This document shows, piece after piece, positions 1 through 64,000 of a stretch of 64,000 nt of DNA. This DNA comes from Candidatus Methylomirabilota bacterium (GTDB lineage: Bacteria; Methylomirabilota; Methylomirabilia; Methylomirabilales; Methylomirabilaceae). The notes beneath the pieces were generated by a model. The model searched no databases. It worked only from the letters and a program-made list of their open reading frames with translations, and had not been told where the DNA came from. Location of the stretch: assembly GCA_016207095.1 (NCBI GenBank), contig JACQQF010000044.1, positions 1 to 64,000 on the forward strand, in the 5' to 3' direction. Every line of letters begins with the position of its first letter. Within the stretch, counting starts at the first letter, position 1. A program made the position numbers and the translations under genes.

Positions 1-1425
1 AACAAGGATTTGGTCAAGGCGAACCAAAGCAACATCTACGGCTACGAGAACGGCACACTCTCAACCTCGCTGTTCTATGGAGCCAAGAACGTATCCCAGG
101 CCAAGCTCGGCTCGGTGCTGTACGTCCCAGAGGTCAACCGTTCGGACGACGCCCTCAAACTCTCGGGTCCGTCACCCTTCCGCGACATGGTCAACTTCGT
201 CATGAAGCGAGCCGTGCTTGACAGCCGGAGCTTCGGGGATCTCAACACTGCCTTCACGACCTTCAACGAGAAGTTCAAAGAAGAGGCCTCCGCAGACGGC
301 TTCTCTGTCAACAGCCTGATCGAGGAGATCAATCGTGAGGTGGGTCACTGGAAGATCCGCTTCGGCGTGGATGTCAACCCTCTTCGCCCGGAGGACATCG
401 TAAAGACCCTTCTCACGCACTTCATCGAGGACGAGAACCTGGAGGGCAAGCGCGTCAGCCTCGGGTCCTACGGGCAGGGTCTACAGCGCCACCTCATTTA
501 CACGCTGATCCGGCTATCCGCTCGCTTCGTGGAGCCGCGCACCGAGAAAAAGAAGGAGTTCGCACCGGACTTCACCCTGATCCTCTTCGAGGAGCCCGAA
601 GCCTTCCTTCACCCCTCACAACAGGAACGGCTCAACGCTAGCCTGAGGGCCCTCGCGGCCGAAGCGACCCAGCAGATCCTCATTACCACCCATTCGCCTC
701 GGTTCGTGAGCAAGCAGGTCTCCGAGTTGACGACCATCATCCGGCTCCAGAAGATGGCAGCGGTGACCGAGCACTTTCAATTGTCAGAAGATCAACTCAC
801 GAGGATGCTCGATCGGAACCGCGGGCTTTATCAGCGCTTTTCGGACATGCTCCAAGATCCCGGCGTTTCCGCGCCATTGAAGGGGGAGATAAGGAAACGT
901 GGTCTTGGGGAAGACTCCCCGGAAGAGGATCCCGGTCTCGAAGATGAGGCCACGCGATCCCTTCTTTGGCTAAACGCCGAACGGGCGGCGTTGTTCTTCG
1001 CACGGCACGTGGTGCTGTGCGAGGGACCTACCGAAAAGGCCATGTTCGAGTTCTTGATCGATACGGCCTGGCGAGACCTCGGTGACCGAAATGTGTACCT
1101 CGCTGATGCCTTGGGCAAGTTCAATATTCATCGTCACATGGCGCTGCTCAGCGGGCTCGGGATCCGACATTCAGTGCTCTTTGATCGGGATGGCGATGCC
1201 GGTATCCATGACGTGGTCAACGGCTTCATCGGCGAGAATCGCACGGACCTCACGATCCAGATTGAGTCTTTCCCGAGCTGCCTTGAGGACTTCCTGGGGA
1301 TCGCCCGGGCGAAGCGGAGAGACCTGAAATCGCTCCACGTGATATCTAAGCTGCTTAACAACGCGGTCACCGCAGACAAGATCACAGAGCTTCGGCACAT
1401 GTTCGATCGACTTCTCGGAGGGTAG
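1..1425 (+). CDS. OLD-family ATP-dependent endonuclease, 5'-truncated by the window edge
   Basis: The frame is open to the left edge, so the start and the Walker A motif lie outside the window. Counting from the TTG at 10, the visible part has an ABC-like signature region near residue 150-160, a Walker B segment LILFEEPEAFLHP near 189-202 and an H-loop ITTHSPRF near 225-232. A C-terminal TOPRIM domain follows, with CEGPTE (337-342) and FDRDGD (391-396). This ABC-ATPase plus TOPRIM order is that of OLD nucleases, several of which act in phage defence. An attC-like repeat begins three bases after the stop, so it reads as an integron cassette gene. The family call is firm; a defence role is inferred. 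Confidence 0.85.
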   Translation, partial: NKDLVKANQSNIYGYENGTLSTSLFYGAKNVSQAKLGSVLYVPEVNRSDDALKLSGPSPFRDMVNFVMKRAVLDSRSFGDLNTAFTTFNEKFKEEASADGFSVNSLIEEINREVGHWKIRFGVDVNPLRPEDIVKTLLTHFIEDENLEGKRVSLGSYGQGLQRHLIYTLIRLSARFVEPRTEKKKEFAPDFTLILFEEPEAFLHPSQQERLNASLRALAAEATQQILITTHSPRFVSKQVSELTTIIRLQKMAAVTEHFQLSEDQLTRMLDRNRGLYQRFSDMLQDPGVSAPLKGEIRKRGLGEDSPEEDPGLEDEATRSLLWLNAERAALFFARHVVLCEGPTEKAMFEFLIDTAWRDLGDRNVYLADALGKFNIHRHMALLSGLGIRHSVLFDRDGDAGIHDVVNGFIGENRTDLTIQIESFPSCLEDFLGIARAKRRDLKSLHVISKLLNNAVTADKITELRHMFDRLLGG

Positions 1426-1427
1426 CT

Positions 1428-1499
1428 GCCCAACTACGCGATTAACCTGTCGGCGGCTCCGCTTTGCTCTGCCGCCGCAGGTTATCGCAAGCGTTAGCC
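1428..1499 (+). other. attC-like integron recombination site 1
   Basis: An imperfect inverted repeat lies between two genes. The left core-like box GCCCAAC fits RYYYAAC. The right box GTTAGCC is close to GTTRRRY. Between them, TAACCTGTCGGCGGC pairs with GCCGCCGCAGGTTA, leaving a single T bulged out, and a further unpaired T sits next to a short unmatched spacer beside the boxes. Bulged bases, an unpaired spacer and core boxes at both ends are attC hallmarks. The orientation places any integrase gene to the left, outside the window. Confidence 0.75.
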
Positions 1500-1511
1500 G
1501 CCGGAGGTTCT

Positions 1512-2792
1512 ATGCCACTGACTGAGCAAGACAAGGTTCACTACTTGGCGAATGTGTTACGCGTGGCGTTCGCCGACAAGTCCTTATCGGCGAGGGAGAC
1601 CGCTGCATTGGAGGAAGTTCGGAAAAGTATTGATGCCAAGAAAGGGATGCTCGCAACGGCACAGAAGGCAGTGGAAAGTGGCTCATATGCCTTCGTTAAG
1701 GCAGCATCGTTTGCCGACCAGGTGAAGAACTTAGAAGATATGCTTTTCGTCGCGCTGATGGACCAAGACCTCAACGAGAGCGAAAACCGATTGATCCATG
1801 AGTTTACCCGCCTCATCGGCGTCAGCCAAGGTCAACTTGATCAGCTCATCACCGAAACGTCACGCCGCTGCGACGCAGCCAATCACGAAATCACATGCCC
1901 TTCTTGCTCGACATCGGTCACGGCGCAGGCGCGTTTCTGTCCGTCATGCGGTCACACTCTGGCATCTGCGGACGCGGCTTCTGTGCAGGTTGGGTTTGAA
2001 ATTCCGAAGGAGGGCTATGCCATCGAATTCTGTGAATCCACGGCAGGCGGATTCGCGAGCGCCGTGGAACTTGCCAAAGCGACAGGAACGATGCAAACAG
2101 CCACGAAGAACAAGAAGACCTGGTATTTGGTCACGTTCCCATCTAACCGTTTCGCAGATATGGTCCCGATCGCGTCTTCCTTGGGCGGTATAAGAAATCG
2201 CAAGGTATATCTCGATGGCCGGGAAGTTGCGTGGGATGAAGTCTTCGGCTTCATATGGTGCGCCGCTCAAAGAGCCGCAGCTTACCGGCCTATCGAATAC
2301 TGTTTCGGCAAGGACGAGAATCGAATCAACCCTTGGGGATGTAAGCAGGCACGGATGGAATGGACGGACTGGGCGCAGTGGTTCTCGTATGGACGTTGGC
2401 AGAAGGCAGGGCTTCTGCGCAGCGGTTATGTGTTCGCCTTTGACAAGGAGCGCATTCGTCACGAACTTGCCACAAACCTATATCGTTATCGCTTTTGCCC
2501 ACATCTGCGCACGCGGCTGGTTGAGGCAGTTTTGAAACATCTCCCCGACCAAGTCGAGGTAACGCCGGATGGGCCCTGGAAGTATAGCCGTGCGTATGAA
2601 GCATTGCCCGGAGCTATAAAAGTCACTGAACGCGAGGGAAGTGGGGATTTCGTGTACACCAATGAGTACTATTCAGACGGGGTGCGTTCGAGGGGCTATG
2701 CTGTTCTCGCGGACATCCTCAAGAAGGCGCTCGATGAATGCAGGACGACTGACGTTGAAGCAACGTCGCTCCTCTTAAAAAATAACGGCTAA
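1512..2792 (+). CDS. TerB-like and zinc-ribbon protein of unknown function
   Basis: The ATG at 1512 is chosen because GGAGG lies five bases upstream; the longer frame from 1464 would run through the attC-like site. Of the 426 residues, about 1-115 look like an alpha-helical TerB-type domain (acidic, helix-rich, related to tellurite-resistance TerB). A four-cysteine zinc ribbon follows (C129, C132, C143, C146). The remaining 270 residues are not recognised. They are rich in aromatic residues and contain no predicted membrane helix by eye. The gene is flanked on both sides by attC-like repeats, as expected for a single integron cassette. Function unknown. Confidence 0.75.
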   Translation: MPLTEQDKVHYLANVLRVAFADKSLSARETAALEEVRKSIDAKKGMLATAQKAVESGSYAFVKAASFADQVKNLEDMLFVALMDQDLNESENRLIHEFTRLIGVSQGQLDQLITETSRRCDAANHEITCPSCSTSVTAQARFCPSCGHTLASADAASVQVGFEIPKEGYAIEFCESTAGGFASAVELAKATGTMQTATKNKKTWYLVTFPSNRFADMVPIASSLGGIRNRKVYLDGREVAWDEVFGFIWCAAQRAAAYRPIEYCFGKDENRINPWGCKQARMEWTDWAQWFSYGRWQKAGLLRSGYVFAFDKERIRHELATNLYRYRFCPHLRTRLVEAVLKHLPDQVEVTPDGPWKYSRAYEALPGAIKVTEREGSGDFVYTNEYYSDGVRSRGYAVLADILKKALDECRTTDVEATSLLLKNNG

Positions 2793-2850
2793 TCAGGTCG
2801 CTCCAGCGGACGCGCCAGAAGCCGCGCGCCGCTGAGCTTGGCCGTTAGAC
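2787..2850 (+). other. attC-like integron recombination site 2
   Basis: The repeat overlaps the stop codon of the preceding gene. The left half GGCTAAT...GCTC-C-AGCGG-A-CGCGC pairs with the right half read in reverse (GTCTAAC...GCTC-AGCGG-CGCGC). Two single bases (C and A) stay unpaired on one strand only, and there is an unmatched six-base spacer. The right box is GTTAGAC, a near-consensus GTTRRRY. This is the clearest attC structure in the window. Confidence 0.82.
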
Positions 2851-2912
2851 CGGCCGAACGGGAGGAGCTATTGGGCCGCGCATGAAACCGCCAGACTACT
2901 AGAGGTTGCCCG

Positions 2913-3154
2913 ATGACCCCTTGCGCTTCATCCAAACATGTCCGGAATGGGCGGGTCCTGTGGACCTATCACGTGAACATGCGTCTCAAGGGGCGGTTCA
3001 TCCCGCGCAAGGCCATCCTCGACACTGTGGAGAGCTACGAGATCGTCGAAGCGTACCCGGGCAACACAGTATCCGCGTGAACGATCAATTTCGGATGTGT
3101 TTCCGCTGGACCGCGGCGGGCGCCGAGGACGTTGAGATCGTGGACTATCATTGA
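2913..3154 (+). pseudogene. Composite toxin remnant: DUF4258-like start joined out of frame to a RelE/HigB-like end
   Basis: The frame from the ATG at 2913 reads a DUF4258-like segment (RFIPRKAILDTVESYEIVEA) and stops at 3080. From about 3057 another frame encodes a typical RelE/HigB killer C-terminus (SIRVNDQFRMCFRW, then VEIVDYH), ending at 3154. The two are different toxin families in different frames, so no intact toxin is made here. The HigA-like antitoxin starts 12 bases later. The simplest reading is a deletion or recombination joining two toxin genes ahead of one antitoxin. Confidence 0.65.
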
Positions 3155-3166
3155 CGGAGGGAGACC

Positions 3167-3484
3167 ATGCGTAAGCTCAAGCCCGTGACGCCCGGCGAGT
3201 TGCTGCGCGAAGAGTTCCTGATCCCGATGGGCCTCACGCAATACGGCCTGGCCAAGGAAATCGGTGTGCCCGCCCAGCGGATCGGTGACATCGTGGGGGG
3301 CAAGCGTGCCATCACGGCGGACACCGACCTGCGCCTGTGCCGGTTCTTCGGTCTTTCCAACGGCTATTGGCTGCGGGCGCAGGCGGCCTATGACACCGAG
3401 GTGGCGGAAGAAGCCCTCGCCAAGACCCTGGCAAAGATCAGACCGTGGGCGGGAGTGCCCACTCATGCGGGTTCTCGGGCCTAA
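3167..3484 (+). CDS. higA: HigA-like XRE-family antitoxin
   Basis: This 105-residue helix-turn-helix protein has the HigA/VapI-type layout: PGELLREEFLIPMGLTQ at the start, a DNA-binding helix region around residues 22-65, and the usual AEEALAKTLAKIRPW tail. The ATG at 3167 follows GGAGGGAG. Its toxin partner upstream is broken, so this is an orphan antitoxin or a repressor of the residual locus. The last residues (GVPTHAGSRA) run up to an attC-like half-site and may be read-through after a rearrangement. Confidence 0.85.
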   Translation: MRKLKPVTPGELLREEFLIPMGLTQYGLAKEIGVPAQRIGDIVGGKRAITADTDLRLCRFFGLSNGYWLRAQAAYDTEVAEEALAKTLAKIRPWAGVPTHAGSRA

Positions 3485-3499
3485 CAGTTGCGCTCAGCC
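3479..3499 (+). other. Half attC-like site
   Basis: GCCTAAC fits RYYYAAC exactly and is followed by AGTTGCGCTCAGC, the usual left arm of an attC. No matching right arm follows; a repeated sequence (3495-3556) takes its place. It looks like an attC cut by recombination or deletion. Confidence 0.45.
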
Positions 3500-3556
3500 A
3501 TGACTGTGGGATTGACTACCACACGCCCGAAGAGTTTGAGAGACTGACGGCGGAAA
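3495..3556 (+). repeat. Direct repeat copy 1 (62 bp)
   Basis: This is nearly identical to 4856-4917. Differences fall mostly at third positions of the frame encoding DCGIDYHTPEEFERLTAE (copy 2: P-K-E-Y-E-R), which suggests both copies are remnants of the 3' end of related protein genes. The protein is not recognised. Each copy sits just before a cassette-like gene. Confidence 0.6.
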
Positions 3557-3560
3557 GGAC

Positions 3561-4094
3561 ATGGCAGTGAGCATTGCCCAGGTCATCAGCCTCATCAATC
3601 AGATGGAGGCCGCGGGTGTAGTGGCGCGCTACGCCATCGGCGGGGCGGTAGGGGCGACGTTTTACCTGGAGCCGGTGGCCACGCTGGACGTGGACATCTT
3701 TGTCGCGTTCCATCACCAGGCCGGTCACGTCGTGGTCAGCCCGCATCCCATTTTTGACTACCTCACCGCCCGCGGCGGTGTGGTCGAAGGCGAGTACATC
3801 GTCTTGGCCGGATGGCCGGTTCAATTTCTGCCGGCCACGAGTCCGCTTGTGGAGGAGGCGCTGGCCGAGGCCGTGACCGTGGGTGTGGAGGGCACACCGG
3901 CGCGGGTTTTCACGGCGGAGCATCTGGCGGCGATCGCCTTGCAGACCGGCCGGGCCAAGGATCACGCCAGATTGCTCCAATTCATCGAGGCTGCGGCGAT
4001 CAACGCGGAGCGGTTTCAGAGCTTGGTGCGCCGGCACGGGCTGCTTGACCGCTGGCAGACATTTGAACAAAGATTTCTGCAGGGTTCGTCATGA
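3561..4094 (+). CDS. Nucleotidyltransferase, AbiEii-toxin-like
   Basis: The 177-residue protein has the short nucleotidyltransferase pattern: YAIGGAVGATFYLEP, then LDVDIFV, where the paired aspartates bind metal. A small helical C-terminal part contains a RAKD(H) segment typical of AbiEii/minimal NTases. The next gene overlaps by four bases (ATGA) and encodes a small helical partner, as in type IV or MNT/HEPN-like toxin-antitoxin loci. Members of the family can modify tRNA or protein, but no substrate can be named from sequence. It lies in the cassette-like array, where toxin-antitoxin cassettes are common. Confidence 0.75.
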   Translation: MAVSIAQVISLINQMEAAGVVARYAIGGAVGATFYLEPVATLDVDIFVAFHHQAGHVVVSPHPIFDYLTARGGVVEGEYIVLAGWPVQFLPATSPLVEEALAEAVTVGVEGTPARVFTAEHLAAIALQTGRAKDHARLLQFIEAAAINAERFQSLVRRHGLLDRWQTFEQRFLQGSS

Positions 4095-4294
4095 CGTTCG
4101 ACCTTCAACGTATTCTCGAAAGCAAACGCGCCTTGCGGCGCTCGCTGGCGCAGCGTCCGGTGGCGGAGAAACTGGCCCTGCTGGACGTGCTGCGCGATAG
4201 GGTTCGCGTCATCCGCGCCGCCGCCGCAGAACGGGCCGCGACGATGGCGCGGGAGGCTCCGTCGGAAGACCACGCCCAGCCTCGGAATCTTTGA
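4091..4294 (+). CDS. Small helical partner of the nucleotidyltransferase
   Basis: This 67-residue, arginine-rich, mostly helical protein starts inside the stop codon of the nucleotidyltransferase gene (ATGA overlap), so the two are translationally coupled. I recognise no domain. The position and size suit the small subunit of a nucleotidyltransferase toxin-antitoxin pair. The last residues (SEDHAQPRNL) look uncharacteristic and may be read-through. Confidence 0.6.
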   Translation: MTFDLQRILESKRALRRSLAQRPVAEKLALLDVLRDRVRVIRAAAAERAATMAREAPSEDHAQPRNL

Positions 4295-4296
4295 CC

Positions 4297-4398
4297 ATGC
4301 CCAAGCGCGTGAAACTGTCCGAGCTCACGTTTCAGCAGCACTTCGCGAACTTCCTCGTTCGCGTGCACGGATACGGCGTGCAGTACCTCCCCCAATAA
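4297..4398 (+). CDS. Possible 33-residue ORF or gene fragment
   Basis: It starts two bases after the preceding stop (ATG at 4297, TAA at 4396). The product begins MPKRVKLSELTFQQHFANFL and has a believable amino-acid mix, but matches nothing I know. It could be a leftover of a larger gene. Confidence 0.3.
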   Translation: MPKRVKLSELTFQQHFANFLVRVHGYGVQYLPQ

Positions 4399-4411
4399 AG
4401 TGGAGACCCAA

Positions 4412-4474
4412 ACCTAACCATGGAGCCTCGCCGCTGATCTAGGTGTGAGGTCGCACTGACAAATATTTTTGTCA
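4412..4474 (+). other. Degenerate attC-like stretch plus 18-bp palindrome
   Basis: ACCTAAC (4412-4418) fits an attC left box, and GAGCCTC can pair with GAGGTC leaving a G bulged, but the right box is poor. From 4457 to 4474 lies TGACAAA-TATT-TTTGTCA, a perfect two-fold palindrome of 7+7 bases just upstream of the next gene. It is a possible operator. Confidence 0.35.
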
Positions 4475-4490
4475 CTAGCAAGGAGGGCTT

Positions 4491-4832
4491 ATGCCGGTTG
4501 TTTCCAAGACGGTACTCCTACTCGTTCTCTCGAACATCTTCATGACATTTGCCTGGTACGCTCATCTTCGTAACCTCAGCAACCGATCGTGGATCGTTGC
4601 TGCGCTCGCTAGCTGGGGCATCGCGCTGTTTGAGTACCTACTACAGGTGCCGGCAAATCGAATCGGGCACACCCAGATGGAGCTGGGCCAACTCAAGATC
4701 CTGCAGGAAGTCATCACGCTGACGGTGTTTGTTCCCTTCGCGCTGTTGTATATGAAGGAGCCAGTAAGAACCAATTATCTATGGGCAGGCCTGTGCCTCT
4801 GCGGCGCGGTCTTCTTCGTCTTCCGGCGCTGA
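4491..4832 (+). CDS. DUF486 family small membrane protein
   Basis: The 113-residue protein has four hydrophobic helices. It shows the DUF486 signatures LSNIFMTFAWYAHL near the start, FEYLLQVPANRIGH in the middle and QLKILQEVITL before helix three. Family members resemble half-size drug/metabolite transporters, but no substrate is known. An AAGGAGGG ribosome site precedes the ATG. It is full length for the family and sits in the cassette-like array with a poor attC-like hairpin after it. Confidence 0.85.
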   Translation: MPVVSKTVLLLVLSNIFMTFAWYAHLRNLSNRSWIVAALASWGIALFEYLLQVPANRIGHTQMELGQLKILQEVITLTVFVPFALLYMKEPVRTNYLWAGLCLCGAVFFVFRR

Positions 4833-4855
4833 CCTCGGTCCGCTTTTAGTGCGGC

Positions 4856-4917
4856 CAGCCGTGACTGTGGGATTGACTACCACACGCCCAAAGAATATGA
4901 GAGATTGACGGCGGAAA
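4856..4917 (+). repeat. Direct repeat copy 2 (62 bp)
   Basis: Second copy of the 3495-3556 repeat. The coding-frame substitutions relative to copy 1 are mainly silent or conservative (E to K, F to Y), and the frame runs on to a stop at about 4953. It follows an imperfect hairpin (GGTCCGC with GCGGCC, T bulged) after the DUF486 gene that resembles a worn attC. Confidence 0.6.
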
Positions 4918-4992
4918 CCGTGTCCATTGTTTTGGGAGCAGATCAGCCACACTGAGGCTGAGCGCCGATCCAGTATGCCGCAGGAGGAAATC

Positions 4993-5514
4993 ATGTCTGA
5001 GAAGGAGTTGTCGTCAAAAAAAAGCGAAGAAGAGTCGAAGACACAGGATGCAAAACCCGAGGTGCTGCTTACCTTGATCGAGCATGGAAGCCGTCCAGCG
5101 GTTATTCTGCTTATCGGCCTGTTTCTAGTCACATGGCTGTTCACGGTCAGGGAACCTCTATTCGATGTGCTAAGAAAGGCGCAAACGCTGAAACTCGGTT
5201 CGTTCGAAGTCCAGCTACGGGAGAATGCGGATTCAGCGAATCTGGGTCCCCAACTACGTGCCTTGGAGGGGCTAAGTGACGAACAACTGCAGCTCTTCTT
5301 GGTGGTAGGCAAACAAAGGGCACACATAACGTATAAGGGTGAGGAGGTTACCGATAAGAACCTGAAGAAACTTCAGGAAGTCGGCCTGCTCGCGGAAGTA
5401 CGACCGGAACCAGAGGGGGGTTTTTGGTGGAGAGTTTCAGAGAAAGGTATCACACTTCACAACATCATTCGAACCCTGATTTTTTCGTCGATTCGCCGCA
5501 GTGCTGCGCCATAA
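4993..5514 (+). CDS. Single-pass membrane protein with C-terminal winged-helix-like region, unknown
   Basis: The ATG at 4993 is preferred because GCAGGAGG lies just upstream; the frame itself is open from 4927. The 173-residue protein has a charged N-terminus, one transmembrane helix at about residues 35-52 and a short helical region. A C-terminal domain follows (LSDEQLQLFLVVGKQR..., then VTDKNLKKLQEVGLL), reminiscent of a winged helix. I do not recognise a family. An attC-like site overlaps its stop codon. Confidence 0.6.
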   Translation: MSEKELSSKKSEEESKTQDAKPEVLLTLIEHGSRPAVILLIGLFLVTWLFTVREPLFDVLRKAQTLKLGSFEVQLRENADSANLGPQLRALEGLSDEQLQLFLVVGKQRAHITYKGEEVTDKNLKKLQEVGLLAEVRPEPEGGFWWRVSEKGITLHNIIRTLIFSSIRRSAAP

Positions 5515-5571
5515 CCCTCACTACAGCGGACGCCGCTGGTGTGGCGCCGCTGAGTTCGATATCCGTTACGC
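5509..5571 (+). other. attC-like integron recombination site 4 (degenerate boxes)
   Basis: The left arm TACAGCGG-A-CGCC pairs with GGCGCCGCTGA, leaving one A bulged. It is the same AGCGG-A-CGC stem sequence seen in attC-like site 2. The end boxes CCATAAC and GTTACGC depart from consensus but are symmetrical (TAAC/GTTA). The stop codon of the preceding gene lies inside the left box, as at site 2. Confidence 0.6.
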
Positions 5572-5950
5572 GCTGCGCGGGGCAAAGTAGGTTTCCAGAC
5601 CCGGAAATGCCCCCACGGTGTGCTCAGAGATCACGCGGTCGCCTTCTCCAAAGAACTTCCCTCGTGTCTGCTGAAAGGAGCCGTAGCCCTATTGGGTGTT
5701 CCTCCACCCCTCGATTTCTCCCTCCGTGTCTCCTGTCTCTCTCCACCCCAGTTGAAACCCTCTCAGCTTTCTCCTCGCTGATCCCTCGGCTGACTCCTTC
5801 TGTCCAGCCGCCGGCTCGCTACCAGGGAAATGACGTCGTTCATGTCCACCTGAATGGCGACCACCTCTCATAAGAGCAAGAAGTCAGGTTTCCCGAGAAC
5901 AGAGATAGACTTACCAACGGCCTGAAGTATCTCTCATTGTTCTGGAAGTC
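5572..5950. other. Gene-free, pyrimidine-rich stretch
   Basis: No convincing coding frame: the longest frame across 5424-5873 starts inside the preceding gene and has no domain-like composition. The interval 5690-5790 is strongly CT-rich on the plus strand. I see nothing functional here. Confidence 0.5.
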
Positions 5951-6000
5951 CCCCTCACCCAGACCCTCTCCCACAGATGGGGAGAGGGGACCTGAGGGGA
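5951..6000. repeat. REP-like palindromic element, copy 1
   Basis: CCCCTCACCC...CCCTCTCCC pairs with GGGGAGAGGGG...CTGAGGGG around a short loop. Related elements occur at 41025-41085 and 58391-58447. This kind of intergenic palindrome is common in many GC-rich genomes. Confidence 0.6.
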
Positions 6001-6045
6001 GGATGCTGGACTTTGATGCCCATGGGCGTGCCGCAGATACATGAG

Positions 6046-6175
6046 GTATTGCGAGCACCCGGAGGGTGCGTGCAATCTCAGCGTAGTTTCACGGCGAGAT
6101 TGCGGAGCCTGCCCTGAGCGCAACCGAAGGGTCGCATCGCTCCTCGCAATGACAGGCGAGGGATCCCGCTCCTCG
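6046..6175. repeat. Intergenic repeat with CTCGCAATGAC units
   Basis: The block holds a GCACCC/GGGTGC hairpin, a GCGAGATTGC motif and two direct copies of GCTCCTCGCAATGAC about 28 bases apart. Similar GAGATTGC...GCAATGAC blocks are dispersed repeats in several bacterial phyla. No gene is present. Confidence 0.5.
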
Positions 6176-6241
6176 CAATGACCCGAGAATTTAGGAGCAA
6201 TGACGCTTCCTATTTCTGTTGTTGTGAGGTCTGAAGCTTCC

Positions 6242-6270
6242 TTGACAGTCTTCGCCCCCCTATCTATAAT
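6242..6270 (+). promoter_or_regulatory. Consensus sigma-70 promoter for lysS
   Basis: TTGACA (6242-6247) and TATAAT (6265-6270) are separated by exactly 17 bases, a perfect consensus. Transcription should start near 6277, about 20 bases before the GTG of lysS. Confidence 0.85.
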
Positions 6271-6297
6271 CGGGCGAACCTGACGATCGGAGGATTG

Positions 6298-7809
6298 GTG
6301 GACGAACAGAACGTCTTAGTTCGCGAGCGGTTGCGGAAGTTGGAGGAGCTTGAACGGGCCGGGGTGGACCCGTACCCGGCCCGGTTCACCGTTCGACACC
6401 TGGCCGCCGATCTCCATCGGGAATATGCCGCCCTGTCTGAAGAACAGGCTGCGGGCCCCGAGGTGGTGATCGCCGGACGGCTGATGTCTCTTCGAAGTCA
6501 CGGGAAGGCGACTTTCGCTCACCTCCAGGACGGATCGGGGAGGATTCAGATCTATATCGTACGGGATACCGTCGGTCCCGAGGCATACGAACTCTGCAAA
6601 AAGCTGGACGTAGGGGATCACCTGGGGGTTGAGGGCTCACTCTTTCGCACGAAGACGGGGGAGCTGACCGTGCGAGCCCGGACGTTTCAGTTTCTCTCCA
6701 AGTCGCTTCGGCCCCTCCCGGAAAAGTGGCACGGTCTGACCGACGTCGAGACCCGCTTCCGCCAGCGCTACCTCGACCTTATTGCCAACCGCCCCGTTGC
6801 CGACACCTTCAGGAAGCGCAGCCGGTTGATTGCCGAGATCCGCCGTTTCTTCGACGAGAGGGGATTTCTTGAGGTCGAAACCCCGATGATGCAGGCGATG
6901 GCCGGCGGCGCCATGGCGCGTCCCTTTATCACGCATCACAACGCGTTAGACCTGACCCTGTACCTTCGGATTGCGCCGGAACTCTACCTGAAGCGTCTCA
7001 TCGTGGGCGGGTTCGACCGGGTCTACGAGATCAACCGGAGCTTCAGGAATGAAGGGGTCTCCACTCAACACAACCCAGAGTTCACGATGCTGGAGTTCTA
7101 TCAAGCCTATGCGGATTACCACGATCTGATGACGGTGACGGAAGAGCTCCTTTCGCACCTGGCGCAGGCCATGATGGGTGGCCAAGAGATTCCCTATCAG
7201 GGGCAGCGCCTCTCCTTCGCGCCCCCCTGGCCCAGGCTGACCTTGGAGGAAGCCCTCGTCAAGCTGGCCCGGCTGGACGCAGAGACCCTCAGTACGGAGG
7301 CGGGCGCGAGAGAGACGGCGCGACGTCACGGGGTGATTTCGGTCCCCGGATGGGGCAGGGGGAAGATTCTGGGGGAGCTCTTCGACGCCCTCGTGGGGCC
7401 AACGCTGCATCAGCCCACCTTTATCATCGACTTTCCCACCGAACTCTCGCCTCTGGCGAAAGCCAAAGCGGCAGACGCCGCGGTCGTCCAGCGCTTCGAA
7501 TTGTACGCCGGGGGGATGGAGATCGCCAACGCCTATTCCGAGCTCAACGATCCGCGCGAGCAGCGCGCCCGCTTCCTCGAGCAGTTGGGCCGCAGGGATC
7601 AAGGGGACCTGGAGACCCATGGCCTGGATGAGGACTACCTGCTCGCGATGGAGTACGGGATGCCGCCTGCGGCCGGGGAGGGGATCGGGATCGACCGGCT
7701 CGCGATGCTCTTCACCGACTCCCCCTCGATCCGGGAAGTGATTCTCTTCCCGCTTATGAGGCCGGCACAGGGGGCCCAGGGGGAACGAGGGACAGCCGAT
7801 GCCGTTTGA
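6298..7809 (+). CDS. lysS: Lysyl-tRNA synthetase, class II
   Basis: It charges tRNA-Lys with lysine in the cytoplasm. The 503 residues match the family length. The N-terminal OB fold carries [20 protein letters not shown]. Motif 2 ([20 protein letters not shown]) and motif 3 ([20 protein letters not shown]) of class II synthetases are intact. I favour the GTG at 6298 over the TTG at 6295 because the CGGAGGA ribosome site is too close to the TTG. The 3' end overlaps lolC by 11 bases, so lysS heads an operon with the lipoprotein-release genes. Confidence 0.97.
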
Positions 7810-9049
7810 GCTGTTCGTGGGGCTTCGGTATCTCAAGGCGAGGCGGAAGCAGGCGTTCATCTCGCTGATCACCGTGATCTCGATCGGGGGGGTGGCGCTG
7901 GGTGTGATGGCGCTCATCGTTGTCCTGGCAGTGATGAGCGGTTTCGAGCATGATCTTCGCGCGAAGATCCTGGGGACGAACGCCCACCTCTGGGTCCTGC
8001 GGCACGGAGATCGGGGGATGGAGGAACCGGATCGGGCGCTGGAGCAGATTCGGGGCGTTCCGCATGTGGTGGCCGTCTCTCCGTTCACCTACCACCAGGT
8101 GATGCTGAGCGCGGATCGTGGGGCGGCGGGGGCGGTCCTTCGCGGCCTGGATATCGACTCGGCGCAGAAGGTGACGGCGCTGACCAAGAGCTTCACTGAG
8201 GTCGATCCTGCGCGATTAACGCGGCCGGCCGACGGAGGCGGATGGCGTCTTGAACCTGACGGGATCATCATCGGCCGCGCCCTCGCGTCGAACCTCGGGA
8301 TCGGCCTTGGGAACCGCGTGAACGTCATCTCTCCCTTCGGAAGCGTGCTGACGCCCTTCGGGATGGGGCCCCGAATGAGAAGCTTCACCGTGGCAGGGAT
8401 CTTCGAGCTCGGGATGTACGAGTACGACAGCACGCTGGCCTACGTGACCATCCCGACGGCGCAACAGTTTTTCAGGATGGGGACTGCGGTGACCGGGATC
8501 GAGGTGAAGCTGGACGATCTCTATAAGGCGAAGGAGGTCGGGGCCGAGATCACGCGCCGGCTGGGCTTCCCCTACTTCACCAGGGACTGGATGCAACTGC
8601 ATCGGAACCTCTTCGCAGCCCTGAAGCTTGAAAAGATCGCCATGTTTATCATCCTGGCCATGATTGTCCTGGTGGCGGCATTCAACATCGTCAGCACCCT
8701 GATTATGAAGGTGATGGATAAGGGGGCGGAGATCGGGATCTTGAAATCGATCGGGGCCACCTCCAGGAGCATCATGGCGATCTTCATGGTGGAAGGGGTG
8801 GTGATCGGCCTTGTCGGCACCCTTCTGGGAACCGCGGCTGGTGCCCTCATCTGCAAGCTTCAAGCGACCTACAAGATCGTGAGACTACGTGGCGATGTCT
8901 ATTTGCTCGACGCCCTCCCGATCTTGATGAAAGAGACCGACCTGGTCTTGATTGCCTCCGCGGCGCTGGTCCTCAGCTTCCTTGCGACGCTCTATCCTTC
9001 TTGGCAGGCATCCAGGCTCGACCCTGTTGTCGCGATACGCTATGAGTGA
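7799..9049 (+). CDS. lolC: Lipoprotein-releasing ABC transporter permease (LolC/LolE family)
   Basis: This inner-membrane permease of the Lol system extracts outer-membrane lipoproteins. The 416 residues show one N-terminal membrane helix ([20 protein letters not shown]), a periplasmic MacB-like domain and three C-terminal helices with the FtsX-type fold. The [19 protein letters not shown] coupling segment contacts the ATPase. The start overlaps the end of lysS, and the ATPase gene lolD overlaps its stop by 8 bases. There is only one permease gene, so a homodimer (LolF-like arrangement) is likely. Confidence 0.93.
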
Positions 9050-9722
9050 GTACATCAGGGCCAGGGAGGTCTACAAGTCGTTCCAGATCGGCGGTGGAAC
9101 AGTCGAGGTCCTCAAGGGGGTCGATCTCAGCATTGAGAAAGGCGAGTTCGCCGCCATCGTCGGGCCTTCAGGTGTCGGCAAGAGCACGCTCTTGCACCTT
9201 CTCGGCGCCCTGGACCGCCCGACTGCGGGTGACATCCTGTACGAGGATGTCAGCCTGGCGGGTTTGGACAACGGGCGACTGGCCGCCTTTCGGAATCAGA
9301 CCGTGGGCTTCATCTTCCAGTTTCATCACCTGCTGCCAGAATTTACGGCCCTGGAGAATGTCATGATGCCGCTGCTGGTGGCGCGGCGGAAGCGGTCGGA
9401 GGCACAGGAGATCGCCGCCTCACTGCTGAGGGAGGTGGGGCTGGAGCACAGGCTCGAGCATCGCCCCCCCGAGCTGTCCGGGGGGGAGCAGCAGCGAGTG
9501 GCCATCGCGAGGGCGCTGGCGGTTGGACCCAAGGTGATCCTGGCGGATGAGCCGACCGGCAACCTGGATACGAAAACAGGTGAGGCGGCGTACGAGCTGC
9601 TCCGGCGGCTGAATCGGGAACGCGGACTCACCTTCATCATGGTGACGCACAACGAGGGGCTGGCGCGGCGCTGCGATCGGATCATCCCGATGCTGGACGG
9701 GCGAATCGCAGAGAGGACTTGA
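9042..9722 (+). CDS. lolD: Lipoprotein-releasing ABC transporter ATPase
   Basis: This is the energising subunit of the LolCD exporter. All ABC motifs are intact in 226 residues: Walker A GPSGVGKS (41-48), signature LSGGEQQ (145-151) and Walker B VILADEPTGNLD (165-176), with the LolD/MacB-type FQFHHLLPEFTALENV Q-loop region. The ATG at 9042 lies inside the end of the permease gene, giving translational coupling. Confidence 0.96.
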   Translation: MSEYIRAREVYKSFQIGGGTVEVLKGVDLSIEKGEFAAIVGPSGVGKSTLLHLLGALDRPTAGDILYEDVSLAGLDNGRLAAFRNQTVGFIFQFHHLLPEFTALENVMMPLLVARRKRSEAQEIAASLLREVGLEHRLEHRPPELSGGEQQRVAIARALAVGPKVILADEPTGNLDTKTGEAAYELLRRLNRERGLTFIMVTHNEGLARRCDRIIPMLDGRIAERT

Positions 9723-9746
9723 AATTCTGGCGCCATCGGGTATACT
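9719..9746 (+). promoter_or_regulatory. Sigma-70-like promoter for clpC
   Basis: TTGAAA (9719-9724) and TATACT (9741-9746) with a 16-base spacer, overlapping the last codons of lolD. Transcription would start near 9753, some 38 bases ahead of clpC. No CtsR or HrcA operator is evident. Confidence 0.6.
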
Positions 9747-9790
9747 AGACACGAACCTTTTGACCTGGCACTGACGGGGGGAGCGAGCAG

Positions 9791-12223
9791 ATGTTCGAGC
9801 GATTCACAGAGCGAGCCCGCAAGGTGATCATCCTGGCCCGGGAGGAGGCGATCCGCCTCGGGCACAACTTCGTCGGGACCGAGCACCTGTTGCTCGGGCT
9901 CATCCGTGAGGGCGATGGACTCGCGGTCGCGATCCTCAAGAAGTTGAACGTCAACATCTCCGCGGTGAAGGCAGAGATCGAGAAGGTTGTCTCGGCTGGC
10001 TCTGAGTTCAGCCCTGCCGGGGAGATCCCCTTTACACCGCAGGCCAAAAAGGTGTTGGAGTATGCCATCTCGGAGGCGAGGTCGTTAGGACACAACTATA
10101 TCGGGACCGAGCACCTGTTGCTCGGGCTGATCCGTGAGGGCGAGGGGACGGCGTCGCTGGTCCTGCGAGACTTCGGCGTGAGCGTGGCCGCAGCCAAAAC
10201 CCAAGCCCAGGAGTTGCTGGGTGAGCAGGCCTCCAAGTCTTCGACCTCAACCAGGACACCGGCACTGGATGAGTTCGGCGTCGACCTGACCGCGATGGCG
10301 AGACAGGACAAGCTGGACCCGGTGATCGGGCGGGAGGCGGAGATCGAGCGGGTGATCCAAATTCTCTCGCGTCGAACGAAGAACAACCCGGTCCTGATCG
10401 GGGAGGCCGGCGTCGGGAAGACCGCCATCGTCGAGGGCCTCGCCCAGCGGATCGTGGCGAGCAACGTGCCTGAGACCCTGCTGCGGAAACGAGTGGTCCA
10501 GCTCGACCTGGCGGGCATGGTGGCCGGGACCAAGTATCGAGGCCAGTTTGAAGAGCGTCTGAAGGCGGTCATCAAAGAGATTCAACAGTCGCAGAATATT
10601 GTTCTGTTCATCGATGAGTTGCATACGCTGGTGGGCGCGGGTGCTGCCGAGGGGGCGATCGACGCCTCCAATATGTTGAAGCCGGCGCTCGCCCGCGGTG
10701 AGCTGCAGTGCATCGGCGCCACCACCCTCGAGGAGTACCGTCGCCATATCGAAAAGGATCGGGCACTGGAGCGGCGGTTTCAGGCGATTCAGGTTGGGCC
10801 GCCCAGCGTGGAGGAGACCATTCGGATCCTGATGGAGATCAAGGACCGCTACGAGGCGCACCACTCCGCCGTCATCACCGACGAGGCAGTGGTTGCGGCG
10901 GCGCGCCTGTCCCAGCGGTACATCGCCGACCGGTTCCTGCCTGACAAGGCGATCGACGTGATCGATGAGGCCGGATCACGGGCGCGACTGAAGAACTTGA
11001 TGCTGCCCCAGGAGCTGCGCGAGATGGAGAACGAGGTGGAGCGGCTGCGGAGCCAGAAGGAGGATGCCATCCGGACTCAGGCATTCGAGGTGGCGGCGAG
11101 GCTCCGCGACTCGGAGCGCAAGTTGCGGGCCGACCTGGAGGAGAAGAAAGCGCGATGGAAGGAGGGGCGGGCGAAGGAGAAGACGGTTGTCACGGCCGAG
11201 GAGATCGCCTACATCGTTTCCAAGTGGACCGGCATTCCGCTCTATCAGATCGAGGAGGAGGAGTCGGCCAAGCTCATCCGGATGGAGCAGGAGCTGGCCA
11301 AACGAGTAGTCGGGCAGACCGAGGCGATCCATGGCGTGAGCCGAGCGATTCGCCGCTCGCGAGCCGGGATCAAGAACCCGAGCCGACCGGTTGGGTCCTT
11401 CGTCTTCCTCGGGCCGACCGGCGTGGGGAAGACCGAGCTGGCCAAGGCGCTGGCCGAATTCCTCTTCGGGGCCGAAGAGGCCCTCATCCGCGTCGATATG
11501 TCGGAATACATGGAGCGCTTCTCCACCTCCCGTCTCATCGGCGCGCCCCCGGGGTACATCGGGTACGACGACTCGGGTCAGCTCACGGAGAAGGTTCGGC
11601 GTCGCCCGTTCTCTGTCATCCTCCTCGATGAGATCGAGAAGGCCCACCCGGAGGTGTTCAATCTCCTGCTTCAGATTTTTGAAGATGGCCGTCTGACTGA
11701 TAGCTACGGGCGGATCGTCGATTTCAAGAACACGATCCTGATCATGACGAGCAATATCGGTGCCCGCCAGATCGGTCTGCACACGCCATTAGGTTTCTCC
11801 AAGGGCGGTGACGAGGCGGTGAGCTACGACAAGATGAAGGAAACCGTCCTGGGTGAGCTGAAACGGGTCTTCAATCCGGAACTGCTCAACCGGCTGGATG
11901 AAGTGATCGTCTTCCACCAGTTAAGCAAGGACGACCTCCGCAAGATCGTGGACCTCATGCTCGATCGGCTCCAGCAGCAGCTCAGCGAGCGAAAGATCTC
12001 GCTTGCGGTCGATCAGGACGCGAAAGACTTCCTCATTGATCGCGGGTACGATCCAACCTTCGGTGCCAGACCCCTTCGCCGCGCCATCCAGCGGTACGTG
12101 GAGGATCCATTGGCCGAAGAGGTCCTGAAGGGCCGGTTCCCAGAGGGGGGAACCCTGAAGATCACGCTTGAAGGAGATGCCTTGACCTTCGAGGAGGTCA
12201 GCCTTCTCGAAGCCCCCAAATAG
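9791..12223 (+). CDS. clpC: ATP-dependent Clp protease ATP-binding subunit ClpC
   Basis: This is the hexameric unfoldase that feeds proteins to ClpP. The 810-residue protein has two N-terminal Clp-N repeats (about 5-145) and a first AAA+ module with GEAGVGKT (204-211). A middle coiled segment with a UVR-type stretch ([15 protein letters not shown]) distinguishes ClpC from ClpA and ClpB. A second AAA+ module follows with GPTGVGKT (541-548) and a D2-small C-terminal domain. It appears to be transcribed alone from its own promoter. The usual Gram-positive neighbours (ctsR, mcsAB) are absent, as in many Gram-negative ClpC carriers. Confidence 0.96.
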
Positions 12224-12282
12224 CCCCACCCCTCTTCACCCCATAACTCCTCGATTTTGGGCCGCTCCAGGCGAGTTTCTGC

Positions 12283-12310
12283 TTGCCTTTTCTCGGGAAC
12301 GCTGTTAAAC
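12283..12310 (+). promoter_or_regulatory. Possible promoter for the bamA-lpx operon
   Basis: TTGCCT and TTAAAC with a 16-base spacer lie in the 148-bp gap before bamA. The match is moderate, but this is the only gap before a long run of coupled envelope genes. Confidence 0.4.
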
Positions 12311-12371
12311 TCCTGGCGCCGTTCAGACGGTGTGTAGTGCGTTTTGACTCCAGGAGGAGGGACGTAGCCAA

Positions 12372-14654
12372 GTGCGATCTTTGACCAGGCTCGTGCAGGT
12401 TGTCACTGCGGGCTGGATCCTTTTGTTCTTGGCGTTCGCGTTCGGCAGAGCCTATGGCCAGGAGCAAGCGGTGGTCAAGCAGCTTGACATCAAAGGAAGC
12501 CGGAAGATCGACGAGGCCACTATCCGGTTCAGGCTGAAAACCAAACTCGGAGAGCCTTTCTCTCTGGAAAAGACCCGCGAGGATGTGAAGGCCCTCTATC
12601 GGCTGGGCTTCTTTGACGATGTGGCGGTGGACGCCGAAGTCTTTGAAGGGGGCCTGAAGGTGACCTTCATCCTCACTGAAAAGCCGACCATCCGGGAGAT
12701 CAAAATCCGCGGCAACAAGCAGATTGCCACCGACAAGATCAAGGAAAAAATCGCACTGACAGAGGGTGGGGTGTTCAGTCCGCAAGTGGTTGCGAGCAAT
12801 GCGGAGCGGGCGAGGCTGCTCTACGAGGAAGAGGGGTATTACCAGGCGAAGATCGTCCCTAAGGTGGAAAAGGTCGCCGAAGGCGATGTCTCCGTTGTCT
12901 TCCAGATCGACGAGGGGGGGAAGTTTGAGATCTCCAGCGTTCGGATCCTTGGAACCAAGGGGCTGAGTGAGAGAGACATCAAGGATCATTTGGCCACCAA
13001 GGAGCTGTTCCTGTTCTTCTTCTATGGGACGCTGAAGCGGGAGGAGTTGCAGCGCGATCTAGACAGAATCAAGGCGTTCTACCTGGATAACGGCTTCCTG
13101 GACATCAAGGTCGATGAGCCGGAGATCCGGGTGCTCGAGGCGAAGCGGAGGCTGGAGATCAACATACGGGTAGAGGAGGGACCCCAGTATAGAGTCGGAG
13201 AGGTGCGGCTCGCGGGGAACACGGTCTTTGCCACCGATGAGATCCTGAGGCCGCTTCAGATCGCCAAGCGTGGCATCTTCAGTCGTGAGGTGTTTCAGCG
13301 CGACATTCTGACCCTCACGGACCGGTATTCGGAGCGTGGGTATCTGTTCGCTGACATCGCCCCGATCATCAACACGGATCGGGTCAACCATATCGTCGAT
13401 CTGGGCCTGGAGATCAGCGAGGGGAAGCAGGTCTTCGTCGAACGGATTGAGATCTCGGGGAACACGAAGACCCGTGACAAAGTCATCCGGCGGGACATCG
13501 CCCTGATCGAGGGCGACCTGTACAACAGCCGCTTGCTGGCGCGCAGCCGCCAGAATCTCAATAATCTGGGCTATTTTGAGGACGTCAAGATCGACACCCG
13601 TCGCGGGACGGCCGAGGATCGGGTTGACATCGAGGTGACAGTGAAGGAGAAAGCGACCGGCTCCTTTGCCATCGGCGCCGGCTTCAGCTCGATCGATGGC
13701 GTCCTGGGCGCGGGATCGATCTCCCAGAACAACTTTCTTGGTCTTGGGACGCGAGTGTCGTTCTCGGGTCAGCTCGGCAGCAACGCCAACCGCTTCGTCC
13801 TGCGCTATCAAGATCCTCATATCCTGGACACAGAAACCTCCCTCGACCTGTCCCTCTACAATCAGCGGTTGCTCTTCCAGAGCTTGACCGGCTTCGACCA
13901 GGATTCGACGGGCGGCATGCTCACCCTGGGTCGGAGGGTCTACAAAGAGCTGTTCGGATCGGTGTCCTATAAGTACGAGCAGGTCCGGATCTTCAATCTC
14001 ATCCCCAATCTCGTTGTCGACCCAGCCGGCCTGATCAAGGAAGGGACGAACACGACTGCAAGCGTTGGCGTCGGCGTAGCGATGGACCTCAGGGACAATC
14101 GCCGGGATCCCACCCGCGGCTTCAGCGGCACGGCGAGCTATCAACTTGCCGCAGGCTTCCTGGGTGGGGAAAACGAGTTCAACCGGTTCAATCTCGAGCT
14201 GGGGTACTATCACCCTCTGTTTTGGAAGTTCGTGGGACATATCCGGGGGAACCTGATCGTCGTGGAGCCCTTCGGTAATAGCCAGAAGATTCCTACGCAA
14301 GAGCGGGTCTTCCTCGGAGGCACCAACACCGTCCGTGGGTTCAAGACCTTTACCCTTAGCCCCGTTGATGCAAGTGGGAACCGGATCGGGGGCAACAAGG
14401 CAATCTACTTCAATAACGAGCTCTTGTTTCCCATCTATGAACCGTTGGGCGCCAAGGGGCTGCTCTTCATCGATGCTGGAAATGTGTTCGCCGAGGATGA
14501 ACGCTTTTCACTGTCGTTGCGGCCGACCGCCGGCGGCGGACTTAGGGTGGCGACCCCCTTTGGGTTAGTCCGGGTCGAGTATGGTTTCAACTTGGATCAA
14601 CGGCCTGGGGAACCGAGTGGCGCGGCGCATTTGACGGTCGGGTCGGTCTTTTAG
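12372..14654 (+). CDS. bamA: Outer membrane protein assembly factor BamA
   Basis: This is the core of the beta-barrel assembly machine in the outer membrane. The 760-residue precursor has a signal peptide (residues 1 to about 27, cleaved after AYGQ). Five POTRA domains follow (about 30-345), each with the typical RGNKQI / LAGNTVF / ISGNTKTR-like motifs, and then a C-terminal 16-strand barrel. The barrel includes VRGF in the L6 loop (GGTNTVRGFKTF) and ends in phenylalanine. The GTG start at 12372 lies 13 bases after AGGAGG, a rather long spacing. It is followed by skp and lpxD, the usual gene order. Confidence 0.96.
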   Translation: MRSLTRLVQVVTAGWILLFLAFAFGRAYGQEQAVVKQLDIKGSRKIDEATIRFRLKTKLGEPFSLEKTREDVKALYRLGFFDDVAVDAEVFEGGLKVTFILTEKPTIREIKIRGNKQIATDKIKEKIALTEGGVFSPQVVASNAERARLLYEEEGYYQAKIVPKVEKVAEGDVSVVFQIDEGGKFEISSVRILGTKGLSERDIKDHLATKELFLFFFYGTLKREELQRDLDRIKAFYLDNGFLDIKVDEPEIRVLEAKRRLEINIRVEEGPQYRVGEVRLAGNTVFATDEILRPLQIAKRGIFSREVFQRDILTLTDRYSERGYLFADIAPIINTDRVNHIVDLGLEISEGKQVFVERIEISGNTKTRDKVIRRDIALIEGDLYNSRLLARSRQNLNNLGYFEDVKIDTRRGTAEDRVDIEVTVKEKATGSFAIGAGFSSIDGVLGAGSISQNNFLGLGTRVSFSGQLGSNANRFVLRYQDPHILDTETSLDLSLYNQRLLFQSLTGFDQDSTGGMLTLGRRVYKELFGSVSYKYEQVRIFNLIPNLVVDPAGLIKEGTNTTASVGVGVAMDLRDNRRDPTRGFSGTASYQLAAGFLGGENEFNRFNLELGYYHPLFWKFVGHIRGNLIVVEPFGNSQKIPTQERVFLGGTNTVRGFKTFTLSPVDASGNRIGGNKAIYFNNELLFPIYEPLGAKGLLFIDAGNVFAEDERFSLSLRPTAGGGLRVATPFGLVRVEYGFNLDQRPGEPSGAAHLTVGSVF

Positions 14655-14673
14655 CATCGGGAGGGAACTATTG

Positions 14674-15225
14674 ATGGGGCAATCGAACCGGGGCCGACGA
14701 TGGGGGTGGCTTCGTTGGGGCTTCGCAGCGTGGATGTTGGTGGCGTCCTCGAGCTTCGCTGCGGAGCCAGTCGTAAAGCTGGGATTCGTGGATATCCAGT
14801 CGGTGATTTCCCAATCAAAAGAGGGCCAGGCGGCGAGGAACAAGGTGGCTGCCGAGGCGGCCGAGAAGCAGAAAGAGATCGGCCTCAAAGAGGCGGAGAT
14901 CAAGCAGATGGATGCGGAGCTCCAGAAGCAAGCTCCTGTCTTGAGCGATGCCGGGAAGAAAGACCGTGAAGAGGACATTCGACGCAAGCTGCGGGACCTC
15001 AAGCGGCTGACCGAGGATTTCAACCGCGATCTGGCCAAGCGCGAAAGCGAGCTTCTCAGCGACCTGCTCAGAGATGTCACGGCTGTGATTCGGGACTATG
15101 GCAAGGAGAAGGGGCTCACGCTCATCGTCGAGAAAGGGCAGGGCGGAGTGATCTACGGCAGCGATCCCGCCGACCTCAGCAAAGAGATCCTGGAGCGCTA
15201 CAACAACCGTCCAAGTAAGAAGTAG
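14674..15225 (+). CDS. skp: Periplasmic chaperone Skp/OmpH
   Basis: Skp holds unfolded outer-membrane proteins in the periplasm before BamA. The protein has a signal peptide ending near FAAEP. It then has the OmpH opening VKLGFVDIQSVISQS, a long charged helical hairpin (about residues 45-145) forming the tentacles, and a C-terminal strand segment (LTLIVEKGQGGVIYG). The ATG at 14674 is preferred to the TTG at 14671 for its spacing to GGGAGG. It sits between bamA and lpxD, the widely conserved order. Confidence 0.92.
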   Translation: MGQSNRGRRWGWLRWGFAAWMLVASSSFAAEPVVKLGFVDIQSVISQSKEGQAARNKVAAEAAEKQKEIGLKEAEIKQMDAELQKQAPVLSDAGKKDREEDIRRKLRDLKRLTEDFNRDLAKRESELLSDLLRDVTAVIRDYGKEKGLTLIVEKGQGGVIYGSDPADLSKEILERYNNRPSKK

Positions 15226-15227
15226 CC

Positions 15228-16313
15228 GTGGCAATGCGACTACGAGAGCTGGCCGAGAAGCTGGGGTGCCGGCTGGTGGGCGACGGGGAGATAGACGTGC
15301 GGGGTCTCGCCCCGTTCGATGAGGCCCAGGATGGTGATGTGACCTTTGTGGCGCATCCGCGCTACCTCTTGAAACTAGAAGCGACCCGGGCATCCGCGGT
15401 GATCCTCAAAGAGGGAGTTCCGTCCTCATCCAAGCCTATCCTCCTAGCAAGCGAACCATATCTGACCTTCGTCAGGGCCCTTCGCCTCTTTTATCCTCCG
15501 GAGCGGCCGACGTCTGGGGTCCATCCCTCGGCTATACTTGGGCCAGGGGTGCGCGTTGCAGAGGGGGTCTCGATCGGCCCGCTCTCATATATCGAGGAGG
15601 GCGTTGTCATCGGTCCGAGGAGCGCGGTCGGCCCTCAGGTCTATATCGGAAGGGGATCCAGCATGGGCGCCGATTGCCAGATCTACCCACAGGTCATAAT
15701 CCGGGAGGGTGTCGAGATCGGCGATCGGGTCATTCTCCATAGCGGTGCCGTGATCGGATCCGACGGGTTCGGGTATCTGAGGGATCAGAGCGGCGTCCGC
15801 GTCAAGATTCCTCAGGTGGGGCGGGTGATCCTCGAGGATGACGTAGAGATCGGCGCCAACGTGACGATTGACCGGGCCACGTTGGGGACGACGCGGCTCA
15901 AGCGTGGGACGAAGATCGACAATCTGGTCCAGATCGCCCACAACGTTACCGTGGGAGAGGATACCGTGATTGCGGCTATGACCGGGATCTCAGGCAGCAC
16001 GAAGATCGGAGATCGAGTGACCCTCGCCGGCCAAGTCGGGATTGTCGATCACGTCGAGATCGGCGACGATGTTACTGTAGGGGCTCAGGCCGGGGTTACC
16101 AAAGACATCCCGTCAGGCATGGTGTTCTTGGGGTCCCCCGCGGTGCCTCACCAAGAATTCAAGCGCGGTGTCGCCGCGGCAAATCAACTTCCTCGGCTCC
16201 TTAAAAAGCTGCATGCGATCGAGGCGCGCCTTGGCGCCCTGGAGGACGCCTTTCGTCGAGGCGGAGACCCGATGGCCTCTTCGGGGTCCTCGCCGGAGGG
16301 GAGGCCGAGCTAA
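15228..16313 (+). CDS. lpxD: UDP-3-O-(3-hydroxyacyl)glucosamine N-acyltransferase
   Basis: LpxD catalyses the third step of lipid A synthesis, N-acylation of UDP-3-O-acyl-glucosamine using acyl-ACP. The 361-residue protein has the N-terminal uridine-binding domain (about 1-100), then a left-handed beta-helix of hexapeptide repeats. The catalytic histidine is expected in NLVQIAHNVTVGEDT. A C-terminal helix follows. The GTG at 15228 is two bases after the skp stop; an ATG at 15234 is an alternative. It overlaps fabZ by one base. Confidence 0.96.
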   Translation: MAMRLRELAEKLGCRLVGDGEIDVRGLAPFDEAQDGDVTFVAHPRYLLKLEATRASAVILKEGVPSSSKPILLASEPYLTFVRALRLFYPPERPTSGVHPSAILGPGVRVAEGVSIGPLSYIEEGVVIGPRSAVGPQVYIGRGSSMGADCQIYPQVIIREGVEIGDRVILHSGAVIGSDGFGYLRDQSGVRVKIPQVGRVILEDDVEIGANVTIDRATLGTTRLKRGTKIDNLVQIAHNVTVGEDTVIAAMTGISGSTKIGDRVTLAGQVGIVDHVEIGDDVTVGAQAGVTKDIPSGMVFLGSPAVPHQEFKRGVAAANQLPRLLKKLHAIEARLGALEDAFRRGGDPMASSGSSPEGRPS

Positions 16314-16792
16314 TGGACATTCGGCAGATTCAGGAGGTGCTTCCGCATCGGTACCCCTTCCTGCTGGTTGACAGGATCTTGGAGATCGAACCTGGACGGA
16401 GGGTGGTGGGCCTCAAGAATGTGACGATCAACGAGGCCTTTTTCCAGGGCCACTTTCCCGGGCAGCCGATCATGCCGGGCGTCCTGATCATCGAGGCCAT
16501 GGCGCAGGTCGGAGGGATCCTCCTGATGCGGACTCTGAATGCGAGCCTTGAGAAGAAGCTCATGTATTTCACCGGCATCGATCGGGCCAGGTTTCGAAGG
16601 CCGGTACTGCCGGGAGATCAGGTTAGATTCGAGTTGGAGCTCGTCCACCTCAGAAGCCGAAACAGCAAGATGCGAGCGCGCGCCTACGTGGAAGGAAAGG
16701 TGGTGGCGGAGGCCGAGATATCGTGCGCGATCGTTGACCGAGAGTCCCAGGACTTCTCCCATGACGCCGACTCAACGGTGGAAGAGAAATGA
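16313..16792 (+). CDS. fabZ: 3-hydroxyacyl-ACP dehydratase FabZ
   Basis: This hot-dog-fold dehydratase of fatty-acid elongation competes with LpxA for 3-hydroxyacyl-ACP. The 159 residues include LPHRYPFLLVDRI and the active-site segment GHFPGQPIMPGVLIIEAMAQ, with catalytic histidine and glutamate. The start overlaps the lpxD stop (TAATG) and the stop overlaps lpxA (ATGA), so lpxD-fabZ-lpxA is tightly coupled, balancing lipid A and phospholipid. Confidence 0.97.
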   Translation: MDIRQIQEVLPHRYPFLLVDRILEIEPGRRVVGLKNVTINEAFFQGHFPGQPIMPGVLIIEAMAQVGGILLMRTLNASLEKKLMYFTGIDRARFRRPVLPGDQVRFELELVHLRSRNSKMRARAYVEGKVVAEAEISCAIVDRESQDFSHDADSTVEEK

Positions 16793-17565
16793 CACACGTC
16801 CACCCTTGGGCCGTCGCGGCACCCGAGGCAAAACTCGGCTCGGATGTCAGTGTTGGGGCGTTTTCGGTCATCGGTCCCGGTGTTGTCGTGGGTCGTGGAA
16901 CGTCCATTGGCTCACACGTCATCATCGACGGGATTGTGGAGATCGGCGAGAGATGTCGTATTTCCTCTCACGTGGTGCTAGGCGCCCCGCCACAAATCCT
17001 TGAGGATCAGAGCGAGACGACCCGGCTGGTGATAGGTGACGAGACAGTCATCCGGGAATACGCCTCGGTTCATCGCGGCTCGTTGAAAGGGAGGGGTACC
17101 ACGATGCTGGGGCAGCGGAACTACATCATGGCCTACGCCCACGTCGGCCATGATTGTGTGTTGGGGGATGACGTGATCGTGTCTAGCCAAGCCGGGTTGG
17201 CTGGACACGTTGAGGTCGAGGAGCGGGCGGTCATCGGAGGGCAAGCTGGTATCCATCAGTTCGTCCGGATCGGAAAATACGCTATGGTCGGTGCCTGCTC
17301 TGCGGTGTCACAGGATATCCCCCCTTTTATGATGGCCAATGGGGATCGCGCGAGGTGTTATGGTTTGAATACGGTGGGCCTTCGCCGGAATGGTGTCTCC
17401 GAGCAGACGGTCCGTCGGCTCAAGCAAGCTTATCGACTCATCTTTCATTCCAAGCTCAACACCTCCCAGGCTTTGGAAAGGGTAGCGACGGAGGTCGGGT
17501 CCTGCCCCGAGGTGGAACATCTGATTCACTTCATCAAAACCTCGTCGAGAGGAATCGCCCGTTAA
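16789..17565 (+). CDS. lpxA: UDP-N-acetylglucosamine acyltransferase
   Basis: LpxA catalyses the first step of lipid A synthesis. The 258-residue protein is a left-handed beta-helix trimer subunit with the conserved catalytic-histidine stretch (IMAYAHVGHDCVLGD) and the GLNTVGLRRNG segment before the C-terminal helical domain. It is full length. Whether the acceptor is GlcNAc or the diamino sugar GlcNAc3N is open, because a Gfo/Idh/MocA oxidoreductase lies two genes downstream. Confidence 0.96.
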   Translation: MTHVHPWAVAAPEAKLGSDVSVGAFSVIGPGVVVGRGTSIGSHVIIDGIVEIGERCRISSHVVLGAPPQILEDQSETTRLVIGDETVIREYASVHRGSLKGRGTTMLGQRNYIMAYAHVGHDCVLGDDVIVSSQAGLAGHVEVEERAVIGGQAGIHQFVRIGKYAMVGACSAVSQDIPPFMMANGDRARCYGLNTVGLRRNGVSEQTVRRLKQAYRLIFHSKLNTSQALERVATEVGSCPEVEHLIHFIKTSSRGIAR

Positions 17566-17569
17566 GAAC

Positions 17570-17880
17570 CGTGCGACGTGCGAAGTCCGAAGTGCGAAGT
17601 GAACCGTGCGAGGAAGACCGTGCGTGGTGCGAAGTGCGAAGTGAACCGTGCGAGGAAGACCGTGCGTGGTGCGAAGTGCGAAGTGAAACGTGCGACGTGC
17701 GAGAAAGACCGTGCGACGTGCGAAGTCCGAAGTGCGAAGTGAACCGTGCGAGAAAGACCGTGCGAGGTGCGAAGTCCGAAGTGCGAAGTGAACCGTGCGA
17801 GCTGCGGAGTGGAAGGGGCGAGGGTCGCCTTATGAGGTACTTCGAACTCCGCACCCCGCACCCCGCACCCCGCACTGGTT
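17570..17880. repeat. Degenerate GTGCGAAGT-type short tandem repeat block
   Basis: About 250 bases consist of variants of GTGCGAAGTGCGAAGT and CCGTGCGAGGAAGA. The block is capped by (CCCCGCA)n just before lpxI, whose purine- and pyrimidine-rich strands can fold back on each other. Open frames through it on either strand (repeating S-H-F-A-L-R-T) are by-products of the repeat. No gene or promoter is evident. Confidence 0.75.
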
Positions 17881-17884
17881 CGTA

Positions 17885-18685
17885 ATGGAACGTTTGGGAA
17901 TCATCGCCGGCGGAGGCCCTCTCCCGATCGTTGCGGCACGGGAGGCGCGCGCCCAAGGGTTGAAGGTCGTCGCGGTGGCCATAGAAGAGGCTGCCTCCTC
18001 CGACCTGGCCGACGAAGTGGATGCGATCTCCTGGGTGGGGGCCGGCCAGCTGGGGCGGCTCATGGCGGCGCTCCGTCGCGAGCAGGTGGCGGACGCCGTG
18101 ATGCTCGGAAAGATCCCTCTGACGCTGCTCTTCTCGCGCTTCAAGACCGATTTGAGGGGGATCTTGTTCATCCTGAAGCTCAAAGACCGACGCGGTGATA
18201 CAATCCTCTCGGCGTTGGGGGATGTCCTGACACAGGAGGGGATTACCCTGCACGACTGTCGGCGGTTCCTCTCCTCGATCGTTATCAGCAAAGGGTTGTT
18301 GACGGCGCGCGCGCCAGGGGCTGAGGAGCAACGGGATATCAGCTTCGGCCGGGAGATCGCCCGGGCGATCGCAGGCCTGAGGATCGGCCAGACTGTCGTG
18401 GTCAAACGGCGTACTGTTCTGGCTGTGGAATCGATCGAGGGGACTGATGCCACCATTCGTCGCGGAGGGGCTCTCGGGAAGGGTGGCGTTGTGGTGGTGA
18501 AGGTGGGGCGCCCTGACCAAGACATGCGCTTTGATCTGCCTGTGGTGGGTCCAGATACGGTCGCGGCCCTCGAAGAGGCGGGCGCGACGGCCCTCGGCCT
18601 GGATGCCGATCAGACCCTGATGCTCGAGCGGGATCGAGTGATGACGACTGCCGATCGTTTGGGGCTCGCGATCGTGGCGGACTAG
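17885..18685 (+). CDS. lpxI: UDP-2,3-diacylglucosamine pyrophosphatase LpxI
   Basis: LpxI hydrolyses UDP-2,3-diacylglucosamine to lipid X in species that lack LpxH. The 266-residue protein has the DUF1009/LpxI layout: an N-terminal GIIAGGGPLPIVAA nucleotide-binding start, the central ISFGREIARAIAGL stretch, and the C-terminal TLMLERDRVMTTADRLGLAI. The ATG at 17885 lies right after the repeat block; the frame extends upstream only because the repeats are open. The context (lpxA before, lpxB after) is the same as in Caulobacter-type lpx clusters. Confidence 0.93.
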   Translation: MERLGIIAGGGPLPIVAAREARAQGLKVVAVAIEEAASSDLADEVDAISWVGAGQLGRLMAALRREQVADAVMLGKIPLTLLFSRFKTDLRGILFILKLKDRRGDTILSALGDVLTQEGITLHDCRRFLSSIVISKGLLTARAPGAEEQRDISFGREIARAIAGLRIGQTVVVKRRTVLAVESIEGTDATIRRGGALGKGGVVVVKVGRPDQDMRFDLPVVGPDTVAALEEAGATALGLDADQTLMLERDRVMTTADRLGLAIVAD

Positions 18686-18691
18686 TGGAAT

Positions 18692-18769
18692 GTCAGCATT
18701 CGGCTTTCAGCCATCAGCGATCAGCCAGAGAATGGCCCCTGAAAGCTGAGGGCTGACAGCTCACAGCCT
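18692..18769. repeat. Inverted repeat of TCAGC/GCTGA-type units
   Basis: TCAGCATTCGGCTTTCAGCC and CATCAGCGATCAGCC on one side face GAAAGCTGAGGGCTGACAGC on the other. The result is a hairpin-prone short-unit repeat between lpxI and the oxidoreductase gene. It has the same style as the blocks at 17570 and 60064, with a different unit. Confidence 0.55.
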
Positions 18770-18812
18770 GATCGCGGAAATGGACCCGATGAGATGGTGA
18801 GGACCATCCTAA

Positions 18813-19760
18813 ATGAATAACGGAGAGTCGGTTCGAGTAGGCGTGGTGGGTGTCGGCTATGTAGGCCAGCACCACGCCAGGATCTATACGGAGCTGCCCG
18901 GTGTTGAACTTGTTGGGGTGGTCGATATCGATGAGGCCCGCCTGCGAGAGTTGGGGGCGCGCCACCGTGTCCAACTGTGTCGCGATTACCGCGAACTCCT
19001 GGGAAAGGTGGACGCAGTCAGCGTGGCCGTCCCGACGCTCCTCCACTACCCTATCGCCAAGGAATTCCTGGAGTTCGGCGTAGACGTCCTGGTGGAGAAA
19101 CCGATCGCGCAGTCGCTGACCCAGGCCGATGAGCTAGTGGAGATCGCCAAGGCCGACGAACGGATCTTTCAGGTCGGTCATATCGAGCGATTCAACGGAG
19201 CTGTCAAGGCGCTCGAGGCCATCGTGAAGAGCCCGGGGTTCATCGAATGCCACCGGCTGGGCCCTTTCGCCGCACGCAACACCGATGTGGATGTGGTTCT
19301 AGACCTGATGATCCACGACATCGACATTATCCTGAACCTGATCAACTCTCGCGTGATAGCGGTGAGCGCTGTTGGCGTCCCCGTCATCTCGGATCAGGTG
19401 GACATCGCCAACGCACGGCTGCAGTTCGAGTCCGGCTGCGTCGCGAACCTGACGGCCAGCCGGGTGAGCGTCGAACGTGTCCGCCGGATACGGATCTTTC
19501 AGCGTGACACCTTCATCTCCCTCGACTACGCGCAGCAGGAGATTGCGGTCTACCATCGTATCCCGGGCGAAGGGGACACCGCTCCTGGGACAACCCCCAA
19601 GATCGTGAAGGAGGATATCTTCATCGACAAAGCGGAACCGCTTCGCATCGAGTTGGAGAGTTTTATCGAGTGTGTCCGCAGCCGAAAAAGGCCACTGGTC
19701 TCTGGGGAAGAAGGTCGGGACGCGCTGAAGGTGGCTTCTCAAATCGTGGAGCACCTCTAG
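18813..19760 (+). CDS. Gfo/Idh/MocA-family oxidoreductase in the lipid A cluster
   Basis: The 315-residue protein has an N-terminal Rossmann fold (VGVVGVGYVGQHHAR, residues 8-22), the family EKPIAQSL motif near 95, and a C-terminal substrate domain with DLMIHDIDIILN. The position between lpxI and lpxB suggests a sugar-nucleotide dehydrogenase tied to lipid A. GnnA, which oxidises UDP-GlcNAc at C3 to make diamino-sugar lipid A, is the obvious precedent, but the partner aminotransferase GnnB is not in the window. Its stop codon coincides with the left end of a MITE-like element. Confidence 0.85.
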   Translation: MNNGESVRVGVVGVGYVGQHHARIYTELPGVELVGVVDIDEARLRELGARHRVQLCRDYRELLGKVDAVSVAVPTLLHYPIAKEFLEFGVDVLVEKPIAQSLTQADELVEIAKADERIFQVGHIERFNGAVKALEAIVKSPGFIECHRLGPFAARNTDVDVVLDLMIHDIDIILNLINSRVIAVSAVGVPVISDQVDIANARLQFESGCVANLTASRVSVERVRRIRIFQRDTFISLDYAQQEIAVYHRIPGEGDTAPGTTPKIVKEDIFIDKAEPLRIELESFIECVRSRKRPLVSGEEGRDALKVASQIVEHL

Positions 19761-19906
19761 TGCCGTGCCAACTAACTTCGCCTAGCCGCGTTGCTGGCTC
19801 CCTGGGCGCTCCCTGCGACGTACCTGACTGTGTACGCCGGGTACCCGCAAAGTGGGTGCGGCCCAGGAAGCCGCGCCTTGCTAGGCTCGCTACTTGGCCC
19901 GGCACA
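19757..19906. mobile_element. MITE-like element, long type, copy 1
   Basis: About 150 bp, starting TAGTGCCGTGCCAA and ending TTGGCCCGGCAC, so the ends form an imperfect terminal inverted repeat. The interior (CTCCCTGCGACGTACC..., then CGGGTACCCGC.AAGTGGGTGC) is closely shared with 47273-47420 and 52105-52252. It has no coding capacity. The first three bases serve as the stop codon of the preceding gene. Confidence 0.75.
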
Positions 19907-19953
19907 ATGTCCAACAACCATCGGCAGAATTGGTTGGAGTTCCTCTGAGCGAG

Positions 19954-21126
19954 ATGGGCACCGGTCGGATCCTCATCGTGGCGGGGGAGGCATCAGGAGA
20001 CCTCCACGCGGCCAGCGTGGTTCAGGAGCTGTTGCGCCGCGCGCCCCACATCACCGTTGAAGGGATTGGTGGGGACAGGATGCGAGAGGCGGGGGTCAGG
20101 CTCCATGCCCATTCTAACGACCTGGCGGTGGTCGGCTTGGCTGAGGTCGCGGTTAGGCTTCCCGCCCTCGTGCGCGCATACCGGGGCATGACCCGTCTCC
20201 TTCGTGATACGCCTCCCGATCTGCTGATGCTCGTGGACTTCCCGGATTTCAACCTGCTCTTGGCCCGTCGTGCGTATCGGCACCAGATCCCTGTCCTGTA
20301 CTTCATCAGTCCTCAGGTATGGGCCTGGCGTACGGGTCGAGTCCGGTCGATTGCACGCCTGGTCCGTCGCCTTCTGGTCATTTTTCCCTTTGAGGAGGCC
20401 TTTTATCGAGAATGGGGGGTCGAGGCCCTATACGTCGGCCATCCGCTCCTTGATCGGTTATCGCCTCCGCCGACGATGGATGACGCCAGACGGCACCTGG
20501 GTCTGGAGCGTGCGGCCTCCGTTGTGGGTCTGTTGCCCGGCAGCCGCATCGGTGAGATCACGAGGCATCTGCCACTCCTGCTCAGAGCGACCAGGCGGCT
20601 CGAGGGGAGCCAACCGGACCTTCGCGTCATCATTGCTGCCGCCGAGGGTATCCCATTGGATCTGATCAGTTCCTATCTGAGGCGGGAGGGTTCTTCGGCC
20701 AGAGTCGTGCAGGGTCGAACCCACGAGGTCATAGCCGCCTCGGACCTCATACTCGTGGCGTCGGGAACTGCGACGCTGGAGGCGGCCATCATCGGCACCC
20801 CCATGGTGATCGTGTATCGCGTTGCGTTCATCTCATGGCTGCTGGGTCGACTGCTGATCAGAGTTCCGTACATCGGCATGGCGAACCTAGTGGCTGGAGA
20901 GCCCATTGCGCCAGAGCTGATCCAGTTTCAGGCGACTCCCGAGCGAATTGCCGACGAAGCGCGCCGGTTGCTGGAATCGCCAGAGCGCCGGCGATGGATG
21001 CAGCAGAGACTCGGGGAGGTGCGCGATCGGTTGGGGCCGCCGGGAGCCACGGCCAGGGCCGCGGAAGCCGTCTTGGAGATGCTGCAGTTGAACGCTGGGG
21101 CGGCGGCATCCGTCTGGAAGGGGTAA
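19954..21126 (+). CDS. lpxB: Lipid-A-disaccharide synthase
   Basis: This GT19 glycosyltransferase condenses UDP-diacylglucosamine with lipid X. The 390-residue protein opens with GRILIVAGEASGDLHAA, the LpxB hallmark. It has VDFPDFNLLLA and YFISPQVWAWR, then the C-terminal nucleotide-binding half (LLPGSRIGEI, later ASGTATLEAAI). The ATG at 19954 is chosen because the homologous region begins there. The longer frame would begin inside the MITE-like element, which therefore supplies the upstream region. The stop overlaps the next start by one base. Confidence 0.95.
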   Translation: MGTGRILIVAGEASGDLHAASVVQELLRRAPHITVEGIGGDRMREAGVRLHAHSNDLAVVGLAEVAVRLPALVRAYRGMTRLLRDTPPDLLMLVDFPDFNLLLARRAYRHQIPVLYFISPQVWAWRTGRVRSIARLVRRLLVIFPFEEAFYREWGVEALYVGHPLLDRLSPPPTMDDARRHLGLERAASVVGLLPGSRIGEITRHLPLLLRATRRLEGSQPDLRVIIAAAEGIPLDLISSYLRREGSSARVVQGRTHEVIAASDLILVASGTATLEAAIIGTPMVIVYRVAFISWLLGRLLIRVPYIGMANLVAGEPIAPELIQFQATPERIADEARRLLESPERRRWMQQRLGEVRDRLGPPGATARAAEAVLEMLQLNAGAAASVWKG

Positions 21127-21821
21127 TGGGCACGTCACGAATCTCGCATCTGGTGACGACCCTGAGGGAACACCGCCTCGTCTTGCAGGTCGTCCCTCGG
21201 ATTGCTGCATGGCTCATGATTGGCCTGTATCGGCTGCTCCGGATCGTTCATGTCAACCGTGGCTCGCCGGAGGCTTGCTGGACACGGGGGGAGCGAATTA
21301 TTTTCGCCTTCTGGCATGGACGCCTCCTGATGATGCCGTTTGCGTATCCCGGGGCACCAGTGGCGACTCTGATCAGCCAGCATCGGGACGGGGAGTACAT
21401 CAGTCGCATTGCAGCGCTGTTCGGTTCCCGTGTGATCCGTGGTTCCGCCACGCGCGGGGGTGTGCGTGCGTTCAAGCAGATGATTCTGGCCCTCAAGGAA
21501 GGGTTCGACCTCGTGATCACCCCGGACGGGCCAAGGGGTCCGCAGGCAAAGGTCAAGTCAGGGGTCATTGAGCTGGCCAAGCTCACCGGAGCCCCTATTG
21601 TGCCGGTGACCTTTAGTGCGGCACGACGCCGGGCTCTCAAGAGCTGGGACGCGTTCCTCATTCCTCTGCCATTCTCCCGCGCCGTCTACATCTGGGGCGA
21701 TCCCATGTATGTGGAACCCATGGCGACGAAGGAGGAGGTGGCAAAATACCAGGACATTCTTGCAGAGCGCCTCGATCTCCTCACGATGAAGGCCGACGAA
21801 TACTTCAAGTCGAGTCGGTAA
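21126..21821 (+). CDS. Lysophospholipid-acyltransferase-like protein (DUF374)
   Basis: This is a 231-residue DUF374 protein of the LPLAT superfamily. It contains IIFAFWHGRLLMMP (the H...D-type acyltransferase site is HGRLLMMPFA), LISQHRDGEYISR, GGVRAFKQMI and the strongly conserved ITPDGPRGPQAKVKSG. It is commonly found next to waaA in Gram-negative genomes and is likely to acylate a lipid A or lipid intermediate. The acyl donor and acceptor are unknown. The start is the ATG at 21126, overlapping the lpxB stop. Confidence 0.88.
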   Translation: MGTSRISHLVTTLREHRLVLQVVPRIAAWLMIGLYRLLRIVHVNRGSPEACWTRGERIIFAFWHGRLLMMPFAYPGAPVATLISQHRDGEYISRIAALFGSRVIRGSATRGGVRAFKQMILALKEGFDLVITPDGPRGPQAKVKSGVIELAKLTGAPIVPVTFSAARRRALKSWDAFLIPLPFSRAVYIWGDPMYVEPMATKEEVAKYQDILAERLDLLTMKADEYFKSSR

Positions 21822-21837
21822 GAGGCGGTGTCTCAGG

Positions 21838-23124
21838 ATGTACGCTGCCTACTCGCTGCTACTGACTCTTGTTCTGCTCGCTTGGTCCCCCTCGCTCCTC
21901 CTGGGCGCCCTGGGGATCCGGCGGCGCCGCGACGGGTGGCGGGAGCGCCTGGGCAGATACCCTGAACCACTCGTCGCTCGGCTTCAGGGGGTCCATCCGG
22001 TCTGGCTGCATGCGGTGTCGGTGGGTGAGGTCGCCGCAGCCTCAGTCCTGGCCGCTCTGTGGACGACCCGTCGGCCGACCCTATCGCTTCTGGTCTCGAC
22101 GGTCACCGATACCGGGCGTGAGGTCGCCAAACGGTCTTTCCCCAAGGCTGCGGGGGTCGTGTATTTTCCCCTTGACCTTCCCATGATCGTTCACGAGGCC
22201 TTGGCGGCAGTGAGCCCACGCCTGATCCTCCTGACCGAGACCGAGATATGGCCGAACTTCCTCCGTGCCTGTGCGGCCTCGAAGATCCCCGTCGTTCTGA
22301 TCAATGGGCGGATCTCCCCGCGGTCGTTTCAGCGCTACCGCCTCGTCCAGCCTTTCTTTCGCCACGTGCTCCAGGGCATCGATCTCTTCTGTATGCAGAG
22401 CGCCGCAGACGCCGAGCGGATTCTTGCCCTGGGCGCCTCGCCCGAGCGGGTCCGTGTGGTTGGAAACCTCAAATTCGACGTGACCCCTCCGGCCGATGCC
22501 TCCTCCCGAGCCGAACAATGGCGCCGGGAGTTGAAGATCGAATCGGGGCAACCGGTCGTGGTTGCAGGCAGCACCCATGCCGGCGAGGAAGAGGCCCTGC
22601 TTCGGGCTTTTATGCGCCTGCGCCAGGAGTTTCCCGGCCTGTTGCTCATTCTGGCCCCTCGCCATCCCGATCGGCTGGCTGGGGTGGAGGCGCTGATCGC
22701 CGGGAACGGTCTGACTGCAGTCAGGCGGAGCCAACTGGCCAGCACACGGGACGGCGCAACGCAGATCGTCCTGCTGGACACCATCGGGGAGCTGTCGGCG
22801 CTCTATGCCGTAGGGAGTGTCGCCTTCGTTGGGGGAAGTCTGATCCCCCGGGGTGGGCATAATCTGCTGGAGCCGGCGCTCCATGGTCGTCCGGTGGTCT
22901 TCGGCCCCTACATGGAGAATTTCGCCGAAGCCAGCGCATTCTTCGTCGAGCGTGGGGCCGCTCTCCAGGTCAAGAATACAGAGAAACTGGCCGAGCAGCT
23001 TGCGGGGCTTCTCCGCGACCCTGCGGCCAGGGATCGCATGGGCAAGGCGGCATTGGAGGCGCTGGTGGCGCATCGCGGGGCGTGCGAACGAACGGTAGCC
23101 CTGCTGGAACAGTACGTCTCATGA
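21838..23124 (+). CDS. waaA: 3-deoxy-D-manno-octulosonic acid transferase
   Basis: WaaA (KdtA) adds Kdo to lipid IVA at the inner face of the inner membrane. The 428 residues show an N-terminal membrane anchor, HAVSVGEVAAASVL with the catalytic glutamate, LTETEIWPNFLRAC, and a GT-B C-terminal half (AGSTHAGEEEALLRA, SLIPRGGHNLLEPA). It overlaps lpxK by four bases. Whether it is mono- or bifunctional cannot be read from sequence. Confidence 0.96.
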   Translation: MYAAYSLLLTLVLLAWSPSLLLGALGIRRRRDGWRERLGRYPEPLVARLQGVHPVWLHAVSVGEVAAASVLAALWTTRRPTLSLLVSTVTDTGREVAKRSFPKAAGVVYFPLDLPMIVHEALAAVSPRLILLTETEIWPNFLRACAASKIPVVLINGRISPRSFQRYRLVQPFFRHVLQGIDLFCMQSAADAERILALGASPERVRVVGNLKFDVTPPADASSRAEQWRRELKIESGQPVVVAGSTHAGEEEALLRAFMRLRQEFPGLLLILAPRHPDRLAGVEALIAGNGLTAVRRSQLASTRDGATQIVLLDTIGELSALYAVGSVAFVGGSLIPRGGHNLLEPALHGRPVVFGPYMENFAEASAFFVERGAALQVKNTEKLAEQLAGLLRDPAARDRMGKAALEALVAHRGACERTVALLEQYVS

Positions 23125-24245
23125 AGGCAGTCGAAGGGTTGTCCGCCTGGACCGTCCGCTGTATGGCAGCCGGCCAGACAACGTGGGCCGCTCGCTGCTG
23201 GCTGGCTTTTCTGCGGCTTGCCTCACACGTGTATGGAGGGTTGGTTTTGCTCCGTGCGGCACTCTTCGCCCGCGGCGTCGCCAGTGTTCGGCGACTGCCG
23301 GTCCCGGTCTTGAGCGTAGGGAATCTGATCGCAGGTGGCACCGGAAAGACCCCCTTCGTCGAGATGCTCGCGCGTCGGCTGCAGACGCAGGGTCATCAGG
23401 TCGCCATCGTCCTGCGGGGGTATCGGGGTCGGTCCACCACACCAATGATCATCTCCGATGGCCGGCGGTTGCTGTGTGAGCCCCCGGTGGCGGCTGATGA
23501 GGCGTACCTATTGGCTTGTCACCTTCCGGGGGTTGCCGTGCTGACCGGCGCAGATCGTTACCGGGTCGGCCAGATTGCCCTGGAACAGTTGAAATGCGGG
23601 GTCATCGTCTTAGATGATGGGTTTCAGCATCTCAGATTATATCGCGATTTGGATATTGTGCTGCTTGATGCCGCCAATCCGCTTGGGTATGGCCGACTGC
23701 TTCCCTCCGGATTGTTGCGAGAGCGGCCGGATGGCCTCGGGCGCGCCGATCTCCTGGTGGTCACGCACGCCGACTCGGTTTCTGACGCGGACGCGATCAA
23801 GCGATCGCTCCGACGGTATGCTCCCTCGGCACCGATCGCACTCGCTGTCCATAGACCTCTTGGCCTGATTGGCCTCTTTGGAGAAGAACACCTCTCCCCA
23901 TCACATCTCGACGGCCAGCGCCTGGTGGCATTCTCTGGCATTGGCAACCCGCGAGGATTTGAGACAAGCCTCGTCCGACTTGGCGCAGTGATCTTGGCCC
24001 ACCATGTGTTCCCAGATCACTACGTCTATTCCGCCGCCGATCTTGAGGCCCTCTCTGCGGCGGCGATGAAGGGCCGCGCCGCCTGTATGGTTACGACGGA
24101 AAAAGATATGGTAAAATTGACGCGACTGAACCTGGAAAAGATGGTGACGCCCCTCTACGCGCTGGCGATCTCACTCGAGATGCTGGAGGGAGAGGAGGCA
24201 TTGGGTCGCATGCTCACGTGTCTTCTAGGAGTGAGTGACTCATGA
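23121..24245 (+). CDS. lpxK: Tetraacyldisaccharide 4'-kinase
   Basis: LpxK phosphorylates the 4' position of the lipid A disaccharide. The 374-residue protein has the membrane-associating N-terminus, then the P-loop GNLIAGGTGKTPFVE (around residue 66-80), the DDGFQHL motif with catalytic aspartate and histidine, and VTTEKDMVKL. The ATG at 23121 is fixed by the ATGA overlap with waaA; an upstream in-frame start at 23082 would lie inside waaA. Confidence 0.95.
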   Translation: MKAVEGLSAWTVRCMAAGQTTWAARCWLAFLRLASHVYGGLVLLRAALFARGVASVRRLPVPVLSVGNLIAGGTGKTPFVEMLARRLQTQGHQVAIVLRGYRGRSTTPMIISDGRRLLCEPPVAADEAYLLACHLPGVAVLTGADRYRVGQIALEQLKCGVIVLDDGFQHLRLYRDLDIVLLDAANPLGYGRLLPSGLLRERPDGLGRADLLVVTHADSVSDADAIKRSLRRYAPSAPIALAVHRPLGLIGLFGEEHLSPSHLDGQRLVAFSGIGNPRGFETSLVRLGAVILAHHVFPDHYVYSAADLEALSAAAMKGRAACMVTTEKDMVKLTRLNLEKMVTPLYALAISLEMLEGEEALGRMLTCLLGVSDS

Positions 24246-24358
24246 AGCGAGAGGTCGGGGCTGGCATGACTGCCTACCTCGGATTCCTGTGCGCACCGGT
24301 GCTCTCGAAAAGCCTGCTGCTTGAACCAGAAGGTGCACCGGATGACACTGTGTATTAG
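24242..24358 (+). CDS. Possible 38-residue ORF coupled to lpxK
   Basis: The ATG at 24242 overlaps the lpxK stop (ATGA), the same coupling used throughout this operon. The product (MKREVGAGMTAYLGFLCAPV...) matches nothing I know, and the 3' end overlaps the likely start of the next gene. It may be chance. Confidence 0.25.
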   Translation: MKREVGAGMTAYLGFLCAPVLSKSLLLEPEGAPDDTVY

Positions 24359-25985
24359 GCGGACTTTCGAAGCCGATCGGCTTCGTTCGATTCTGGTCAG
24401 GGGCCCAAATTGGCTGGGCGATGCAGTCCTTGCCCTGCCCATGCTCGCCAACCTCCGCCGCTCCTTTCCCGCCGCAAGAATCTCTCTCCTCGTGCGCCCA
24501 TGGTTGAGCGACCTCTTTCAGGCTTCACCGTTCATCGACGATCTCCTCGTGATTCCAAGCCGGAATCAGTTCGCATGGGCGGTGACTGCCCTGAGGCGAC
24601 GGCGCTTTCAGTTGGCCATTCTCTTGCCGAATAGCTTTCGGGCCGCGTTGATCAGCGCGCTGGCCGGAATCACGCACCGGATCGGGTATGTGACCGGGGG
24701 GCGGGGGCCGCTACTGACGGTGGGCGTGTGCACCCCGGGCAAGCGATCGCTCCACCAGGCTGACGCCTACCTTGGCCTGCTCCGTGCGTTCAGGTGGGAT
24801 GCGTGGGAACAACCGACCGGTCTCACATTTCCGCCTGGAGGCGACGGGGACGCCGAGCGCCTTCTCGCCGCGGCAGGGCTTGGACCTGACGCCTCATTCA
24901 TCGGGATTAATCCCGGAGGGGCCTACGGGACTGCGAAGCGCTGGCCGGCCGAGCGATTCGCTGAAGCAGCCGACCTTCTCAGCGATCGCCTGGGCACGAT
25001 CGCCCTCCTATTCGGATCGCCTAAGGAAGCCTCAGTAACACGGGCCATCCGAGCGCGGATGCGGCGAGCGGCCGTGGACCTCGGCGGCAAAACGTCTCTT
25101 TCAACCTTGGCGAGCTTGCTGAGGCGGTGCCGTCTCCTGTTGACGAATGACACAGGGGCAATGCATCTGGCCGCAACCCTCAACGTACCATGCGTCGCGA
25201 TATTCGGTCCCACGGATCCGCACCTTACCGGCCCACTGGGGTCTGGACACCATCGCCTTTCCCATCCTCCGCCCTGCAGTCCCTGTCACTACCGTGACTG
25301 CCCCATTGATCATCGATGCATGCGGGCGATCGAGGTCAAGGACGTGGTTGCCGCTGCAGAGGCTCTTTTCGAGGGATCGGTCTTCAATGAGCGAGGCGGC
25401 GTCCGTCTGGCACCTGCGGTCTTCCTTGATAGGGACGGCACCTTGAATGAGGAGGTGGGACCGCTTCAATACCCGGAGCACATGCGACCGATTCAGGGCA
25501 CGCCGGCCGCGTTGAAGCGCCTTGGTGAGGCTGGGTTCCTCCGCATCGTGGTGAGCAACCAATCGCGGGTGGCCAGGGGTGATGCGACGGAAGAGCTCGT
25601 CGAAGCGACCCATCAGCGCCTCCTGCACCTCCTTCGCCAAGAGGGAGGATCGACGGATGCGTTCTATTACTGCCCTCATCACCCTGAAGAAGGGCGCTTC
25701 CCGTTTAAACGCACGTGCCTGTGCCGCAAACCTGGTCCAGGACTGGTCCAACAGGCGGTGCATGAGCACCAGGTAGACCTGACCAGGTCCTATGTTGTGG
25801 GAGACCAGATAACCGACCTCATGCTTGGTCACCGAATGGGCCTCCCCTCAGTATTGGTGCTGACCGGGTTCGGACACGACACCTTGCGGCAACTTGAGGC
25901 GGCGGGCGGTCCCAGGCCTAGCCACGTGGCATCGGATCTACTGTCCGCAACGGAGTGGATTGTCGGAAGGAGCGGGACCGGATGA
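24342..25985 (+). CDS. waaF-gmhB: Fusion: ADP-heptose:LPS heptosyltransferase II and heptose-1,7-bisphosphate phosphatase
   Basis: The first about 345 residues are a GT9 heptosyltransferase (RGPNWLGDAVLALPML, then LLTNDTGAMHLAAT and FGPTDP). From about residue 357 a GmhB-type HAD phosphatase follows, with FLDRDGT (D363), SNQS, the zinc loop cysteines and histidines (YCPHHPEEG...TCLCRKP) and VGDQITDLMLG. The enzyme that attaches ADP-heptose and one that makes its precursor are therefore in one polypeptide. The ATG at 24342 is chosen for the AGAAGG upstream; a TTG at 24321 is possible. The stop overlaps waaC (ATGA). Confidence 0.92.
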   Translation: MTLCIRRTFEADRLRSILVRGPNWLGDAVLALPMLANLRRSFPAARISLLVRPWLSDLFQASPFIDDLLVIPSRNQFAWAVTALRRRRFQLAILLPNSFRAALISALAGITHRIGYVTGGRGPLLTVGVCTPGKRSLHQADAYLGLLRAFRWDAWEQPTGLTFPPGGDGDAERLLAAAGLGPDASFIGINPGGAYGTAKRWPAERFAEAADLLSDRLGTIALLFGSPKEASVTRAIRARMRRAAVDLGGKTSLSTLASLLRRCRLLLTNDTGAMHLAATLNVPCVAIFGPTDPHLTGPLGSGHHRLSHPPPCSPCHYRDCPIDHRCMRAIEVKDVVAAAEALFEGSVFNERGGVRLAPAVFLDRDGTLNEEVGPLQYPEHMRPIQGTPAALKRLGEAGFLRIVVSNQSRVARGDATEELVEATHQRLLHLLRQEGGSTDAFYYCPHHPEEGRFPFKRTCLCRKPGPGLVQQAVHEHQVDLTRSYVVGDQITDLMLGHRMGLPSVLVLTGFGHDTLRQLEAAGGPRPSHVASDLLSATEWIVGRSGTG

Positions 25986-27130
25986 GTGCAGTGGCTTACA
26001 ACGGCCCTCCGCCGATGGAACAGGTCAAGCGGATCCTCATCCTCAAGCCGAGCTCGCTGGGCGATGTGGTGAACGCGCTCCCGTTCCTTGCATCATTGCG
26101 ACGGCGCTATCCTGACCGACATATCGCCTGGTTGGTTGAGGAAGAGGCATCGGGCGTGCTGCTTGGGCATCCACTGCTGGACCGGGTCATCGTGTCAGGA
26201 CGCAGGCGATGGGGGCGGGAAGCCCTGGCACCGCTGTGCTGGCCGTCGACGCTACGGGAGATCGGAGCGCTCGTCGTTGAGCTGCGCCGGGGCCGGTATG
26301 ACTTGGTTGTCGATCTACAGGGACTACTGAAGAGTGCCTTGATGCTTCTTTTCGCGGGGGCGCGCTTTCGGGTCGGCCTGGCAGACGCCCGGGAGGGGAG
26401 CCACCGAGCTCTCACCCATCTTGTGCCGGTTCCATCGGCGCCCATGCATGCGGTGGACCGGTACCTGGAGGCGGCCAGGTTCTTGGGAGCTGATCCGTCT
26501 GCGAAAACGTTTATCTTTCCTTCGGGGCCTGAGGACGAGGCGAAGGCGGAGGCGCTCCTTGCCGAGGCCGGCGTGAGGCCTGGCGATCGAGTCGTCGCTC
26601 TGAATCCTCGGGCGCGGTGGCGGACCAAACTCTGGGAGGAGGATCGATTCGCGCGCGTGGGGGAGATGCTTGCGCGGCGATGTCGTGCAAGGATCCTTGT
26701 GACGGGATCATTGTCGGACCTGCCACTTGCACGCCGGCTCGCAGCCCGGATGGACCCCACCCCATTCCTCGTCGCGGGCCGGACGGACCTCAGGCTGCTG
26801 ATTGCCGTTTTGAAGCGGATTGACCTGCTTGTGACGCTGGATTCAGGCCCCATGCACCTGGCAGCGGCGCTTGGCACCCCCCTTGTGGCCCTCTTCGGCC
26901 CAACGGACCCCAGACTGAATGGCCCATATGGGGTGGGTGGCACCATCCTCCGTGTGCCTCTCCCATGCAGCCCGTGTCTAAAGCGTCGATGCCAGATCCA
27001 GGACGATCGTCTGTGCATGCGCTCCATCTCGGAAGAGGATGTGGCAGAAGCTGCCTCGGCGATCCTGGCCACAGGTTCGAGATGTCGGCCAAGCCACGAT
27101 CGCTTTGGACCGGTGCCGGAGGGTTCATAG
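25982..27130 (+). CDS. waaC: Lipopolysaccharide heptosyltransferase I
   Basis: This GT9 enzyme adds the first heptose to Kdo2-lipid A. The 382 residues open with ILILKPSSLGDVVNALPFLASL, the WaaC form of the N-terminal glycine/aspartate motif. The GT-B donor site is LVTLDSGPMHLAAALGTP, followed by FGPTDP and a CSPCLKRRC cysteine cluster seen in many heptosyltransferases outside the enterics. It is coupled to the waaF-gmhB fusion. The 3' end overlaps a truncated epimerase frame by 49 bases. Confidence 0.93.
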   Translation: MSAVAYNGPPPMEQVKRILILKPSSLGDVVNALPFLASLRRRYPDRHIAWLVEEEASGVLLGHPLLDRVIVSGRRRWGREALAPLCWPSTLREIGALVVELRRGRYDLVVDLQGLLKSALMLLFAGARFRVGLADAREGSHRALTHLVPVPSAPMHAVDRYLEAARFLGADPSAKTFIFPSGPEDEAKAEALLAEAGVRPGDRVVALNPRARWRTKLWEEDRFARVGEMLARRCRARILVTGSLSDLPLARRLAARMDPTPFLVAGRTDLRLLIAVLKRIDLLVTLDSGPMHLAAALGTPLVALFGPTDPRLNGPYGVGGTILRVPLPCSPCLKRRCQIQDDRLCMRSISEEDVAEAASAILATGSRCRPSHDRFGPVPEGS

Positions 27131-27396
27131 GGTCCCACCTCCGCGAGAGACGGCTCGCTGAGGGGCATGAGGTAGTCGGCCTCGATGGATTCATCGATCT
27201 CTACCCGCGCTGGCGGAAGGAGTCCAACCTGGTTGGCCTCCTCTCACGCTCCGCCTTCCGATGTATCGAGGCCGATCTCCTGCAGGCCGACCTTGTGACC
27301 ATCCTTGATGAAATTGATCTCGTCTTTCATCAGGCCTGGCAGCGCGGGGTCCGAGAGGGCTGGGGAACGCAGTTCGAGGATGGGGACTCTCGATGA
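27082..27396 (+). pseudogene. Truncated NAD-dependent sugar epimerase (SDR) fragment
   Basis: Only about 104 residues remain of a roughly 310-residue extended SDR. The N-terminal Rossmann motif is present (TGAGGFIGSHL, slightly altered from TGGAGFIGSHL), followed by the first strand-helix repeats (EVVGLD, CIEADLL, LVFHQAW). The YxxxK catalytic region and substrate domain are missing. The frame ends in an ATGA overlap with amrB. By its homology it was probably an ADP-heptose or UDP-sugar epimerase. Confidence 0.7.
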
Positions 27397-28196
27397 TTCG
27401 ACGGGCAGCGGTGGCGGGCTCGTTCTACGGAGGCACCCGGGAGCTGCTGAGGACTCAGGCCGGTGATCTGATCAAGGCGGAACCCCGGAAGGCGCGCGCC
27501 ATCGGAGCCATCGTCCCGCACGCGGGTTACGCGTATTCCGGGAGGGTCGCCGGAGCGGTCTATGCCCGCCTTGCCTTTCCCGATGTGTTTGTCATTTTGG
27601 GACCAAATCACACCGGCCTAGGGGCGGGGGTGGCGATCATGACCTACGGCGCATGGGAGACGCCCTTGGGCCATGTCCCCATCGACACCGACCTCGCGAG
27701 GGCGATTCAGCGGAGCTCACGAACGATCGAGGAGGATCACATGGGCCACCAACGGGAACATTCAATCGAGGTTCAGCTCCCGCTGCTTCAGGCGGTGGGT
27801 CTTCCATTTACCTTTGTGCCGATCTGTCTCTTCAGTAGTGAGTACGCGGCGTGTCAGGACGTTGGGTTAGCCATTGCTGAGGCGGTCGCGGGGTCGGATC
27901 GAGCGACGCTTCTGGTAGCCACCACTGATATGAGCCATTACATCGACCGGGAGCAGGCGAGGGTCAAGGATCAACAGGCGATCAATGCCATCCTTGCGTG
28001 CGACCCCGAACGGTTGCATCGAGTCGTGAGAAGGGAGAGGATTACCATGTGCGGTTTTCACCCGACCACCGCGATGCTCATAGCTGCCAAAGAGTTGGGA
28101 GCAAGCTCTGGGGAGCTGGTCGGCTACGCCACCTCTGGAGATGTGACGAATGATTATACAAGCGTGGTCGGGTACGCCGGCCTTATTATCAGGTGA
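27393..28196 (+). CDS. amrB: MEMO1-family protein, AmmeMemoRadiSam system protein B
   Basis: The 267-residue protein has the MEMO fold related to extradiol dioxygenases. It includes AVAGSFYGGT at the start, VPHAGYAYSG, LGPNHTG, EHSIEVQLPLLQ, TDMSHY and CGFHPTTAML, which hold the metal-site histidines. Family members cluster with an AMMECR1 protein and a radical SAM enzyme; neither partner is in this window. The function is not established. The start is fixed by the ATGA overlap with the truncated epimerase. Confidence 0.9.
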   Translation: MIRRAAVAGSFYGGTRELLRTQAGDLIKAEPRKARAIGAIVPHAGYAYSGRVAGAVYARLAFPDVFVILGPNHTGLGAGVAIMTYGAWETPLGHVPIDTDLARAIQRSSRTIEEDHMGHQREHSIEVQLPLLQAVGLPFTFVPICLFSSEYAACQDVGLAIAEAVAGSDRATLLVATTDMSHYIDREQARVKDQQAINAILACDPERLHRVVRRERITMCGFHPTTAMLIAAKELGASSGELVGYATSGDVTNDYTSVVGYAGLIIR

Positions 28197-28216
28197 GGTC
28201 AATGGGGAGAATTCCC

Positions 28217-28246
28217 TTGACAGGCCTTGATCGACTCAATTATTGT
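28217..28246 (+). promoter_or_regulatory. Promoter for the YVTN-repeat secreted protein
   Basis: TTGACA (28217-28222) and TATTGT (28241-28246), 18-base spacer. Transcription from here would start after 28250, which excludes upstream in-frame starts and supports the ATG at 28314. Confidence 0.6.
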
Positions 28247-28313
28247 TCTCGGGGGTCGAGGAAGCGAGCGGAGGGGGGGAAGTTACAGGCAGTGGGGGTA
28301 TGCCCGACTGAAA

Positions 28314-29462
28314 ATGGGCCTAGGCGAAGCCATCACCCATAGGGAATCTTCTCCTTCAAGCGTTGCCCCCCTGGGCCGCTGCGTTCGCATTGGTATCCTT
28401 TATCTGGTTTTCTCCATCTACCAGATGCTGGGTGCTGCGGCGTACGCTGCTCCATTCGCCTATGTCACGAATGCTGGTTCGGGGAATGTCTCTGTCATCA
28501 ACATGGCGACCAACGCGGTGATCACCACCGTGGCGGTTGGGTTGACGCCAGAACAGGTCGCGATTACCCCGAACGGGCTCCTCGCCTACGTCTCTAACCC
28601 TGGTTCCAACACCGTCTCCGTCATCGCCACGGCCACCAACACGGTCATCGCCACGATCTTCGTGGGAACCGGCCCCGCTGGAGTCGCGATCACCCCAGAC
28701 GGGGCCTTCGTCTATGTGGCCAACTCCGGCTCCAACACCGTCTCGGTCATCGCCACGGCCACCAACACGGTCACCGCCACGATCTTCGTGGGAACCGGCC
28801 CCGCCGGGGTCGCGATCACCCCCAATGGCCTCTCGGCCTATGTGGCCAACTTCGTATCCAACACCGTCTCCGTCATCGCCACGGCCACCAACACGGTCAC
28901 CGCCACGATCGTCGTGGGAACCGGCCCCGCCGGCGTCGCGATCACCCCCGACGGGGCCTTCGTCTATGTGGCCAACTCGGGGTCCAACACCGTCTCGGTC
29001 ATCGCCACGGCCACCAACACGGTCATCGCCACGATCTTCGTGGGAACCGGCCCCGCCGGCGTCGCGATCACCCCCAATGGCCTCTCGGCCTATGTGGCCA
29101 ACTTTGTATCCAACACCGTCTCGGTCATCGCCACGGCCACCAACACGGTCACCACCACCATCTCGGTAGGGCAGAGGCCGGATTTCCTTGCCGTGAGCCT
29201 TAATGGTGTATCCGTGTTCGTGCCGAATCAAAACTCTAACACTGTCTCGGTCATCTCGACCGCTAGCAACACGGTCACTGCCACGATCTCGGTGGGAGTG
29301 AGTCCCACTGGTGTCGCCACGACACCTTCCACCACACCTATTATCCCGACGCTCTCGGATGGAGCCCTCTTGCTCCTTCTTGCTGCTATGGCCGCCGCGC
29401 TGGCTTTGCGGATCGTCCCGAGGCAAGCCTCAGCCCCTCCCCGTCCTCCACGCGCGCTCTAA
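28314..29462 (+). CDS. Secreted YVTN beta-propeller protein with IPTL-CTERM-like sorting tail
   Basis: After a signal sequence (RIGILYLVFSIYQMLGAAAYA), about seven 42-residue YVTN/NHL-type repeats follow (FVYVANSGSNTVSVIATATN-like units). The extreme C-terminus is PIIPTLSDGALLLLLA, a hydrophobic helix and arginines, matching the IPTL-CTERM sorting signal that exosortases process. The mature protein is probably carried to the outside of the outer membrane. The repeat DNA is almost identical between units, so the array is young or kept uniform by conversion. The start at 28314 follows the predicted promoter, but no strong ribosome site is visible. Confidence 0.8.
   Translation: MGLGEAITHRESSPSSVAPLGRCVRIGILYLVFSIYQMLGAAAYAAPFAYVTNAGSGNVSVINMATNAVITTVAVGLTPEQVAITPNGLLAYVSNPGSNTVSVIATATNTVIATIFVGTGPAGVAITPDGAFVYVANSGSNTVSVIATATNTVTATIFVGTGPAGVAITPNGLSAYVANFVSNTVSVIATATNTVTATIVVGTGPAGVAITPDGAFVYVANSGSNTVSVIATATNTVIATIFVGTGPAGVAITPNGLSAYVANFVSNTVSVIATATNTVTTTISVGQRPDFLAVSLNGVSVFVPNQNSNTVSVISTASNTVTATISVGVSPTGVATTPSTTPIIPTLSDGALLLLLAAMAAALALRIVPRQASAPPRPPRAL
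28608..29165 (+). repeat. Tandem coding repeat, 126-bp unit within a 252-bp higher-order unit
   Basis: AACACCGTCTC recurs at 28608, 28734, 28860, 28986 and 29112, exactly 126 bp apart. Alternate units match each other best (GACGGGGCCTTCGTC versus AATGGCCTCTCGGCC), so the array has an A-B-A-B order with a 252-bp period. This is a hot spot for slippage or recombination. Confidence 0.9.
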
Positions 29463-29654
29463 TACCGCACGGCCTCTTCGCGTTCTTCATCGGATTCACC
29501 ATTCGGGAAATCTCTGAGACCCGCCATGTGAGCCATCCGTTATGGCGTGACTCTGGTTGTGAGTGCCGGTGAACTCCAGTCCTTCATGGGTTCCGAGATC
29601 GTTGCATTTGTGTGTTGCTGGGCCTGAGGCGGGGAGGGTGAAGCCGGCGTACGT
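29463..29654. other. Intergenic stretch without recognisable feature
   Basis: No coding frame, hairpin or promoter of note between the secreted propeller gene and the clustered MITE-like ends. Confidence 0.5.
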
Positions 29655-29861
29655 GGTTGGAACGGCACTAGTACCGTTCCAACCTGTTGCGGCCAATGCC
29701 GTTCCAAGTGGTTTCGGCCAATGCCGTTCCAACGTGTTGCAGCTAATGCCGTTCCAACTCGTTTCGGCTAATCGCCAAGCGATGTTCTGTTACCCACATA
29801 GTTGGAACGGCACTAATCGCCAAGCGATGTTCTGTTACCCACATAGTTGGAACGGCACTAG
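29655..29861. mobile_element. Cluster of nested MITE-like ends
   Basis: A right end (GTTGGAACGGCACTA) abuts a left end at 29670. Four tandem 25-bp left-end units then follow (TGCCGTTCCAA..., starting 29672, 29697, 29722, 29747). Two tandem 45-bp right-end units follow them (starting 29772 and 29817, each ending GTTGGAACGGCACTA). The terminal sequence is that of the element at 31040-31147. It has no coding capacity. Confidence 0.75.
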
Positions 29862-29958
29862 GAAGGAAGATAAGACGAACTGTAGGCGTAGGACAGACAG
29901 ATGAGGTGGGAAAATAGAGGTTGAATATCGCGTTCTTTAGGATTCCGGGACCTTCGAG

Positions 29959-31008
29959 CTATGGCCCCACCCAGATCCGGCCGTCGGGATCTTCGATCAC
30001 CTCGCCGATTACGGCCGCGGCCGGTGTCTGACGGTCTTTCAAGCGCTGGATCAGCGCTGCGGTCATGTCCTTGGGCACCGCGATCAGAAGGCCGCCGGAG
30101 GTCTGGGCATCGCATAGGATGAGCTGAGCCTCTTTCGAAATTCTGCGATCCCAGACGATGGCTTCCCGCAGTGAGTCATGGTTTCGTTGCGTCCCGCCGG
30201 GGCAAATCCCGCTCTGAACCAACCCCCAGGCCTCGGGGAGAATGGGAACCTTCGAGAGGGAGACTCGCGCTCCGACCTTGGCTCCCGCGGTCATTTCGCG
30301 CAGGTGACCGAGGAGTCCAAATCCTGTCACGTCTGTACAGGCGTGCGCCCCCACCTCCGCCATGGCGTCGGAGGCGCCTCTGTTCAGGGTGCTCATCAGG
30401 GAGATTGCGGCATCGATGGTTGTCTTGGAAACCTTCTCCCGCTTGATCCCGGTGGTGATGATCCCGAGGCCAATAGGTTTAGTCAGGACCAGATCATCGC
30501 CCGTCCGGGCGGTAGAGTTCCTGAAGATCTTGGCCGGGTCGATCAGCCCGGTGACCACAAGACCGTACTTCGGCTCGGGATCATCGATGGTGTGTCCTCC
30601 GATGATCGAGGCCCCGGCCTCTCGGACCTTCTCGGCGCCTCCCCGAAGGATCTCCTCTAAGACGCTCAGCGGAAGTGAACCGACGGGAAAGCCGACGATA
30701 TTAAGGGCAAACAGGGGTCTCCCTCCCATGGCGTAGATGTCGCTCAAGGAGTTGGCTGCGGCGATCAGGCCGCAGCTATACGGGTCATCCACCACAGGCG
30801 TGATGTAGTCCACCGTCTGCACAATCGCCAGCCCACCGTCTAGTTGGTACACGGCGGCATCATCCGATGTCTCCATCCCCACCAAGACCTTCGGGTCCTC
30901 GAAGCGCGGTAGGTGGCCCAAGACCTGGGCCAGATCAGCGGGGCTGATCTTGCAAGCTCACCCAGCCCCATGTGAGAGGGCGGTGAGTCGGATCGGATCG
31001 TTTTTCAT
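29959..31008 (-). CDS. selD: Selenide, water dikinase, with in-frame UGA read as selenocysteine at position 17
   Basis: SelD makes selenophosphate, the selenium donor for selenocysteine. The frame from the ATG at 31008-31006 reads RLTALSHGAG-UGA-ACKISPADL; Escherichia coli SelD has SHGAGCGCKISP, with catalytic Cys17 and Lys20. The UGA (complement of 30958-30960) falls exactly at codon 17. The rest is intact to the C-terminus, with QTVDYITPVVDDP, NSLSDIYAMGG, GGHTIDDPEPKYGL and TDVTGFGLLGHL, giving 349 residues. Stop-codon-blind annotation would start at a TTG at 30921 and lose the active site. Sec-containing SelD is a known form of the family. Confidence 0.93.
30914..30932 (-). promoter_or_regulatory. 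SECIS-like hairpin for selD
   Basis: Downstream of the UGA, the mRNA reads GGCCC-AGGTCT-TGGGCC, a stem with loop AGGUCU. This is the same apical loop as in the E. coli fdhF SECIS. The loop lies about 31-37 bases after the UGA, near the far end of the usual range. A second perfect stem (AGATCAGC/GCTGATCT, loop CCC) lies between. Confidence 0.65.
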
Positions 31009-31039
31009 GATTGTTCCACTGGCTGAGATGTTCAGACGC

Positions 31040-31147
31040 CTAGTGCCGTTCCAACTATTTTCGCCGAATCAGTCACGCGTCGCTGACAGCGACGTATGTG
31101 CTGCATACCTCTCTCCCATTAGCCGCAACAAGTTGGAACGGCACTAG
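31040..31147. mobile_element. MITE-like element, short type
   Basis: 108 bp with perfect terminal inverted repeats CTAGTGCCGTTCCAACT and AGTTGGAACGGCACTAG. It has no coding capacity. It lies between selD and the PAP2 gene, 10 bases past the PAP2 stop, and close to the selD 5' end. Confidence 0.85.
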
Positions 31148-31157
31148 ATTGGTCGGT

Positions 31158-31787
31158 CTATTGAGAAGGTTTCGTGTGGGAAACCAGCGACTCCTTCGTC
31201 GAGTCCGTTCTAGGTGGTTCGTCAGCTTGCGAAAACCGCATCAGTCGGCGGGCTACCATGCCAACGGTGAAACCCAACAGCATCCCCCAGGCGGCTCCAG
31301 CCAACACGTCGGTCGGGTAATGGGCAGTGAGGTAGATCCGAGAGTAGCCCACTAGGATGGCGATGAGAAATGAAGGGATCGCCAGCCTACGGTAATTATA
31401 GGAGATAAACGCGGCGAGGGCAAATGTGTTGCTGGCGTGGTTTGAGGGAAAGGAGAATGAATCGGTGCAGATGGCTCCATGAAGGAGCTGGACTTGCTGG
31501 AACACGTGACATGGCCTGATCCGTTGGACCAGGTCCTTGAAGATCTGAGTGGTCCCATCGGCGAGGAGAACCACCGCCACAGCGGATATCGCCAGGATCA
31601 GATCTCTCCTCGGACGGAAGAAGATCAAATAGAGCGAGAGCAGGGCCAGCGGCGCGATGAAATTCCACTTGTCGGTGATGAACGGCATCAGCAAATCGAA
31701 GAAACCGTTTTGCAAATTTATCGCGATGAGGTGAAATCCGGCGATATCCCATTCCCGGAGCCGTTCGAAAGATAGCGGAACCGGCAT
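31158..31787 (-). CDS. PAP2-family membrane phosphatase
   Basis: The 209-residue integral membrane protein has the three phosphatase motifs KDLVQRIRP, PSNHASN and SRIYLTAHYPTDVLAG, the last two with the catalytic histidines. Such enzymes remove phosphates from lipid carriers such as undecaprenyl diphosphate or from lipid A. It lies downstream of a flippase-like gene and a GT2 gene on the same strand, which suggests a lipid-linked sugar pathway. The substrate is not known. Confidence 0.9.
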   Translation of the reverse strand: MPVPLSFERLREWDIAGFHLIAINLQNGFFDLLMPFITDKWNFIAPLALLSLYLIFFRPRRDLILAISAVAVVLLADGTTQIFKDLVQRIRPCHVFQQVQLLHGAICTDSFSFPSNHASNTFALAAFISYNYRRLAIPSFLIAILVGYSRIYLTAHYPTDVLAGAAWGMLLGFTVGMVARRLMRFSQADEPPRTDSTKESLVSHTKPSQ

Positions 31788-31802
31788 CGGCGTCTCCTTG
31801 GC

Positions 31803-32780
31803 TTAGGGGCGTTTGTCCGGGTGGGGGTGACCGACGAGGAACACAATGCCCCCTAGCCCGCTGCAGCAAGCCGTGACCGCGAACCAGAGCAGGGAGAGAC
31901 TGATGGCACCCGCCGAGTCCAATCCGACCTTGGCGAAGAAGTAGACCGAGCTGCCCTCTCGGACACCGAGCCCCGCGACAGAGATCGGAAGCATCGAGAC
32001 CACGCTGATGAGGGGGACGAACAGGAAAAAGTAACGCAAGGGGACTGACAGGTTGAGTGAGCGTGAGATCAGGTAGAAGATCATGATCACGAGCAACTGG
32101 AGGATCAGCGAGAGACCAACCGCTTGGAGCAGGGCTCGCTTATGTTTCCAGTAGCGTTGCAGCGCCCCGTAGAAACGCTGGAGCACCTCGTTGAAGCGCC
32201 CGAGACGGGTGCGATTCAGTAGTCTGAAAAACAGCATCTGAAGCCGATCATTCAGCAGCCCCGCGATAATGCCGATAAGTCCTGCTGCCGAAGCTACAGT
32301 CAACCAGATTGTCACAGGATCATGGAGATGCGAATAGCCGAGGATGAGCGCAATGCACGCGATCATGATGAGTGCGACGTACCCCGATAGGCGTTCAACC
32401 AGTATTGAAGCCAGAGAGGATTCCTTCTGTTGGGTCAGGTGGAAGATCTGATACCCGCGAACGACGTCCCCGCCAATGACGGTCGGCAGCATCAGGTTGA
32501 AGAACATCCCCTCAAGGTACAGGAGAAACAGCCGCCATGTCGAGAGGTTGATCTGTTCAGCCTGCAACAGGCGTCGCCAACGGAGCGTGCTCACGATCTG
32601 CGCCAGAAGATAGAGCGCGACGGAACTCAGCAGGAGCGGGAGACGCAGGGAGCGAAAGAGTGCCCGGATGGCCTGCAGATCGGTCCGGCTGAAGAGGAAG
32701 GCAAGGAGGGCGAGGCTGACCAGGAGCTTCAGCCAGAACCGCCACGGATTGGCCCTTGGCCTATCAAGAGGGGTCGTCAC
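31803..32780 (-). CDS. Lysylphosphatidylglycerol-synthase-type transmembrane protein (UPF0104, flippase-like)
   Basis: The 325-residue protein has about eight membrane helices. The family features include LYLLAQIVSTLRWRRLL near the start, FFNLMLPTVIGGDVVRGY, ASILVERLSGY and SVAGLGVREGSS. This family is proposed to move lipids or lipid-linked sugars across membranes. The start is a GTG at 32780, and it overlaps the upstream GT2 gene by 17 bases. Confidence 0.87.
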   Translation of the reverse strand: MTTPLDRPRANPWRFWLKLLVSLALLAFLFSRTDLQAIRALFRSLRLPLLLSSVALYLLAQIVSTLRWRRLLQAEQINLSTWRLFLLYLEGMFFNLMLPTVIGGDVVRGYQIFHLTQQKESSLASILVERLSGYVALIMIACIALILGYSHLHDPVTIWLTVASAAGLIGIIAGLLNDRLQMLFFRLLNRTRLGRFNEVLQRFYGALQRYWKHKRALLQAVGLSLILQLLVIMIFYLISRSLNLSVPLRYFFLFVPLISVVSMLPISVAGLGVREGSSVYFFAKVGLDSAGAISLSLLWFAVTACCSGLGGIVFLVGHPHPDKRP

Positions 32781-33786
32781 GGCCGCTCCGCTCGCCTTGA
32801 CCCCGGATGATCCGTTTGATCATGTAGATCGGCTTTCCGTGTACTTCGTGGTACACCCTGGCCACCATCTCACCGAGCAAGCCCATGCCTACCAGTTGAA
32901 CGCCGAGAAGCACGAGGAGGACAGACAACAGCAAAAGCGGGCGGCCGCCTATCTGTTGGGCCATGAGCAGCTTGAGACTGATAAGGTACAACAGAAGGGC
33001 GCCCCCGATAGCGCCGATCGTAACCCCGAGGAGGCCGAAGATCTGGATCGGTTTGGTCATGAAGCTCAAGAAGAATTTTACGGTAATCAGGTCTAGAACG
33101 ACTCTGATCGTTCGCGAGATGGTGTATTTCGACCGGCCGAACTGCCTTGGCCGGTGGTGTGTTTTGACCTCTGCGATAGAGACCCCCATCCAACTGGCAA
33201 TCGCAGGGATAAATCGATGGAGTTCCCCGTAGAGGCGGAGATTCTCCACGACATCCCGACGGTAGGCCTTCAGGGTGCACCCATAATCGTGCAGCCGAAT
33301 CCCGGTCGTCAAGGAAATCAGCCAATTGGCCAGCATGGAGGGAAATCGCCTCGAGACGAACGGGTCCTTTCGATCAGCCCTCCAGCCACTGACCAGATCG
33401 ACCGTCTTGATCAACTCCAGCAACTTCGGGATGTCGGCCGGGTCATTTTGGAGGTCTCCGTCGAGCGTTACAATCACCTGGCCTCTCGCATGGTCGAACC
33501 CCGCTGAAAGAGCTGCTGTCTGTCCAAAGTTGCGCCGGAGCACGACAACGCTCCAGCGTGAGTCAACCTCGAGGACCTGCTCGAGGGCAGCGAGCGTTCG
33601 ATCGGTGCTCCCATCGTCTATCGCGAGGACTTCGTATGGCTCGTGACGCGCAGCGAGGGCCCGGACGATCTCCTCGTGGAGTTGGGGGATACTTTCCTCC
33701 TCGTTGTGGAACGGGATAACGATGGAAAGCGGTGGGCGAGCCTGGCCATCATCGTCCCTCGAGATCGGGCGGCGGTCGTCGCTCAT
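32764..33786 (-). CDS. Polyprenyl-phosphate glycosyltransferase, GT2 (ArnC/DPM1-like)
   Basis: The 340-residue enzyme has a cytosolic GT-A domain (LSIVIPFHNEEESIPQL, AIDDGSTDRTLAAL, VTLDGDLQNDP, DYGCTLKAYRR) and two C-terminal membrane helices, like ArnC or GtrB, which load a sugar onto undecaprenyl phosphate. The start at 33786 is fixed because it overlaps the last codon of the decayed GT39 gene (ATGA). That upstream gene, the natural user of the lipid-linked sugar, is broken. Confidence 0.92.
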   Translation of the reverse strand: MSDDRRPISRDDDGQARPPLSIVIPFHNEEESIPQLHEEIVRALAARHEPYEVLAIDDGSTDRTLAALEQVLEVDSRWSVVVLRRNFGQTAALSAGFDHARGQVIVTLDGDLQNDPADIPKLLELIKTVDLVSGWRADRKDPFVSRRFPSMLANWLISLTTGIRLHDYGCTLKAYRRDVVENLRLYGELHRFIPAIASWMGVSIAEVKTHHRPRQFGRSKYTISRTIRVVLDLITVKFFLSFMTKPIQIFGLLGVTIGAIGGALLLYLISLKLLMAQQIGGRPLLLLSVLLVLLGVQLVGMGLLGEMVARVYHEVHGKPIYMIKRIIRGQGERSGRDDPS

Positions 33787-34174
33787 CGAATGCCCAGCGC
33801 CTCCTCCGTCCCCTCCCACACATCCAACCGGTTCATTCGTCGCCCGAGCGGAATGTTGTACGTGTCCGGATGAGCTGGGATATACAACATCATCTCACTG
33901 GCAATCCCGTACTCGTCGCTGAAGAGAAACGTCATCGGGTGGACAGGACGATGAGGTAGGCCACCATCTGGCCCTTGCTGTAGTAGCGCCAGTCAAGGCG
34001 CTTCGACCAGGTCCGGTAATGTGCCTCATCCGGCGCCAGGTCGAGGCGACCCGAGACGATGAACCAGAGGTGGAAGGTAACGGCGAAGCCGAGGAACAAC
34101 CAGAAACACAGATACACCCAGACAGGATCGCTGGACACACTCAGGTGTGCCGGCGGCTCCTGGGGGGCCTTCAC
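33783..34174 (-). pseudogene. Internally deleted GT39 (ArnT-like) glycosyltransferase
   Basis: The N-terminal piece (34174 down to about 33935) has one membrane helix and the GT39 motif DLAPDEAHYRTWSKRLDW, then YYSKGQMVAYLI, then stops. A second piece in another frame (to 33783) reads LFSDEYGIASEMMLYIPAHP and NIPLGRRMNRLDVWEG, the typical soluble C-terminal region of these enzymes. Roughly 350 central residues, with most membrane helices, are missing. The junction lies near 33940. The stop still overlaps the GT2 start. Confidence 0.75.
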
Positions 34175-34190
34175 CCGAGGGGGAGACAGC

Positions 34191-34697
34191 TCAAGGGCGA
34201 CGCCGTTGGAGCGTGCGATCTTTTTTCCCCACTTCTGAGGCCAGCGCCTCCTTATAGGAAATCAGCTTACGTCGCAGCACTGCATCTGAGAGCGCCAGGA
34301 TCTGGGCGGCCAGAATCCCCGCGTTTCTGGCGCCCGGTTCGCCGATCGCCATGGTTGCAACCGCGACCCCCCCTGGCATCTGGGCGACGGAGAGAAGGGC
34401 ATCAAGTCCTTTGAGGGGGCTGGAGGCCAGCGGCACCCCGATGACCGGGAGTGTGGTCTGGCCCGCGATGACGCCAGCCAGATGAGCCGCGCCGCCGGCA
34501 CCGGCGATGATCACTCGGATCCCCCTCGCCTCGGCCTTCTTGACGTACTCCAGGGCGGCGTGAAGAGAGCGGTGAGCAGAGCAGATCTTGAGCTCGAACG
34601 GGATGCCGAAGCGATCGAGCGCCTTGGAGGCCGCCTCCATCACGGGGAGGTCCGAGTCGCTCCCCATAACGATTCCGACCAAGGGTCGCCTCGTCAT
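34191..34697 (-). CDS. purE: N5-carboxyaminoimidazole ribonucleotide mutase
   Basis: PurE catalyses the carboxylation step of de novo purine synthesis. The 168 residues include GIVMGSDSDLPVM, ELKICSAHRSLHAAL with the catalytic histidine, IIAGAGGAAHLAG, and GVPLASSPLKGLDALLS. Class I PurE normally works with PurK, which is not in this window. The ATG at 34697 marks the true start; frames extending upstream run into purD. Confidence 0.95.
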   Translation of the reverse strand: MTRRPLVGIVMGSDSDLPVMEAASKALDRFGIPFELKICSAHRSLHAALEYVKKAEARGIRVIIAGAGGAAHLAGVIAGQTTLPVIGVPLASSPLKGLDALLSVAQMPGGVAVATMAIGEPGARNAGILAAQILALSDAVLRRKLISYKEALASEVGKKDRTLQRRRP

Positions 34698-34701
34698 GGG
34701 G

Positions 34702-35979
34702 CTAGGATGTACGGTCAAGGGCGCGCCGCCCGATGTCTGTCCTGTAGTGCGCGCCCTCCCAGTGAATCCTTTTCGCTGCACGGTAGGCACCTGCAATCGC
34801 ATCGCGAATATCCCGTCCGAGGGCGGTCACCCCGAGAACTCGACCCCCTGCGGTCACGACTTGGTCATTCTTGCGGCTTGTGCCCGCGTGGAAGACCAAG
34901 ACCCGTGGCTCCGCCGCCGCCTCTCGGAGCCCGGAAATCGGAAATCCCTTCTCATACGGGCCTGGATAGCCCGCTGAGGCCATGACGACGCAGACGCTCG
35001 GATCAGGTTTCCACTCGATTGTCTTCTCGTGGAGCCGCCCCTCCACCCCCGCCTCCAGGATCGGGACAAGGTCCGATTCCATTCGGATCAGGAGCGGTTG
35101 CGCCTCTGGGTCGCCGAATCTGGCATTGAACTCCAACACCATGACCTCACCCGCCTTGATCATAAGGCCCGCGTAGAGGACCCCCTTGTAGCGTCGGCCC
35201 TCGGCCGCCATTCCCTTGACCACGGGGATCATCACGCGCTCCATGACCTGCCTATGTATCGACTCGGTGATGACAGGGGCGGGGGAATAGGCGCCCATTC
35301 CACCGGTGTTGGGGCCCTGGTCGTCATCGAAGACTCGTTTGTGGTCCTGGGACGACGCCATCGGCAAGACCGTCTGCCCGTCCGTGAACGCGAGGAAGGA
35401 AGCCTCCTCTCCATCCAGGTACTCCTCAATGACGACGCGTTCGCCGGCGTCTCCGAAGACCCGTTCCTCCATGATCTTCTTAACGGCGTCAAGGGCCTCC
35501 GACACCTCCATGCAGACGATCGCTCCCTTTCCCGCCGCCAGACCGTCGGCCTTGACGACGATGGGCGCCCCAATGTCCTGGATGTACCGCCTGGCGTCTT
35601 CCGCCCGATAAAACGACTGATAGAAGCCGCTGGGGATTTGGTACTTCTTCATGAGATTCTTCGCGAAGACCTTGCTCCCCTCGATGATGGCCGCGGCCTT
35701 GCTTGGGCCGAAAATGCGGAGTCCGAGCCGCTCGAACTCATCCACGATGCCCAAGGTGAGCGCCACTTCGGGGCCGACGACGGTCAGGTCTATCCGTTTC
35801 CGCTCAGCGAAATCCGCCAGCGGTCGAATGTCGGAGGGGCTGATATTGATGCACTCGGCGATCTCGCTGATCCCGGCGTTTCCAGGCGCGGCCCAGACCT
35901 TGGCCACTCTCGGGCTCTGGGCGATCTTCCAGGCGAGCGCATGCTCTCTCCCACCGGAGCCGATCACGAGCACCTGCAT
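34702..35979 (-). CDS. purD: Phosphoribosylamine-glycine ligase
   Basis: This ATP-grasp enzyme of purine synthesis makes GAR. The 425-residue protein starts MQVLVIGSGGREHALAWK, carries the GPEVAL and FGPSKAAA segments and the ATP-grasp stretch VVKADGLAAGKGAIVC, and ends with the VTALGRDIRDA region. The ATG at 35979 is the homologous start. It lies 31 bases after purH and 4 bases before purE. Confidence 0.96.
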   Translation of the reverse strand: MQVLVIGSGGREHALAWKIAQSPRVAKVWAAPGNAGISEIAECINISPSDIRPLADFAERKRIDLTVVGPEVALTLGIVDEFERLGLRIFGPSKAAAIIEGSKVFAKNLMKKYQIPSGFYQSFYRAEDARRYIQDIGAPIVVKADGLAAGKGAIVCMEVSEALDAVKKIMEERVFGDAGERVVIEEYLDGEEASFLAFTDGQTVLPMASSQDHKRVFDDDQGPNTGGMGAYSPAPVITESIHRQVMERVMIPVVKGMAAEGRRYKGVLYAGLMIKAGEVMVLEFNARFGDPEAQPLLIRMESDLVPILEAGVEGRLHEKTIEWKPDPSVCVVMASAGYPGPYEKGFPISGLREAAAEPRVLVFHAGTSRKNDQVVTAGGRVLGVTALGRDIRDAIAGAYRAAKRIHWEGAHYRTDIGRRALDRTS

Positions 35980-36010
35980 GGACCTTCCTGATCCTCCTCC
36001 GATCCCCGAC

Positions 36011-37615
36011 TCAGTGGCGGAAATGTCGAATCCCCGTGAAGACCATGGCGATGTCGGCCTCATCGGCCGCCTGGATCACCGCTGCGTCACGAATGGAACC
36101 GCCCGGTTGGATGATCGCTGTGACACCGGCTGCTGCTGCCGCATCGATCCCGTCGCGAAACGGAAAGAAGCCGTCTGACGCCATGACAGTTCCACGGGTG
36201 GGGGAGGCGGCCTTCATCACCGCGAGGCGGCAGGCGTCCACTCGGCTCATCTGTCCGGCGCCGATTCCTACCGTCGCGTGCTCGTTCGCCAGGACGATCG
36301 CGTTTGACTTGACGTGCTTTGCCACCTTCCAGGCAAAGCGGAGGGCTCGTATTTCTCCCGTGGTGGGTGGACGGCGCGTCACGGTTCGAAGGTCGTCGAG
36401 GTTCAGGTCAATGGCGTCGCGTTCCTGCACCAACATACCGCCGGCGATCGACCGAAGCGCTCTGCCCGGCTGATCGGCGCGCATCATGCCGGGCCAGGGT
36501 TCGATCTGGAGGAGTCGCAGCGCCTTCTTTTCCTTGAGGGTGGCGAGCGCCGCCTCCTCGTAGCCAGGGGCCACGATTGCCTCCACAAAGGTGGCGCTTA
36601 GCGCCCCAGCCGTCTCTACGTCCACGGCACGGTTGAGCCCGAGCACCCCCCCGTAGGCCGAAGCCGGATCGGCGGCCCTGGCATGGAGATAGGCATCGAT
36701 CAACCGAGAAGCATGGCCGACGCCGCAGGGGTTGGTATGCTTGACGATGACGGCGACCGGCTCCTCGAATTCTCTCGCGAGGGCGAGGGCCGCGTCCAGG
36801 TCCAAGAGGTTGTTGAACGAGAGCCCCTTGCCTTGAAGCTGCTTGGCGGATGCTACAGAGGGCTCATCCGCCTCGGCTCCTCGGTAGAGGGCCGCCCGCT
36901 GGTGCGGATTCTCGCCGTAACGAAGCGACTGAGCCTTGAACAGGCGGAGATCGAGGACGTCTGGAAGCGTGCTCTCTCCACCCGTCGTGATGTTCCGCTC
37001 AAGGTAGCCCGCGATCAGCGCATCGTAGCGGGCAACATGCGCGAAGGCTTTCCTGGCCAGATGGAGTCGCGTAACTCTCGAAAGACGGCCTTTATGCTGC
37101 CGCAGCTCCGCGAGCAGCCCGGTGTAATCGCCCGGATCAACAAGCACCGCGACATCCTCGAAATTCTTTGCCCCAGCCCGGATCAGGCTTGGCCCGCCGA
37201 TGTCGATCTGCTCCACCGCTTCCTCGAAGGAAACGTTTGTGCGGGCGACCGTGGCCTCGAAGGGATACAGGGTGATGACCACGAGGTCGATGGGAGCGAT
37301 GACGTGTTCTCGCAGTTGCCTCAGATGCTCCGGCTCGCGTCGACTCGCCAAGATGCCTGCGTGAATCTTCGGATGGAGCGTCTTGACCCTCCCGTCCAAC
37401 ATCTCTGGAAAGCCCGTGATGTCAGCCACATCCACCACGGCAATTCCTGCCTGTCTTAGAGCGCGGGCCGTTCCGCCGGTTGACAAGATCTCGATCGTGA
37501 GATCCTTCAGCGTTGCCGCAAGTTCGATCACCCCAGTCTTGTCAGAAACGCTGACCAATGCCCGGCGGACATGCACCAACCCCTGATCGGACCGATGGTC
37601 GTCCGGGACGGTCAT
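36011..37615 (-). CDS. purH: Bifunctional AICAR formyltransferase / IMP cyclohydrolase
   Basis: PurH catalyses the last two steps of IMP synthesis. Of the 534 residues, about 15-210 form the MGS-like cyclohydrolase domain (SVSDKTGVIELA, GGTARALRQAG, TGFPEMLDGRVKTLHPKIHAG). The rest is the formyltransferase domain (LRYGENPHQRA, KHTNPCGVG, ASDGFFPFRDGID). The start overlaps the purN stop by four bases, so purN-purH-purD-purE is one transcript. Confidence 0.97.
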   Translation of the reverse strand: MTVPDDHRSDQGLVHVRRALVSVSDKTGVIELAATLKDLTIEILSTGGTARALRQAGIAVVDVADITGFPEMLDGRVKTLHPKIHAGILASRREPEHLRQLREHVIAPIDLVVITLYPFEATVARTNVSFEEAVEQIDIGGPSLIRAGAKNFEDVAVLVDPGDYTGLLAELRQHKGRLSRVTRLHLARKAFAHVARYDALIAGYLERNITTGGESTLPDVLDLRLFKAQSLRYGENPHQRAALYRGAEADEPSVASAKQLQGKGLSFNNLLDLDAALALAREFEEPVAVIVKHTNPCGVGHASRLIDAYLHARAADPASAYGGVLGLNRAVDVETAGALSATFVEAIVAPGYEEAALATLKEKKALRLLQIEPWPGMMRADQPGRALRSIAGGMLVQERDAIDLNLDDLRTVTRRPPTTGEIRALRFAWKVAKHVKSNAIVLANEHATVGIGAGQMSRVDACRLAVMKAASPTRGTVMASDGFFPFRDGIDAAAAAGVTAIIQPGGSIRDAAVIQAADEADIAMVFTGIRHFRH

Positions 37616-38292
37616 GGGTTTATCACCCCCCAGTTCCGCTTTTCATCCTGCTCGGAGGCCGGCATCCCATGGCAGAATACCCGCCGGCCTCGAACCTCCA
37701 GCCGTCCCTCGGCAAACAGTTGGATCGCCTTCGGGTAGATCTGATGCTCATAGGTGAGGATTCTGGCCGAGAGGCTCTCGTCGGTGTCGTCTTCCAACAC
37801 CGGAACCACCGCCTGAATGATGATGGGGCCCGTATCTGTCTCCTCGTCCACGAAATGAACGGTGCAGCCGGAGAACTTCACTCCGTGTTTGAGCGCCTTG
37901 CGTTGAACATGAAGGCCAGGGAAGGCGGGTAGGAGCGCGGGGTGAATATTCATGATCCGATTGCGGTACTCCCGGACCAACAGCGGGCTCAGGAGTCGCA
38001 TGAACCCGGCGAGACAGACCAGATCGACGTCACGCTTCCGTAGCAGGTCGATGATGGCCGCGTCGAATCCTTCCCTGGCTTCAAAGAGCTTCGGATCGAC
38101 GAACGCGGCCTCGATGTTGTGTGTTCGGGCTCGATCGAGGGCGAAGGCATCGGCCACGTCACTGATCACGATGGCGACAATCGCGTCGATGTGACCGGCG
38201 TGGCTGGCGTCGATGATCGACTGGAGGTTGCTCCCTCGCCCGGAAACCAGCACGCCCAGCCTGACCTGTCCCTTCACGCTCAAGCTCGCCAT
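37612..38292 (-). CDS. purN: Phosphoribosylglycinamide formyltransferase
   Basis: PurN transfers a formyl group from 10-formyl-tetrahydrofolate to GAR. The 226 residues include LGVLVSGRGSNLQSII, LAGFMRLLSP, the catalytic NIHPALLPAFPG and HFVDEETDTGPIIIQ. It is the first gene of the pur operon. About 260 bp upstream hold no gene and presumably contain the promoter, although I see no strong consensus and no PurR-like operator. Confidence 0.95.
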   Translation of the reverse strand: MASLSVKGQVRLGVLVSGRGSNLQSIIDASHAGHIDAIVAIVISDVADAFALDRARTHNIEAAFVDPKLFEAREGFDAAIIDLLRKRDVDLVCLAGFMRLLSPLLVREYRNRIMNIHPALLPAFPGLHVQRKALKHGVKFSGCTVHFVDEETDTGPIIIQAVVPVLEDDTDESLSARILTYEHQIYPKAIQLFAEGRLEVRGRRVFCHGMPASEQDEKRNWGVINP

Positions 38293-38556
38293 GGTTCGCC
38301 GGTTTCAGTCTCACAGATCAGGTCTGACGGTACACGCGTTCGGTCACAGTCGCGCATCGCCCAACGTCAATTTCACAGGATGACGCTTCATGGAAGGGGA
38401 CGTCAGCGGGCTGTGCATCCGTCAAGGTACCGCACTGACAGCGATGGTTGATCACCTGGCACGTGAGGTTCGATGGGTCGGGGAGAAGATATCAAAAAGG
38501 CAAGGCATGAGCAAGAGGATTGTGGGGCGAGTTTCGGGCGCAGAACGCTTCAATCC

Positions 38557-38949
38557 CTAGGTGCAGCCGGATCGTGGTGCTCCTGGCGCGCGCTGGGGCA
38601 CGAGCGTGCACGCGAACGTCGACGGCTGAGCTCGGTATTGGTCAAGGATGGTCGCGAGCCGCGCAAGTGTGCGATCGCGCTTGGCGAGGCCGATTCCGTA
38701 GATCGCCAGGTCGTTAACAAGCCGGACGTAGAAGACGTGCTGGGCATCCCCGCCGTCACGCATGCATGGGGTTGGTTTCTGCGTCAAGCGCAAGAGTGAG
38801 CCAAAGACCTTCACGTATTCCTCCAGGATCGGTTCATCGCGGAGGTCACGGGGCACCTCGGGGAAACGGGTGAGAAATTCCTCGACCGTCATCGGGGCTT
38901 GGACGGAACCGGTGCTCTTCCTGGTCGTCGGCGAATCGCAAATCTCCAT
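38557..38949 (-). CDS. Conserved-looking hypothetical protein
   Basis: The ATG at 38949 is preferred because GGAGGG lies just upstream, although the frame is open to 39108. The 130-residue product (MTVEEFLTRFPEVPRDLRDE..., then VFYVRLVNDLAIYGIGLAKR) looks like a small soluble globular protein, with no motif I recognise. A consensus-like promoter lies about 100 bases upstream. Confidence 0.5.
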   Translation of the reverse strand: MEICDSPTTRKSTGSVQAPMTVEEFLTRFPEVPRDLRDEPILEEYVKVFGSLLRLTQKPTPCMRDGGDAQHVFYVRLVNDLAIYGIGLAKRDRTLARLATILDQYRAQPSTFACTLVPQRAPGAPRSGCT

Positions 38950-39045
38950 GCTCTTTACCCTCCGAATCGGCTCGTAGAACGTTGACGTTGGCGCAACAGT
39001 CACCATGATTACACCGGAAGGCCGATGCCACCAACACCTCCTTTT

Positions 39046-39075
39046 AGGATAGGCTTCCTGTTGTCTTTCTGTCAA
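39046..39075 (-). promoter_or_regulatory. Promoter for the hypothetical gene
   Basis: On the minus strand TTGACA (39075-39070) and TATCCT (39051-39046), 18-base spacer, followed at once by AAAGGAGGTG. The gene start at 38949 gives a leader of about 90 bases. Confidence 0.5.
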
Positions 39076-39187
39076 GATGGAAGTCGCGCTCACCGTCTGC
39101 ACAGCCATCGCTCCGCCGACCTTGTCCTAGTCTGAATAATAGAAGAGGCGGGCGGTAGGTGACAAAAGAGGCAAAAGCATATCTTGC

Positions 39188-39214
39188 TTGACAGGGGGGG
39201 GGGAGCGTTATAGG
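39188..39214 (+). promoter_or_regulatory. Promoter with a G10 tract in its spacer
   Basis: TTGACA (39188-39193), then ten consecutive G residues (39194-39203) plus AGCGT, then TATAGG (39209-39214). The spacer is 15 bases; adding two G residues would give the optimal 17. Confidence 0.5.
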
Positions 39215-39216
39215 CT

Positions 39217-39332
39217 CCGTTCCACTATGTGACCTAGACCAGCATCTGCAGCGCACTGAACAGTCCCGCGGGGGGAGGGTCCCTGGTGACCCTACGACAC
39301 CAACAACAGTGTCGCCCCGGCGCCCATGGAAT
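39217..39332 (+). ncRNA. Candidate structured RNA
   Basis: Downstream of the G-tract promoter, CGTTCCA near the 5' end can pair with TGGAATG near 39327-39333, closing a domain. Inside it are a GGGTC/GACCC hairpin (39277-39292) and CGACAC-(CAACAACA)-GTGTCG (39294-39313). A strong terminator follows. I cannot match it to 6S RNA or any riboswitch class by eye. Confidence 0.35.
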
Positions 39333-39380
39333 GCGCCTTTTGCGCCTCCTGTAGTCAGGCGGCAGAAGGCGCTTTTTGTT
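39333..39380 (+). terminator. Rho-independent terminator
   Basis: GCGCCTT pairs with AAGGCGC (39366-39372), with a further inner GCCTC/GGCGG-like stem, followed by TTTTTGTTTT. It could end the candidate RNA or attenuate transcription into the secreted-protein gene at 39541. Confidence 0.75.
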
Positions 39381-39382
39381 TT

Positions 39383-39540
39383 GAGTGTCCTCCCACGTTA
39401 TCTGAATCCCCGGAGTCGAACCAACGGCACTCGTATCAAGCTACTGTAGAGCGCCACTTGGTGAGGCTTCCACAAGCAGAGCGTGTAATTTTCTCAGGCG
39501 TCTGGACGGCGTTCTAAGTCAACAAAGGAAGGAGGGGCAG
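39383..39540. other. Leader region before the collagen-like propeller gene
   Basis: 158 bases with no coding frame. It holds a tRNA-T-arm-like stretch on the minus strand (not a tRNA) and ends in AAGGAAGGAGGGG, a strong ribosome site for the gene at 39541. Confidence 0.45.
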
Positions 39541-40821
39541 ATGTCACACCTATGGCTACGATGTCGGTTGATTGGAATCGTGCTTAGCCTCGCGCTCGCC
39601 GCGACGGCGGTGGAGGTCTCTGCACACGGAGGCGACCCAACGCTCATTCACGGTTGCGTCAATAATGCAAGTGGCGTTGCAAGGATCGTGGGTCCTAGCG
39701 ACGGTTGTCGGGCGAGCGAGACAGCGGTTGATTGGAGCATCACCGGACCTACTGGACCCCAGGGACCCTCAGGGCCAACCGGGGCACAGGGAGTCCAGGG
39801 CCCAACCGGCGCCACCGGGCCGCAGGGCGACCCGGGCGTGGGGCTCAATCCGCTCCAGATCGCAATTCTCCGCTGGTATGAGGCCAACCTGACCACCGCC
39901 TTTGCCGTGGGCATCGGCCCCGCCGGCGTCGCCTTCGACGGGATGCACATCTGGGTGGCGAACAGTGGCAGCAACACGGTGACCAAGCTCCGGGCGAGCG
40001 ATGGGACCTGCAACGGCGTCGCTGATCCACCGGGCTCCGATGTGAGCGCCTGTAGCTTCGCCGTGGGCGGCAATCCCGGAGGTGTTGCGTTCGACGGGGC
40101 CAACATTTGGGTGACAAATCTTAACAGCCACACCGTGACCAAGCTCCGGGCGAGCGATGGGACCTGCAACGGCGTCGCGAATCCGCCCGGCTCCGACGTG
40201 AGCGCCTGTAGCTTCGCCGTGGCCTTGACCCCCTTCGGCATTGCCTTCGATGGGGCCAACCTCTGGGTCGCGAGGTTTGGCAGCAACGCCGTGACCAAGC
40301 TGCGGGCGAGCGACGGGGCTAATCTGGGGAGCTTCGCCGTGGGGGTCAAACCCGTCGGCGTCGCCTTCGACGGGGCCAACATCTGGGTGACGAACGATGA
40401 GAGCCACACTGTGACCAAGCTGCGGGCGAGCGACGGAGCCAATCTGGGGAGCTTCGCCGTGGGGACTAGACCTCATGGTGTCGCCTTCGACGGGGCCAAC
40501 ATCTGGGTGGCGAACACGAACAGTGACACCGTGACCAAGCTGCGGGCGAGCGACGGAGCCAATCTGGGGAGCTTTGCCGCGGGCGACGCCCCCGAGGGTC
40601 TCGCCTTCGACGGGGCCAACATCTGGACGGCCAACCTTGCTGGCGACAGCGTCACCAAGCTGCGGGCGAGCGACGGCGCCTGCGCGGGTGCTGCCAACCC
40701 GCCAGGCTCCGATGTGAGCGCCTGTAGCTTTGCCGTGGGCGATAGCCCCCATGAGATCGCCTTCGACGGGGCCTCCGTCTGGGTGACGAACGGTAACAGC
40801 GCCACGGTGTCAAAAAGGTAG
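39541..40821 (+). CDS. Secreted protein with collagen-like G-X-Y segment and 40-residue propeller-type repeats
   Basis: The 426-residue precursor has a signal peptide ending near VSAHG, then a short conserved module (LIHGCVNNASGVARIV). About 12 Gly-X-Y triplets follow (GPTGPQGPSGPTGAQG...), then at least seven repeats of the type VAFDGANIWVTN...TVTKLRASDG. The later repeats have an exact 120-bp DNA period. Proteins with this layout are probably surface or extracellular structural or binding proteins. No enzymatic motif is visible. A clear AAGGAGGGG site sets the start. Confidence 0.82.
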   Translation: MSHLWLRCRLIGIVLSLALAATAVEVSAHGGDPTLIHGCVNNASGVARIVGPSDGCRASETAVDWSITGPTGPQGPSGPTGAQGVQGPTGATGPQGDPGVGLNPLQIAILRWYEANLTTAFAVGIGPAGVAFDGMHIWVANSGSNTVTKLRASDGTCNGVADPPGSDVSACSFAVGGNPGGVAFDGANIWVTNLNSHTVTKLRASDGTCNGVANPPGSDVSACSFAVALTPFGIAFDGANLWVARFGSNAVTKLRASDGANLGSFAVGVKPVGVAFDGANIWVTNDESHTVTKLRASDGANLGSFAVGTRPHGVAFDGANIWVANTNSDTVTKLRASDGANLGSFAAGDAPEGLAFDGANIWTANLAGDSVTKLRASDGACAGAANPPGSDVSACSFAVGDSPHEIAFDGASVWVTNGNSATVSKR

Positions 40822-40882
40822 CCGTCACTATCGAACCGGGCCGATCTGAACATCGCGACAGTCCCTGATCCAGATCTGCGCT

Positions 40883-40922
40883 GGCGGGGGTGGGCTTGTG
40901 TACCCGGCCCGCCCCCTTTTTG
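40883..40922 (+). terminator. Rho-independent terminator
   Basis: GGCGGGGGTGGGC pairs with GGCCCGCCCCC-type sequence around GTGTACC, followed by TTTTTG. It ends the preceding gene. Confidence 0.65.
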
Positions 40923-41024
40923 TCCGCTCTCCATCAAGGCCCAAGCAAGTTATCGGCCTTCTCCAAAATAGAAGCGGTCCTATGCGCCGCTAACTGCTCT
41001 GTTTCCCAAATACGATGGTGTGTG

Positions 41025-41085
41025 CCCTCTCACGCCCCTCAACCTAACCTTCTCCCCTTGAAGGAGAAGGAGGGATGAGGGGAAC
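41025..41085. repeat. REP-like palindromic element, copy 2
   Basis: CCCCTCAACCTAACCTTCTCCCC faces GGAGAAGGAGGGATGAGGGGA; same style as 5951-6000 and 58391-58447. The rest of the gap up to 41313 shows no gene. Confidence 0.5.
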
Positions 41086-41313
41086 TGGGAGGTCGCCTGA
41101 CCAATACGGCACCCCTTCTGCTCCCCCACGCCAGTTCCAGCTTGACTTCATCGATCCCTACTATTAATCTCGCAAGAAAGAGGACAGTAGGCTTGTCGGT
41201 GCCACACGCTGTTCGCCGGACACCTGTTGTAGCCATGGACGAATCTGGTGTGTCGCTACCAAGGGAGAGAATCAGCACCGCAATCCGGTCTACGAGCCGA
41301 GGAGGCGTAAGAG

Positions 41314-41835
41314 ATGGCGTTGTTTGGGCAGCAATCCCGGAAGGAAGAACGCGCGACGAAACCCGAGCCGAGAGTCGAGTCGCCGTCCGAGCGCGTGGTG
41401 ACATTCCCGCCCGGACCGGTGCGACGTGTGGAGGAACAGTCGATGGCAATGACGCAACCAAAGCCGTCCGAGTCAGTCCTGGCCGCAGGCTTGACGATCG
41501 AGGGCAAGATCGAGGGAAACGGCAACATCCGTGTGGCGGGCCGGTTCAAGGGTAACGTTAACGTCAAGGGTGAGCTGACGATCGAGCCGGGCGCTACGAT
41601 CGACGGAGAGGTGAATGCTGAGGTCGTCCTGGTCGGGGGCGAAGTGCGGGGGCAGATCGTCTCCACGTCCCGCGTTGAGTTCAAGGAGTCGGGGACCCTT
41701 ATCGGCGATTTGAAGGCCGGAAGTTTGACGGTGGCAGCGGGGTCCAAGATGCGGGGCAAGGTCGAGTTCGGGTGGAAGGAGGGCGAGATCGAGGACGCGC
41801 CTCCAAGCGAGGGCGGGTCCGCGTTCGCGCGATGA
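41314..41835 (+). CDS. Bactofilin
   Basis: The 173-residue polymer-forming cytoskeletal protein has a basic, disordered N-terminus (about 1-55). A compact right-handed beta-helix of DUF583 type follows (LTIEGKIEGNGNIRVAGRFKG, VNAEVVLVGGEVRG, GTLIGDLKAGSLTV). Bactofilins scaffold cell-shape, stalk or wall enzymes at the inner membrane. The stop overlaps the next gene (ATGA). Confidence 0.92.
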   Translation: MALFGQQSRKEERATKPEPRVESPSERVVTFPPGPVRRVEEQSMAMTQPKPSESVLAAGLTIEGKIEGNGNIRVAGRFKGNVNVKGELTIEPGATIDGEVNAEVVLVGGEVRGQIVSTSRVEFKESGTLIGDLKAGSLTVAAGSKMRGKVEFGWKEGEIEDAPPSEGGSAFAR

Positions 41836-42191
41836 CCGTCCATGGGGTGACCGGCGAGGCGTGGAACTGCCCCCACTGCGGCGAGCGGATCCTCCGAAGC
41901 GCGCTAACCTGTCCGGCGTGCCAACGCCACCTGCGGCTCGACGCCGTCGCCCTCGGGCGGCAGGACCAAGCTATAGTCTGCCCGCTCAGCGTTGATGGCA
42001 CGATCCGGCACCCGGGCACCGAGGCGGCTTGGGAGTACACGGTGCTCATTGAGGTGCATGATGGGGTGGGAGAGATGCTCGCCAGGCGCGTTGTGGGAGT
42101 GGGGGCGCTGGGGCCGGGCGAGACGCGAACGTTCACCCTCCGTGTCGAGGTGCTTGTTCCGGAAAAGTCCACGCTGACTGCGGCTTCCTGA
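41832..42191 (+). CDS. Small zinc-ribbon protein coupled to bactofilin
   Basis: The 119-residue protein starts with a four-cysteine ribbon (CPHCGERILRSALTCPACQ) and continues as a probable beta-sandwich (DGTIRHPGTEAAWEYTVLIEV...GPGETRTFTLRVEVLVPEK) similar in feel to FxLYD-type domains. The function is unknown. The ATGA overlap with bactofilin suggests they are made together and may interact. Confidence 0.7.
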   Translation: MTVHGVTGEAWNCPHCGERILRSALTCPACQRHLRLDAVALGRQDQAIVCPLSVDGTIRHPGTEAAWEYTVLIEVHDGVGEMLARRVVGVGALGPGETRTFTLRVEVLVPEKSTLTAAS

Positions 42192-42456
42192 CTGGGCCTC
42201 GCGCCAGGATTGGTACCACGGCTCGTACTGAGCGCGCGGGTTTCACCCTCAATTCTCCCTCCTGACGAGCTTCGCAACCCCCTCCCTTTATGGGTCTAGC
42301 CCGGGCGGCGCATCGTAACAGTACAGGTGGGGTCAGACGAATGCAGGGCGCGAGAGTCGGCCAATCCCGTGTGGGGTAAGCGGCAGAACAGCAGAAGAGC
42401 GATGGGCCTTGTGCGAACCGGGTTTTCGATTGAAAGCAATGGCATGCGGAATCTTC
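42192..42456. other. Gene-free interval before the Rrf2 regulator
   Basis: No coding frame of substance and no strong hairpin. The promoter for the regulator starts at 42457. Confidence 0.5.
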
Positions 42457-42485
42457 TTGACACAGAGTATCCTTCAAGATATAAA
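42457..42485 (+). promoter_or_regulatory. Strong promoter of the Rrf2-cysK operon
   Basis: TTGACA (42457-42462) and TATAAA (42480-42485), 17-base spacer, in a locally AT-rich stretch. Transcription would start near 42492. Rrf2 regulators often repress their own promoter; an operator would overlap here, but I cannot define it. Confidence 0.75.
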
Positions 42486-42534
42486 AGACGAGTAATCCGA
42501 TCGACATAATGAAGTATTGGGCTGGGGATAGAAT

Positions 42535-42987
42535 ATGAAGATTTCCGCGAAAGGCGACTACGCGACGCGAGCGATGCAGGATCTTGCCTTGCACTATGAC
42601 AAAGGCCCGATTCAGATCGAGGAGATCGCCAAACGCCAACATCTCCCTGTCCGTTACCTGGAGCAGATCCTATTGAGTCTGAAGCGGGCCGGGTTTCTGG
42701 AGAGCAAGCGTGGGGTGAGCGGGGGGTACTACCTGGCCAAGCATCCCCGAGAGATTACGATGGGAGGCATCATCAGGGCCACCGAGGGCCCCATTCTGCC
42801 GATCTATTGCGTTGGCAGCGGGAAGAAGCGGGAAATCTGCATCGAGGAGCCTCACTGCAGCCTGCGCGATATCTGGGCTGATGTCCGTGATGCCGTGTCT
42901 AGGATTGTAGACCATACCACGCTGGATGACCTGTGCCAGCGCATCAGAGAGAAACGAGAGCGGCAAGGCGTGAGCTACCACATCTAA
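42535..42987 (+). CDS. Rrf2-family transcriptional regulator (IscR/CymR-like)
   Basis: The 150-residue winged-helix regulator begins MKISAKGDYATRAMQDLA and contains the IAKRQHLPVRYLEQIL recognition region and the RGVSGGYYLAK wing. Three cysteines (C92, C102, C108) sit where IscR has its Fe-S ligands (C92, C98, C104), although the first spacing is longer. It is followed 31 bases later by cysK and the sulfur gene cluster. It is therefore probably the regulator of cysteine or sulfur supply, sensing Fe-S status or a cysteine-synthase signal as CymR does. Confidence 0.9.
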   Translation: MKISAKGDYATRAMQDLALHYDKGPIQIEEIAKRQHLPVRYLEQILLSLKRAGFLESKRGVSGGYYLAKHPREITMGGIIRATEGPILPIYCVGSGKKREICIEEPHCSLRDIWADVRDAVSRIVDHTTLDDLCQRIREKRERQGVSYHI

Positions 42988-43018
42988 CAGTATCAGCCTG
43001 GAAGGTAAAGGAATTCAG

Positions 43019-43933
43019 ATGTCTCGGCTGGTTCGAAGCGCTCTTGAGCTGATCGGCGACACCCCCTTGGTCGAGCTGCAGCGGATTCCGAGGCACGGAT
43101 CGGCCCGAATCCTTGGAAAGCTTGAGTCTCTGAACCCGGGAGGAAGCGTCAAGGATCGCATCGCCTTGGCGATGATCGACGAGGCGGAGCGGAGCGGCCG
43201 CCTGAAGCCGGGCGACACGATCGTCGAGCCGACTTCCGGAAACACCGGGATCGGCCTTGCGGTGGTGGCGGCGATCAAAGGGTACCGCCTGATCCTGACG
43301 ATGCCGGAGGACATGAGCGTGGAGCGACGGACACTGGTGAGCCGGTTCGGGGCGGAGCTGGTCCTGACCCCAGCCATCGAGGGGATGAGCGGCGCCGTCT
43401 ACGCCGCCGAGTCGCTGGTAGCGAACAATCCCGGCTACTTCATGCCGCAGCAATTTCTCAATCCGGCCAACCCGGAAATCCACCGCCTGACAACCGCCAG
43501 AGAGATCCTGAAGGCGACTCAGGGGCAGATCGACGCCTTTGTGGCGGGTGTCGGCACCGGCGGGACCATCACCGGCGTAGGTGAGGTGTTAAAGCAGGAG
43601 GTGCCCGGTGTTCGGGTGATCGCGGTCGAACCGGCCAAGTCTCCCGTCTTACAGGGAGGCAGGGCCAGGCCGCATGGCATCCAGGGGATCGGCGCCAGCT
43701 TCGTACCCGGCGTGCTGAACATGGACGTGCTTGACGAGATCATCTCCGTAGAGGACGAGGACGCCTATCGGATGGCGACTCGCCTGACCCGGGAAGAAGG
43801 CTTGCTGGTAGGGATCTCAGCCGGGGGAAACGTCGTTGCCTCGACGATCGTTGCCGAGCGGCTTGGAGCCGGAAAGGTCGTCGTGACAATCCTCCCCGAC
43901 ACAGGGGAGCGATACCTGACGGTCCCATTCTGA
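43019..43933 (+). CDS. cysK: Cysteine synthase A (O-acetylserine sulfhydrylase)
   Basis: This PLP enzyme makes cysteine from O-acetylserine and sulfide. The 304 residues include NPGGSVKDRIAL with the PLP lysine at K45, PTSGNTGIGL, GVGTGGTITGVGE, and the C-terminal GISAGGNV. It is a close match to the CysK form. It differs from the second synthase at 48895, which has the features of the carrier-protein-dependent type, so the cell has two routes to cysteine. Confidence 0.94.
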   Translation: MSRLVRSALELIGDTPLVELQRIPRHGSARILGKLESLNPGGSVKDRIALAMIDEAERSGRLKPGDTIVEPTSGNTGIGLAVVAAIKGYRLILTMPEDMSVERRTLVSRFGAELVLTPAIEGMSGAVYAAESLVANNPGYFMPQQFLNPANPEIHRLTTAREILKATQGQIDAFVAGVGTGGTITGVGEVLKQEVPGVRVIAVEPAKSPVLQGGRARPHGIQGIGASFVPGVLNMDVLDEIISVEDEDAYRMATRLTREEGLLVGISAGGNVVASTIVAERLGAGKVVVTILPDTGERYLTVPF

Positions 43934-44015
43934 CCTTCACTGGAGCCCGATGATGGATGCCTATCGTAGTCCGGACTCATCTCGTGGGCGGGAATCAGCG
44001 AGCGGAGAGGTGTCG

Positions 44016-45101
44016 ATGGAGGTCCGTGTCTATATCCCGACCCCGTATCGGAGGCTGACCCAGAATCAGACTTTTGTCGAGGGTCGTGGAGATAATTTAG
44101 TGGAACTCTTGGACGATCTGGAGACCCGCTTCCCAGGGATCAGGGGGCAGGTCTTTGACGAGGTCGGAGAGATCCACCGCCATGTGAATGTGTATGTGAA
44201 CAACGTGGCGGCGGAGGAACTAGGGGGAAAACGGACCGTGCTCAGGAGCGGAGACGAGGTGGCTCTCATCCCGGCCATGGCGGGCGGGGCCGTGCCGTTC
44301 AACGAAGAACAGATCCGTCGATATAGCCGCCACATCATTCTTCCTGAGGTGGGCGGCAAGGGGCAGCGCAAGCTATTGAACAGCTCGATTCTGCTGGTCG
44401 GGGCGGGAGGCCTTGGCTCGCCCGCGGCCCTCTACCTGGCGGCTGCCGGAATCGGTCGCCTCGGGATTATCGACGGCGATGTCGTAGACATGAGCAACCT
44501 ACAGCGTCAGATCCTTCACCACGTGGATGACGTTGGACGACCTAAGGTCCAGTCTGCGGTGGACAGCATCGCCCAGATCAACCCTGACGTGAAGGTTGAG
44601 CCGTTTCAGACAGTTCTCTCGTCGGATAACGCAAAGGAGATTATCAGTCAGTACGACCTTGTGGTGAATGGCTGCGACAACTTTCCGACGCGCTATCTGG
44701 TGAACGACTGCTGCGTGTTCTTGAAGAAGCCGCTGGTGGACGGGAGTATCTTCAAGTTCGAAGGACAGGTGACGGTCTTCGTACCCGGTCAGGGCTGCTA
44801 CCGTTGCCTGTACCCCGCGCCCCCGCCGCCGGGACTCGTCCCGAGCTGCCAGGAGGCCGGCGTCCTGGGCGTATTGTGCGGCATCATCGGGAGCTTGCAG
44901 GCGATCGAGGCGATCAAGCTGTTGCTTGGCATCGGCGACTCTCTGGCGGGGCGTCTCCTGTTCGTCGATTCATTGGGGATGGAGTTCCGGCAGGTGAAGG
45001 TCCGCCGCGACCCTGAATGCCCGGTCTGCGGAGACCATCCGACCATCACCGATCTAATCGACTACCACGAGTTCTGCGGGGTTCCGGGCGCCAGTCATTA
45101 G
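44016..45101 (+). CDS. Fusion: ubiquitin-like sulfur carrier (CysO/MoaD type) and E1-like adenylyltransferase (MoeB/ThiF type)
   Basis: Residues 1-91 form a beta-grasp sulfur carrier (MEVRVYIPTPYRRLTQNQ...ALIPAMAGG) ending in Gly90-Gly91. Instead of stopping, it continues AVPFNEEQIRRYSRHIILP into a complete E1-like enzyme. That part has the nucleotide loop GAGGLGSP (129-136), the NLQRQILHH segment, two CxxC zinc pairs (CYRCLY, CPVC) and SCQEAGVLG. E1 enzymes adenylate the carrier C-terminus for sulfur loading, which here needs a free Gly-Gly, so processing is expected. A JAMM peptidase lies in the same cluster. The ATG at 44016 matches the free carrier at 62219; an in-frame ATG at 43950 is also possible. 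Confidence 0.9.
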   Translation: MEVRVYIPTPYRRLTQNQTFVEGRGDNLVELLDDLETRFPGIRGQVFDEVGEIHRHVNVYVNNVAAEELGGKRTVLRSGDEVALIPAMAGGAVPFNEEQIRRYSRHIILPEVGGKGQRKLLNSSILLVGAGGLGSPAALYLAAAGIGRLGIIDGDVVDMSNLQRQILHHVDDVGRPKVQSAVDSIAQINPDVKVEPFQTVLSSDNAKEIISQYDLVVNGCDNFPTRYLVNDCCVFLKKPLVDGSIFKFEGQVTVFVPGQGCYRCLYPAPPPPGLVPSCQEAGVLGVLCGIIGSLQAIEAIKLLLGIGDSLAGRLLFVDSLGMEFRQVKVRRDPECPVCGDHPTITDLIDYHEFCGVPGASH

Positions 45102-45110
45102 GGCACGTGG

Positions 45111-46136
45111 GTGAGCGTGATGCTACAGATGATTCTCCTGGGGTTGGCCGTTGGGGTGGCGTTCGGATATGCGCTTCAGCGCGGCCGCTTCTGCATGAAC
45201 TCGACATTCCGCGACATCCTGGTGGGACGTGACCTCACCCTGCTGCGGGCCTATCTCCTTGCGCTTCTGATCCAGATGGTCGGGGTCAGGGCGATGGCGA
45301 CGCTGGGCTGGTTCGAGTTGGGCATCACCCCCTTTTTCTGGCAAGCCACGCTGCTTGGCGGGTTCGTCTTCGGTCTCGGCATGGCATTCTCCGGCGGGTG
45401 AGCGAGCGGCAGCACTTACCGGTCAGGTGAGGGGTTGGTGGGATCGGTTGTCGCGCTGCTGGGTTTTGCATTTGGGGTGACCATGACCAGCGGGGGCGTG
45501 CTTGAGCCTGTGCAGACTGCCCTTCGGAGCTGGGTGATCGAGATCGACGGAGAGGTGGCAACCCTGGATCTCTTCTTGCGCGTCAATCCATGGCTTCTCG
45601 TCGCGGGATGTGTCGCGGCGGGTGGTTGGTGGCTCTTGAGAAGCCCAGCGGGAGGTTACCAAAGGGGGTGGAGTTGGGCACGGACCGGAATCGTGATCGG
45701 GTTGATCGCCACACTTGCCTGGCCGATCTCGACGCTGACCGGAAGGGAGTACGGCCTGTCGATCACCGAGCCGATCCGAGCGATCGCGGCATTCCTGTTG
45801 ACGGGCGATGCTGAACAGATCACATGGAGTAGCTTCATGTACCTGGGGCTCATCGCGGGCGCCTTCTTGGCGGCGCGGTCGCATGGAGAATTCGCGTGGC
45901 GCGCGCCGGGCGCGCAGCGCCTCCTCCAGGCGCTCGGAGGCGGCTTGATGATGGGTGTGGGGGCTGGGATCGCCGGCGGCTGCAATATCGGCTATGGACT
46001 GACCGGTGTCCCTCTCTTTGGCCTGAGCAGCTTGACCGCAACCATCAGCATCGTCCTGGGAGTGTGGGCTGGGGCGTATATGTTATTCGGGAGTGTTGCC
46101 TTCGAGCGGAGGGTCCGAGATGCACAGCGCGCGTAA
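45111..46136 (+). CDS. tsuA: YeeE/YedE (TsuA-like) thiosulfate transporter with in-frame UGA, probable selenoprotein
   Basis: The frame is continuous except for one TGA at 45399-45401: GLGMAFSGG-UGA-ASGSTYRSGEGLVGS. Homologues have cysteine there (GGCASG or similar). Counting from the GTG at 45111, the UGA is codon 97. The other family cysteines are present: C28 in RGRFCMN and C291 in GIAGGCNIGYG. In the thiosulfate transporter TsuA the cysteines near 17, 91 and 293 line the pathway. Reading UGA as selenocysteine gives a full-length 341-residue, multi-helix protein. A SECIS-like hairpin follows and SelD is encoded in the window. A simple nonsense mutation remains possible, but both halves are perfectly preserved. 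Confidence 0.82.
45415..45431 (+). promoter_or_regulatory. SECIS-like hairpin in the transporter gene
   Basis: CTTACC-GGTCA-GGTGAG forms a six-pair stem (one G-U) with loop GGUCA. The loop begins 19 bases after the UGA. The E. coli fdhF loop (AGGUCU) begins 17 bases after its UGA, so position and GGUC loop both agree with a bacterial SECIS. Confidence 0.65.
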
Positions 46137-47034
46137 CGTTCGAATCCATTTGTGTATGGCATTCATGGTCTGTTGGGCTGTCGCGGGGATCCTTCCGCCG
46201 CGTGCGTTCGGGGCCGAGGGGTACGCGAACCCACAGCTCCTTATCGAGACACACGAGCTGGCCAAGCGGCTGGGCGAGGCAGGACTGCGGCTTGTGGATC
46301 TTCGCACGCCGCAAGAGTACGCCGGCGGCCACATCCCCGGCGCAGCGCACCTAAGCTGGCAGGCCCTGGATGACCTCAAGGCAAATCAGCAGGGCCTTCC
46401 GATCCCCAAGGCTCGGGCGGAGGAGTTGTTCGGCGGACTCGGGATCGGGGAAGCCACCAAGGTGATTGCCTACGACGGTCCCAAGACTCCGTTTGGCGCG
46501 GCCCGCCTCTTCTTCGTCCTGGAATTCTTCGGCCACGACAAGGTGCAGGTGTTGAACGGGGGCTTCAGGAAGTGGGCGCAAGAGGGTCGTCCCCTTTCCA
46601 CTGACGTGCCTACGCCGCCCAAGGCCACCTTCGTCGCTCGGCCACGCCAGGAGCTTTTGGCCACCGCCGAGCAGGTGCGCGGCAAGCTGAGCGACCCGAA
46701 GGTCTGCCTGCTCGATGCGCGAAGCGCTGGGGAGTATGCCGGCGAGGATGTCCGAGCTGAGCGAGGAGGTCGGATTCCGGGGGCGGTCAACGTGGACTAT
46801 CTCAGTACTGTTCGGCGGGATGATCACACCTTCAAGGCCGCTGAGGAGCTGCGGCGGATCTTCGAGTCCGCAGGGGTGACGCCGGATCGGGAAACAATCA
46901 CCTATTGCCACACCGGCGCCCGGGCCAACCACGATTATTTTGTCCTGCGGCTTCTGGGCTATCAGAAGCTCAAGAACTACGATGGCTCCTGGATCGAATG
47001 GGGAAATTCGGAGTCGCTGCCGATCCAGGAATGA
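46120..47034 (+). CDS. Exported tandem-rhodanese thiosulfate sulfurtransferase
   Basis: The 304-residue precursor has a signal peptide (to about FGAEG) and two rhodanese domains. In the first, the active-site position reads AYDGPKTPFG with no cysteine. The second has the active loop YCHTGARAN with Cys263. It would move sulfane sulfur from thiosulfate in the periplasm, next to a thiosulfate importer. The ATG at 46120 follows GGAGGG and overlaps the end of the transporter gene. Confidence 0.9.
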   Translation: MHSARNVRIHLCMAFMVCWAVAGILPPRAFGAEGYANPQLLIETHELAKRLGEAGLRLVDLRTPQEYAGGHIPGAAHLSWQALDDLKANQQGLPIPKARAEELFGGLGIGEATKVIAYDGPKTPFGAARLFFVLEFFGHDKVQVLNGGFRKWAQEGRPLSTDVPTPPKATFVARPRQELLATAEQVRGKLSDPKVCLLDARSAGEYAGEDVRAERGGRIPGAVNVDYLSTVRRDDHTFKAAEELRRIFESAGVTPDRETITYCHTGARANHDYFVLRLLGYQKLKNYDGSWIEWGNSESLPIQE

Positions 47035-47047
47035 TGGGAGGGAGGAG

Positions 47048-47275
47048 ATGGCGCAGTATTCGCTGGACGTCACCGGGGAGATCTGTCCGTATCCGTTGAT
47101 CTTGACCAGAAAAGAGATGGGGAAACTGCAAACGGGCGATCAACTTGCCGTGACCGTCGATTACGCGAAATCGGCCGAGGACATCCCCCGGTGGGCGAAG
47201 GAAGAAGGGCACACGATCCTGGCCGTTCGGGAGAGGGGCGGGAGCCAGTGGGAGATCGTCCTGGAGAAAGCCTAA
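47048..47275 (+). CDS. TusA-family sulfur carrier (TsuB-like)
   Basis: The 75-residue protein has the CPYP active motif (Cys13) at the start of helix 1 and the usual two-layer alpha/beta fold (LDVTGEICPYPLILTRKEM...GHTILAV). TusA-like TsuB proteins act with TsuA-type transporters to accept imported thiosulfate. The position just after the transporter and rhodanese fits that role. The ATG at 47048 follows GGGAGGAG. The stop codon coincides with the left end of a MITE-like element. Confidence 0.92.
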   Translation: MAQYSLDVTGEICPYPLILTRKEMGKLQTGDQLAVTVDYAKSAEDIPRWAKEEGHTILAVRERGGSQWEIVLEKA

Positions 47276-47420
47276 TGCCGGTCCAATTAACTTCGCCTAG
47301 CGGCAAGGCTTCCCCCCGGGCACTCCCTGCGACGTACCCTGAAACCGTACGTCGGGTACCCGCGAAGTGGGTGCAGTCCCAGGGTCAGCGCCTTGCTATG
47401 CTCGTTTCTTGGCCCGGCAG
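47273..47420. mobile_element. MITE-like element, long type, copy 2
   Basis: Starts TAATGCCGGTCCAA, ends TTGGCCCGGCA, giving a near-perfect terminal inverted repeat (TGCCGGTCCAA). The interior matches 19757-19906 and 52105-52252. The first three bases are the stop of the TusA gene. The remaining bases to 47532 hold no gene. Confidence 0.78.
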
Positions 47421-47532
47421 TGTACCCAGCAACTTAGGGCGCGATGGTCGGAGGACACCTATCCACTTGTTGCGGGTGTGGGTTGGTCACGGTTCAACCG
47501 TTGGGTCTGAGACCCGAGGCATTTCCGCGATC

Positions 47533-48495
47533 ATGACCGTTGCCAGAATGCTTTTCTTATGCTTGACGCTTGCGATGCTGGGCCTGGCTCTCCGCGCGGA
47601 GGCGGGCGGTCGGGTCTACACCGCCAACATGGAGTCGGGCACCATCTCTGTCGTCGATCCGGATTCCATGAAGGTCATTGCGACGATCGATCCTCTGGGC
47701 CACCGGACCCATGGCCTCTTATTATCGCCAGACCAGTCAAAGCTGTTCGCGACGAACATGCACAACGGAACCCTGGCCGTGGTGGACATCGCCTCGGGCG
47801 AGGTGATCGGCATCATTCCGACGGGGAAGATGGCCCACTCCGCCGCAGTGACTCCAGACGGGAAGCAGGTCTGGGTGGTCAATGGGGCGGAAGAATTCCT
47901 GACCGTTGTGGATGTTTCTCTGCTCAAGGTCGTGGGGCGGGTGTCCCTGGGCCAGATCATCGGCGCAGGATATATTCGATTCAGCCCGGACGGGATGCGG
48001 GCCTTTGTGACCAGGCCGACCCTTGGCGCTGTTTCTGTGATCGACGTGCCCACAAAGCGTGTTGTTGCGACAGTGGAGGTCGGAAAGCGTCCCACCTTTA
48101 TTCAGGTAACGTCCGATGGCCGTAGAATCTGGGGCACCGACACCGGTGGAGACGAGATCTATGCCATTGATATTACGAACAACACGCTGTTAGGGAAGCT
48201 CACCGTGGGTAGAGGCCCTAACCATCTCGCCATTGTGGGTAATACCCTGTATGTCACTCTCGGAGGGACGAATGAGGTGGCGGTAGTGGGCGATGCGAAC
48301 GGACAGGTAAGTGTAAGGGGCCGGATCAAGGTCGGTGGAAGCCCCAGCGGTATCTGGCCCAGTCCGGATGGAAAGCGGCTGTATGTGGCGGGTGAGGGCA
48401 CCAACGATCTTCACGTCATCGATATCGCGCTTCAGAAGGTGGTTGGGACCGTTCCGGTGGGCAGGAGACCCGTCGCCGTTGTAACGGCACGATAA
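47533..48495 (+). CDS. Secreted YVTN beta-propeller protein
   Basis: The 320-residue precursor has a signal peptide (LFLCLTLAMLGLALRAEAGG) and about seven propeller blades of the form VVDIASGEVIGIIPTGKMAH / VYTANMESGTISVVD. There is no haem-binding or enzymatic motif. It lies between the two TusA genes in a sulfur cluster, so a periplasmic binding or scaffold role in sulfur handling is possible. The ATG at 47533 gives the signal peptide; the frame is open further upstream through the MITE-like element. Confidence 0.82.
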   Translation: MTVARMLFLCLTLAMLGLALRAEAGGRVYTANMESGTISVVDPDSMKVIATIDPLGHRTHGLLLSPDQSKLFATNMHNGTLAVVDIASGEVIGIIPTGKMAHSAAVTPDGKQVWVVNGAEEFLTVVDVSLLKVVGRVSLGQIIGAGYIRFSPDGMRAFVTRPTLGAVSVIDVPTKRVVATVEVGKRPTFIQVTSDGRRIWGTDTGGDEIYAIDITNNTLLGKLTVGRGPNHLAIVGNTLYVTLGGTNEVAVVGDANGQVSVRGRIKVGGSPSGIWPSPDGKRLYVAGEGTNDLHVIDIALQKVVGTVPVGRRPVAVVTAR

Positions 48496-48518
48496 GGTGC
48501 GGCTTCGGAGGAGCGTGA

Positions 48519-48764
48519 ATGAGTGAATCGCATCAACAGACAGCCGAACCCCTCGATCTGAAGGGCGAGGTCTGCCCGTATACCTTTGTGAAGAGCAAAC
48601 TGGCATTGGAGGAGATGGAAAGCGGTCAGGTCCTCAGGGTGATCGTCGATAACCGGGGCTCAGCCGAGAATGTCCCGAGGAGCCTGTCCAGCGAGGGGCA
48701 CCAAATTCTCAACGTCGCGATGCTGAACGACACCGACTGGGCCATTACCGTCAGGAAGGCGTGA
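48519..48764 (+). CDS. TusA-family sulfur carrier, CPYT variant
   Basis: The 81-residue protein has the fold and spacing of TusA with Cys19 in EVCPYTFVKSKLALEEM. The second proline of the CPxP motif is replaced by threonine, as in some TusA paralogues. It lies 130 bases upstream of the CysM gene, so it may hand sulfur to the carrier protein or cysteine synthase. No transcription terminator separates it from its neighbours. Confidence 0.88.
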   Translation: MSESHQQTAEPLDLKGEVCPYTFVKSKLALEEMESGQVLRVIVDNRGSAENVPRSLSSEGHQILNVAMLNDTDWAITVRKA

Positions 48765-48894
48765 CGCACGGCGGGGTTGTCAACGCGGAACCCTTTGATC
48801 GCGGTGGGTGAGGCTGAGTGAAAGGGCACTGTGGGCAGCGTGAAGCGGTCGAGACGACTGGCGTTCCGCACGGATTCCAACAACGAGGACGTGG

Positions 48895-49830
48895 ATGAGA
48901 ACAGTCGATACCCTTGATGCCATCGGGAATACCCCCCTGGTCGAGCTTCCGCGGATCACCCCTAAGAAGGGGGTCCGGATCTTTGCCAAGATGGAGGGGA
49001 ACAATCCAACCGGCAGCCTCAAAGACCGGATTGCAAAGTATATGATCGAGCACGCCGAGCGCAGCGGCGACCTGACGAAGGACAAGACCATCCTGGAGCC
49101 GACCAGCGGCAACACCGGCATCGCCTTGGCGATGATCGGGCGCCGGAAGGGGTACAAGGTCAAGGTGGTCATCCCGGAGAACGCCACGCCGGAGCGGCGC
49201 CAACTCTTGGAGATCTTTGGTGCCGAGATGATCTATTCGGACGGGACGAAGGGGAGCAACGGCGCCATCGAGTTGGCCCAAAAGCTTGCAGCTCAGGACA
49301 AGACCCTCTATATGCCGTTCCAGTATGGCAACCCTGCGAACCCTCTGGCTCATTATGAGACCACCGGCGTGGAGATCTTGAACGATCTTCCGGAGGTCGA
49401 TGTCTTCGTGGCCGGGCTCGGTACCGGCGGGACGCTCATGGGAGTCGGTCGTCGGCTCAAGGAGGTCAACCCGAAGACCAAGGTGATCGCCGTCGAGCCG
49501 CATCCGGGCGACCTGGTTCAGGGGCTCCGCAGCCTGGACGAGGGCTTCATTCCTCCGATCCTTGACACGAGCTTGCTGGATAGCAAGATTATGGTTGATT
49601 CCCGTTGCGCCTTTGCCGCCACGAAGGATCTGACAATGAAAGAGGGGATCTTTGCGGGCGTCTCGTCCGGTGCAGTCGTTCATGTCGCCATCCGGATGGC
49701 GCATCGGATGGAAAAGGGGAACATCGTGGTGGTCCTCTGCGACAATGGATGGAAGTACGTCAGTCTGGGCGTGTGGCATAAGGAGTTCCCGGAGTTGGGC
49801 GAGAATATGTATAGTCACCTCTGGTGGTAG
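48895..49830 (+). CDS. cysM: CysO-thiocarboxylate-dependent cysteine synthase (CysM type)
   Basis: The 311-residue PLP enzyme has NNPTGSLKDRI (PLP lysine K43), PTSGNTGIAL and GLGTGGTLMGVG. It follows mycobacterial CysM through the sequence (KGSNGAIELA, FQYGNPANPLAHYETTG, LRSLDEGFIPPILD, GIFAGVSSGAV, GWKYVSLG). Mycobacterial CysM uses O-phosphoserine and sulfur carried on CysO as a C-terminal thiocarboxylate. The C-terminus ending LWW resembles the mycobacterial tail. The JAMM protease gene follows after a single base, matching the cysM-cysO-mec set. Confidence 0.9.
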   Translation: MRTVDTLDAIGNTPLVELPRITPKKGVRIFAKMEGNNPTGSLKDRIAKYMIEHAERSGDLTKDKTILEPTSGNTGIALAMIGRRKGYKVKVVIPENATPERRQLLEIFGAEMIYSDGTKGSNGAIELAQKLAAQDKTLYMPFQYGNPANPLAHYETTGVEILNDLPEVDVFVAGLGTGGTLMGVGRRLKEVNPKTKVIAVEPHPGDLVQGLRSLDEGFIPPILDTSLLDSKIMVDSRCAFAATKDLTMKEGIFAGVSSGAVVHVAIRMAHRMEKGNIVVVLCDNGWKYVSLGVWHKEFPELGENMYSHLWW

Positions 49831-49831
49831 G

Positions 49832-50305
49832 ATGGCGCTCGCTGAGCAGGATCTGAAGGCGATCATCGCCCACGCCGAGGAAGGATACCCCGACGAAGTC
49901 TGTGGAATCGTCATCGGGAAGACGGGCGACGCAAAGACGAATGCCGTCCGCCGATGTCTGAATGTCGCGAACACCTACCATCAAGAGGATCCGATCCGGT
50001 ATCCCAGAGATGCAAGAACGGCGTACATCATGGATCCTCAGGATCTCCTGCGCATCCAACTCGAAGCGGATGCAAGAGAGCTCGATTTCCTCGTTATCTA
50101 TCACTCCCACGCCGATCACGACGCTTATTTTTCCTCAACCGATCGGGACCTGGCGCTCTTCGAAGGGGAGCCTCTATGGCCTGGCGCGCAGTATCTTGTC
50201 GTATCAGTCAGGAATAAGAAAGCACAAGATTTCAAATTTTTTATATGGGATTCTCTCATCAAAGACTTTAAGAATCTCATGGTTGCTGCTTCTACTGGTA
50301 AATAG
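49832..50305 (+). CDS. mec: JAMM/MPN+ metalloprotease (Mec type)
   Basis: In mycobacteria the Mec protease releases cysteine from the CysO-cysteine adduct. The 157-residue protein has all JAMM residues: Glu22 (DEVCGIVIG), His91 and His93 (YHSHADHD), Ser101 and Asp104 (SSTD). It is directly after cysM. Besides releasing cysteine, it is the best candidate to cut after Gly-Gly in the carrier-E1 fusion at 44016. The last about 100 bases and the following gap are clearly AT-richer than the surroundings, and the C-terminal 25 residues are unlike those of Mec. Confidence 0.9.
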   Translation: MALAEQDLKAIIAHAEEGYPDEVCGIVIGKTGDAKTNAVRRCLNVANTYHQEDPIRYPRDARTAYIMDPQDLLRIQLEADARELDFLVIYHSHADHDAYFSSTDRDLALFEGEPLWPGAQYLVVSVRNKKAQDFKFFIWDSLIKDFKNLMVAASTGK

Positions 50306-50407
50306 CGTTATTTTTTCCTCTTATATTCTTGATTAATTCGATAAAGATTATTGCAATTCTAAGAGCCGATCGGAGCTGAAGCGTAGAGATTGGAGCGGGG
50401 CACTGCC

Positions 50408-52108
50408 GTGAGCGAGCCGCAAGTAAAGGAAACGAAGGCGCAACGGATGGAGCGCCTCAAGCGGGAAAAGAACCCATGGGAGTGTTTCGACGAGATCGAG
50501 CGATTTGCCAGAGAGGGTTTTCAGTCGATACCACACGAGTGGTTAGGCACCTACTTCCGCTGGTGGGGCGTGTACACCCAGGGAGATGGTATCGGCGCGG
50601 TCGGGGGGAAAGGGGGCGAGGGCAAAGCCGCCCCCTATTTCATGGTGCGCATCCGTATCCCGAACGGCTTCCTCATGTCCCATCAACTTCGAACGATCGC
50701 CGAGTGTACGGAGAAACATGCACGGGGGATGGCAGACCTGAGTGTACGCCAGAACATCCAGCTCCACTGGGTCACCGTTGAAGACCTCCCCAACCTCCTG
50801 CAGAGTCTCTGGCGGTGCGGAATTACGACGATGGGCACCTGTGGAGACGTCACCCGCAATATCACCGGCTGCCCCGTCGCTGGAGTGGACGCCGATGAAA
50901 TTGTGGATGCCTCCCCACTCGTTCACGCTGCCACCAGGATGCTGAACGGGAACCCGGATTTTTACAATGTGCCGCGCAAATACAAGATCTGCATCACCGG
51001 CTGCCGGGCGTGGTGTGCCTACCCGGAGATCAATGACATCGGCATGACTGCCATTCGTCATCCGGAGACGGGCGAAATCGGCTTCTCCGTAAGGGTTGGC
51101 GGGGGGCTCTCCACTCACCCGCACCTCGCCGTTCGTCTCAACGCCTTTGTTCAGTGGAACCAGGTGTTGCCGGTCGTGAAGGGGATCACTGAGATCTTCC
51201 GCGACGCTGATTGCCTTCGCCAGGATCGGGAGAAGGCCCGGCTCAAGTTCCTGTTCCTCGCTCACGGTTGGACATCGGAGCGCTTCCTGGAGGAGTTGAA
51301 GGGGCGCATCGGGTTTGAGCTCGACCCTGGCGTGTCCGAGGAGCCGCCGGACGATGTGTATCGCGACCACGTGGGCATCCACCCTCAGAAGCAGGATGGA
51401 TACTGTTACGCCGGCATCCCCATTCTGCGGGGTCGAATCACCGCGGGGCAGATGCGGGCCACAGCCGATCTCGCTGACCGCTATGGCACGGGCGAGTTAC
51501 GGGTCACGATCATGCAAAATCTCCTTCTCCTCAACCTGCGGCGCCAGCACACCGATGCCCTGGCAAGGGAGATCGAGCACGCCGGGATGCGGCTTCACGC
51601 CTCACCGTTCTGGCGGGGTACGGTTGCGTGCACGGGAACGGAATTCTGTAAGCTGGCCCTCACGGAGACGAAGGGCTTCGCCCAGTGGCTGGTGGAACAG
51701 CTTGAGGAGCGGATGCCAGGATTTGACCAACACCTCAAGGTCCACGTGACCGGTTGCCCGAATAGCTGCGGCCAGCACTGGATCGCCGACATCGGCATTG
51801 AGGGCAAGAAGATCAAGGTCGGCGGAACAATGGTTGATGCGTATTACTTCTGTGTGGGGGGCGCCGTCGGCAAGCACCAGGGCAAGGCCAGGCCGGTAGG
51901 ATATCGCTGCGCCGCGACCGAGGTGCCGGGCGCCATCCAACGCCTGTTGGCGGCATACCTGGATGACCGGTCGGACGGCGGAAACTTTCGCCAGTTCGTG
52001 GCTAAGCATAGCGACGCTGAGTTACGTGCGCTCCTGGCAGGGCAACAGGTCGCTGCGGTTGCGAGAGATCCTTCTCCCGGCAGGCCGCCCCTGGGAGTGG
52101 ATGCCTAG
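50408..52108 (+). CDS. Ferredoxin-dependent nitrite/sulfite reductase (siroheme), first copy
   Basis: The 566-residue enzyme has the duplicated nitrite/sulfite reductase layout. The [4Fe-4S]-siroheme cysteines are C408 and C414 (ACTGTEFC) and C450 and C454 (TGCPNSCGQ). Its N-terminal FRWWGVYTQ and DLSVRQNIQLHW segments resemble mycobacterial-type sulfite reductase. It reduces sulfite to sulfide or nitrite to ammonia with six electrons; the location favours sulfite. The GTG at 50408 follows GGAGCGGGG. The upstream 100 bases are AT-rich and may hold the promoter. The stop coincides with the end of a MITE-like element. Confidence 0.88.
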   Translation: MSEPQVKETKAQRMERLKREKNPWECFDEIERFAREGFQSIPHEWLGTYFRWWGVYTQGDGIGAVGGKGGEGKAAPYFMVRIRIPNGFLMSHQLRTIAECTEKHARGMADLSVRQNIQLHWVTVEDLPNLLQSLWRCGITTMGTCGDVTRNITGCPVAGVDADEIVDASPLVHAATRMLNGNPDFYNVPRKYKICITGCRAWCAYPEINDIGMTAIRHPETGEIGFSVRVGGGLSTHPHLAVRLNAFVQWNQVLPVVKGITEIFRDADCLRQDREKARLKFLFLAHGWTSERFLEELKGRIGFELDPGVSEEPPDDVYRDHVGIHPQKQDGYCYAGIPILRGRITAGQMRATADLADRYGTGELRVTIMQNLLLLNLRRQHTDALAREIEHAGMRLHASPFWRGTVACTGTEFCKLALTETKGFAQWLVEQLEERMPGFDQHLKVHVTGCPNSCGQHWIADIGIEGKKIKVGGTMVDAYYFCVGGAVGKHQGKARPVGYRCAATEVPGAIQRLLAAYLDDRSDGGNFRQFVAKHSDAELRALLAGQQVAAVARDPSPGRPPLGVDA

Positions 52109-52252
52109 TGCCGCTCCAATTAACTTCGCCTAGCGGCGTTGCCAGCCCCCAGGACGCTCCCTGCGACGTACCAGACTGTACGCCGGGTACCCGCGAAGTG
52201 GGTGCGGCCCTGGGGTCCGCGCCTTGCTATGCTGGTTTCTTGACTCGGCACG
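52105..52252. mobile_element. MITE-like element, long type, copy 3
   Basis: Starts TAGTGCCGCTCCAA, ends TTGACTCGGCA; same interior as 19757-19906 and 47273-47420. The TAG is the stop codon of the reductase gene. The remaining bases to 52385 contain no gene. Confidence 0.78.
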
Positions 52253-52385
52253 ATGCCTCACCAAACTAGGGTGAAGTGCTTGGCGAAGCACTGGCAGGCG
52301 GAATCCTTGGAGTCTCCCGGCTGGCGGATCCGAGGGATGCTGAAAGCCGGGATAGCTGTATCAGTGAACGGAGACGGATGACACG

Positions 52386-53324
52386 ATGCTCCCTGACGTT
52401 GAACTGACCACGCTTGTTGGGATCACCCTATTTGCGGCCATAGTAAACGGGGCACTGGGGTATGGATTCTCCTCACTCACTGTTCCGGTTGCGCTGTTGT
52501 TTTATGCTAACAGGGTCCTCAACCCGGCCCTTGTGTTGGTTGAGGTGATTGTCAATAGTTACATCTTACTGGTGAATCGGAAGAGCGTGCCGAAGATACG
52601 CAAGAGAGTCCTACCGATCATCTTTGGCTTGATTCCGGGAGTCCTACTGGGGAGCTATACCCTATCGGCGGCTAATCCCGGATGGCTCAAGCTGTTCACC
52701 TATGTCGTTCTGCTGCCCTTGATCCTTCTCCAGGCTGCCGGTCTGAGACGGCCCATTCAGTCTGAGCGCGCCGTCGGCGTGCCGTTCGGCGCCGGTGTTG
52801 GGGTGCTTTACTCTGTCACGACCATTTCCGGCCCTCCGTTGGCGCTGATGTTCAACAACCAGGGGTACGTGAAAGAGGAGTTTCGAGCCGCCCTGGGTCT
52901 CATTAGAGTGGTTGAATCCACCCTGACGGCGGCTGCCTACTACGTTTTGGGATTGTATACTGTCGCAAGCACTGGCATCCTTTACTCCATCGTGCCCAGC
53001 GTCCTGATCGGCATCCCTATCGGGGCGTACATTATCAGGCGGCTGAATCCAGAAACCTTTAGAAGAATATGCATGAGCTTCGACGCCTGGGTCGTGGGAT
53101 TCGGGTTGTCGAGGGTCCTGATCGATCTCACGCTGATCGCCAGCCCCATGGCGTATAATGTCTGGCTGGTGGTTGTGCTCGTTGATGCCTATCTCCTCTA
53201 TCGCTACTTCAAAAGCCAGCGACGCATCAAGGAGGCTCCGCTTAGCGTTAAGGTCGCCAGCGGGAGTCTCAACGCCGGGTGGCAGAGGGCGCCCTCAACG
53301 ACTCAGGATGAGTTTCGTCATTAG
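52386..53324 (+). CDS. TauE/SafE-family sulfite/sulfonate-type permease
   Basis: The 312-residue protein has about eight membrane helices. The family's duplicated pattern includes LFAAIVNGALGYGFSSLTVPVAL in the first half and FGAGVGVLYSVTTISGPPLALM in the second. TauE/SafE proteins export sulfite or other C1-C2 sulfur anions. Its position between two sulfite/nitrite reductase genes fits export of excess sulfite or uptake of a sulfur anion. Direction is not certain. Confidence 0.88.
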   Translation: MLPDVELTTLVGITLFAAIVNGALGYGFSSLTVPVALLFYANRVLNPALVLVEVIVNSYILLVNRKSVPKIRKRVLPIIFGLIPGVLLGSYTLSAANPGWLKLFTYVVLLPLILLQAAGLRRPIQSERAVGVPFGAGVGVLYSVTTISGPPLALMFNNQGYVKEEFRAALGLIRVVESTLTAAAYYVLGLYTVASTGILYSIVPSVLIGIPIGAYIIRRLNPETFRRICMSFDAWVVGFGLSRVLIDLTLIASPMAYNVWLVVVLVDAYLLYRYFKSQRRIKEAPLSVKVASGSLNAGWQRAPSTTQDEFRH

Positions 53325-53436
53325 AGCGCGATGAAACTCGCCGGACCCGTACGGATCAGGCTGGCTTAGCGGACGATGTCGCGCCAACCGCGTTGATCGC
53401 CGGAACCCAGAGGGGGTCTCATCAAGGGGGGTGACG

Positions 53437-55269
53437 ATGACCGATACAAGCCGTGGCTTCACGACTGACCAGCCCAGTTGCCCCTCGATGTCGAGTGCGG
53501 GGGAGATCTGCGCCGGAGAGCGTGACCTGGCTGGCAGACCCTCCTGGGCCGAGAAGGAGGAGATCGACACCTTCGATCAGTTCGTGCAGCGGTTCTGGAA
53601 GGGAGAGATCTCTCCGGATGAGTTCAAGCGGTTCCGCCTCCAGAACGGGATCTATGGCCAGCGCCAGGAAGGCGAGCAGATGGTCCGGATCAAGATCCCG
53701 TGGGGCGGGCTGACGGCGGCTCAATTGGAGTTGCTGGCCGAGGTGGCGGCGGAGTCCCCCCGTGGCGTGGGCCACGTCACGACGCGCCAAAACATGCAGT
53801 TCCATTTCGTCAAGCTTGATCGGGTGCCGGCGTTGCTGGAGCGCCTGGCGGCGGCGGGTCTGACGACCCGAGAGGCCTGCGGGAACACGGTTCGCAACGT
53901 CACGGTCGGGCACTGCGCCGGGGTGTGCCCAAAGGAGGCCTTCGACGTCACCCCCTATGCCGATGCGGTAGCCCGGTACCTCCTGCGCAATCCGATGAAC
54001 CAAAACCTTCCCAGGAAGTTCAAGATTGCCTTCTCCGGATGTCCCGATGACTTGGGTCTCACCCCGATCCACGACATCGGGGCGCGTGCCATCCTCCATG
54101 TCATGGACGGCAAAGAGGAACGGGGCTTCCAACTCTATGTCGGGGGCGGCCTGGGCCCCTCGCCCCGGGTCGCGCAGCTCCTCGAAGAGTTCACCCCATG
54201 CGATAGGCTGTTGCCGACTGTCGCCGCCATCGTGCGCGTCTTCGACCGCCTCGGCAACCGTGAGAACCGCAACATGGCCAGGATGAAATTCCTGTTGGAC
54301 AAGCAGGGGATCGATCAGTTCCGGAAACTGGTGTTCCAGGAACGGACCGGTCTCGAGGCAACACTGGCCGGACACCTCCCTGCCATCGTCCCGTGGGAGG
54401 AAGGTCCTCCTCATCACCACGAACAGCCTGGCCAACGGGACCCATCGGGGGATCTTGTCGATGCAGCCTACCGTCGTTGGAGAAATACGAGCGTGCTGGA
54501 TCAAAGGCAGGCCGGCTACGCCATGGTCCAGGTCCGGCTTGAGCTGGGAGACATCACCCCCGTGCAACTGAAAACCCTGGCTTTCGCGGCCCGCCAATTC
54601 GGCGATGGCAGCGTGCGGAGTACGAATCAGCAAAACTTCATCCTCAGGTGGGTCCGCGTCGATCGGATCGCCTCGCTCTATCGCGTTCTCGTATCAGTTG
54701 GCCTCGCCAACCCATCCGCTGAGCGATTGGGCGACGTGACCGCCTGTCCTGGGGCTGATACCTGTCAGCTCGGGATCACCTCATCGCGGGGATTGGCTTC
54801 CGCACTGGGAGATCTGTTTCGGGATGGCCTGAGCGACCTCGCCGATGAGAGCGGGATCAGGATCAAGATTTCCGGGTGTCCCAATTCCTGCGGTCAGCAC
54901 CACATCGCGAATATCGGGTTCTACGGTGGGGCCAAGAAGTTCCACGGCCAGCAGGCTCCGACCTACCAGATGCTGCTCGGCGCGCGCCTCGAGGCCGGCC
55001 AAGTTCGCTACGCCAAGGCGACGGCAAGAATACCGGCCAAGAATATCCCGGGGGCGGTCGAGGCTCTCTTGCGCCTCCATCAGAGTGAGCGACACTCCGG
55101 TGAACCATTTAGTCAATTTATGGAACGGTATGGAGCGGATCGATTGAAGGAGGTGCTGAAGCCATTCATGGAATTGCCACCACCCCTGGAAGCACCGGAT
55201 CATTATGTCGATTATGAGTCGGAGGGCGCGTTTTCCATTCAGACTGGTCCAGGTGAATGCGCTGCATAG
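53437..55269 (+). CDS. Ferredoxin-dependent nitrite/sulfite reductase (siroheme), second copy
   Basis: The 610-residue paralogue has the cluster cysteines C437 and C443 (ACPGADTC) and C481 and C485 (SGCPNSCGQ). It also has a second cysteine-rich stretch in the first half (HCAGVCPKEAFD). It differs from the first copy in both halves, so the two probably have different substrates or electron donors. It is followed by a propeller gene and then cysH and sat, which makes it the better candidate for assimilatory sulfite reduction. The ATG at 53437 follows a GGGGGG ribosome site. Confidence 0.86.
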   Translation: MTDTSRGFTTDQPSCPSMSSAGEICAGERDLAGRPSWAEKEEIDTFDQFVQRFWKGEISPDEFKRFRLQNGIYGQRQEGEQMVRIKIPWGGLTAAQLELLAEVAAESPRGVGHVTTRQNMQFHFVKLDRVPALLERLAAAGLTTREACGNTVRNVTVGHCAGVCPKEAFDVTPYADAVARYLLRNPMNQNLPRKFKIAFSGCPDDLGLTPIHDIGARAILHVMDGKEERGFQLYVGGGLGPSPRVAQLLEEFTPCDRLLPTVAAIVRVFDRLGNRENRNMARMKFLLDKQGIDQFRKLVFQERTGLEATLAGHLPAIVPWEEGPPHHHEQPGQRDPSGDLVDAAYRRWRNTSVLDQRQAGYAMVQVRLELGDITPVQLKTLAFAARQFGDGSVRSTNQQNFILRWVRVDRIASLYRVLVSVGLANPSAERLGDVTACPGADTCQLGITSSRGLASALGDLFRDGLSDLADESGIRIKISGCPNSCGQHHIANIGFYGGAKKFHGQQAPTYQMLLGARLEAGQVRYAKATARIPAKNIPGAVEALLRLHQSERHSGEPFSQFMERYGADRLKEVLKPFMELPPPLEAPDHYVDYESEGAFSIQTGPGECAA

Positions 55270-55322
55270 GAGCCGGAACCGCAGCCAACTACCGCACGTT
55301 CACGTCAATCAGGAGGGAAGAG

Positions 55323-56303
55323 ATGATAGGACGCAAGACACAAAGATTTGCCGTCGTGGCTGTGCTCGCATGTGTGGCTGTATTTGGATGGATCGCTCAG
55401 GGATGGGCCTACGAGGTGTGGGTGACCAATCAGGACGACCATACGGTAAGTATTATCGACACCGAGACCAACAAGGTCATCGCCACGATCACACCGGGTG
55501 GGAAGAAACCGCACAACGTCGCCTTTTCCCATGACGGCGCGTATGCGTTCGTTGCCAATGTGGGGACCAACGACGTGAACATGGTCGAGACAAAAACCAG
55601 AAAAGTGGTCGAGACCTTTCCCGCCGGGACCAAGGCCCATGGGCCTGCCGTCACGCCTGATGGGGCGCAGCTCTGGGTCGCGAATCCAGGCTCGAACGAT
55701 GTCACGGTCATCGATCTCAAGCTTCGGAAGACGATCGACACGATCCCCGTTGGGAAGGCCCCTGCCCTGGTCGTGTTCGACCCGAAGGGGACGCGCGCCT
55801 ATATCAGCAACGGAGGCTCCGGCGACCTGTCCGTGATCGATGTGAAGAGCCGGAAGGTCAACAAGACCATCGAGGCGGGCAAGGGCGCTATGGGGACCGA
55901 TATCACGTGGGACGGGAAGCTTCTCCTGGTCACGGCCGGCGATATGGATCGAATCGATGTGATCGATGCCGTCAGCAATAAGGTGAAAAAGAGGATCGCT
56001 CGACAGGGGGAGCCTCATGGCCTTGTCGTGTCCCCAGATGGGAAGCGGGCGTACGTGGCAAGCCGCAAGGCGAATGTGGTATCGGTCATCGATCTGAAGT
56101 CCCTGAAGATCGTGAAGGAGATCCCGGCAGGCAAGCGGATCGATATTGTCAGTATCACGCCGGATGGACGTCGTCTCTATGTGACCAGTCGCGACACGAA
56201 CAGTGTCATCGCCATCGACACAGCGACAGCGAAGGTCGTCGCCGAGATCCCGGTAGGGAAGGACCCACATGGGATTGGCACGCTGCCGGCCGGCCACCAC
56301 TAA
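55323..56303 (+). CDS. Secreted YVTN beta-propeller protein
   Basis: The 326-residue precursor begins at the ATG at 55323 after GGAGGGAAGAG. It has a signal peptide ending near GWAYEVW, then seven regular blades (VWVTNQDDHTVSIIDTETNK, AFVANVGTNDVNMVE and so on). No metal or haem motif is visible. Lying between a siroheme reductase and the sulfate-activation genes, it repeats the association of this fold with the sulfur cluster seen at 47533. Confidence 0.85.
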   Translation: MIGRKTQRFAVVAVLACVAVFGWIAQGWAYEVWVTNQDDHTVSIIDTETNKVIATITPGGKKPHNVAFSHDGAYAFVANVGTNDVNMVETKTRKVVETFPAGTKAHGPAVTPDGAQLWVANPGSNDVTVIDLKLRKTIDTIPVGKAPALVVFDPKGTRAYISNGGSGDLSVIDVKSRKVNKTIEAGKGAMGTDITWDGKLLLVTAGDMDRIDVIDAVSNKVKKRIARQGEPHGLVVSPDGKRAYVASRKANVVSVIDLKSLKIVKEIPAGKRIDIVSITPDGRRLYVTSRDTNSVIAIDTATAKVVAEIPVGKDPHGIGTLPAGHH

Positions 56304-56363
56304 GACAGGTGTAATGGGTGACGTGTCATTTCTTCTTGTTGTCATCTCTGCCAGGGAGGGACG

Positions 56364-57149
56364 ATGAAACGAGATTCGCACACTCCAGCCACAGATACAC
56401 ACAGGCCCGTGTACTCCTCCACAACTCTCCGCGAGCTTAATCAGCGATTTCAGGTTGCGCCAACCGAGGAGCTTCTGCGATGGGCGATCGATACCTTTTC
56501 GCCCAACTTGGCCCTCGCGAACAGCTTCGGGGCCGAAGATGTGCTGCTGATCGACATGCTGTCAAAGCTGTACCCTCCCACCAAGATCCTCACGCTGGAC
56601 ACCGGTCGCCTGCCTGAAGAGACCTACGAGGTCATGGAGCGGGTGCGGGAGCGTTATAAGGTGAGCATTGAAAGCTACTTTCCCGACCGGGAAGCGGTAG
56701 AGCGCCTGGAGCGGGAGCGTGGATTCTACTCCTTCAGGCGAAGCGTCGAGGAGCGGAAGTTCTGCTGTCGCATCAGAAAGGTCGAGCCGCTCGGCCGCGC
56801 CCTCGTCGGCCTCGATGCCTGGATGACCGGCCTCCGCCGCGAACAGGCTGCGACACGCACCGGCCTCGACATCGTTGAGATCGACGAGGCCCACGGCTCG
56901 ATCGTGAAACTTAATCCCCTTGCCGGTTGGACCGAGCAACAGGTATGGGACTATATTCGGATGCACAACGTCCCGTATAACGCCCTGCACGATCGAGGAT
57001 ACCCCAGCATCGGTTGTGCGCCCTGCACGCGGGCCATCCAGCCCGGTGAGGATATCCGGGCGGGGCGATGGTGGTGGGAGAACCCCACGACCAAAGAATG
57101 CGGCCTGCACCTCACGCCGGGCAATAGCGATCCCGGCCGAAAAATCTGA
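56364..57149 (+). CDS. cysH: Adenylylsulfate (APS) reductase, iron-sulfur type
   Basis: CysH reduces APS to sulfite with thioredoxin. The 261-residue protein has the PP-loop-like ANSFGAEDVLLIDML and LDTGRLPEETYEV. It also has the two cysteine pairs CC (134-135) and CAPC (218-221) that bind the [4Fe-4S] cluster of APS rather than PAPS reductases, and a C-terminal KECGLH with the catalytic cysteine. It is followed by sat, so the sulfate is used as APS without a PAPS step. Confidence 0.94.
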   Translation: MKRDSHTPATDTHRPVYSSTTLRELNQRFQVAPTEELLRWAIDTFSPNLALANSFGAEDVLLIDMLSKLYPPTKILTLDTGRLPEETYEVMERVRERYKVSIESYFPDREAVERLERERGFYSFRRSVEERKFCCRIRKVEPLGRALVGLDAWMTGLRREQAATRTGLDIVEIDEAHGSIVKLNPLAGWTEQQVWDYIRMHNVPYNALHDRGYPSIGCAPCTRAIQPGEDIRAGRWWWENPTTKECGLHLTPGNSDPGRKI

Positions 57150-57179
57150 GGCCAATACGACATGGCGCGAGGAGAGCAG

Positions 57180-58373
57180 ATGCCGCGAACGATCGAACCG
57201 TCTGATGGAGATGCCCTGAGGTCGATCCTCCCACATGGTGGTCGTCTGATCGATCGTGTCCTCACTGGACCAACCAGTGGCGAGGCTGAGGAACGGGCGC
57301 GGAGCCTGCCCCAGATCTCTTTGAACGCTAGGGCAGCGTCCGACCTGGAATGCCTGGCCTCAGGCGTGTTCAGCCCCCTCCAGGGCTTTATGGGAAGGGC
57401 CGACTACCATCGGGTAGTCCATGAGCTACGCCTCAAGAACGGGATGCTTTGGACACTGCCGATCACTTTAGCTGTGGACAAGGACGAAGGGGCCAAGCTG
57501 ACGGAGGGGCGAGAGGTGGCCCTGCTTGGCTCAGATGGAGAGCTGCTGGGCCTCCTCTCGGTAGAGGAGATCTTTGCCTACGATAAGCGAGAGGAGGCCA
57601 GGCTGGTGTACTGTACCGAGGAAACCCGGCACCCCGGCGTTCAGTACCTCTTCCAGCGCGGTGAGTTGCTGGTGGGCGGGCCGGTCAGTCTGATTCGCCG
57701 ACCCTCGCTCCCTGGGTTCGAGGACTATTACTGCACGCCGGCCGAGACCCGGCGACGGTTTATGGAACGAGGGTGGCGGACGGTGGTGGGGTTTCAGACC
57801 CGGAACCCGATTCATCGTTCCCACGAATACATCCAGAAGTGCGCGTTGGAGTTGATGGACGGCCTCCTGATTCACCCACTCGTCGGACGCACCAAGCTCG
57901 ATGATGTCCCATCAGAGGTGCGCCTTCGGTGCTATCGCGTGCTGGAGGAGCGGTACTTCCCGAAAGAGCGTGTCATGTTGAGCGTCTTCCCCGGCGCGAT
58001 GCGATACGCGGGGCCGCGCGAAGCGGTATTCCATGCCTTGGTGCGCAAGAACTACGGGTGCACCCACTTCATCGTCGGCCGGGACCCGGCGGGGGTCGGA
58101 GGCTACTACCAACCCTATGCGGCCCGAGACCTCTTCCTGGGGCTGTCCCGGGAGGAGTTGGATATCACCCCGCTCTTTTTCGATGAGGCATTTTTCTGCC
58201 GACGCTGTGACGGGATGGCCTCATCCAAGACCTGCCCGCACGAGTCGTCTGAGCGGGTCGCGCTGAGTGGGACGCGCGTCCGGGAGCTTCTCCGAAGCGG
58301 CGAGGCGTTGCCTGAGGAATTCACCAGGCCGGAGGTTTCTGAGATCCTCGCAGAATGGGTCCAAGGTGGATGA
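57180..58373 (+). CDS. sat: Sulfate adenylyltransferase
   Basis: Sat makes APS from sulfate and ATP. The 397-residue monofunctional enzyme has SGVFSPLQGFMG, the active-site QTRNPIHRSHEYIQK (from residue 206), and IVGRDPAGVGGYY. A cysteine set near the C-terminus (FCRRCDGMASSKTCPH) is zinc-binding in bacterial/archaeal Sat. The ATG at 57180 follows GGAG; an upstream ATG at 57162 is possible. It follows cysH by 30 bases. Confidence 0.95.
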   Translation: MPRTIEPSDGDALRSILPHGGRLIDRVLTGPTSGEAEERARSLPQISLNARAASDLECLASGVFSPLQGFMGRADYHRVVHELRLKNGMLWTLPITLAVDKDEGAKLTEGREVALLGSDGELLGLLSVEEIFAYDKREEARLVYCTEETRHPGVQYLFQRGELLVGGPVSLIRRPSLPGFEDYYCTPAETRRRFMERGWRTVVGFQTRNPIHRSHEYIQKCALELMDGLLIHPLVGRTKLDDVPSEVRLRCYRVLEERYFPKERVMLSVFPGAMRYAGPREAVFHALVRKNYGCTHFIVGRDPAGVGGYYQPYAARDLFLGLSREELDITPLFFDEAFFCRRCDGMASSKTCPHESSERVALSGTRVRELLRSGEALPEEFTRPEVSEILAEWVQGG

Positions 58374-58390
58374 TCGCGGCTGCGGCGGGG

Positions 58391-58447
58391 CCCCTTCACC
58401 CCGCCCCTCTCCACCCCCGTGGGGGAGAGGATTCAGGTGAGGGGGGG
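58391..58447. repeat. REP-like palindromic element, copy 3
   Basis: CCCCTTCACCCCGCCCCTCTCC faces GGGGGAGAGGATTCAGGTGAGGGG. It overlaps the 3' end of the minus-strand rhodanese gene and lies just after sat, so it may act as a shared terminator between the convergent genes. Confidence 0.55.
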
Positions 58448-59110
58448 TCCGCGCTTTGGTAGCTTTGGGAGACGAACGGTAGGGCGGTTGGCTTTGAACC
58501 AGTCGCCGATGCCGCCCGGGACATTGGCCGCGCGCGGAAAGCCTCGGTGCAGGAGAAGACTGGCGGCCGTACTGCTACGGATTCCTTCTTCGCAGATCAG
58601 GATGAGTTCCTTACCCCGGTTCAGCTCTTCGGCCCGCTGCCAGATCTCCCCCAGGGGGATGAGGAGCGAACCTTCGATATAGCCTAGCTCCCATTCGAAC
58701 GACTCCCGAACATCGATCAAGAGTAGGTTACCATGCTGGGAGTTGAAGCGCTCCCAAAGGCCAGAGACCTGCACCTGTGAGAGAGTAATGAGAGGAAACC
58801 CGGCTGCGCGCCATGCCTCGATCCCTCCAGCAACGATCCCCTGAAGAGGATTTCGATTGACCCCTTGTAGCGCTTCGGCCGCGGCGTCGGCTTCACTAGG
58901 ATTTCTGGACAGCAAGAGAATCTTTGGGCCCGGTGGGATAGCCGTCGCGAGACGCTCCGGCAAGCTCTTGCGGCTGAACATCAGGTTTATGCTTCCCGGG
59001 ATATAGGCTGTCGCAAATTCCGCATGCGGCCGCAGATCGATCAGTAGCGCGCCGGCCTCCAGCGCGTTCCTCACTTGCTGAGGTGTCAGTTTCGGTATCT
59101 CAGCAGTCAT
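58433..59110 (-). CDS. Cytoplasmic tandem-rhodanese protein
   Basis: The 225-residue protein has two rhodanese domains and no signal peptide. The first has IDLRPHAEFATAYIPGSINL, and its loop LLSRNPSEAD lacks the catalytic cysteine. The second has IDVRESFEWELGYIEGSLLI and the active loop ICEEGIRSS, with the cysteine present. It probably moves sulfane sulfur in the cytoplasm, next to sulfate-activation genes. The last codons overlap a REP-like palindrome. Confidence 0.87.
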   Translation of the reverse strand: MTAEIPKLTPQQVRNALEAGALLIDLRPHAEFATAYIPGSINLMFSRKSLPERLATAIPPGPKILLLSRNPSEADAAAEALQGVNRNPLQGIVAGGIEAWRAAGFPLITLSQVQVSGLWERFNSQHGNLLLIDVRESFEWELGYIEGSLLIPLGEIWQRAEELNRGKELILICEEGIRSSTAASLLLHRGFPRAANVPGGIGDWFKANRPTVRLPKLPKRGPPLT

Positions 59111-59216
59111 CGAGGTCTCCTATGGGTCAGGGGGCGATCGTTGCGCACCCCACGATTGTGCCTTATTTCAGAATCCAATACTAGCACGACTCCCGCCTTC
59201 GTGGTATTCCTGGCGC

Positions 59217-59245
59217 TTTACACCCGTCCACGAAGACTGTATAAT
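59217..59245 (+). promoter_or_regulatory. Promoter for the enoyl-CoA hydratase gene
   Basis: TTTACA (59217-59222) and TATAAT (59240-59245), 17-base spacer; start near 59252, about 20 bases before the ATG. Confidence 0.7.
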
Positions 59246-59272
59246 CCGTGAAACTCACGATGGAAGGGGTCG

Positions 59273-60064
59273 ATGAAACACCAGCCGTTCTTGGTTGACC
59301 GCGAGGGTCAGACGGCGATTCTGACGATTAATCGCCACGCGCAGCGCAACTCTCTCAGCTTCGAGATGTGGGAGGCCTTCCCCGGCTACATCAAGGAGCT
59401 GAACGCGGATCCGTCTGTCCGTGTGATCGTGCTGACCGGCGCCGGCGACAGAGCCTTCGCCTCCGGAGCCGATATCTCCGAGTTTACGTCGAAGCGGACG
59501 GGGCGCGATGCCGCAGCGCTGTATCACCGTGCGGTAGAAGAGACGATGGCGAGCCTGGAGGCGGCTAGCAAGCCGGTCATCGCCATGGTGAACGGCTTTG
59601 CCCTCGGCGGCGGGTGCGAGCTGGCGGTGGCCTGCGATCTTCGCATTGCAGCCGAAAGCGCGAGCTTCGGTATTCCATCGGCGAAGTTGGGCGTGGTGAT
59701 CAGTTTTACCGACACCAAACGGCTTGTCGATCTGGTCGGGCTGGCCGTAGCCAAGGAGATATTGATGACGGGTCGGCGCCTTTCGGCCCGGGAGGCGCTG
59801 GCAGTCGGGCTGGTCAACCAGGTTGCGCCAGACCCATCGCTCCGCCAGACAACCCTCGAGATAGCTGCAACCATTGCTGCGAATGCGCCGTTCTCAGTTG
59901 CTTCGGCGAAAGCAATGGTGGAGCAGTGCCGTCATGACACCGACCTTTCGATGGTAAGCTCGACCGATGCGGATCGGCCACTGCGCTGTTACGAGACCGA
60001 GGATTTTCGAGAGGGAGTGCAGGCTTTCCTGGAGAAACGGCCGCCCAGATTCATGGGACGGTAG
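59273..60064 (+). CDS. Enoyl-CoA hydratase/isomerase family protein
   Basis: The 263-residue crotonase-fold protein has both oxyanion-hole segments (AFASGADISEF and GFALGGGCELAVACD). The first catalytic glutamate region is CELA, but the second (normally PExxLG) reads IPSAKLGVVISF, so the usual second glutamate is lacking. It may therefore be an isomerase, a decarboxylase or some other crotonase. It is not obviously related to its sulfur neighbours. It has its own promoter. Confidence 0.87.
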   Translation: MKHQPFLVDREGQTAILTINRHAQRNSLSFEMWEAFPGYIKELNADPSVRVIVLTGAGDRAFASGADISEFTSKRTGRDAAALYHRAVEETMASLEAASKPVIAMVNGFALGGGCELAVACDLRIAAESASFGIPSAKLGVVISFTDTKRLVDLVGLAVAKEILMTGRRLSAREALAVGLVNQVAPDPSLRQTTLEIAATIAANAPFSVASAKAMVEQCRHDTDLSMVSSTDADRPLRCYETEDFREGVQAFLEKRPPRFMGR

Positions 60065-60158
60065 AAAACAGGGTATAGGGTAGAGGGTTAAGGGTAAATG
60101 ATCGGAAAGGTTGTGCAGTCCCCCTTGAGGTCTCTCCCCTAGACCCTATACCCTAGGT
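60064..60158. repeat. Short-unit palindromic repeat (AGGGTATAGGGTAGAGGG type)
   Basis: AACAGGGTATAGGGTAGAGGG faces CCCTAGACCCTATACCCTAG about 70 bases later, a long fold-back hairpin made of seven-base-like units. It is the third example in this window of such a fold-back block. Confidence 0.65.
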
Positions 60159-60164
60159 GATCCA

Positions 60165-60404
60165 ATGACAAAGCGACGGGTGCACCTGACTTTTACCGGC
60201 AAGTTGGTCGAGGAACCGATCCTCTGGCAGCTCAGCCAGACCTTTGATCTTATCTTTAATATCCGGCAGGCGGACTTTACCGAGGGGATCGGGTGGATCA
60301 TGGCCGAACTTGAAGGTGATCCCCAACGCCTTGAGAATGGAATCAAGTGGCTGGAGGACCGTGGTGTGCAGGTGGCCCCGATCGAACAGGACGTGGTCTC
60401 TTGA
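60165..60404 (+). CDS. NIL-domain protein 1
   Basis: The 79-residue protein is a stand-alone NIL domain (RVHLTFTGKLVEEPILWQL..., GWIMAELEGD, GIKWLEDRGVQVAPIEQD). NIL domains occur at the C-terminus of methionine ABC transporter ATPases and in homocysteine-synthesis proteins, where they may bind methionine or sulfur compounds. It lies just upstream of the SAM riboswitch. It is 79 residues, as expected for a single domain. Confidence 0.88.
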   Translation: MTKRRVHLTFTGKLVEEPILWQLSQTFDLIFNIRQADFTEGIGWIMAELEGDPQRLENGIKWLEDRGVQVAPIEQDVVS

Positions 60405-60420
60405 CAGGGTTGATTTTTTC

Positions 60421-60450
60421 TTGACAGGAAAAAGCGGTTCTGTTTAGATA
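60421..60450 (+). promoter_or_regulatory. Promoter of the SAM-riboswitch operon
   Basis: TTGACA (60421-60426) with a weak TAGATA at 60445-60450 (18 bases apart); a second TTGACA lies at 60402-60407. Start near 60457, a few bases before the aptamer. Confidence 0.5.
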
Positions 60451-60473
60451 ACCAGGATTTCCCTTTTCATCCA

Positions 60474-60590
60474 GAGTGGCTGAGGGACTGGCCCTGCGAA
60501 GCCACGGCAACCGGTTCCGCCCCGGACTGGGACGGAACAGTGGTGCCAACTCCTGCATCCCGGACAGGGCGGGATGAGAGATGAGAAGGA
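60474..60590 (+). promoter_or_regulatory. SAM-I (S-box) riboswitch aptamer
   Basis: The signature pieces are all present: AGAGTGGCTGAGGGACTGG, CCCTGCGAAGCCACGGCAACC, GTGGTGCCAACTCCTGC and GGGATGAGAGATGAG. These make the four-way junction and the kink-turn that bind S-adenosylmethionine. The downstream gene would be shut off when SAM is plentiful. Confidence 0.95.
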
Positions 60591-60606
60591 CGCCGTCGAA
60601 TTCGAC

Positions 60607-60647
60607 AGCCCCTTCTCATAATCTGGGAGGAGGGGCTTTTGATTTTT
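60607..60647 (+). terminator. Riboswitch expression-platform terminator
   Basis: AGCCCCTTCTC pairs with GAGGAGGGGCT, followed by TTTTGATTTTT, just past the aptamer. A competing anti-terminator can form with the aptamer's 3' strand (GATGAGAAGG), the usual S-box switch. Confidence 0.85.
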
Positions 60648-60664
60648 GTAGAAGGGATCACGCG

Positions 60665-60901
60665 ATGCCGAAACGGATGGTCACGCTCATCTTCCCGCAG
60701 ACACTCGTCACGGAACCGGTGATCTATCGCCTCTGCAGGCAGTTCAAGATCATCCCCAATGTCCGCCGGGCGCGCGTGACGGAGAAGGCGGGAGAGGTGA
60801 TGCTGGAGCTAGAGGGCGAGGACGAGGAGTTGAACAGGGGGATCGCCTACCTGAATACGTTGGGGATCAGGGTGGAGCCGACTCAGGGGAAAGGACACTG
60901 A
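60665..60901 (+). CDS. NIL-domain protein 2 under the SAM riboswitch
   Basis: The 78-residue single NIL domain (MVTLIFPQTLVTEPVIYRL..., GEVMLELEGEDE, NRGIAYLNTLGIRVEP) is the first gene behind the riboswitch. It is similar to, but not the same as, the domain at 60165. Regulation by SAM and the following PLP enzyme and sulfur-carrier genes suggest a role in methionine or homocysteine synthesis, as proposed for NIL proteins of that pathway. Confidence 0.88.
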   Translation: MPKRMVTLIFPQTLVTEPVIYRLCRQFKIIPNVRRARVTEKAGEVMLELEGEDEELNRGIAYLNTLGIRVEPTQGKGH

Positions 60902-60902
60902 T

Positions 60903-62165
60903 ATGGCGACGGTGAGGGGGCTGAAGTGCCGGGAGTGCGGCCGACCTTACCCTGCGGATCCCCTGCACGTTTGTGAATTCTGTTTCGGGCCACTCGAGGT
61001 GGACTACGACTACGACCGGCTTCGCGGCACACTGACCCGGAAGGCGATCGAGTCCGGCCCTCCCAGCATCTGGCGATATCGGGCCCTCTTACCGATCGAG
61101 GGGGACCCCGCGGTCGGTCTCCATTGCGGCATGACACCGCTTGTGAGAGCCAAGAACCTGGCCCGCGCCCTGGGGATGCGGGAGGTCTATGTCAAGAACG
61201 ATACCGTCAATCACCCCAGCTTTTCTTTCAAGGATCGGGTGGTGGCGGTGGCGATCACGAAGGCCCTGGAATTCGACTTCAAGGTGGTGGCCTGTGCCTC
61301 TACCGGCAACCTGGCAAACGCGGTCGCGGCGCACGCGGCAGAGGGCGGCCTTCAGAGTTTTGTCTTTATGCCGGCTGACCTGGAACAGGGAAAGGTCATC
61401 GGCACCCTTATCTATTCGCCGACGTTGGTGGCAGTGGAAGGAAACTACGATGAAGTGAACCGTCTCTGCAGCGAGGTCGCCGATAAATATCGCTGGGCGT
61501 TTGTCAACATCAACATCCGCCCCTACTACGCCGAAGGTTCGAAAACCTTCGGCTACGAGATCGCGGAGCAGCTTGGTTGGCGCACTCCCCAGCATATCGT
61601 CGTGCCGGCCGCAGGCGGTTCCCTCGTCATAAAGATATGGAAAGGGCTGAAAGAGTTCGAGCGCCTCGGGCTTCTGAGCGGACCCTGTGCCACGCGGATG
61701 CATCTCGCGCAGGCCGAAGGGTGTGGCCCCATCGTCACCGCCATCAAGGAGAACAGCGAGATCATTAAACCGGTCAAGCCGAGAACCATTGCCAAGTCGC
61801 TTGCGATCGGGAACCCGGCAGACGGGTACTATGCCTATAAGGTGGTCAAGGGGAGTGGCGGGCACGGTGAGCACGCCTCGGATGACGAGATCGTGGAGGG
61901 GATGAAGCTGCTGGCGAGCACGGAAGGGATCTTCGCCGAGACTGCCGGCGGGGTGACGGTTGCTGCCGCCAAACGGCTGATCGAGCAGGGGCGGATCCCC
62001 AGGGACGAAAGCCTGGTGCTGTGCATCACGGGCAACGGGCTCAAGACCCAGGAGGCAGTGGCCCCGAGCTTGAAGGTGAGTTTGCAGATCAAACCGACCC
62101 TACGCTCGTTCGACGAGTCGATGACCTCTCACGGGATCGAGGTGACGCCGAGGAATCTGAGCTGA
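60903..62165 (+). CDS. Threonine-synthase-like PLP enzyme with N-terminal zinc ribbon
   Basis: The 420-residue fold-type II PLP enzyme has an N-terminal ribbon (Cys9, 12, 24, 27) and PSFSFKDRVV with the PLP lysine K110. It also has CASTGNLANAV and GGVTVAA-like phosphate-binding stretches. The sequence fits threonine synthase, which acts on O-phosphohomoserine. It follows a SAM riboswitch and is followed by a free ubiquitin-like sulfur carrier, so it may instead, or also, replace the phosphate by sulfur to make homocysteine. Family: strong; specific reaction: open. Confidence 0.85.
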   Translation: MATVRGLKCRECGRPYPADPLHVCEFCFGPLEVDYDYDRLRGTLTRKAIESGPPSIWRYRALLPIEGDPAVGLHCGMTPLVRAKNLARALGMREVYVKNDTVNHPSFSFKDRVVAVAITKALEFDFKVVACASTGNLANAVAAHAAEGGLQSFVFMPADLEQGKVIGTLIYSPTLVAVEGNYDEVNRLCSEVADKYRWAFVNINIRPYYAEGSKTFGYEIAEQLGWRTPQHIVVPAAGGSLVIKIWKGLKEFERLGLLSGPCATRMHLAQAEGCGPIVTAIKENSEIIKPVKPRTIAKSLAIGNPADGYYAYKVVKGSGGHGEHASDDEIVEGMKLLASTEGIFAETAGGVTVAAAKRLIEQGRIPRDESLVLCITGNGLKTQEAVAPSLKVSLQIKPTLRSFDESMTSHGIEVTPRNLS

Positions 62166-62218
62166 AAACCGACATCTGAAACTGTGATGACAAGGAAGCG
62201 CCAAAAGGAGCCATGTCA

Positions 62219-62494
62219 ATGAGTGTGAAGGTGCGGATCCCTACACCCCTGCGTGGATTAACCAAGGGCCAGGGGGAAGTGGAAGGGCAGGGTGGCTCGA
62301 TCCATGAGCTGATCGAGAATTTGGAGAAGTCGTACGGTGGTCTGCGAGAGCGGATCTGCGATGAGACAGGCAGCGTCCGCCGGTTCATCAATATCTATGT
62401 GAATGAGGAGGACATTCGGTTTCTACAGGGGACCGCGACCCCGTTGAAACCCGGCGATCTCGTTTCGATCGTCCCGGCCATTGCAGGCGGATAA
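62219..62494 (+). CDS. Free-standing ubiquitin-like sulfur carrier (CysO/HcyS/MoaD type)
   Basis: The 91-residue beta-grasp protein (SVKVRIPTPLRGLTKGQ...LVSIVPAIAGG) ends exactly in Gly-Gly, ready for adenylation and thiocarboxylate formation. It is close in sequence to the carrier half of the fusion at 44016. The ATG at 62219 has better spacing to AAAGGAG than the ATG at 62213. It lies 53 bases after the threonine-synthase-like gene in the SAM-controlled operon. Confidence 0.93.
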   Translation: MSVKVRIPTPLRGLTKGQGEVEGQGGSIHELIENLEKSYGGLRERICDETGSVRRFINIYVNEEDIRFLQGTATPLKPGDLVSIVPAIAGG

Positions 62495-62521
62495 CAATCC
62501 ATCGCCAGCCGGCCCTGATCG

Positions 62522-62568
62522 ACAGTCAGCGTGGCATAGTCATACCGAGCACGCTGACTGTTCTTGTT
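62522..62568 (+). terminator. Rho-independent terminator of the SAM operon
   Basis: ACAGTCAGCGTG (62522-62533) pairs perfectly with CACGCTGACTGT (62550-62561), a 12-bp stem followed by TCTTGTTT. Confidence 0.85.
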
Positions 62569-62591
62569 TATGGGCTGACCCAATCCCGCAG

Positions 62592-62822
62592 TTACGACGC
62601 CTTGCGCGGCTCCACCACGGTCCCGGCCTTCCGGTAGACGGCGTAAATGGCGCCGCTCGGGCAGGCCTGGATGCAGATGGTGCAGCCCTCCAGACATTTG
62701 CTGGATTCGAAGCCAAACGGTTTCGTCGCCTGCCAGGCTCCCGTCGGGCAGACCGGAATGCAGACGGCATTGTGAGTGCACCGGTTCGGGTGTCGAATCA
62801 GCATCTCTCGTGTCAGTTGCAC
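62592..62822 (-). CDS. Small ferredoxin-like protein with two Fe-S motifs
   Basis: The 76-residue protein has seven cysteines (15, 21, 25, 43, 47, 50, 54). The second set KCLEGCTICIQACPSGA is close to a [4Fe-4S] motif, while the first (RCTHNAVCIPVCPTGA) has a longer first gap and lacks one cysteine. It starts at a GTG (62822) after GGAGGGAG. It could donate electrons to a nearby sulfur or nitrogen enzyme. It lies 17 bases downstream of the aminotransferase gene on the same strand. Confidence 0.75.
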   Translation of the reverse strand: MQLTREMLIRHPNRCTHNAVCIPVCPTGAWQATKPFGFESSKCLEGCTICIQACPSGAIYAVYRKAGTVVEPRKAS

Positions 62823-62838
62823 TGGACTCCCTCCTATC

Positions 62839-64000
62839 CTACGCCGTCCCTGCGACGGCCCTCAGCCCGGTTTCAATGGCCTCGGCGATACGGTCCGCCT
62901 CGTCCTTCGACAGGATCAAGGGGGGCGCGAGAATCATGACATTGCAGAGGCCGGGTACGGTCTCTACGTTACGTCCGACGATCACCCCCGCCTCTTTGAC
63001 GGCCGCCGACACGGCCGCCATCTCTTTGTCGGGGACGGGCGTTTTGTTTTGGTCCCGCACCAATTCTAACCCGATCAGCAACCCCTTTCCTCTGACCTCT
63101 CCGATCCAAGGGTGACGGATGGCCTGCAGCCGCCGCGTCAGATAGTCACCGACGGTGGCGGCATTCTCCCAGAGGCGCTCCCTCAGAAGGATCTCCAGGT
63201 TCGCGCTGGCCGCGGCGCACGCCACGGGATGCCCGCCAAAGGTGCTGACCTGTGAAAAATGTACTCCCTCTTCCGGTTCACCCAGGAAGGCATCAAAGAC
63301 CTCCTGGGTAGTGATGGTGGCCCCAAGGGGAACGTATCCGGAGGTGATTCCCTTGGCAACCGTCATGATGTCGGGGATGACATCCCAGTGTTGGCAGCCG
63401 AAGGGAAGTCCGGTACGACCAAAGCCGGTAATCACCTCATCCAGGATCAACAGGATGCCCCATCGGTCGCAGATCTCCCGGAGTCGCTGCAGGTAGCCAT
63501 CCGGCGACACGATTACCCCTCCGCCACCGATCACCGGCTCGGCGATGATGGCGGCGACAGTCTCCGGGCCTTCGTACCGGACTCTGGCTTCGATCTCGTC
63601 GGCACAGGCCAAAGTGCAGGCAGGGGCCGCCTGGCAATGTACGCATCGGTAGCGGTCTGGTGGATTCACGTGGAAGAATCCGGGAACCAGGGGCTCGAAC
63701 GCCTTCCGTCGGCTGATCTGACCGGTCGCGGAGAGGGCGCCGAACGTGAACCCGTGGTAGCCACGATAGCGGGCGATCACCTTGTAACGGTTCTCGCCTC
63801 GGTGAACTTGCCGCCCGTATTGTCGCGCCAACTTCAGGGCGGTCTCGACTGCCTCGGAGCCGCTGTTGCAGAAATAGACTCGCTCGAGTCCTGGAGGTGT
63901 CATCGACGCTAATGTCTCGGCCAACCGGACCGCTGGAGCGTGCGACTGGCTGAGGGGGTAGAAAGGGAGGCGCCGCATCTGCTCGGCTGCCGCCTCGGCG
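62839..64000 (-). CDS. Class-III pyridoxal-phosphate aminotransferase, 5' end cut by the window
   Basis: The frame is open at the right edge. The visible 380-plus residues include SGSEAVETALKLARQY, YHGFTFGALSATG, LILDEVITGFGRTG, the PLP-lysine region TVAKGITSGYVPLGA, and FGGHPVACAAA. It also has an unusual insertion with CVHCQAAPACTLACADE (four cysteines). The class covers acetylornithine, beta-alanine, taurine and diaminobutyrate type enzymes, and I cannot pick the substrate. The cysteine insertion resembles some putrescine/beta-alanine types, but this is not certain. Confidence 0.85.
   Translation of the reverse strand, partial: AEAAAEQMRRLPFYPLSQSHAPAVRLAETLASMTPPGLERVYFCNSGSEAVETALKLARQYGRQVHRGENRYKVIARYRGYHGFTFGALSATGQISRRKAFEPLVPGFFHVNPPDRYRCVHCQAAPACTLACADEIEARVRYEGPETVAAIIAEPVIGGGGVIVSPDGYLQRLREICDRWGILLILDEVITGFGRTGLPFGCQHWDVIPDIMTVAKGITSGYVPLGATITTQEVFDAFLGEPEEGVHFSQVSTFGGHPVACAAASANLEILLRERLWENAATVGDYLTRRLQAIRHPWIGEVRGKGLLIGLELVRDQNKTPVPDKEMAAVSAAVKEAGVIVGRNVETVPGLCNVMILAPPLILSKDEADRIAEAIETGLRAVAGTA

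Follow-up and report, generated by a model that had tools for sequence, protein, structure and literature searches.

Introduction

The closest described relatives of the transporter studied here are TsuA/YeeE of Spirochaeta thermophila (PDB entries 6leo, 6lep, 8j4c and 8k1r; partner protein YeeD/TsuB), the two-gene PmpA/PmpB systems of Serratia and Hyphomicrobium, and YedE/FdhT. In the available text of PMC11073785, S. thermophila YeeE is described as passing thiosulfate along a relay of three residues, Cys293 first, Cys91 second and Cys22 third, to a TusA-like partner. Both Cys91 and Cys293 are indispensable in TsuA (PMC11582611, accessible portion).

The family has also been connected with selenocysteine (Sec). 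A 2026 review lists YeeE/YedE (Pfam PF04143) as a predicted selenoprotein family with the motif GUxSG (PMC13188914, Table 1), and the accessible part of a 2022 review likewise lists a predicted Sec-containing PF04143 protein (PMC9312934). These two sources refute the statement, made in an earlier sequence-only reading of the DNA analysed here, that no Sec form of the family had been described. Uncharacterised selenoproteins are mostly thought to serve redox functions (PMC13188914).

Here we describe a PF04143 gene in a 64,000-nucleotide stretch of the genome of a Candidatus Methylomirabilota bacterium, which we call the window. The gene shares the Pfam family and the local motif (GG-U-ASG) of the published entry and, because a Sec-containing PF04143 protein had already been predicted, it adds a further member to this predicted family of selenoproteins. 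We infer with high confidence that UGA-97 of this YeeE/YedE-family sulfur transporter is decoded in the cell as Sec by SelA, SelB, SelC and SelD together with a stem-loop, placing Sec in the middle of the relay.

An in-frame TGA at the second relay position

The features of the transporter gene are as follows.

45111..46136 (+): YeeE/YedE-family (PF04143) transporter gene, 341 residues, predicted Sec at 97
45192..45194 (+): Cys28 codon, third relay cysteine, equivalent to Cys22 of TsuA
45399..45401 (+): in-frame TGA, read as Sec97, equivalent to Cys91 of S. thermophila TsuA
45415..45431 (+): SECIS-like hairpin CTTACC-GGTCA-GGTGAG, 13 bases past the TGA, loop at 45421-45425
45981..45983 (+): Cys291 codon, first relay cysteine, equivalent to Cys293 of TsuA

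The TGA at codon 97 is the sole internal stop, and the frame is open before and after it. The Pfam PF04143 profile (Sulf_transp) runs across the TGA and matches over its full length (model 1-310, all 310 positions; 263 bits against a gathering cut-off of 27), which bears out the initial observation of a single TGA at the conserved cysteine between two intact halves. When the protein is aligned to PDB 6leo (E 3.4e-47; gap-free from residue 7 on residue 1 to residue 108 on residue 102), U97 falls on C91, C28 on C22 and C291 on C293, so that all three relay positions (22, 91 and 293) are matched and the two further cysteines claimed by the sequence-only reading are in place. That reading had numbered the TsuA cysteines as 17, 91 and 293; the last two are correct, whereas the first YeeE residue is Cys22 and C17 is a residue of the partner YeeD (PMC11073785, available text). 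An in-frame UGA at a conserved cysteine column with homology on both sides is one of the marks of a bacterial selenoprotein gene, and the window gene has it.

The window protein is colinear with S. thermophila TsuA and shares with it the three relay positions and a TusA-like partner gene. It differs in carrying Sec for the second cysteine and in missing the NCBIfam cut-offs for TsuA (NF052577, 241 of 400 bits; NF041049, 216.2 of 645 bits). Because these cut-offs are not reached, we say that it resembles TsuA and may work like it, and do not file it as TsuA.

Recurrence of the TGA column

A search of 95 genomes of Methylomirabilota found PF04143 in 88, and at least 21 of the 95 hold a long-type gene whose Cys91 column is TGA: 13 of type 1a (mostly 330-360 aa), six of the longer type 1b and two with the motif KGUATS (L056 and L059). 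The stops flagged in L064 and L065 (TGA) and in L066-L068 (TAG) were rejected, as they lie past the end of the gene. The column also holds TGA in other phyla, and since it is shared by many species the window TGA is more than chance. Within the genus, six of 15 members have TGA at this column and nine have cysteine. On a tree of 29 genes built with the trait residue masked, we count at least four changes between U and C, a figure that includes the doubtful, very long branch of L061.

A degenerate pattern applied to a GTDB-based collection returned 76 stretches, 47 of them YeeE/PmpB homologues open past the TGA (14 identical to loci already found in the phylum). Among these were type 1b genes with predicted Sec in records of Bacilli, namely Salsuginibacillus, Bacillus sp., Evansella and Halalkalibacterium (L086, L093, L101, L119, L122), with selA over cut-off in all five. 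The other 29 matches were not YeeE and were set aside: 27 are genes ending at GGG-TGA, mostly alphaproteobacterial, and selA was absent from all three tested genomes of this alphaproteobacterial by-catch; the remaining two are L082 and L134. Of these, L082 (1834, +; Streptomyces olivaceoviridis) is a non-YeeE-like frame with 332 open codons ahead of its TGA and 369 beyond it, in a genome with selA.

Selenocysteine machinery

The source genome (2.9 Mb in 103 contigs, 95% complete) contains selA, selB and selC, on which the sequence-only reading depends, and selD as well. Profile searches gave 597 bits for selA, 367 for selB and 398 for selD, and tRNA-Sec (selC) scored 71 bits and was also called by ARAGORN. 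The selD gene lies in the window.

30067..31008 (-): selD, selenophosphate synthetase; TIGR00476, 397.7 bits; profile match 30067-30990, the low end being the end of the match and the start inferred

This selD is itself a selenoprotein gene, with a TGA at 30958-30960 in the active site (GAG-U-ACK).

Elsewhere, selA was over cut-off in all 15 members of the genus, in 22 of 27 tested TGA-bearing genomes from the pattern search (these cover 27 of 33 TGA loci once those identical to loci of the phylum are set aside; five genomes gave no match over cut-off) and in 10 of 11 TGA-bearing genomes from the phylum of a Desulfobacterales record, L118 (the exception being G323, which holds L174). TGA-bearing genomes without a selA match are mostly metagenome assemblies. 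One YeeE gene, in a Pseudovibrio record (L142), has TGA at the Sec column with neither a selA match nor a hairpin signal. This gene, which may be a pseudogene, an error or a case of recent loss of the Sec system, probably does not encode Sec and speaks against a blanket reading of such TGA codons as Sec; it was left out of the hairpin test below.

A SECIS-like hairpin after the TGA

The hairpin that the sequence-only reading described 13 bases after the TGA was located at the coordinates given above. Taken alone it is moderately more stable than synonymous shuffles and not significantly so (z -1.3). Across 64 TGA genes, stems at nucleotides 13-42 had a mean z of -1.79 against protein-preserving shuffles, compared with +0.10 at 72 cysteine columns (Mann-Whitney p 6.7e-20, a value that overstates the difference because the sequences are related and not independent). 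The mean was -2.03 for 33 long-type genes, -1.58 for 21 PmpB genes and -1.45 for 10 PmpA genes. At nucleotides 31-60 after the TGA the signal was absent in the same synonymous-shuffle comparison (p 0.89). The peak at a single position and the cysteine control do not depend on the p value. Two loci, L058 and L186, lie outside the 64-gene set, as their motifs are beyond the patterns used, and their hairpins were viewed as single folds only.

Sequence detail points the same way. Five distinct TGA genes of the genus have CTTACCGGTCNGGTGAG in common, and the cysteine genes of the genus differ from them there mainly at the third base of a Thr codon: the stem-pairing Thr/Ser codon ends in T in 5/5 distinct TGA genes and in 1/9 cysteine genes. 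For PmpB, pairing was counted in the 14 of 21 genes that have one register, the seven with another register having been excluded by eye. Pairs 18-33 and 21-30, each joining two third codon positions, are paired in 12 and 11 of the 14, formed by TA, CG, GC and one AT. Sliding the register by -3 leaves it nearly as well paired (0.77 versus 0.83), and sliding it by -1, +1 or +2 gives a paired fraction of 0.26-0.42. The set-wide shuffle test and the third-position pair changes in PmpB thus both indicate a SECIS-like stem-loop under selection.

Predicted selenocysteine in split PmpA/PmpB relatives

The source genome has a second Sec-bearing copy of the family, a PmpA/PmpB pair (L021 2611-4701 (-), contig C73) of the same split type as the known pairs of Serratia and Hyphomicrobium (PMC11582611, accessible portion). 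Its PmpB carries a TGA in GGY-U-PGTS that aligns to the TGA column of the window gene. Such pairs differ from the PmpA/PmpB proteins in the accessible part of that source by having predicted Sec at the conserved cysteine of PmpB or, in certain genomes from the phylum to which L118 belongs, in PmpA instead. YqeB, of the selenium-dependent molybdenum cofactor system (TIGR03309, over cut-off), lies directly upstream of the source genome's pair and was not found at the other 20 PmpB loci with TGA.

TGA stands at the PmpB equivalent of Cys91 in 21 loci, including that of the source genome, from records of SAR324, Deltaproteobacteria or Desulfobacterales, Nitrospirae, Latescibacterota, Anaerolineae/Chloroflexota, Spirochaetia and Acidobacteria. 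It stands at the PmpA equivalent of Cys293 in 10 loci (L063, L177-L183, L185, L190), of which L063 comes from the phylum of the window. The phylum of L118 has PF04143 in 281 of 395 genomes, with at most five candidates scored per genome. From the matches listed there, 18 that hold a stop (mainly TGA) were picked: nine are PmpA genes whose Cys293 column holds TGA (GUPSG), one is a fused form with GGUNIG (L186), one has KGUATS (L174), and seven have cysteine there and stops elsewhere. A single gene, L058 (G006), has its TGA at the Cys22 column (RGRFU), with cysteine at 91 and no cysteine at 293.

The partner of a Sec-bearing subunit keeps its cysteine in all 30 pairs read. PmpB with TGA is paired with cysteine-type PmpA at 21/21 loci, and PmpA with TGA is paired with cysteine-type PmpB at 9/10, the partner alignment of L063 ending before the site. 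Two TGA codons at relay positions of one transporter were not seen among the loci read. At L118 (882-6405, -), the pair with TGA in PmpB lies between a rhodanese-like protein and a set comprising a molybdopterin oxidoreductase, a ferredoxin-like protein and an NrfD-like protein, which, judged visually from the ORF list, resembles a thiosulfate/polysulfide reductase.

Sulfur gene neighborhood and proposed function

The window gene lies in a cluster of sulfur genes.

42535-42987 (+): Rrf2-family regulator (PF02082), heading the cluster
43019..43933 (+): cysteine-synthase-like PALP enzyme (PF00291), seen beside type 1a genes
43950..45101 (+): ThiS and ThiF/MoeB fusion, sulfur carrier with activating enzyme (PF02597, PF00899)
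46093..47034 (+): rhodanese-domain sulfurtransferase (PF00581), start more likely at 46120
47048..47275 (+): TusA-family sulfur carrier with CPYP motif (PF01206), ORF 46940-47275, start inferred
48519..48764 (+): second TusA-family carrier (PF01206)
48895..49830 (+): second cysteine synthase, cysKM (TIGR01136, over cut-off)
49652..50305 (+): JAB/JAMM peptidase (PF14464), true start probably inside
50390..52108 (+): sulfite/nitrite reductase hemoprotein (PF01077, PF03460)
53431..55269 (+): second sulfite/nitrite reductase hemoprotein (PF01077, PF03460)

The first TusA protein finds its best match in YeeD/TsuB (NF041048, 65.5 bits, under the cut-off of 147.5). Among 13 type 1a loci from the phylum, several of them short, ThiS-MoeB was found at 11, TusA at 11, rhodanese at nine and cysteine synthase at nine; in 10 named type 1a loci that were searched, JAMM was found in four and sulfite reductase in one. 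None of the window's sulfur genes was found in 19 type 1b loci, and beside PmpB with TGA only rhodanese was found, at two of 21 loci. The pathway proposed below is therefore not general to the family. A further gene of the window, at 39541-40821 (+), encodes a collagen-like run of GPxGPx and, after it, a series of VTKLRASDG repeats.

Homology and operon together suggest that the window transporter probably imports thiosulfate or sulfane sulfur for cysteine synthesis. In the proposed relay, thiosulfate or another sulfane-sulfur anion would meet Cys291 first, Sec97 second and Cys28 third, at the cytoplasmic exit, and would be passed to the TusA/YeeD-like carrier of the operon. The rhodanese, ThiS-MoeB, cysteine synthase and JAMM peptidase would then convert the sulfur to cysteine, and the sulfite reductases would recover released sulfite. 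The operon resembles the CysO/CysM/Mec carrier-protein route to cysteine. Sec is a stronger nucleophile and a better leaving group than cysteine, and at the middle station it could speed exchange or resist over-oxidation.

Alternative explanations

The Sec transporter might instead be a YedE-like importer of selenium, or of selenium and sulfur together, which we consider unlikely. YedE (TIGR04112) is a predicted selenium transporter in the accessible sections of PMC5322559, the source genome's own PmpA/PmpB copy with TGA adjoins YqeB, and the window protein, a member of the same superfamily, gives weak matches to the YedE/FdhT profiles (TIGR04112, NF033796). These matches are far below cut-off, however; the best match of the window copy is TsuA, at 241 bits against 102 and 49, and those sections of PMC5322559 describe YedE/FdhT with a conserved cysteine and not Sec. 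Furthermore, the window copy lies among sulfur-assimilation genes that recur beside its relatives, and nine of 15 genus members have cysteine at the column, yet all 15 have selA.

It is very improbable that the TGA is a true stop, with the downstream half a remnant or a separate 233-residue protein starting at TTG 45435. The standard code (table 11) does split the gene into two ORFs of 96 and 233 aa, and two-gene pairs exist among YeeE relatives (accessible portion of PMC11582611), but in those natural pairs the break falls between the two halves and leaves the Sec-column residue inside PmpB. Many species from several phyla share the TGA column, the alternative residue in relatives is cysteine and not a random one, and across the set the downstream stem beats synonymous shuffles. 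The two sides of the TGA are under similar coding constraint: dN/dS for L001 versus L040 is 0.133 upstream and 0.117 downstream, and across six pairs it is 0.06-0.20 upstream and 0.07-0.12 downstream. Relatives with a cysteine codon exist, and the window copy has no other internal stop.

A miscalled TGC or TGT has a negligible probability: the source genome is in 103 contigs, but TGA stands at the matching codon in separate records of other species (for example L094, L095, L123 and L135) and at the matching column of the source genome's second YeeE-family gene. That the whole genome reads TGA as an amino acid has no specific support and can be dismissed just as readily, as TGA stands at cysteine columns beside a complete Sec machinery and, in a filtered window scan giving 30 TGA-joined candidates (a filter that missed selD, with homology searches covering part of the 30), only the window gene was recognised as a homologue continuing past its TGA.

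Residue 97 as a predicted selenocysteine, the central claim of the sequence-only reading, is thus well supported by the machinery, the conserved TGA column, the SECIS-like hairpin and purifying selection.

Discussion

The published PF04143 entry is a single row with one motif and predicted status (PMC13188914, Table 1); GYUPGT (PmpB), KGUATS and RGRFU are absent from it. Its motif GUxSG is compatible with GUASG, the form at the Cys91 column, as well as with GUPSG, the form at the Cys293 column of PmpA. Neither YeeE nor YedE appears in the main texts of two references behind the entry (PMC2398784, PMC5029168). Our search of open-licence papers, among them PMC12013277 and Table 1 of PMC13188914, turned up neither PmpB-type Sec nor Sec at other positions nor a pattern of one Sec per pair. 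As far as our searches reach, then, what is new is that split relatives carry TGA, at the equivalent of either PmpB Cys91 or PmpA Cys293, with cysteine retained in the partner of every pair read. Because ORF calling with the standard code halves such genes, Sec forms are easily missed.

The reciprocal placement of Sec in PmpA/PmpB pairs lends indirect support to the proposed PmpAB heterodimer. Sec in the transport path of a transporter is unusual, and it bears on whether YeeE acts by a hydrogen-bond relay or by covalent S-S/Se-S exchange; for this comparison a single genus offers natural Sec and cysteine orthologues, every member having selA. We regard it as an evenly balanced proposal that transporters of the YeeE/Pmp superfamily which use Sec hold exactly one, and that it is movable, lying at the middle station in TsuA-type proteins and PmpB, at the first in PmpA and rarely at the third. 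If so, the three cysteines would act as stations of a single sulfur relay that are interchangeable in their chemistry, and a single selenium station would set the energetics of the relay or shield it from oxidation.
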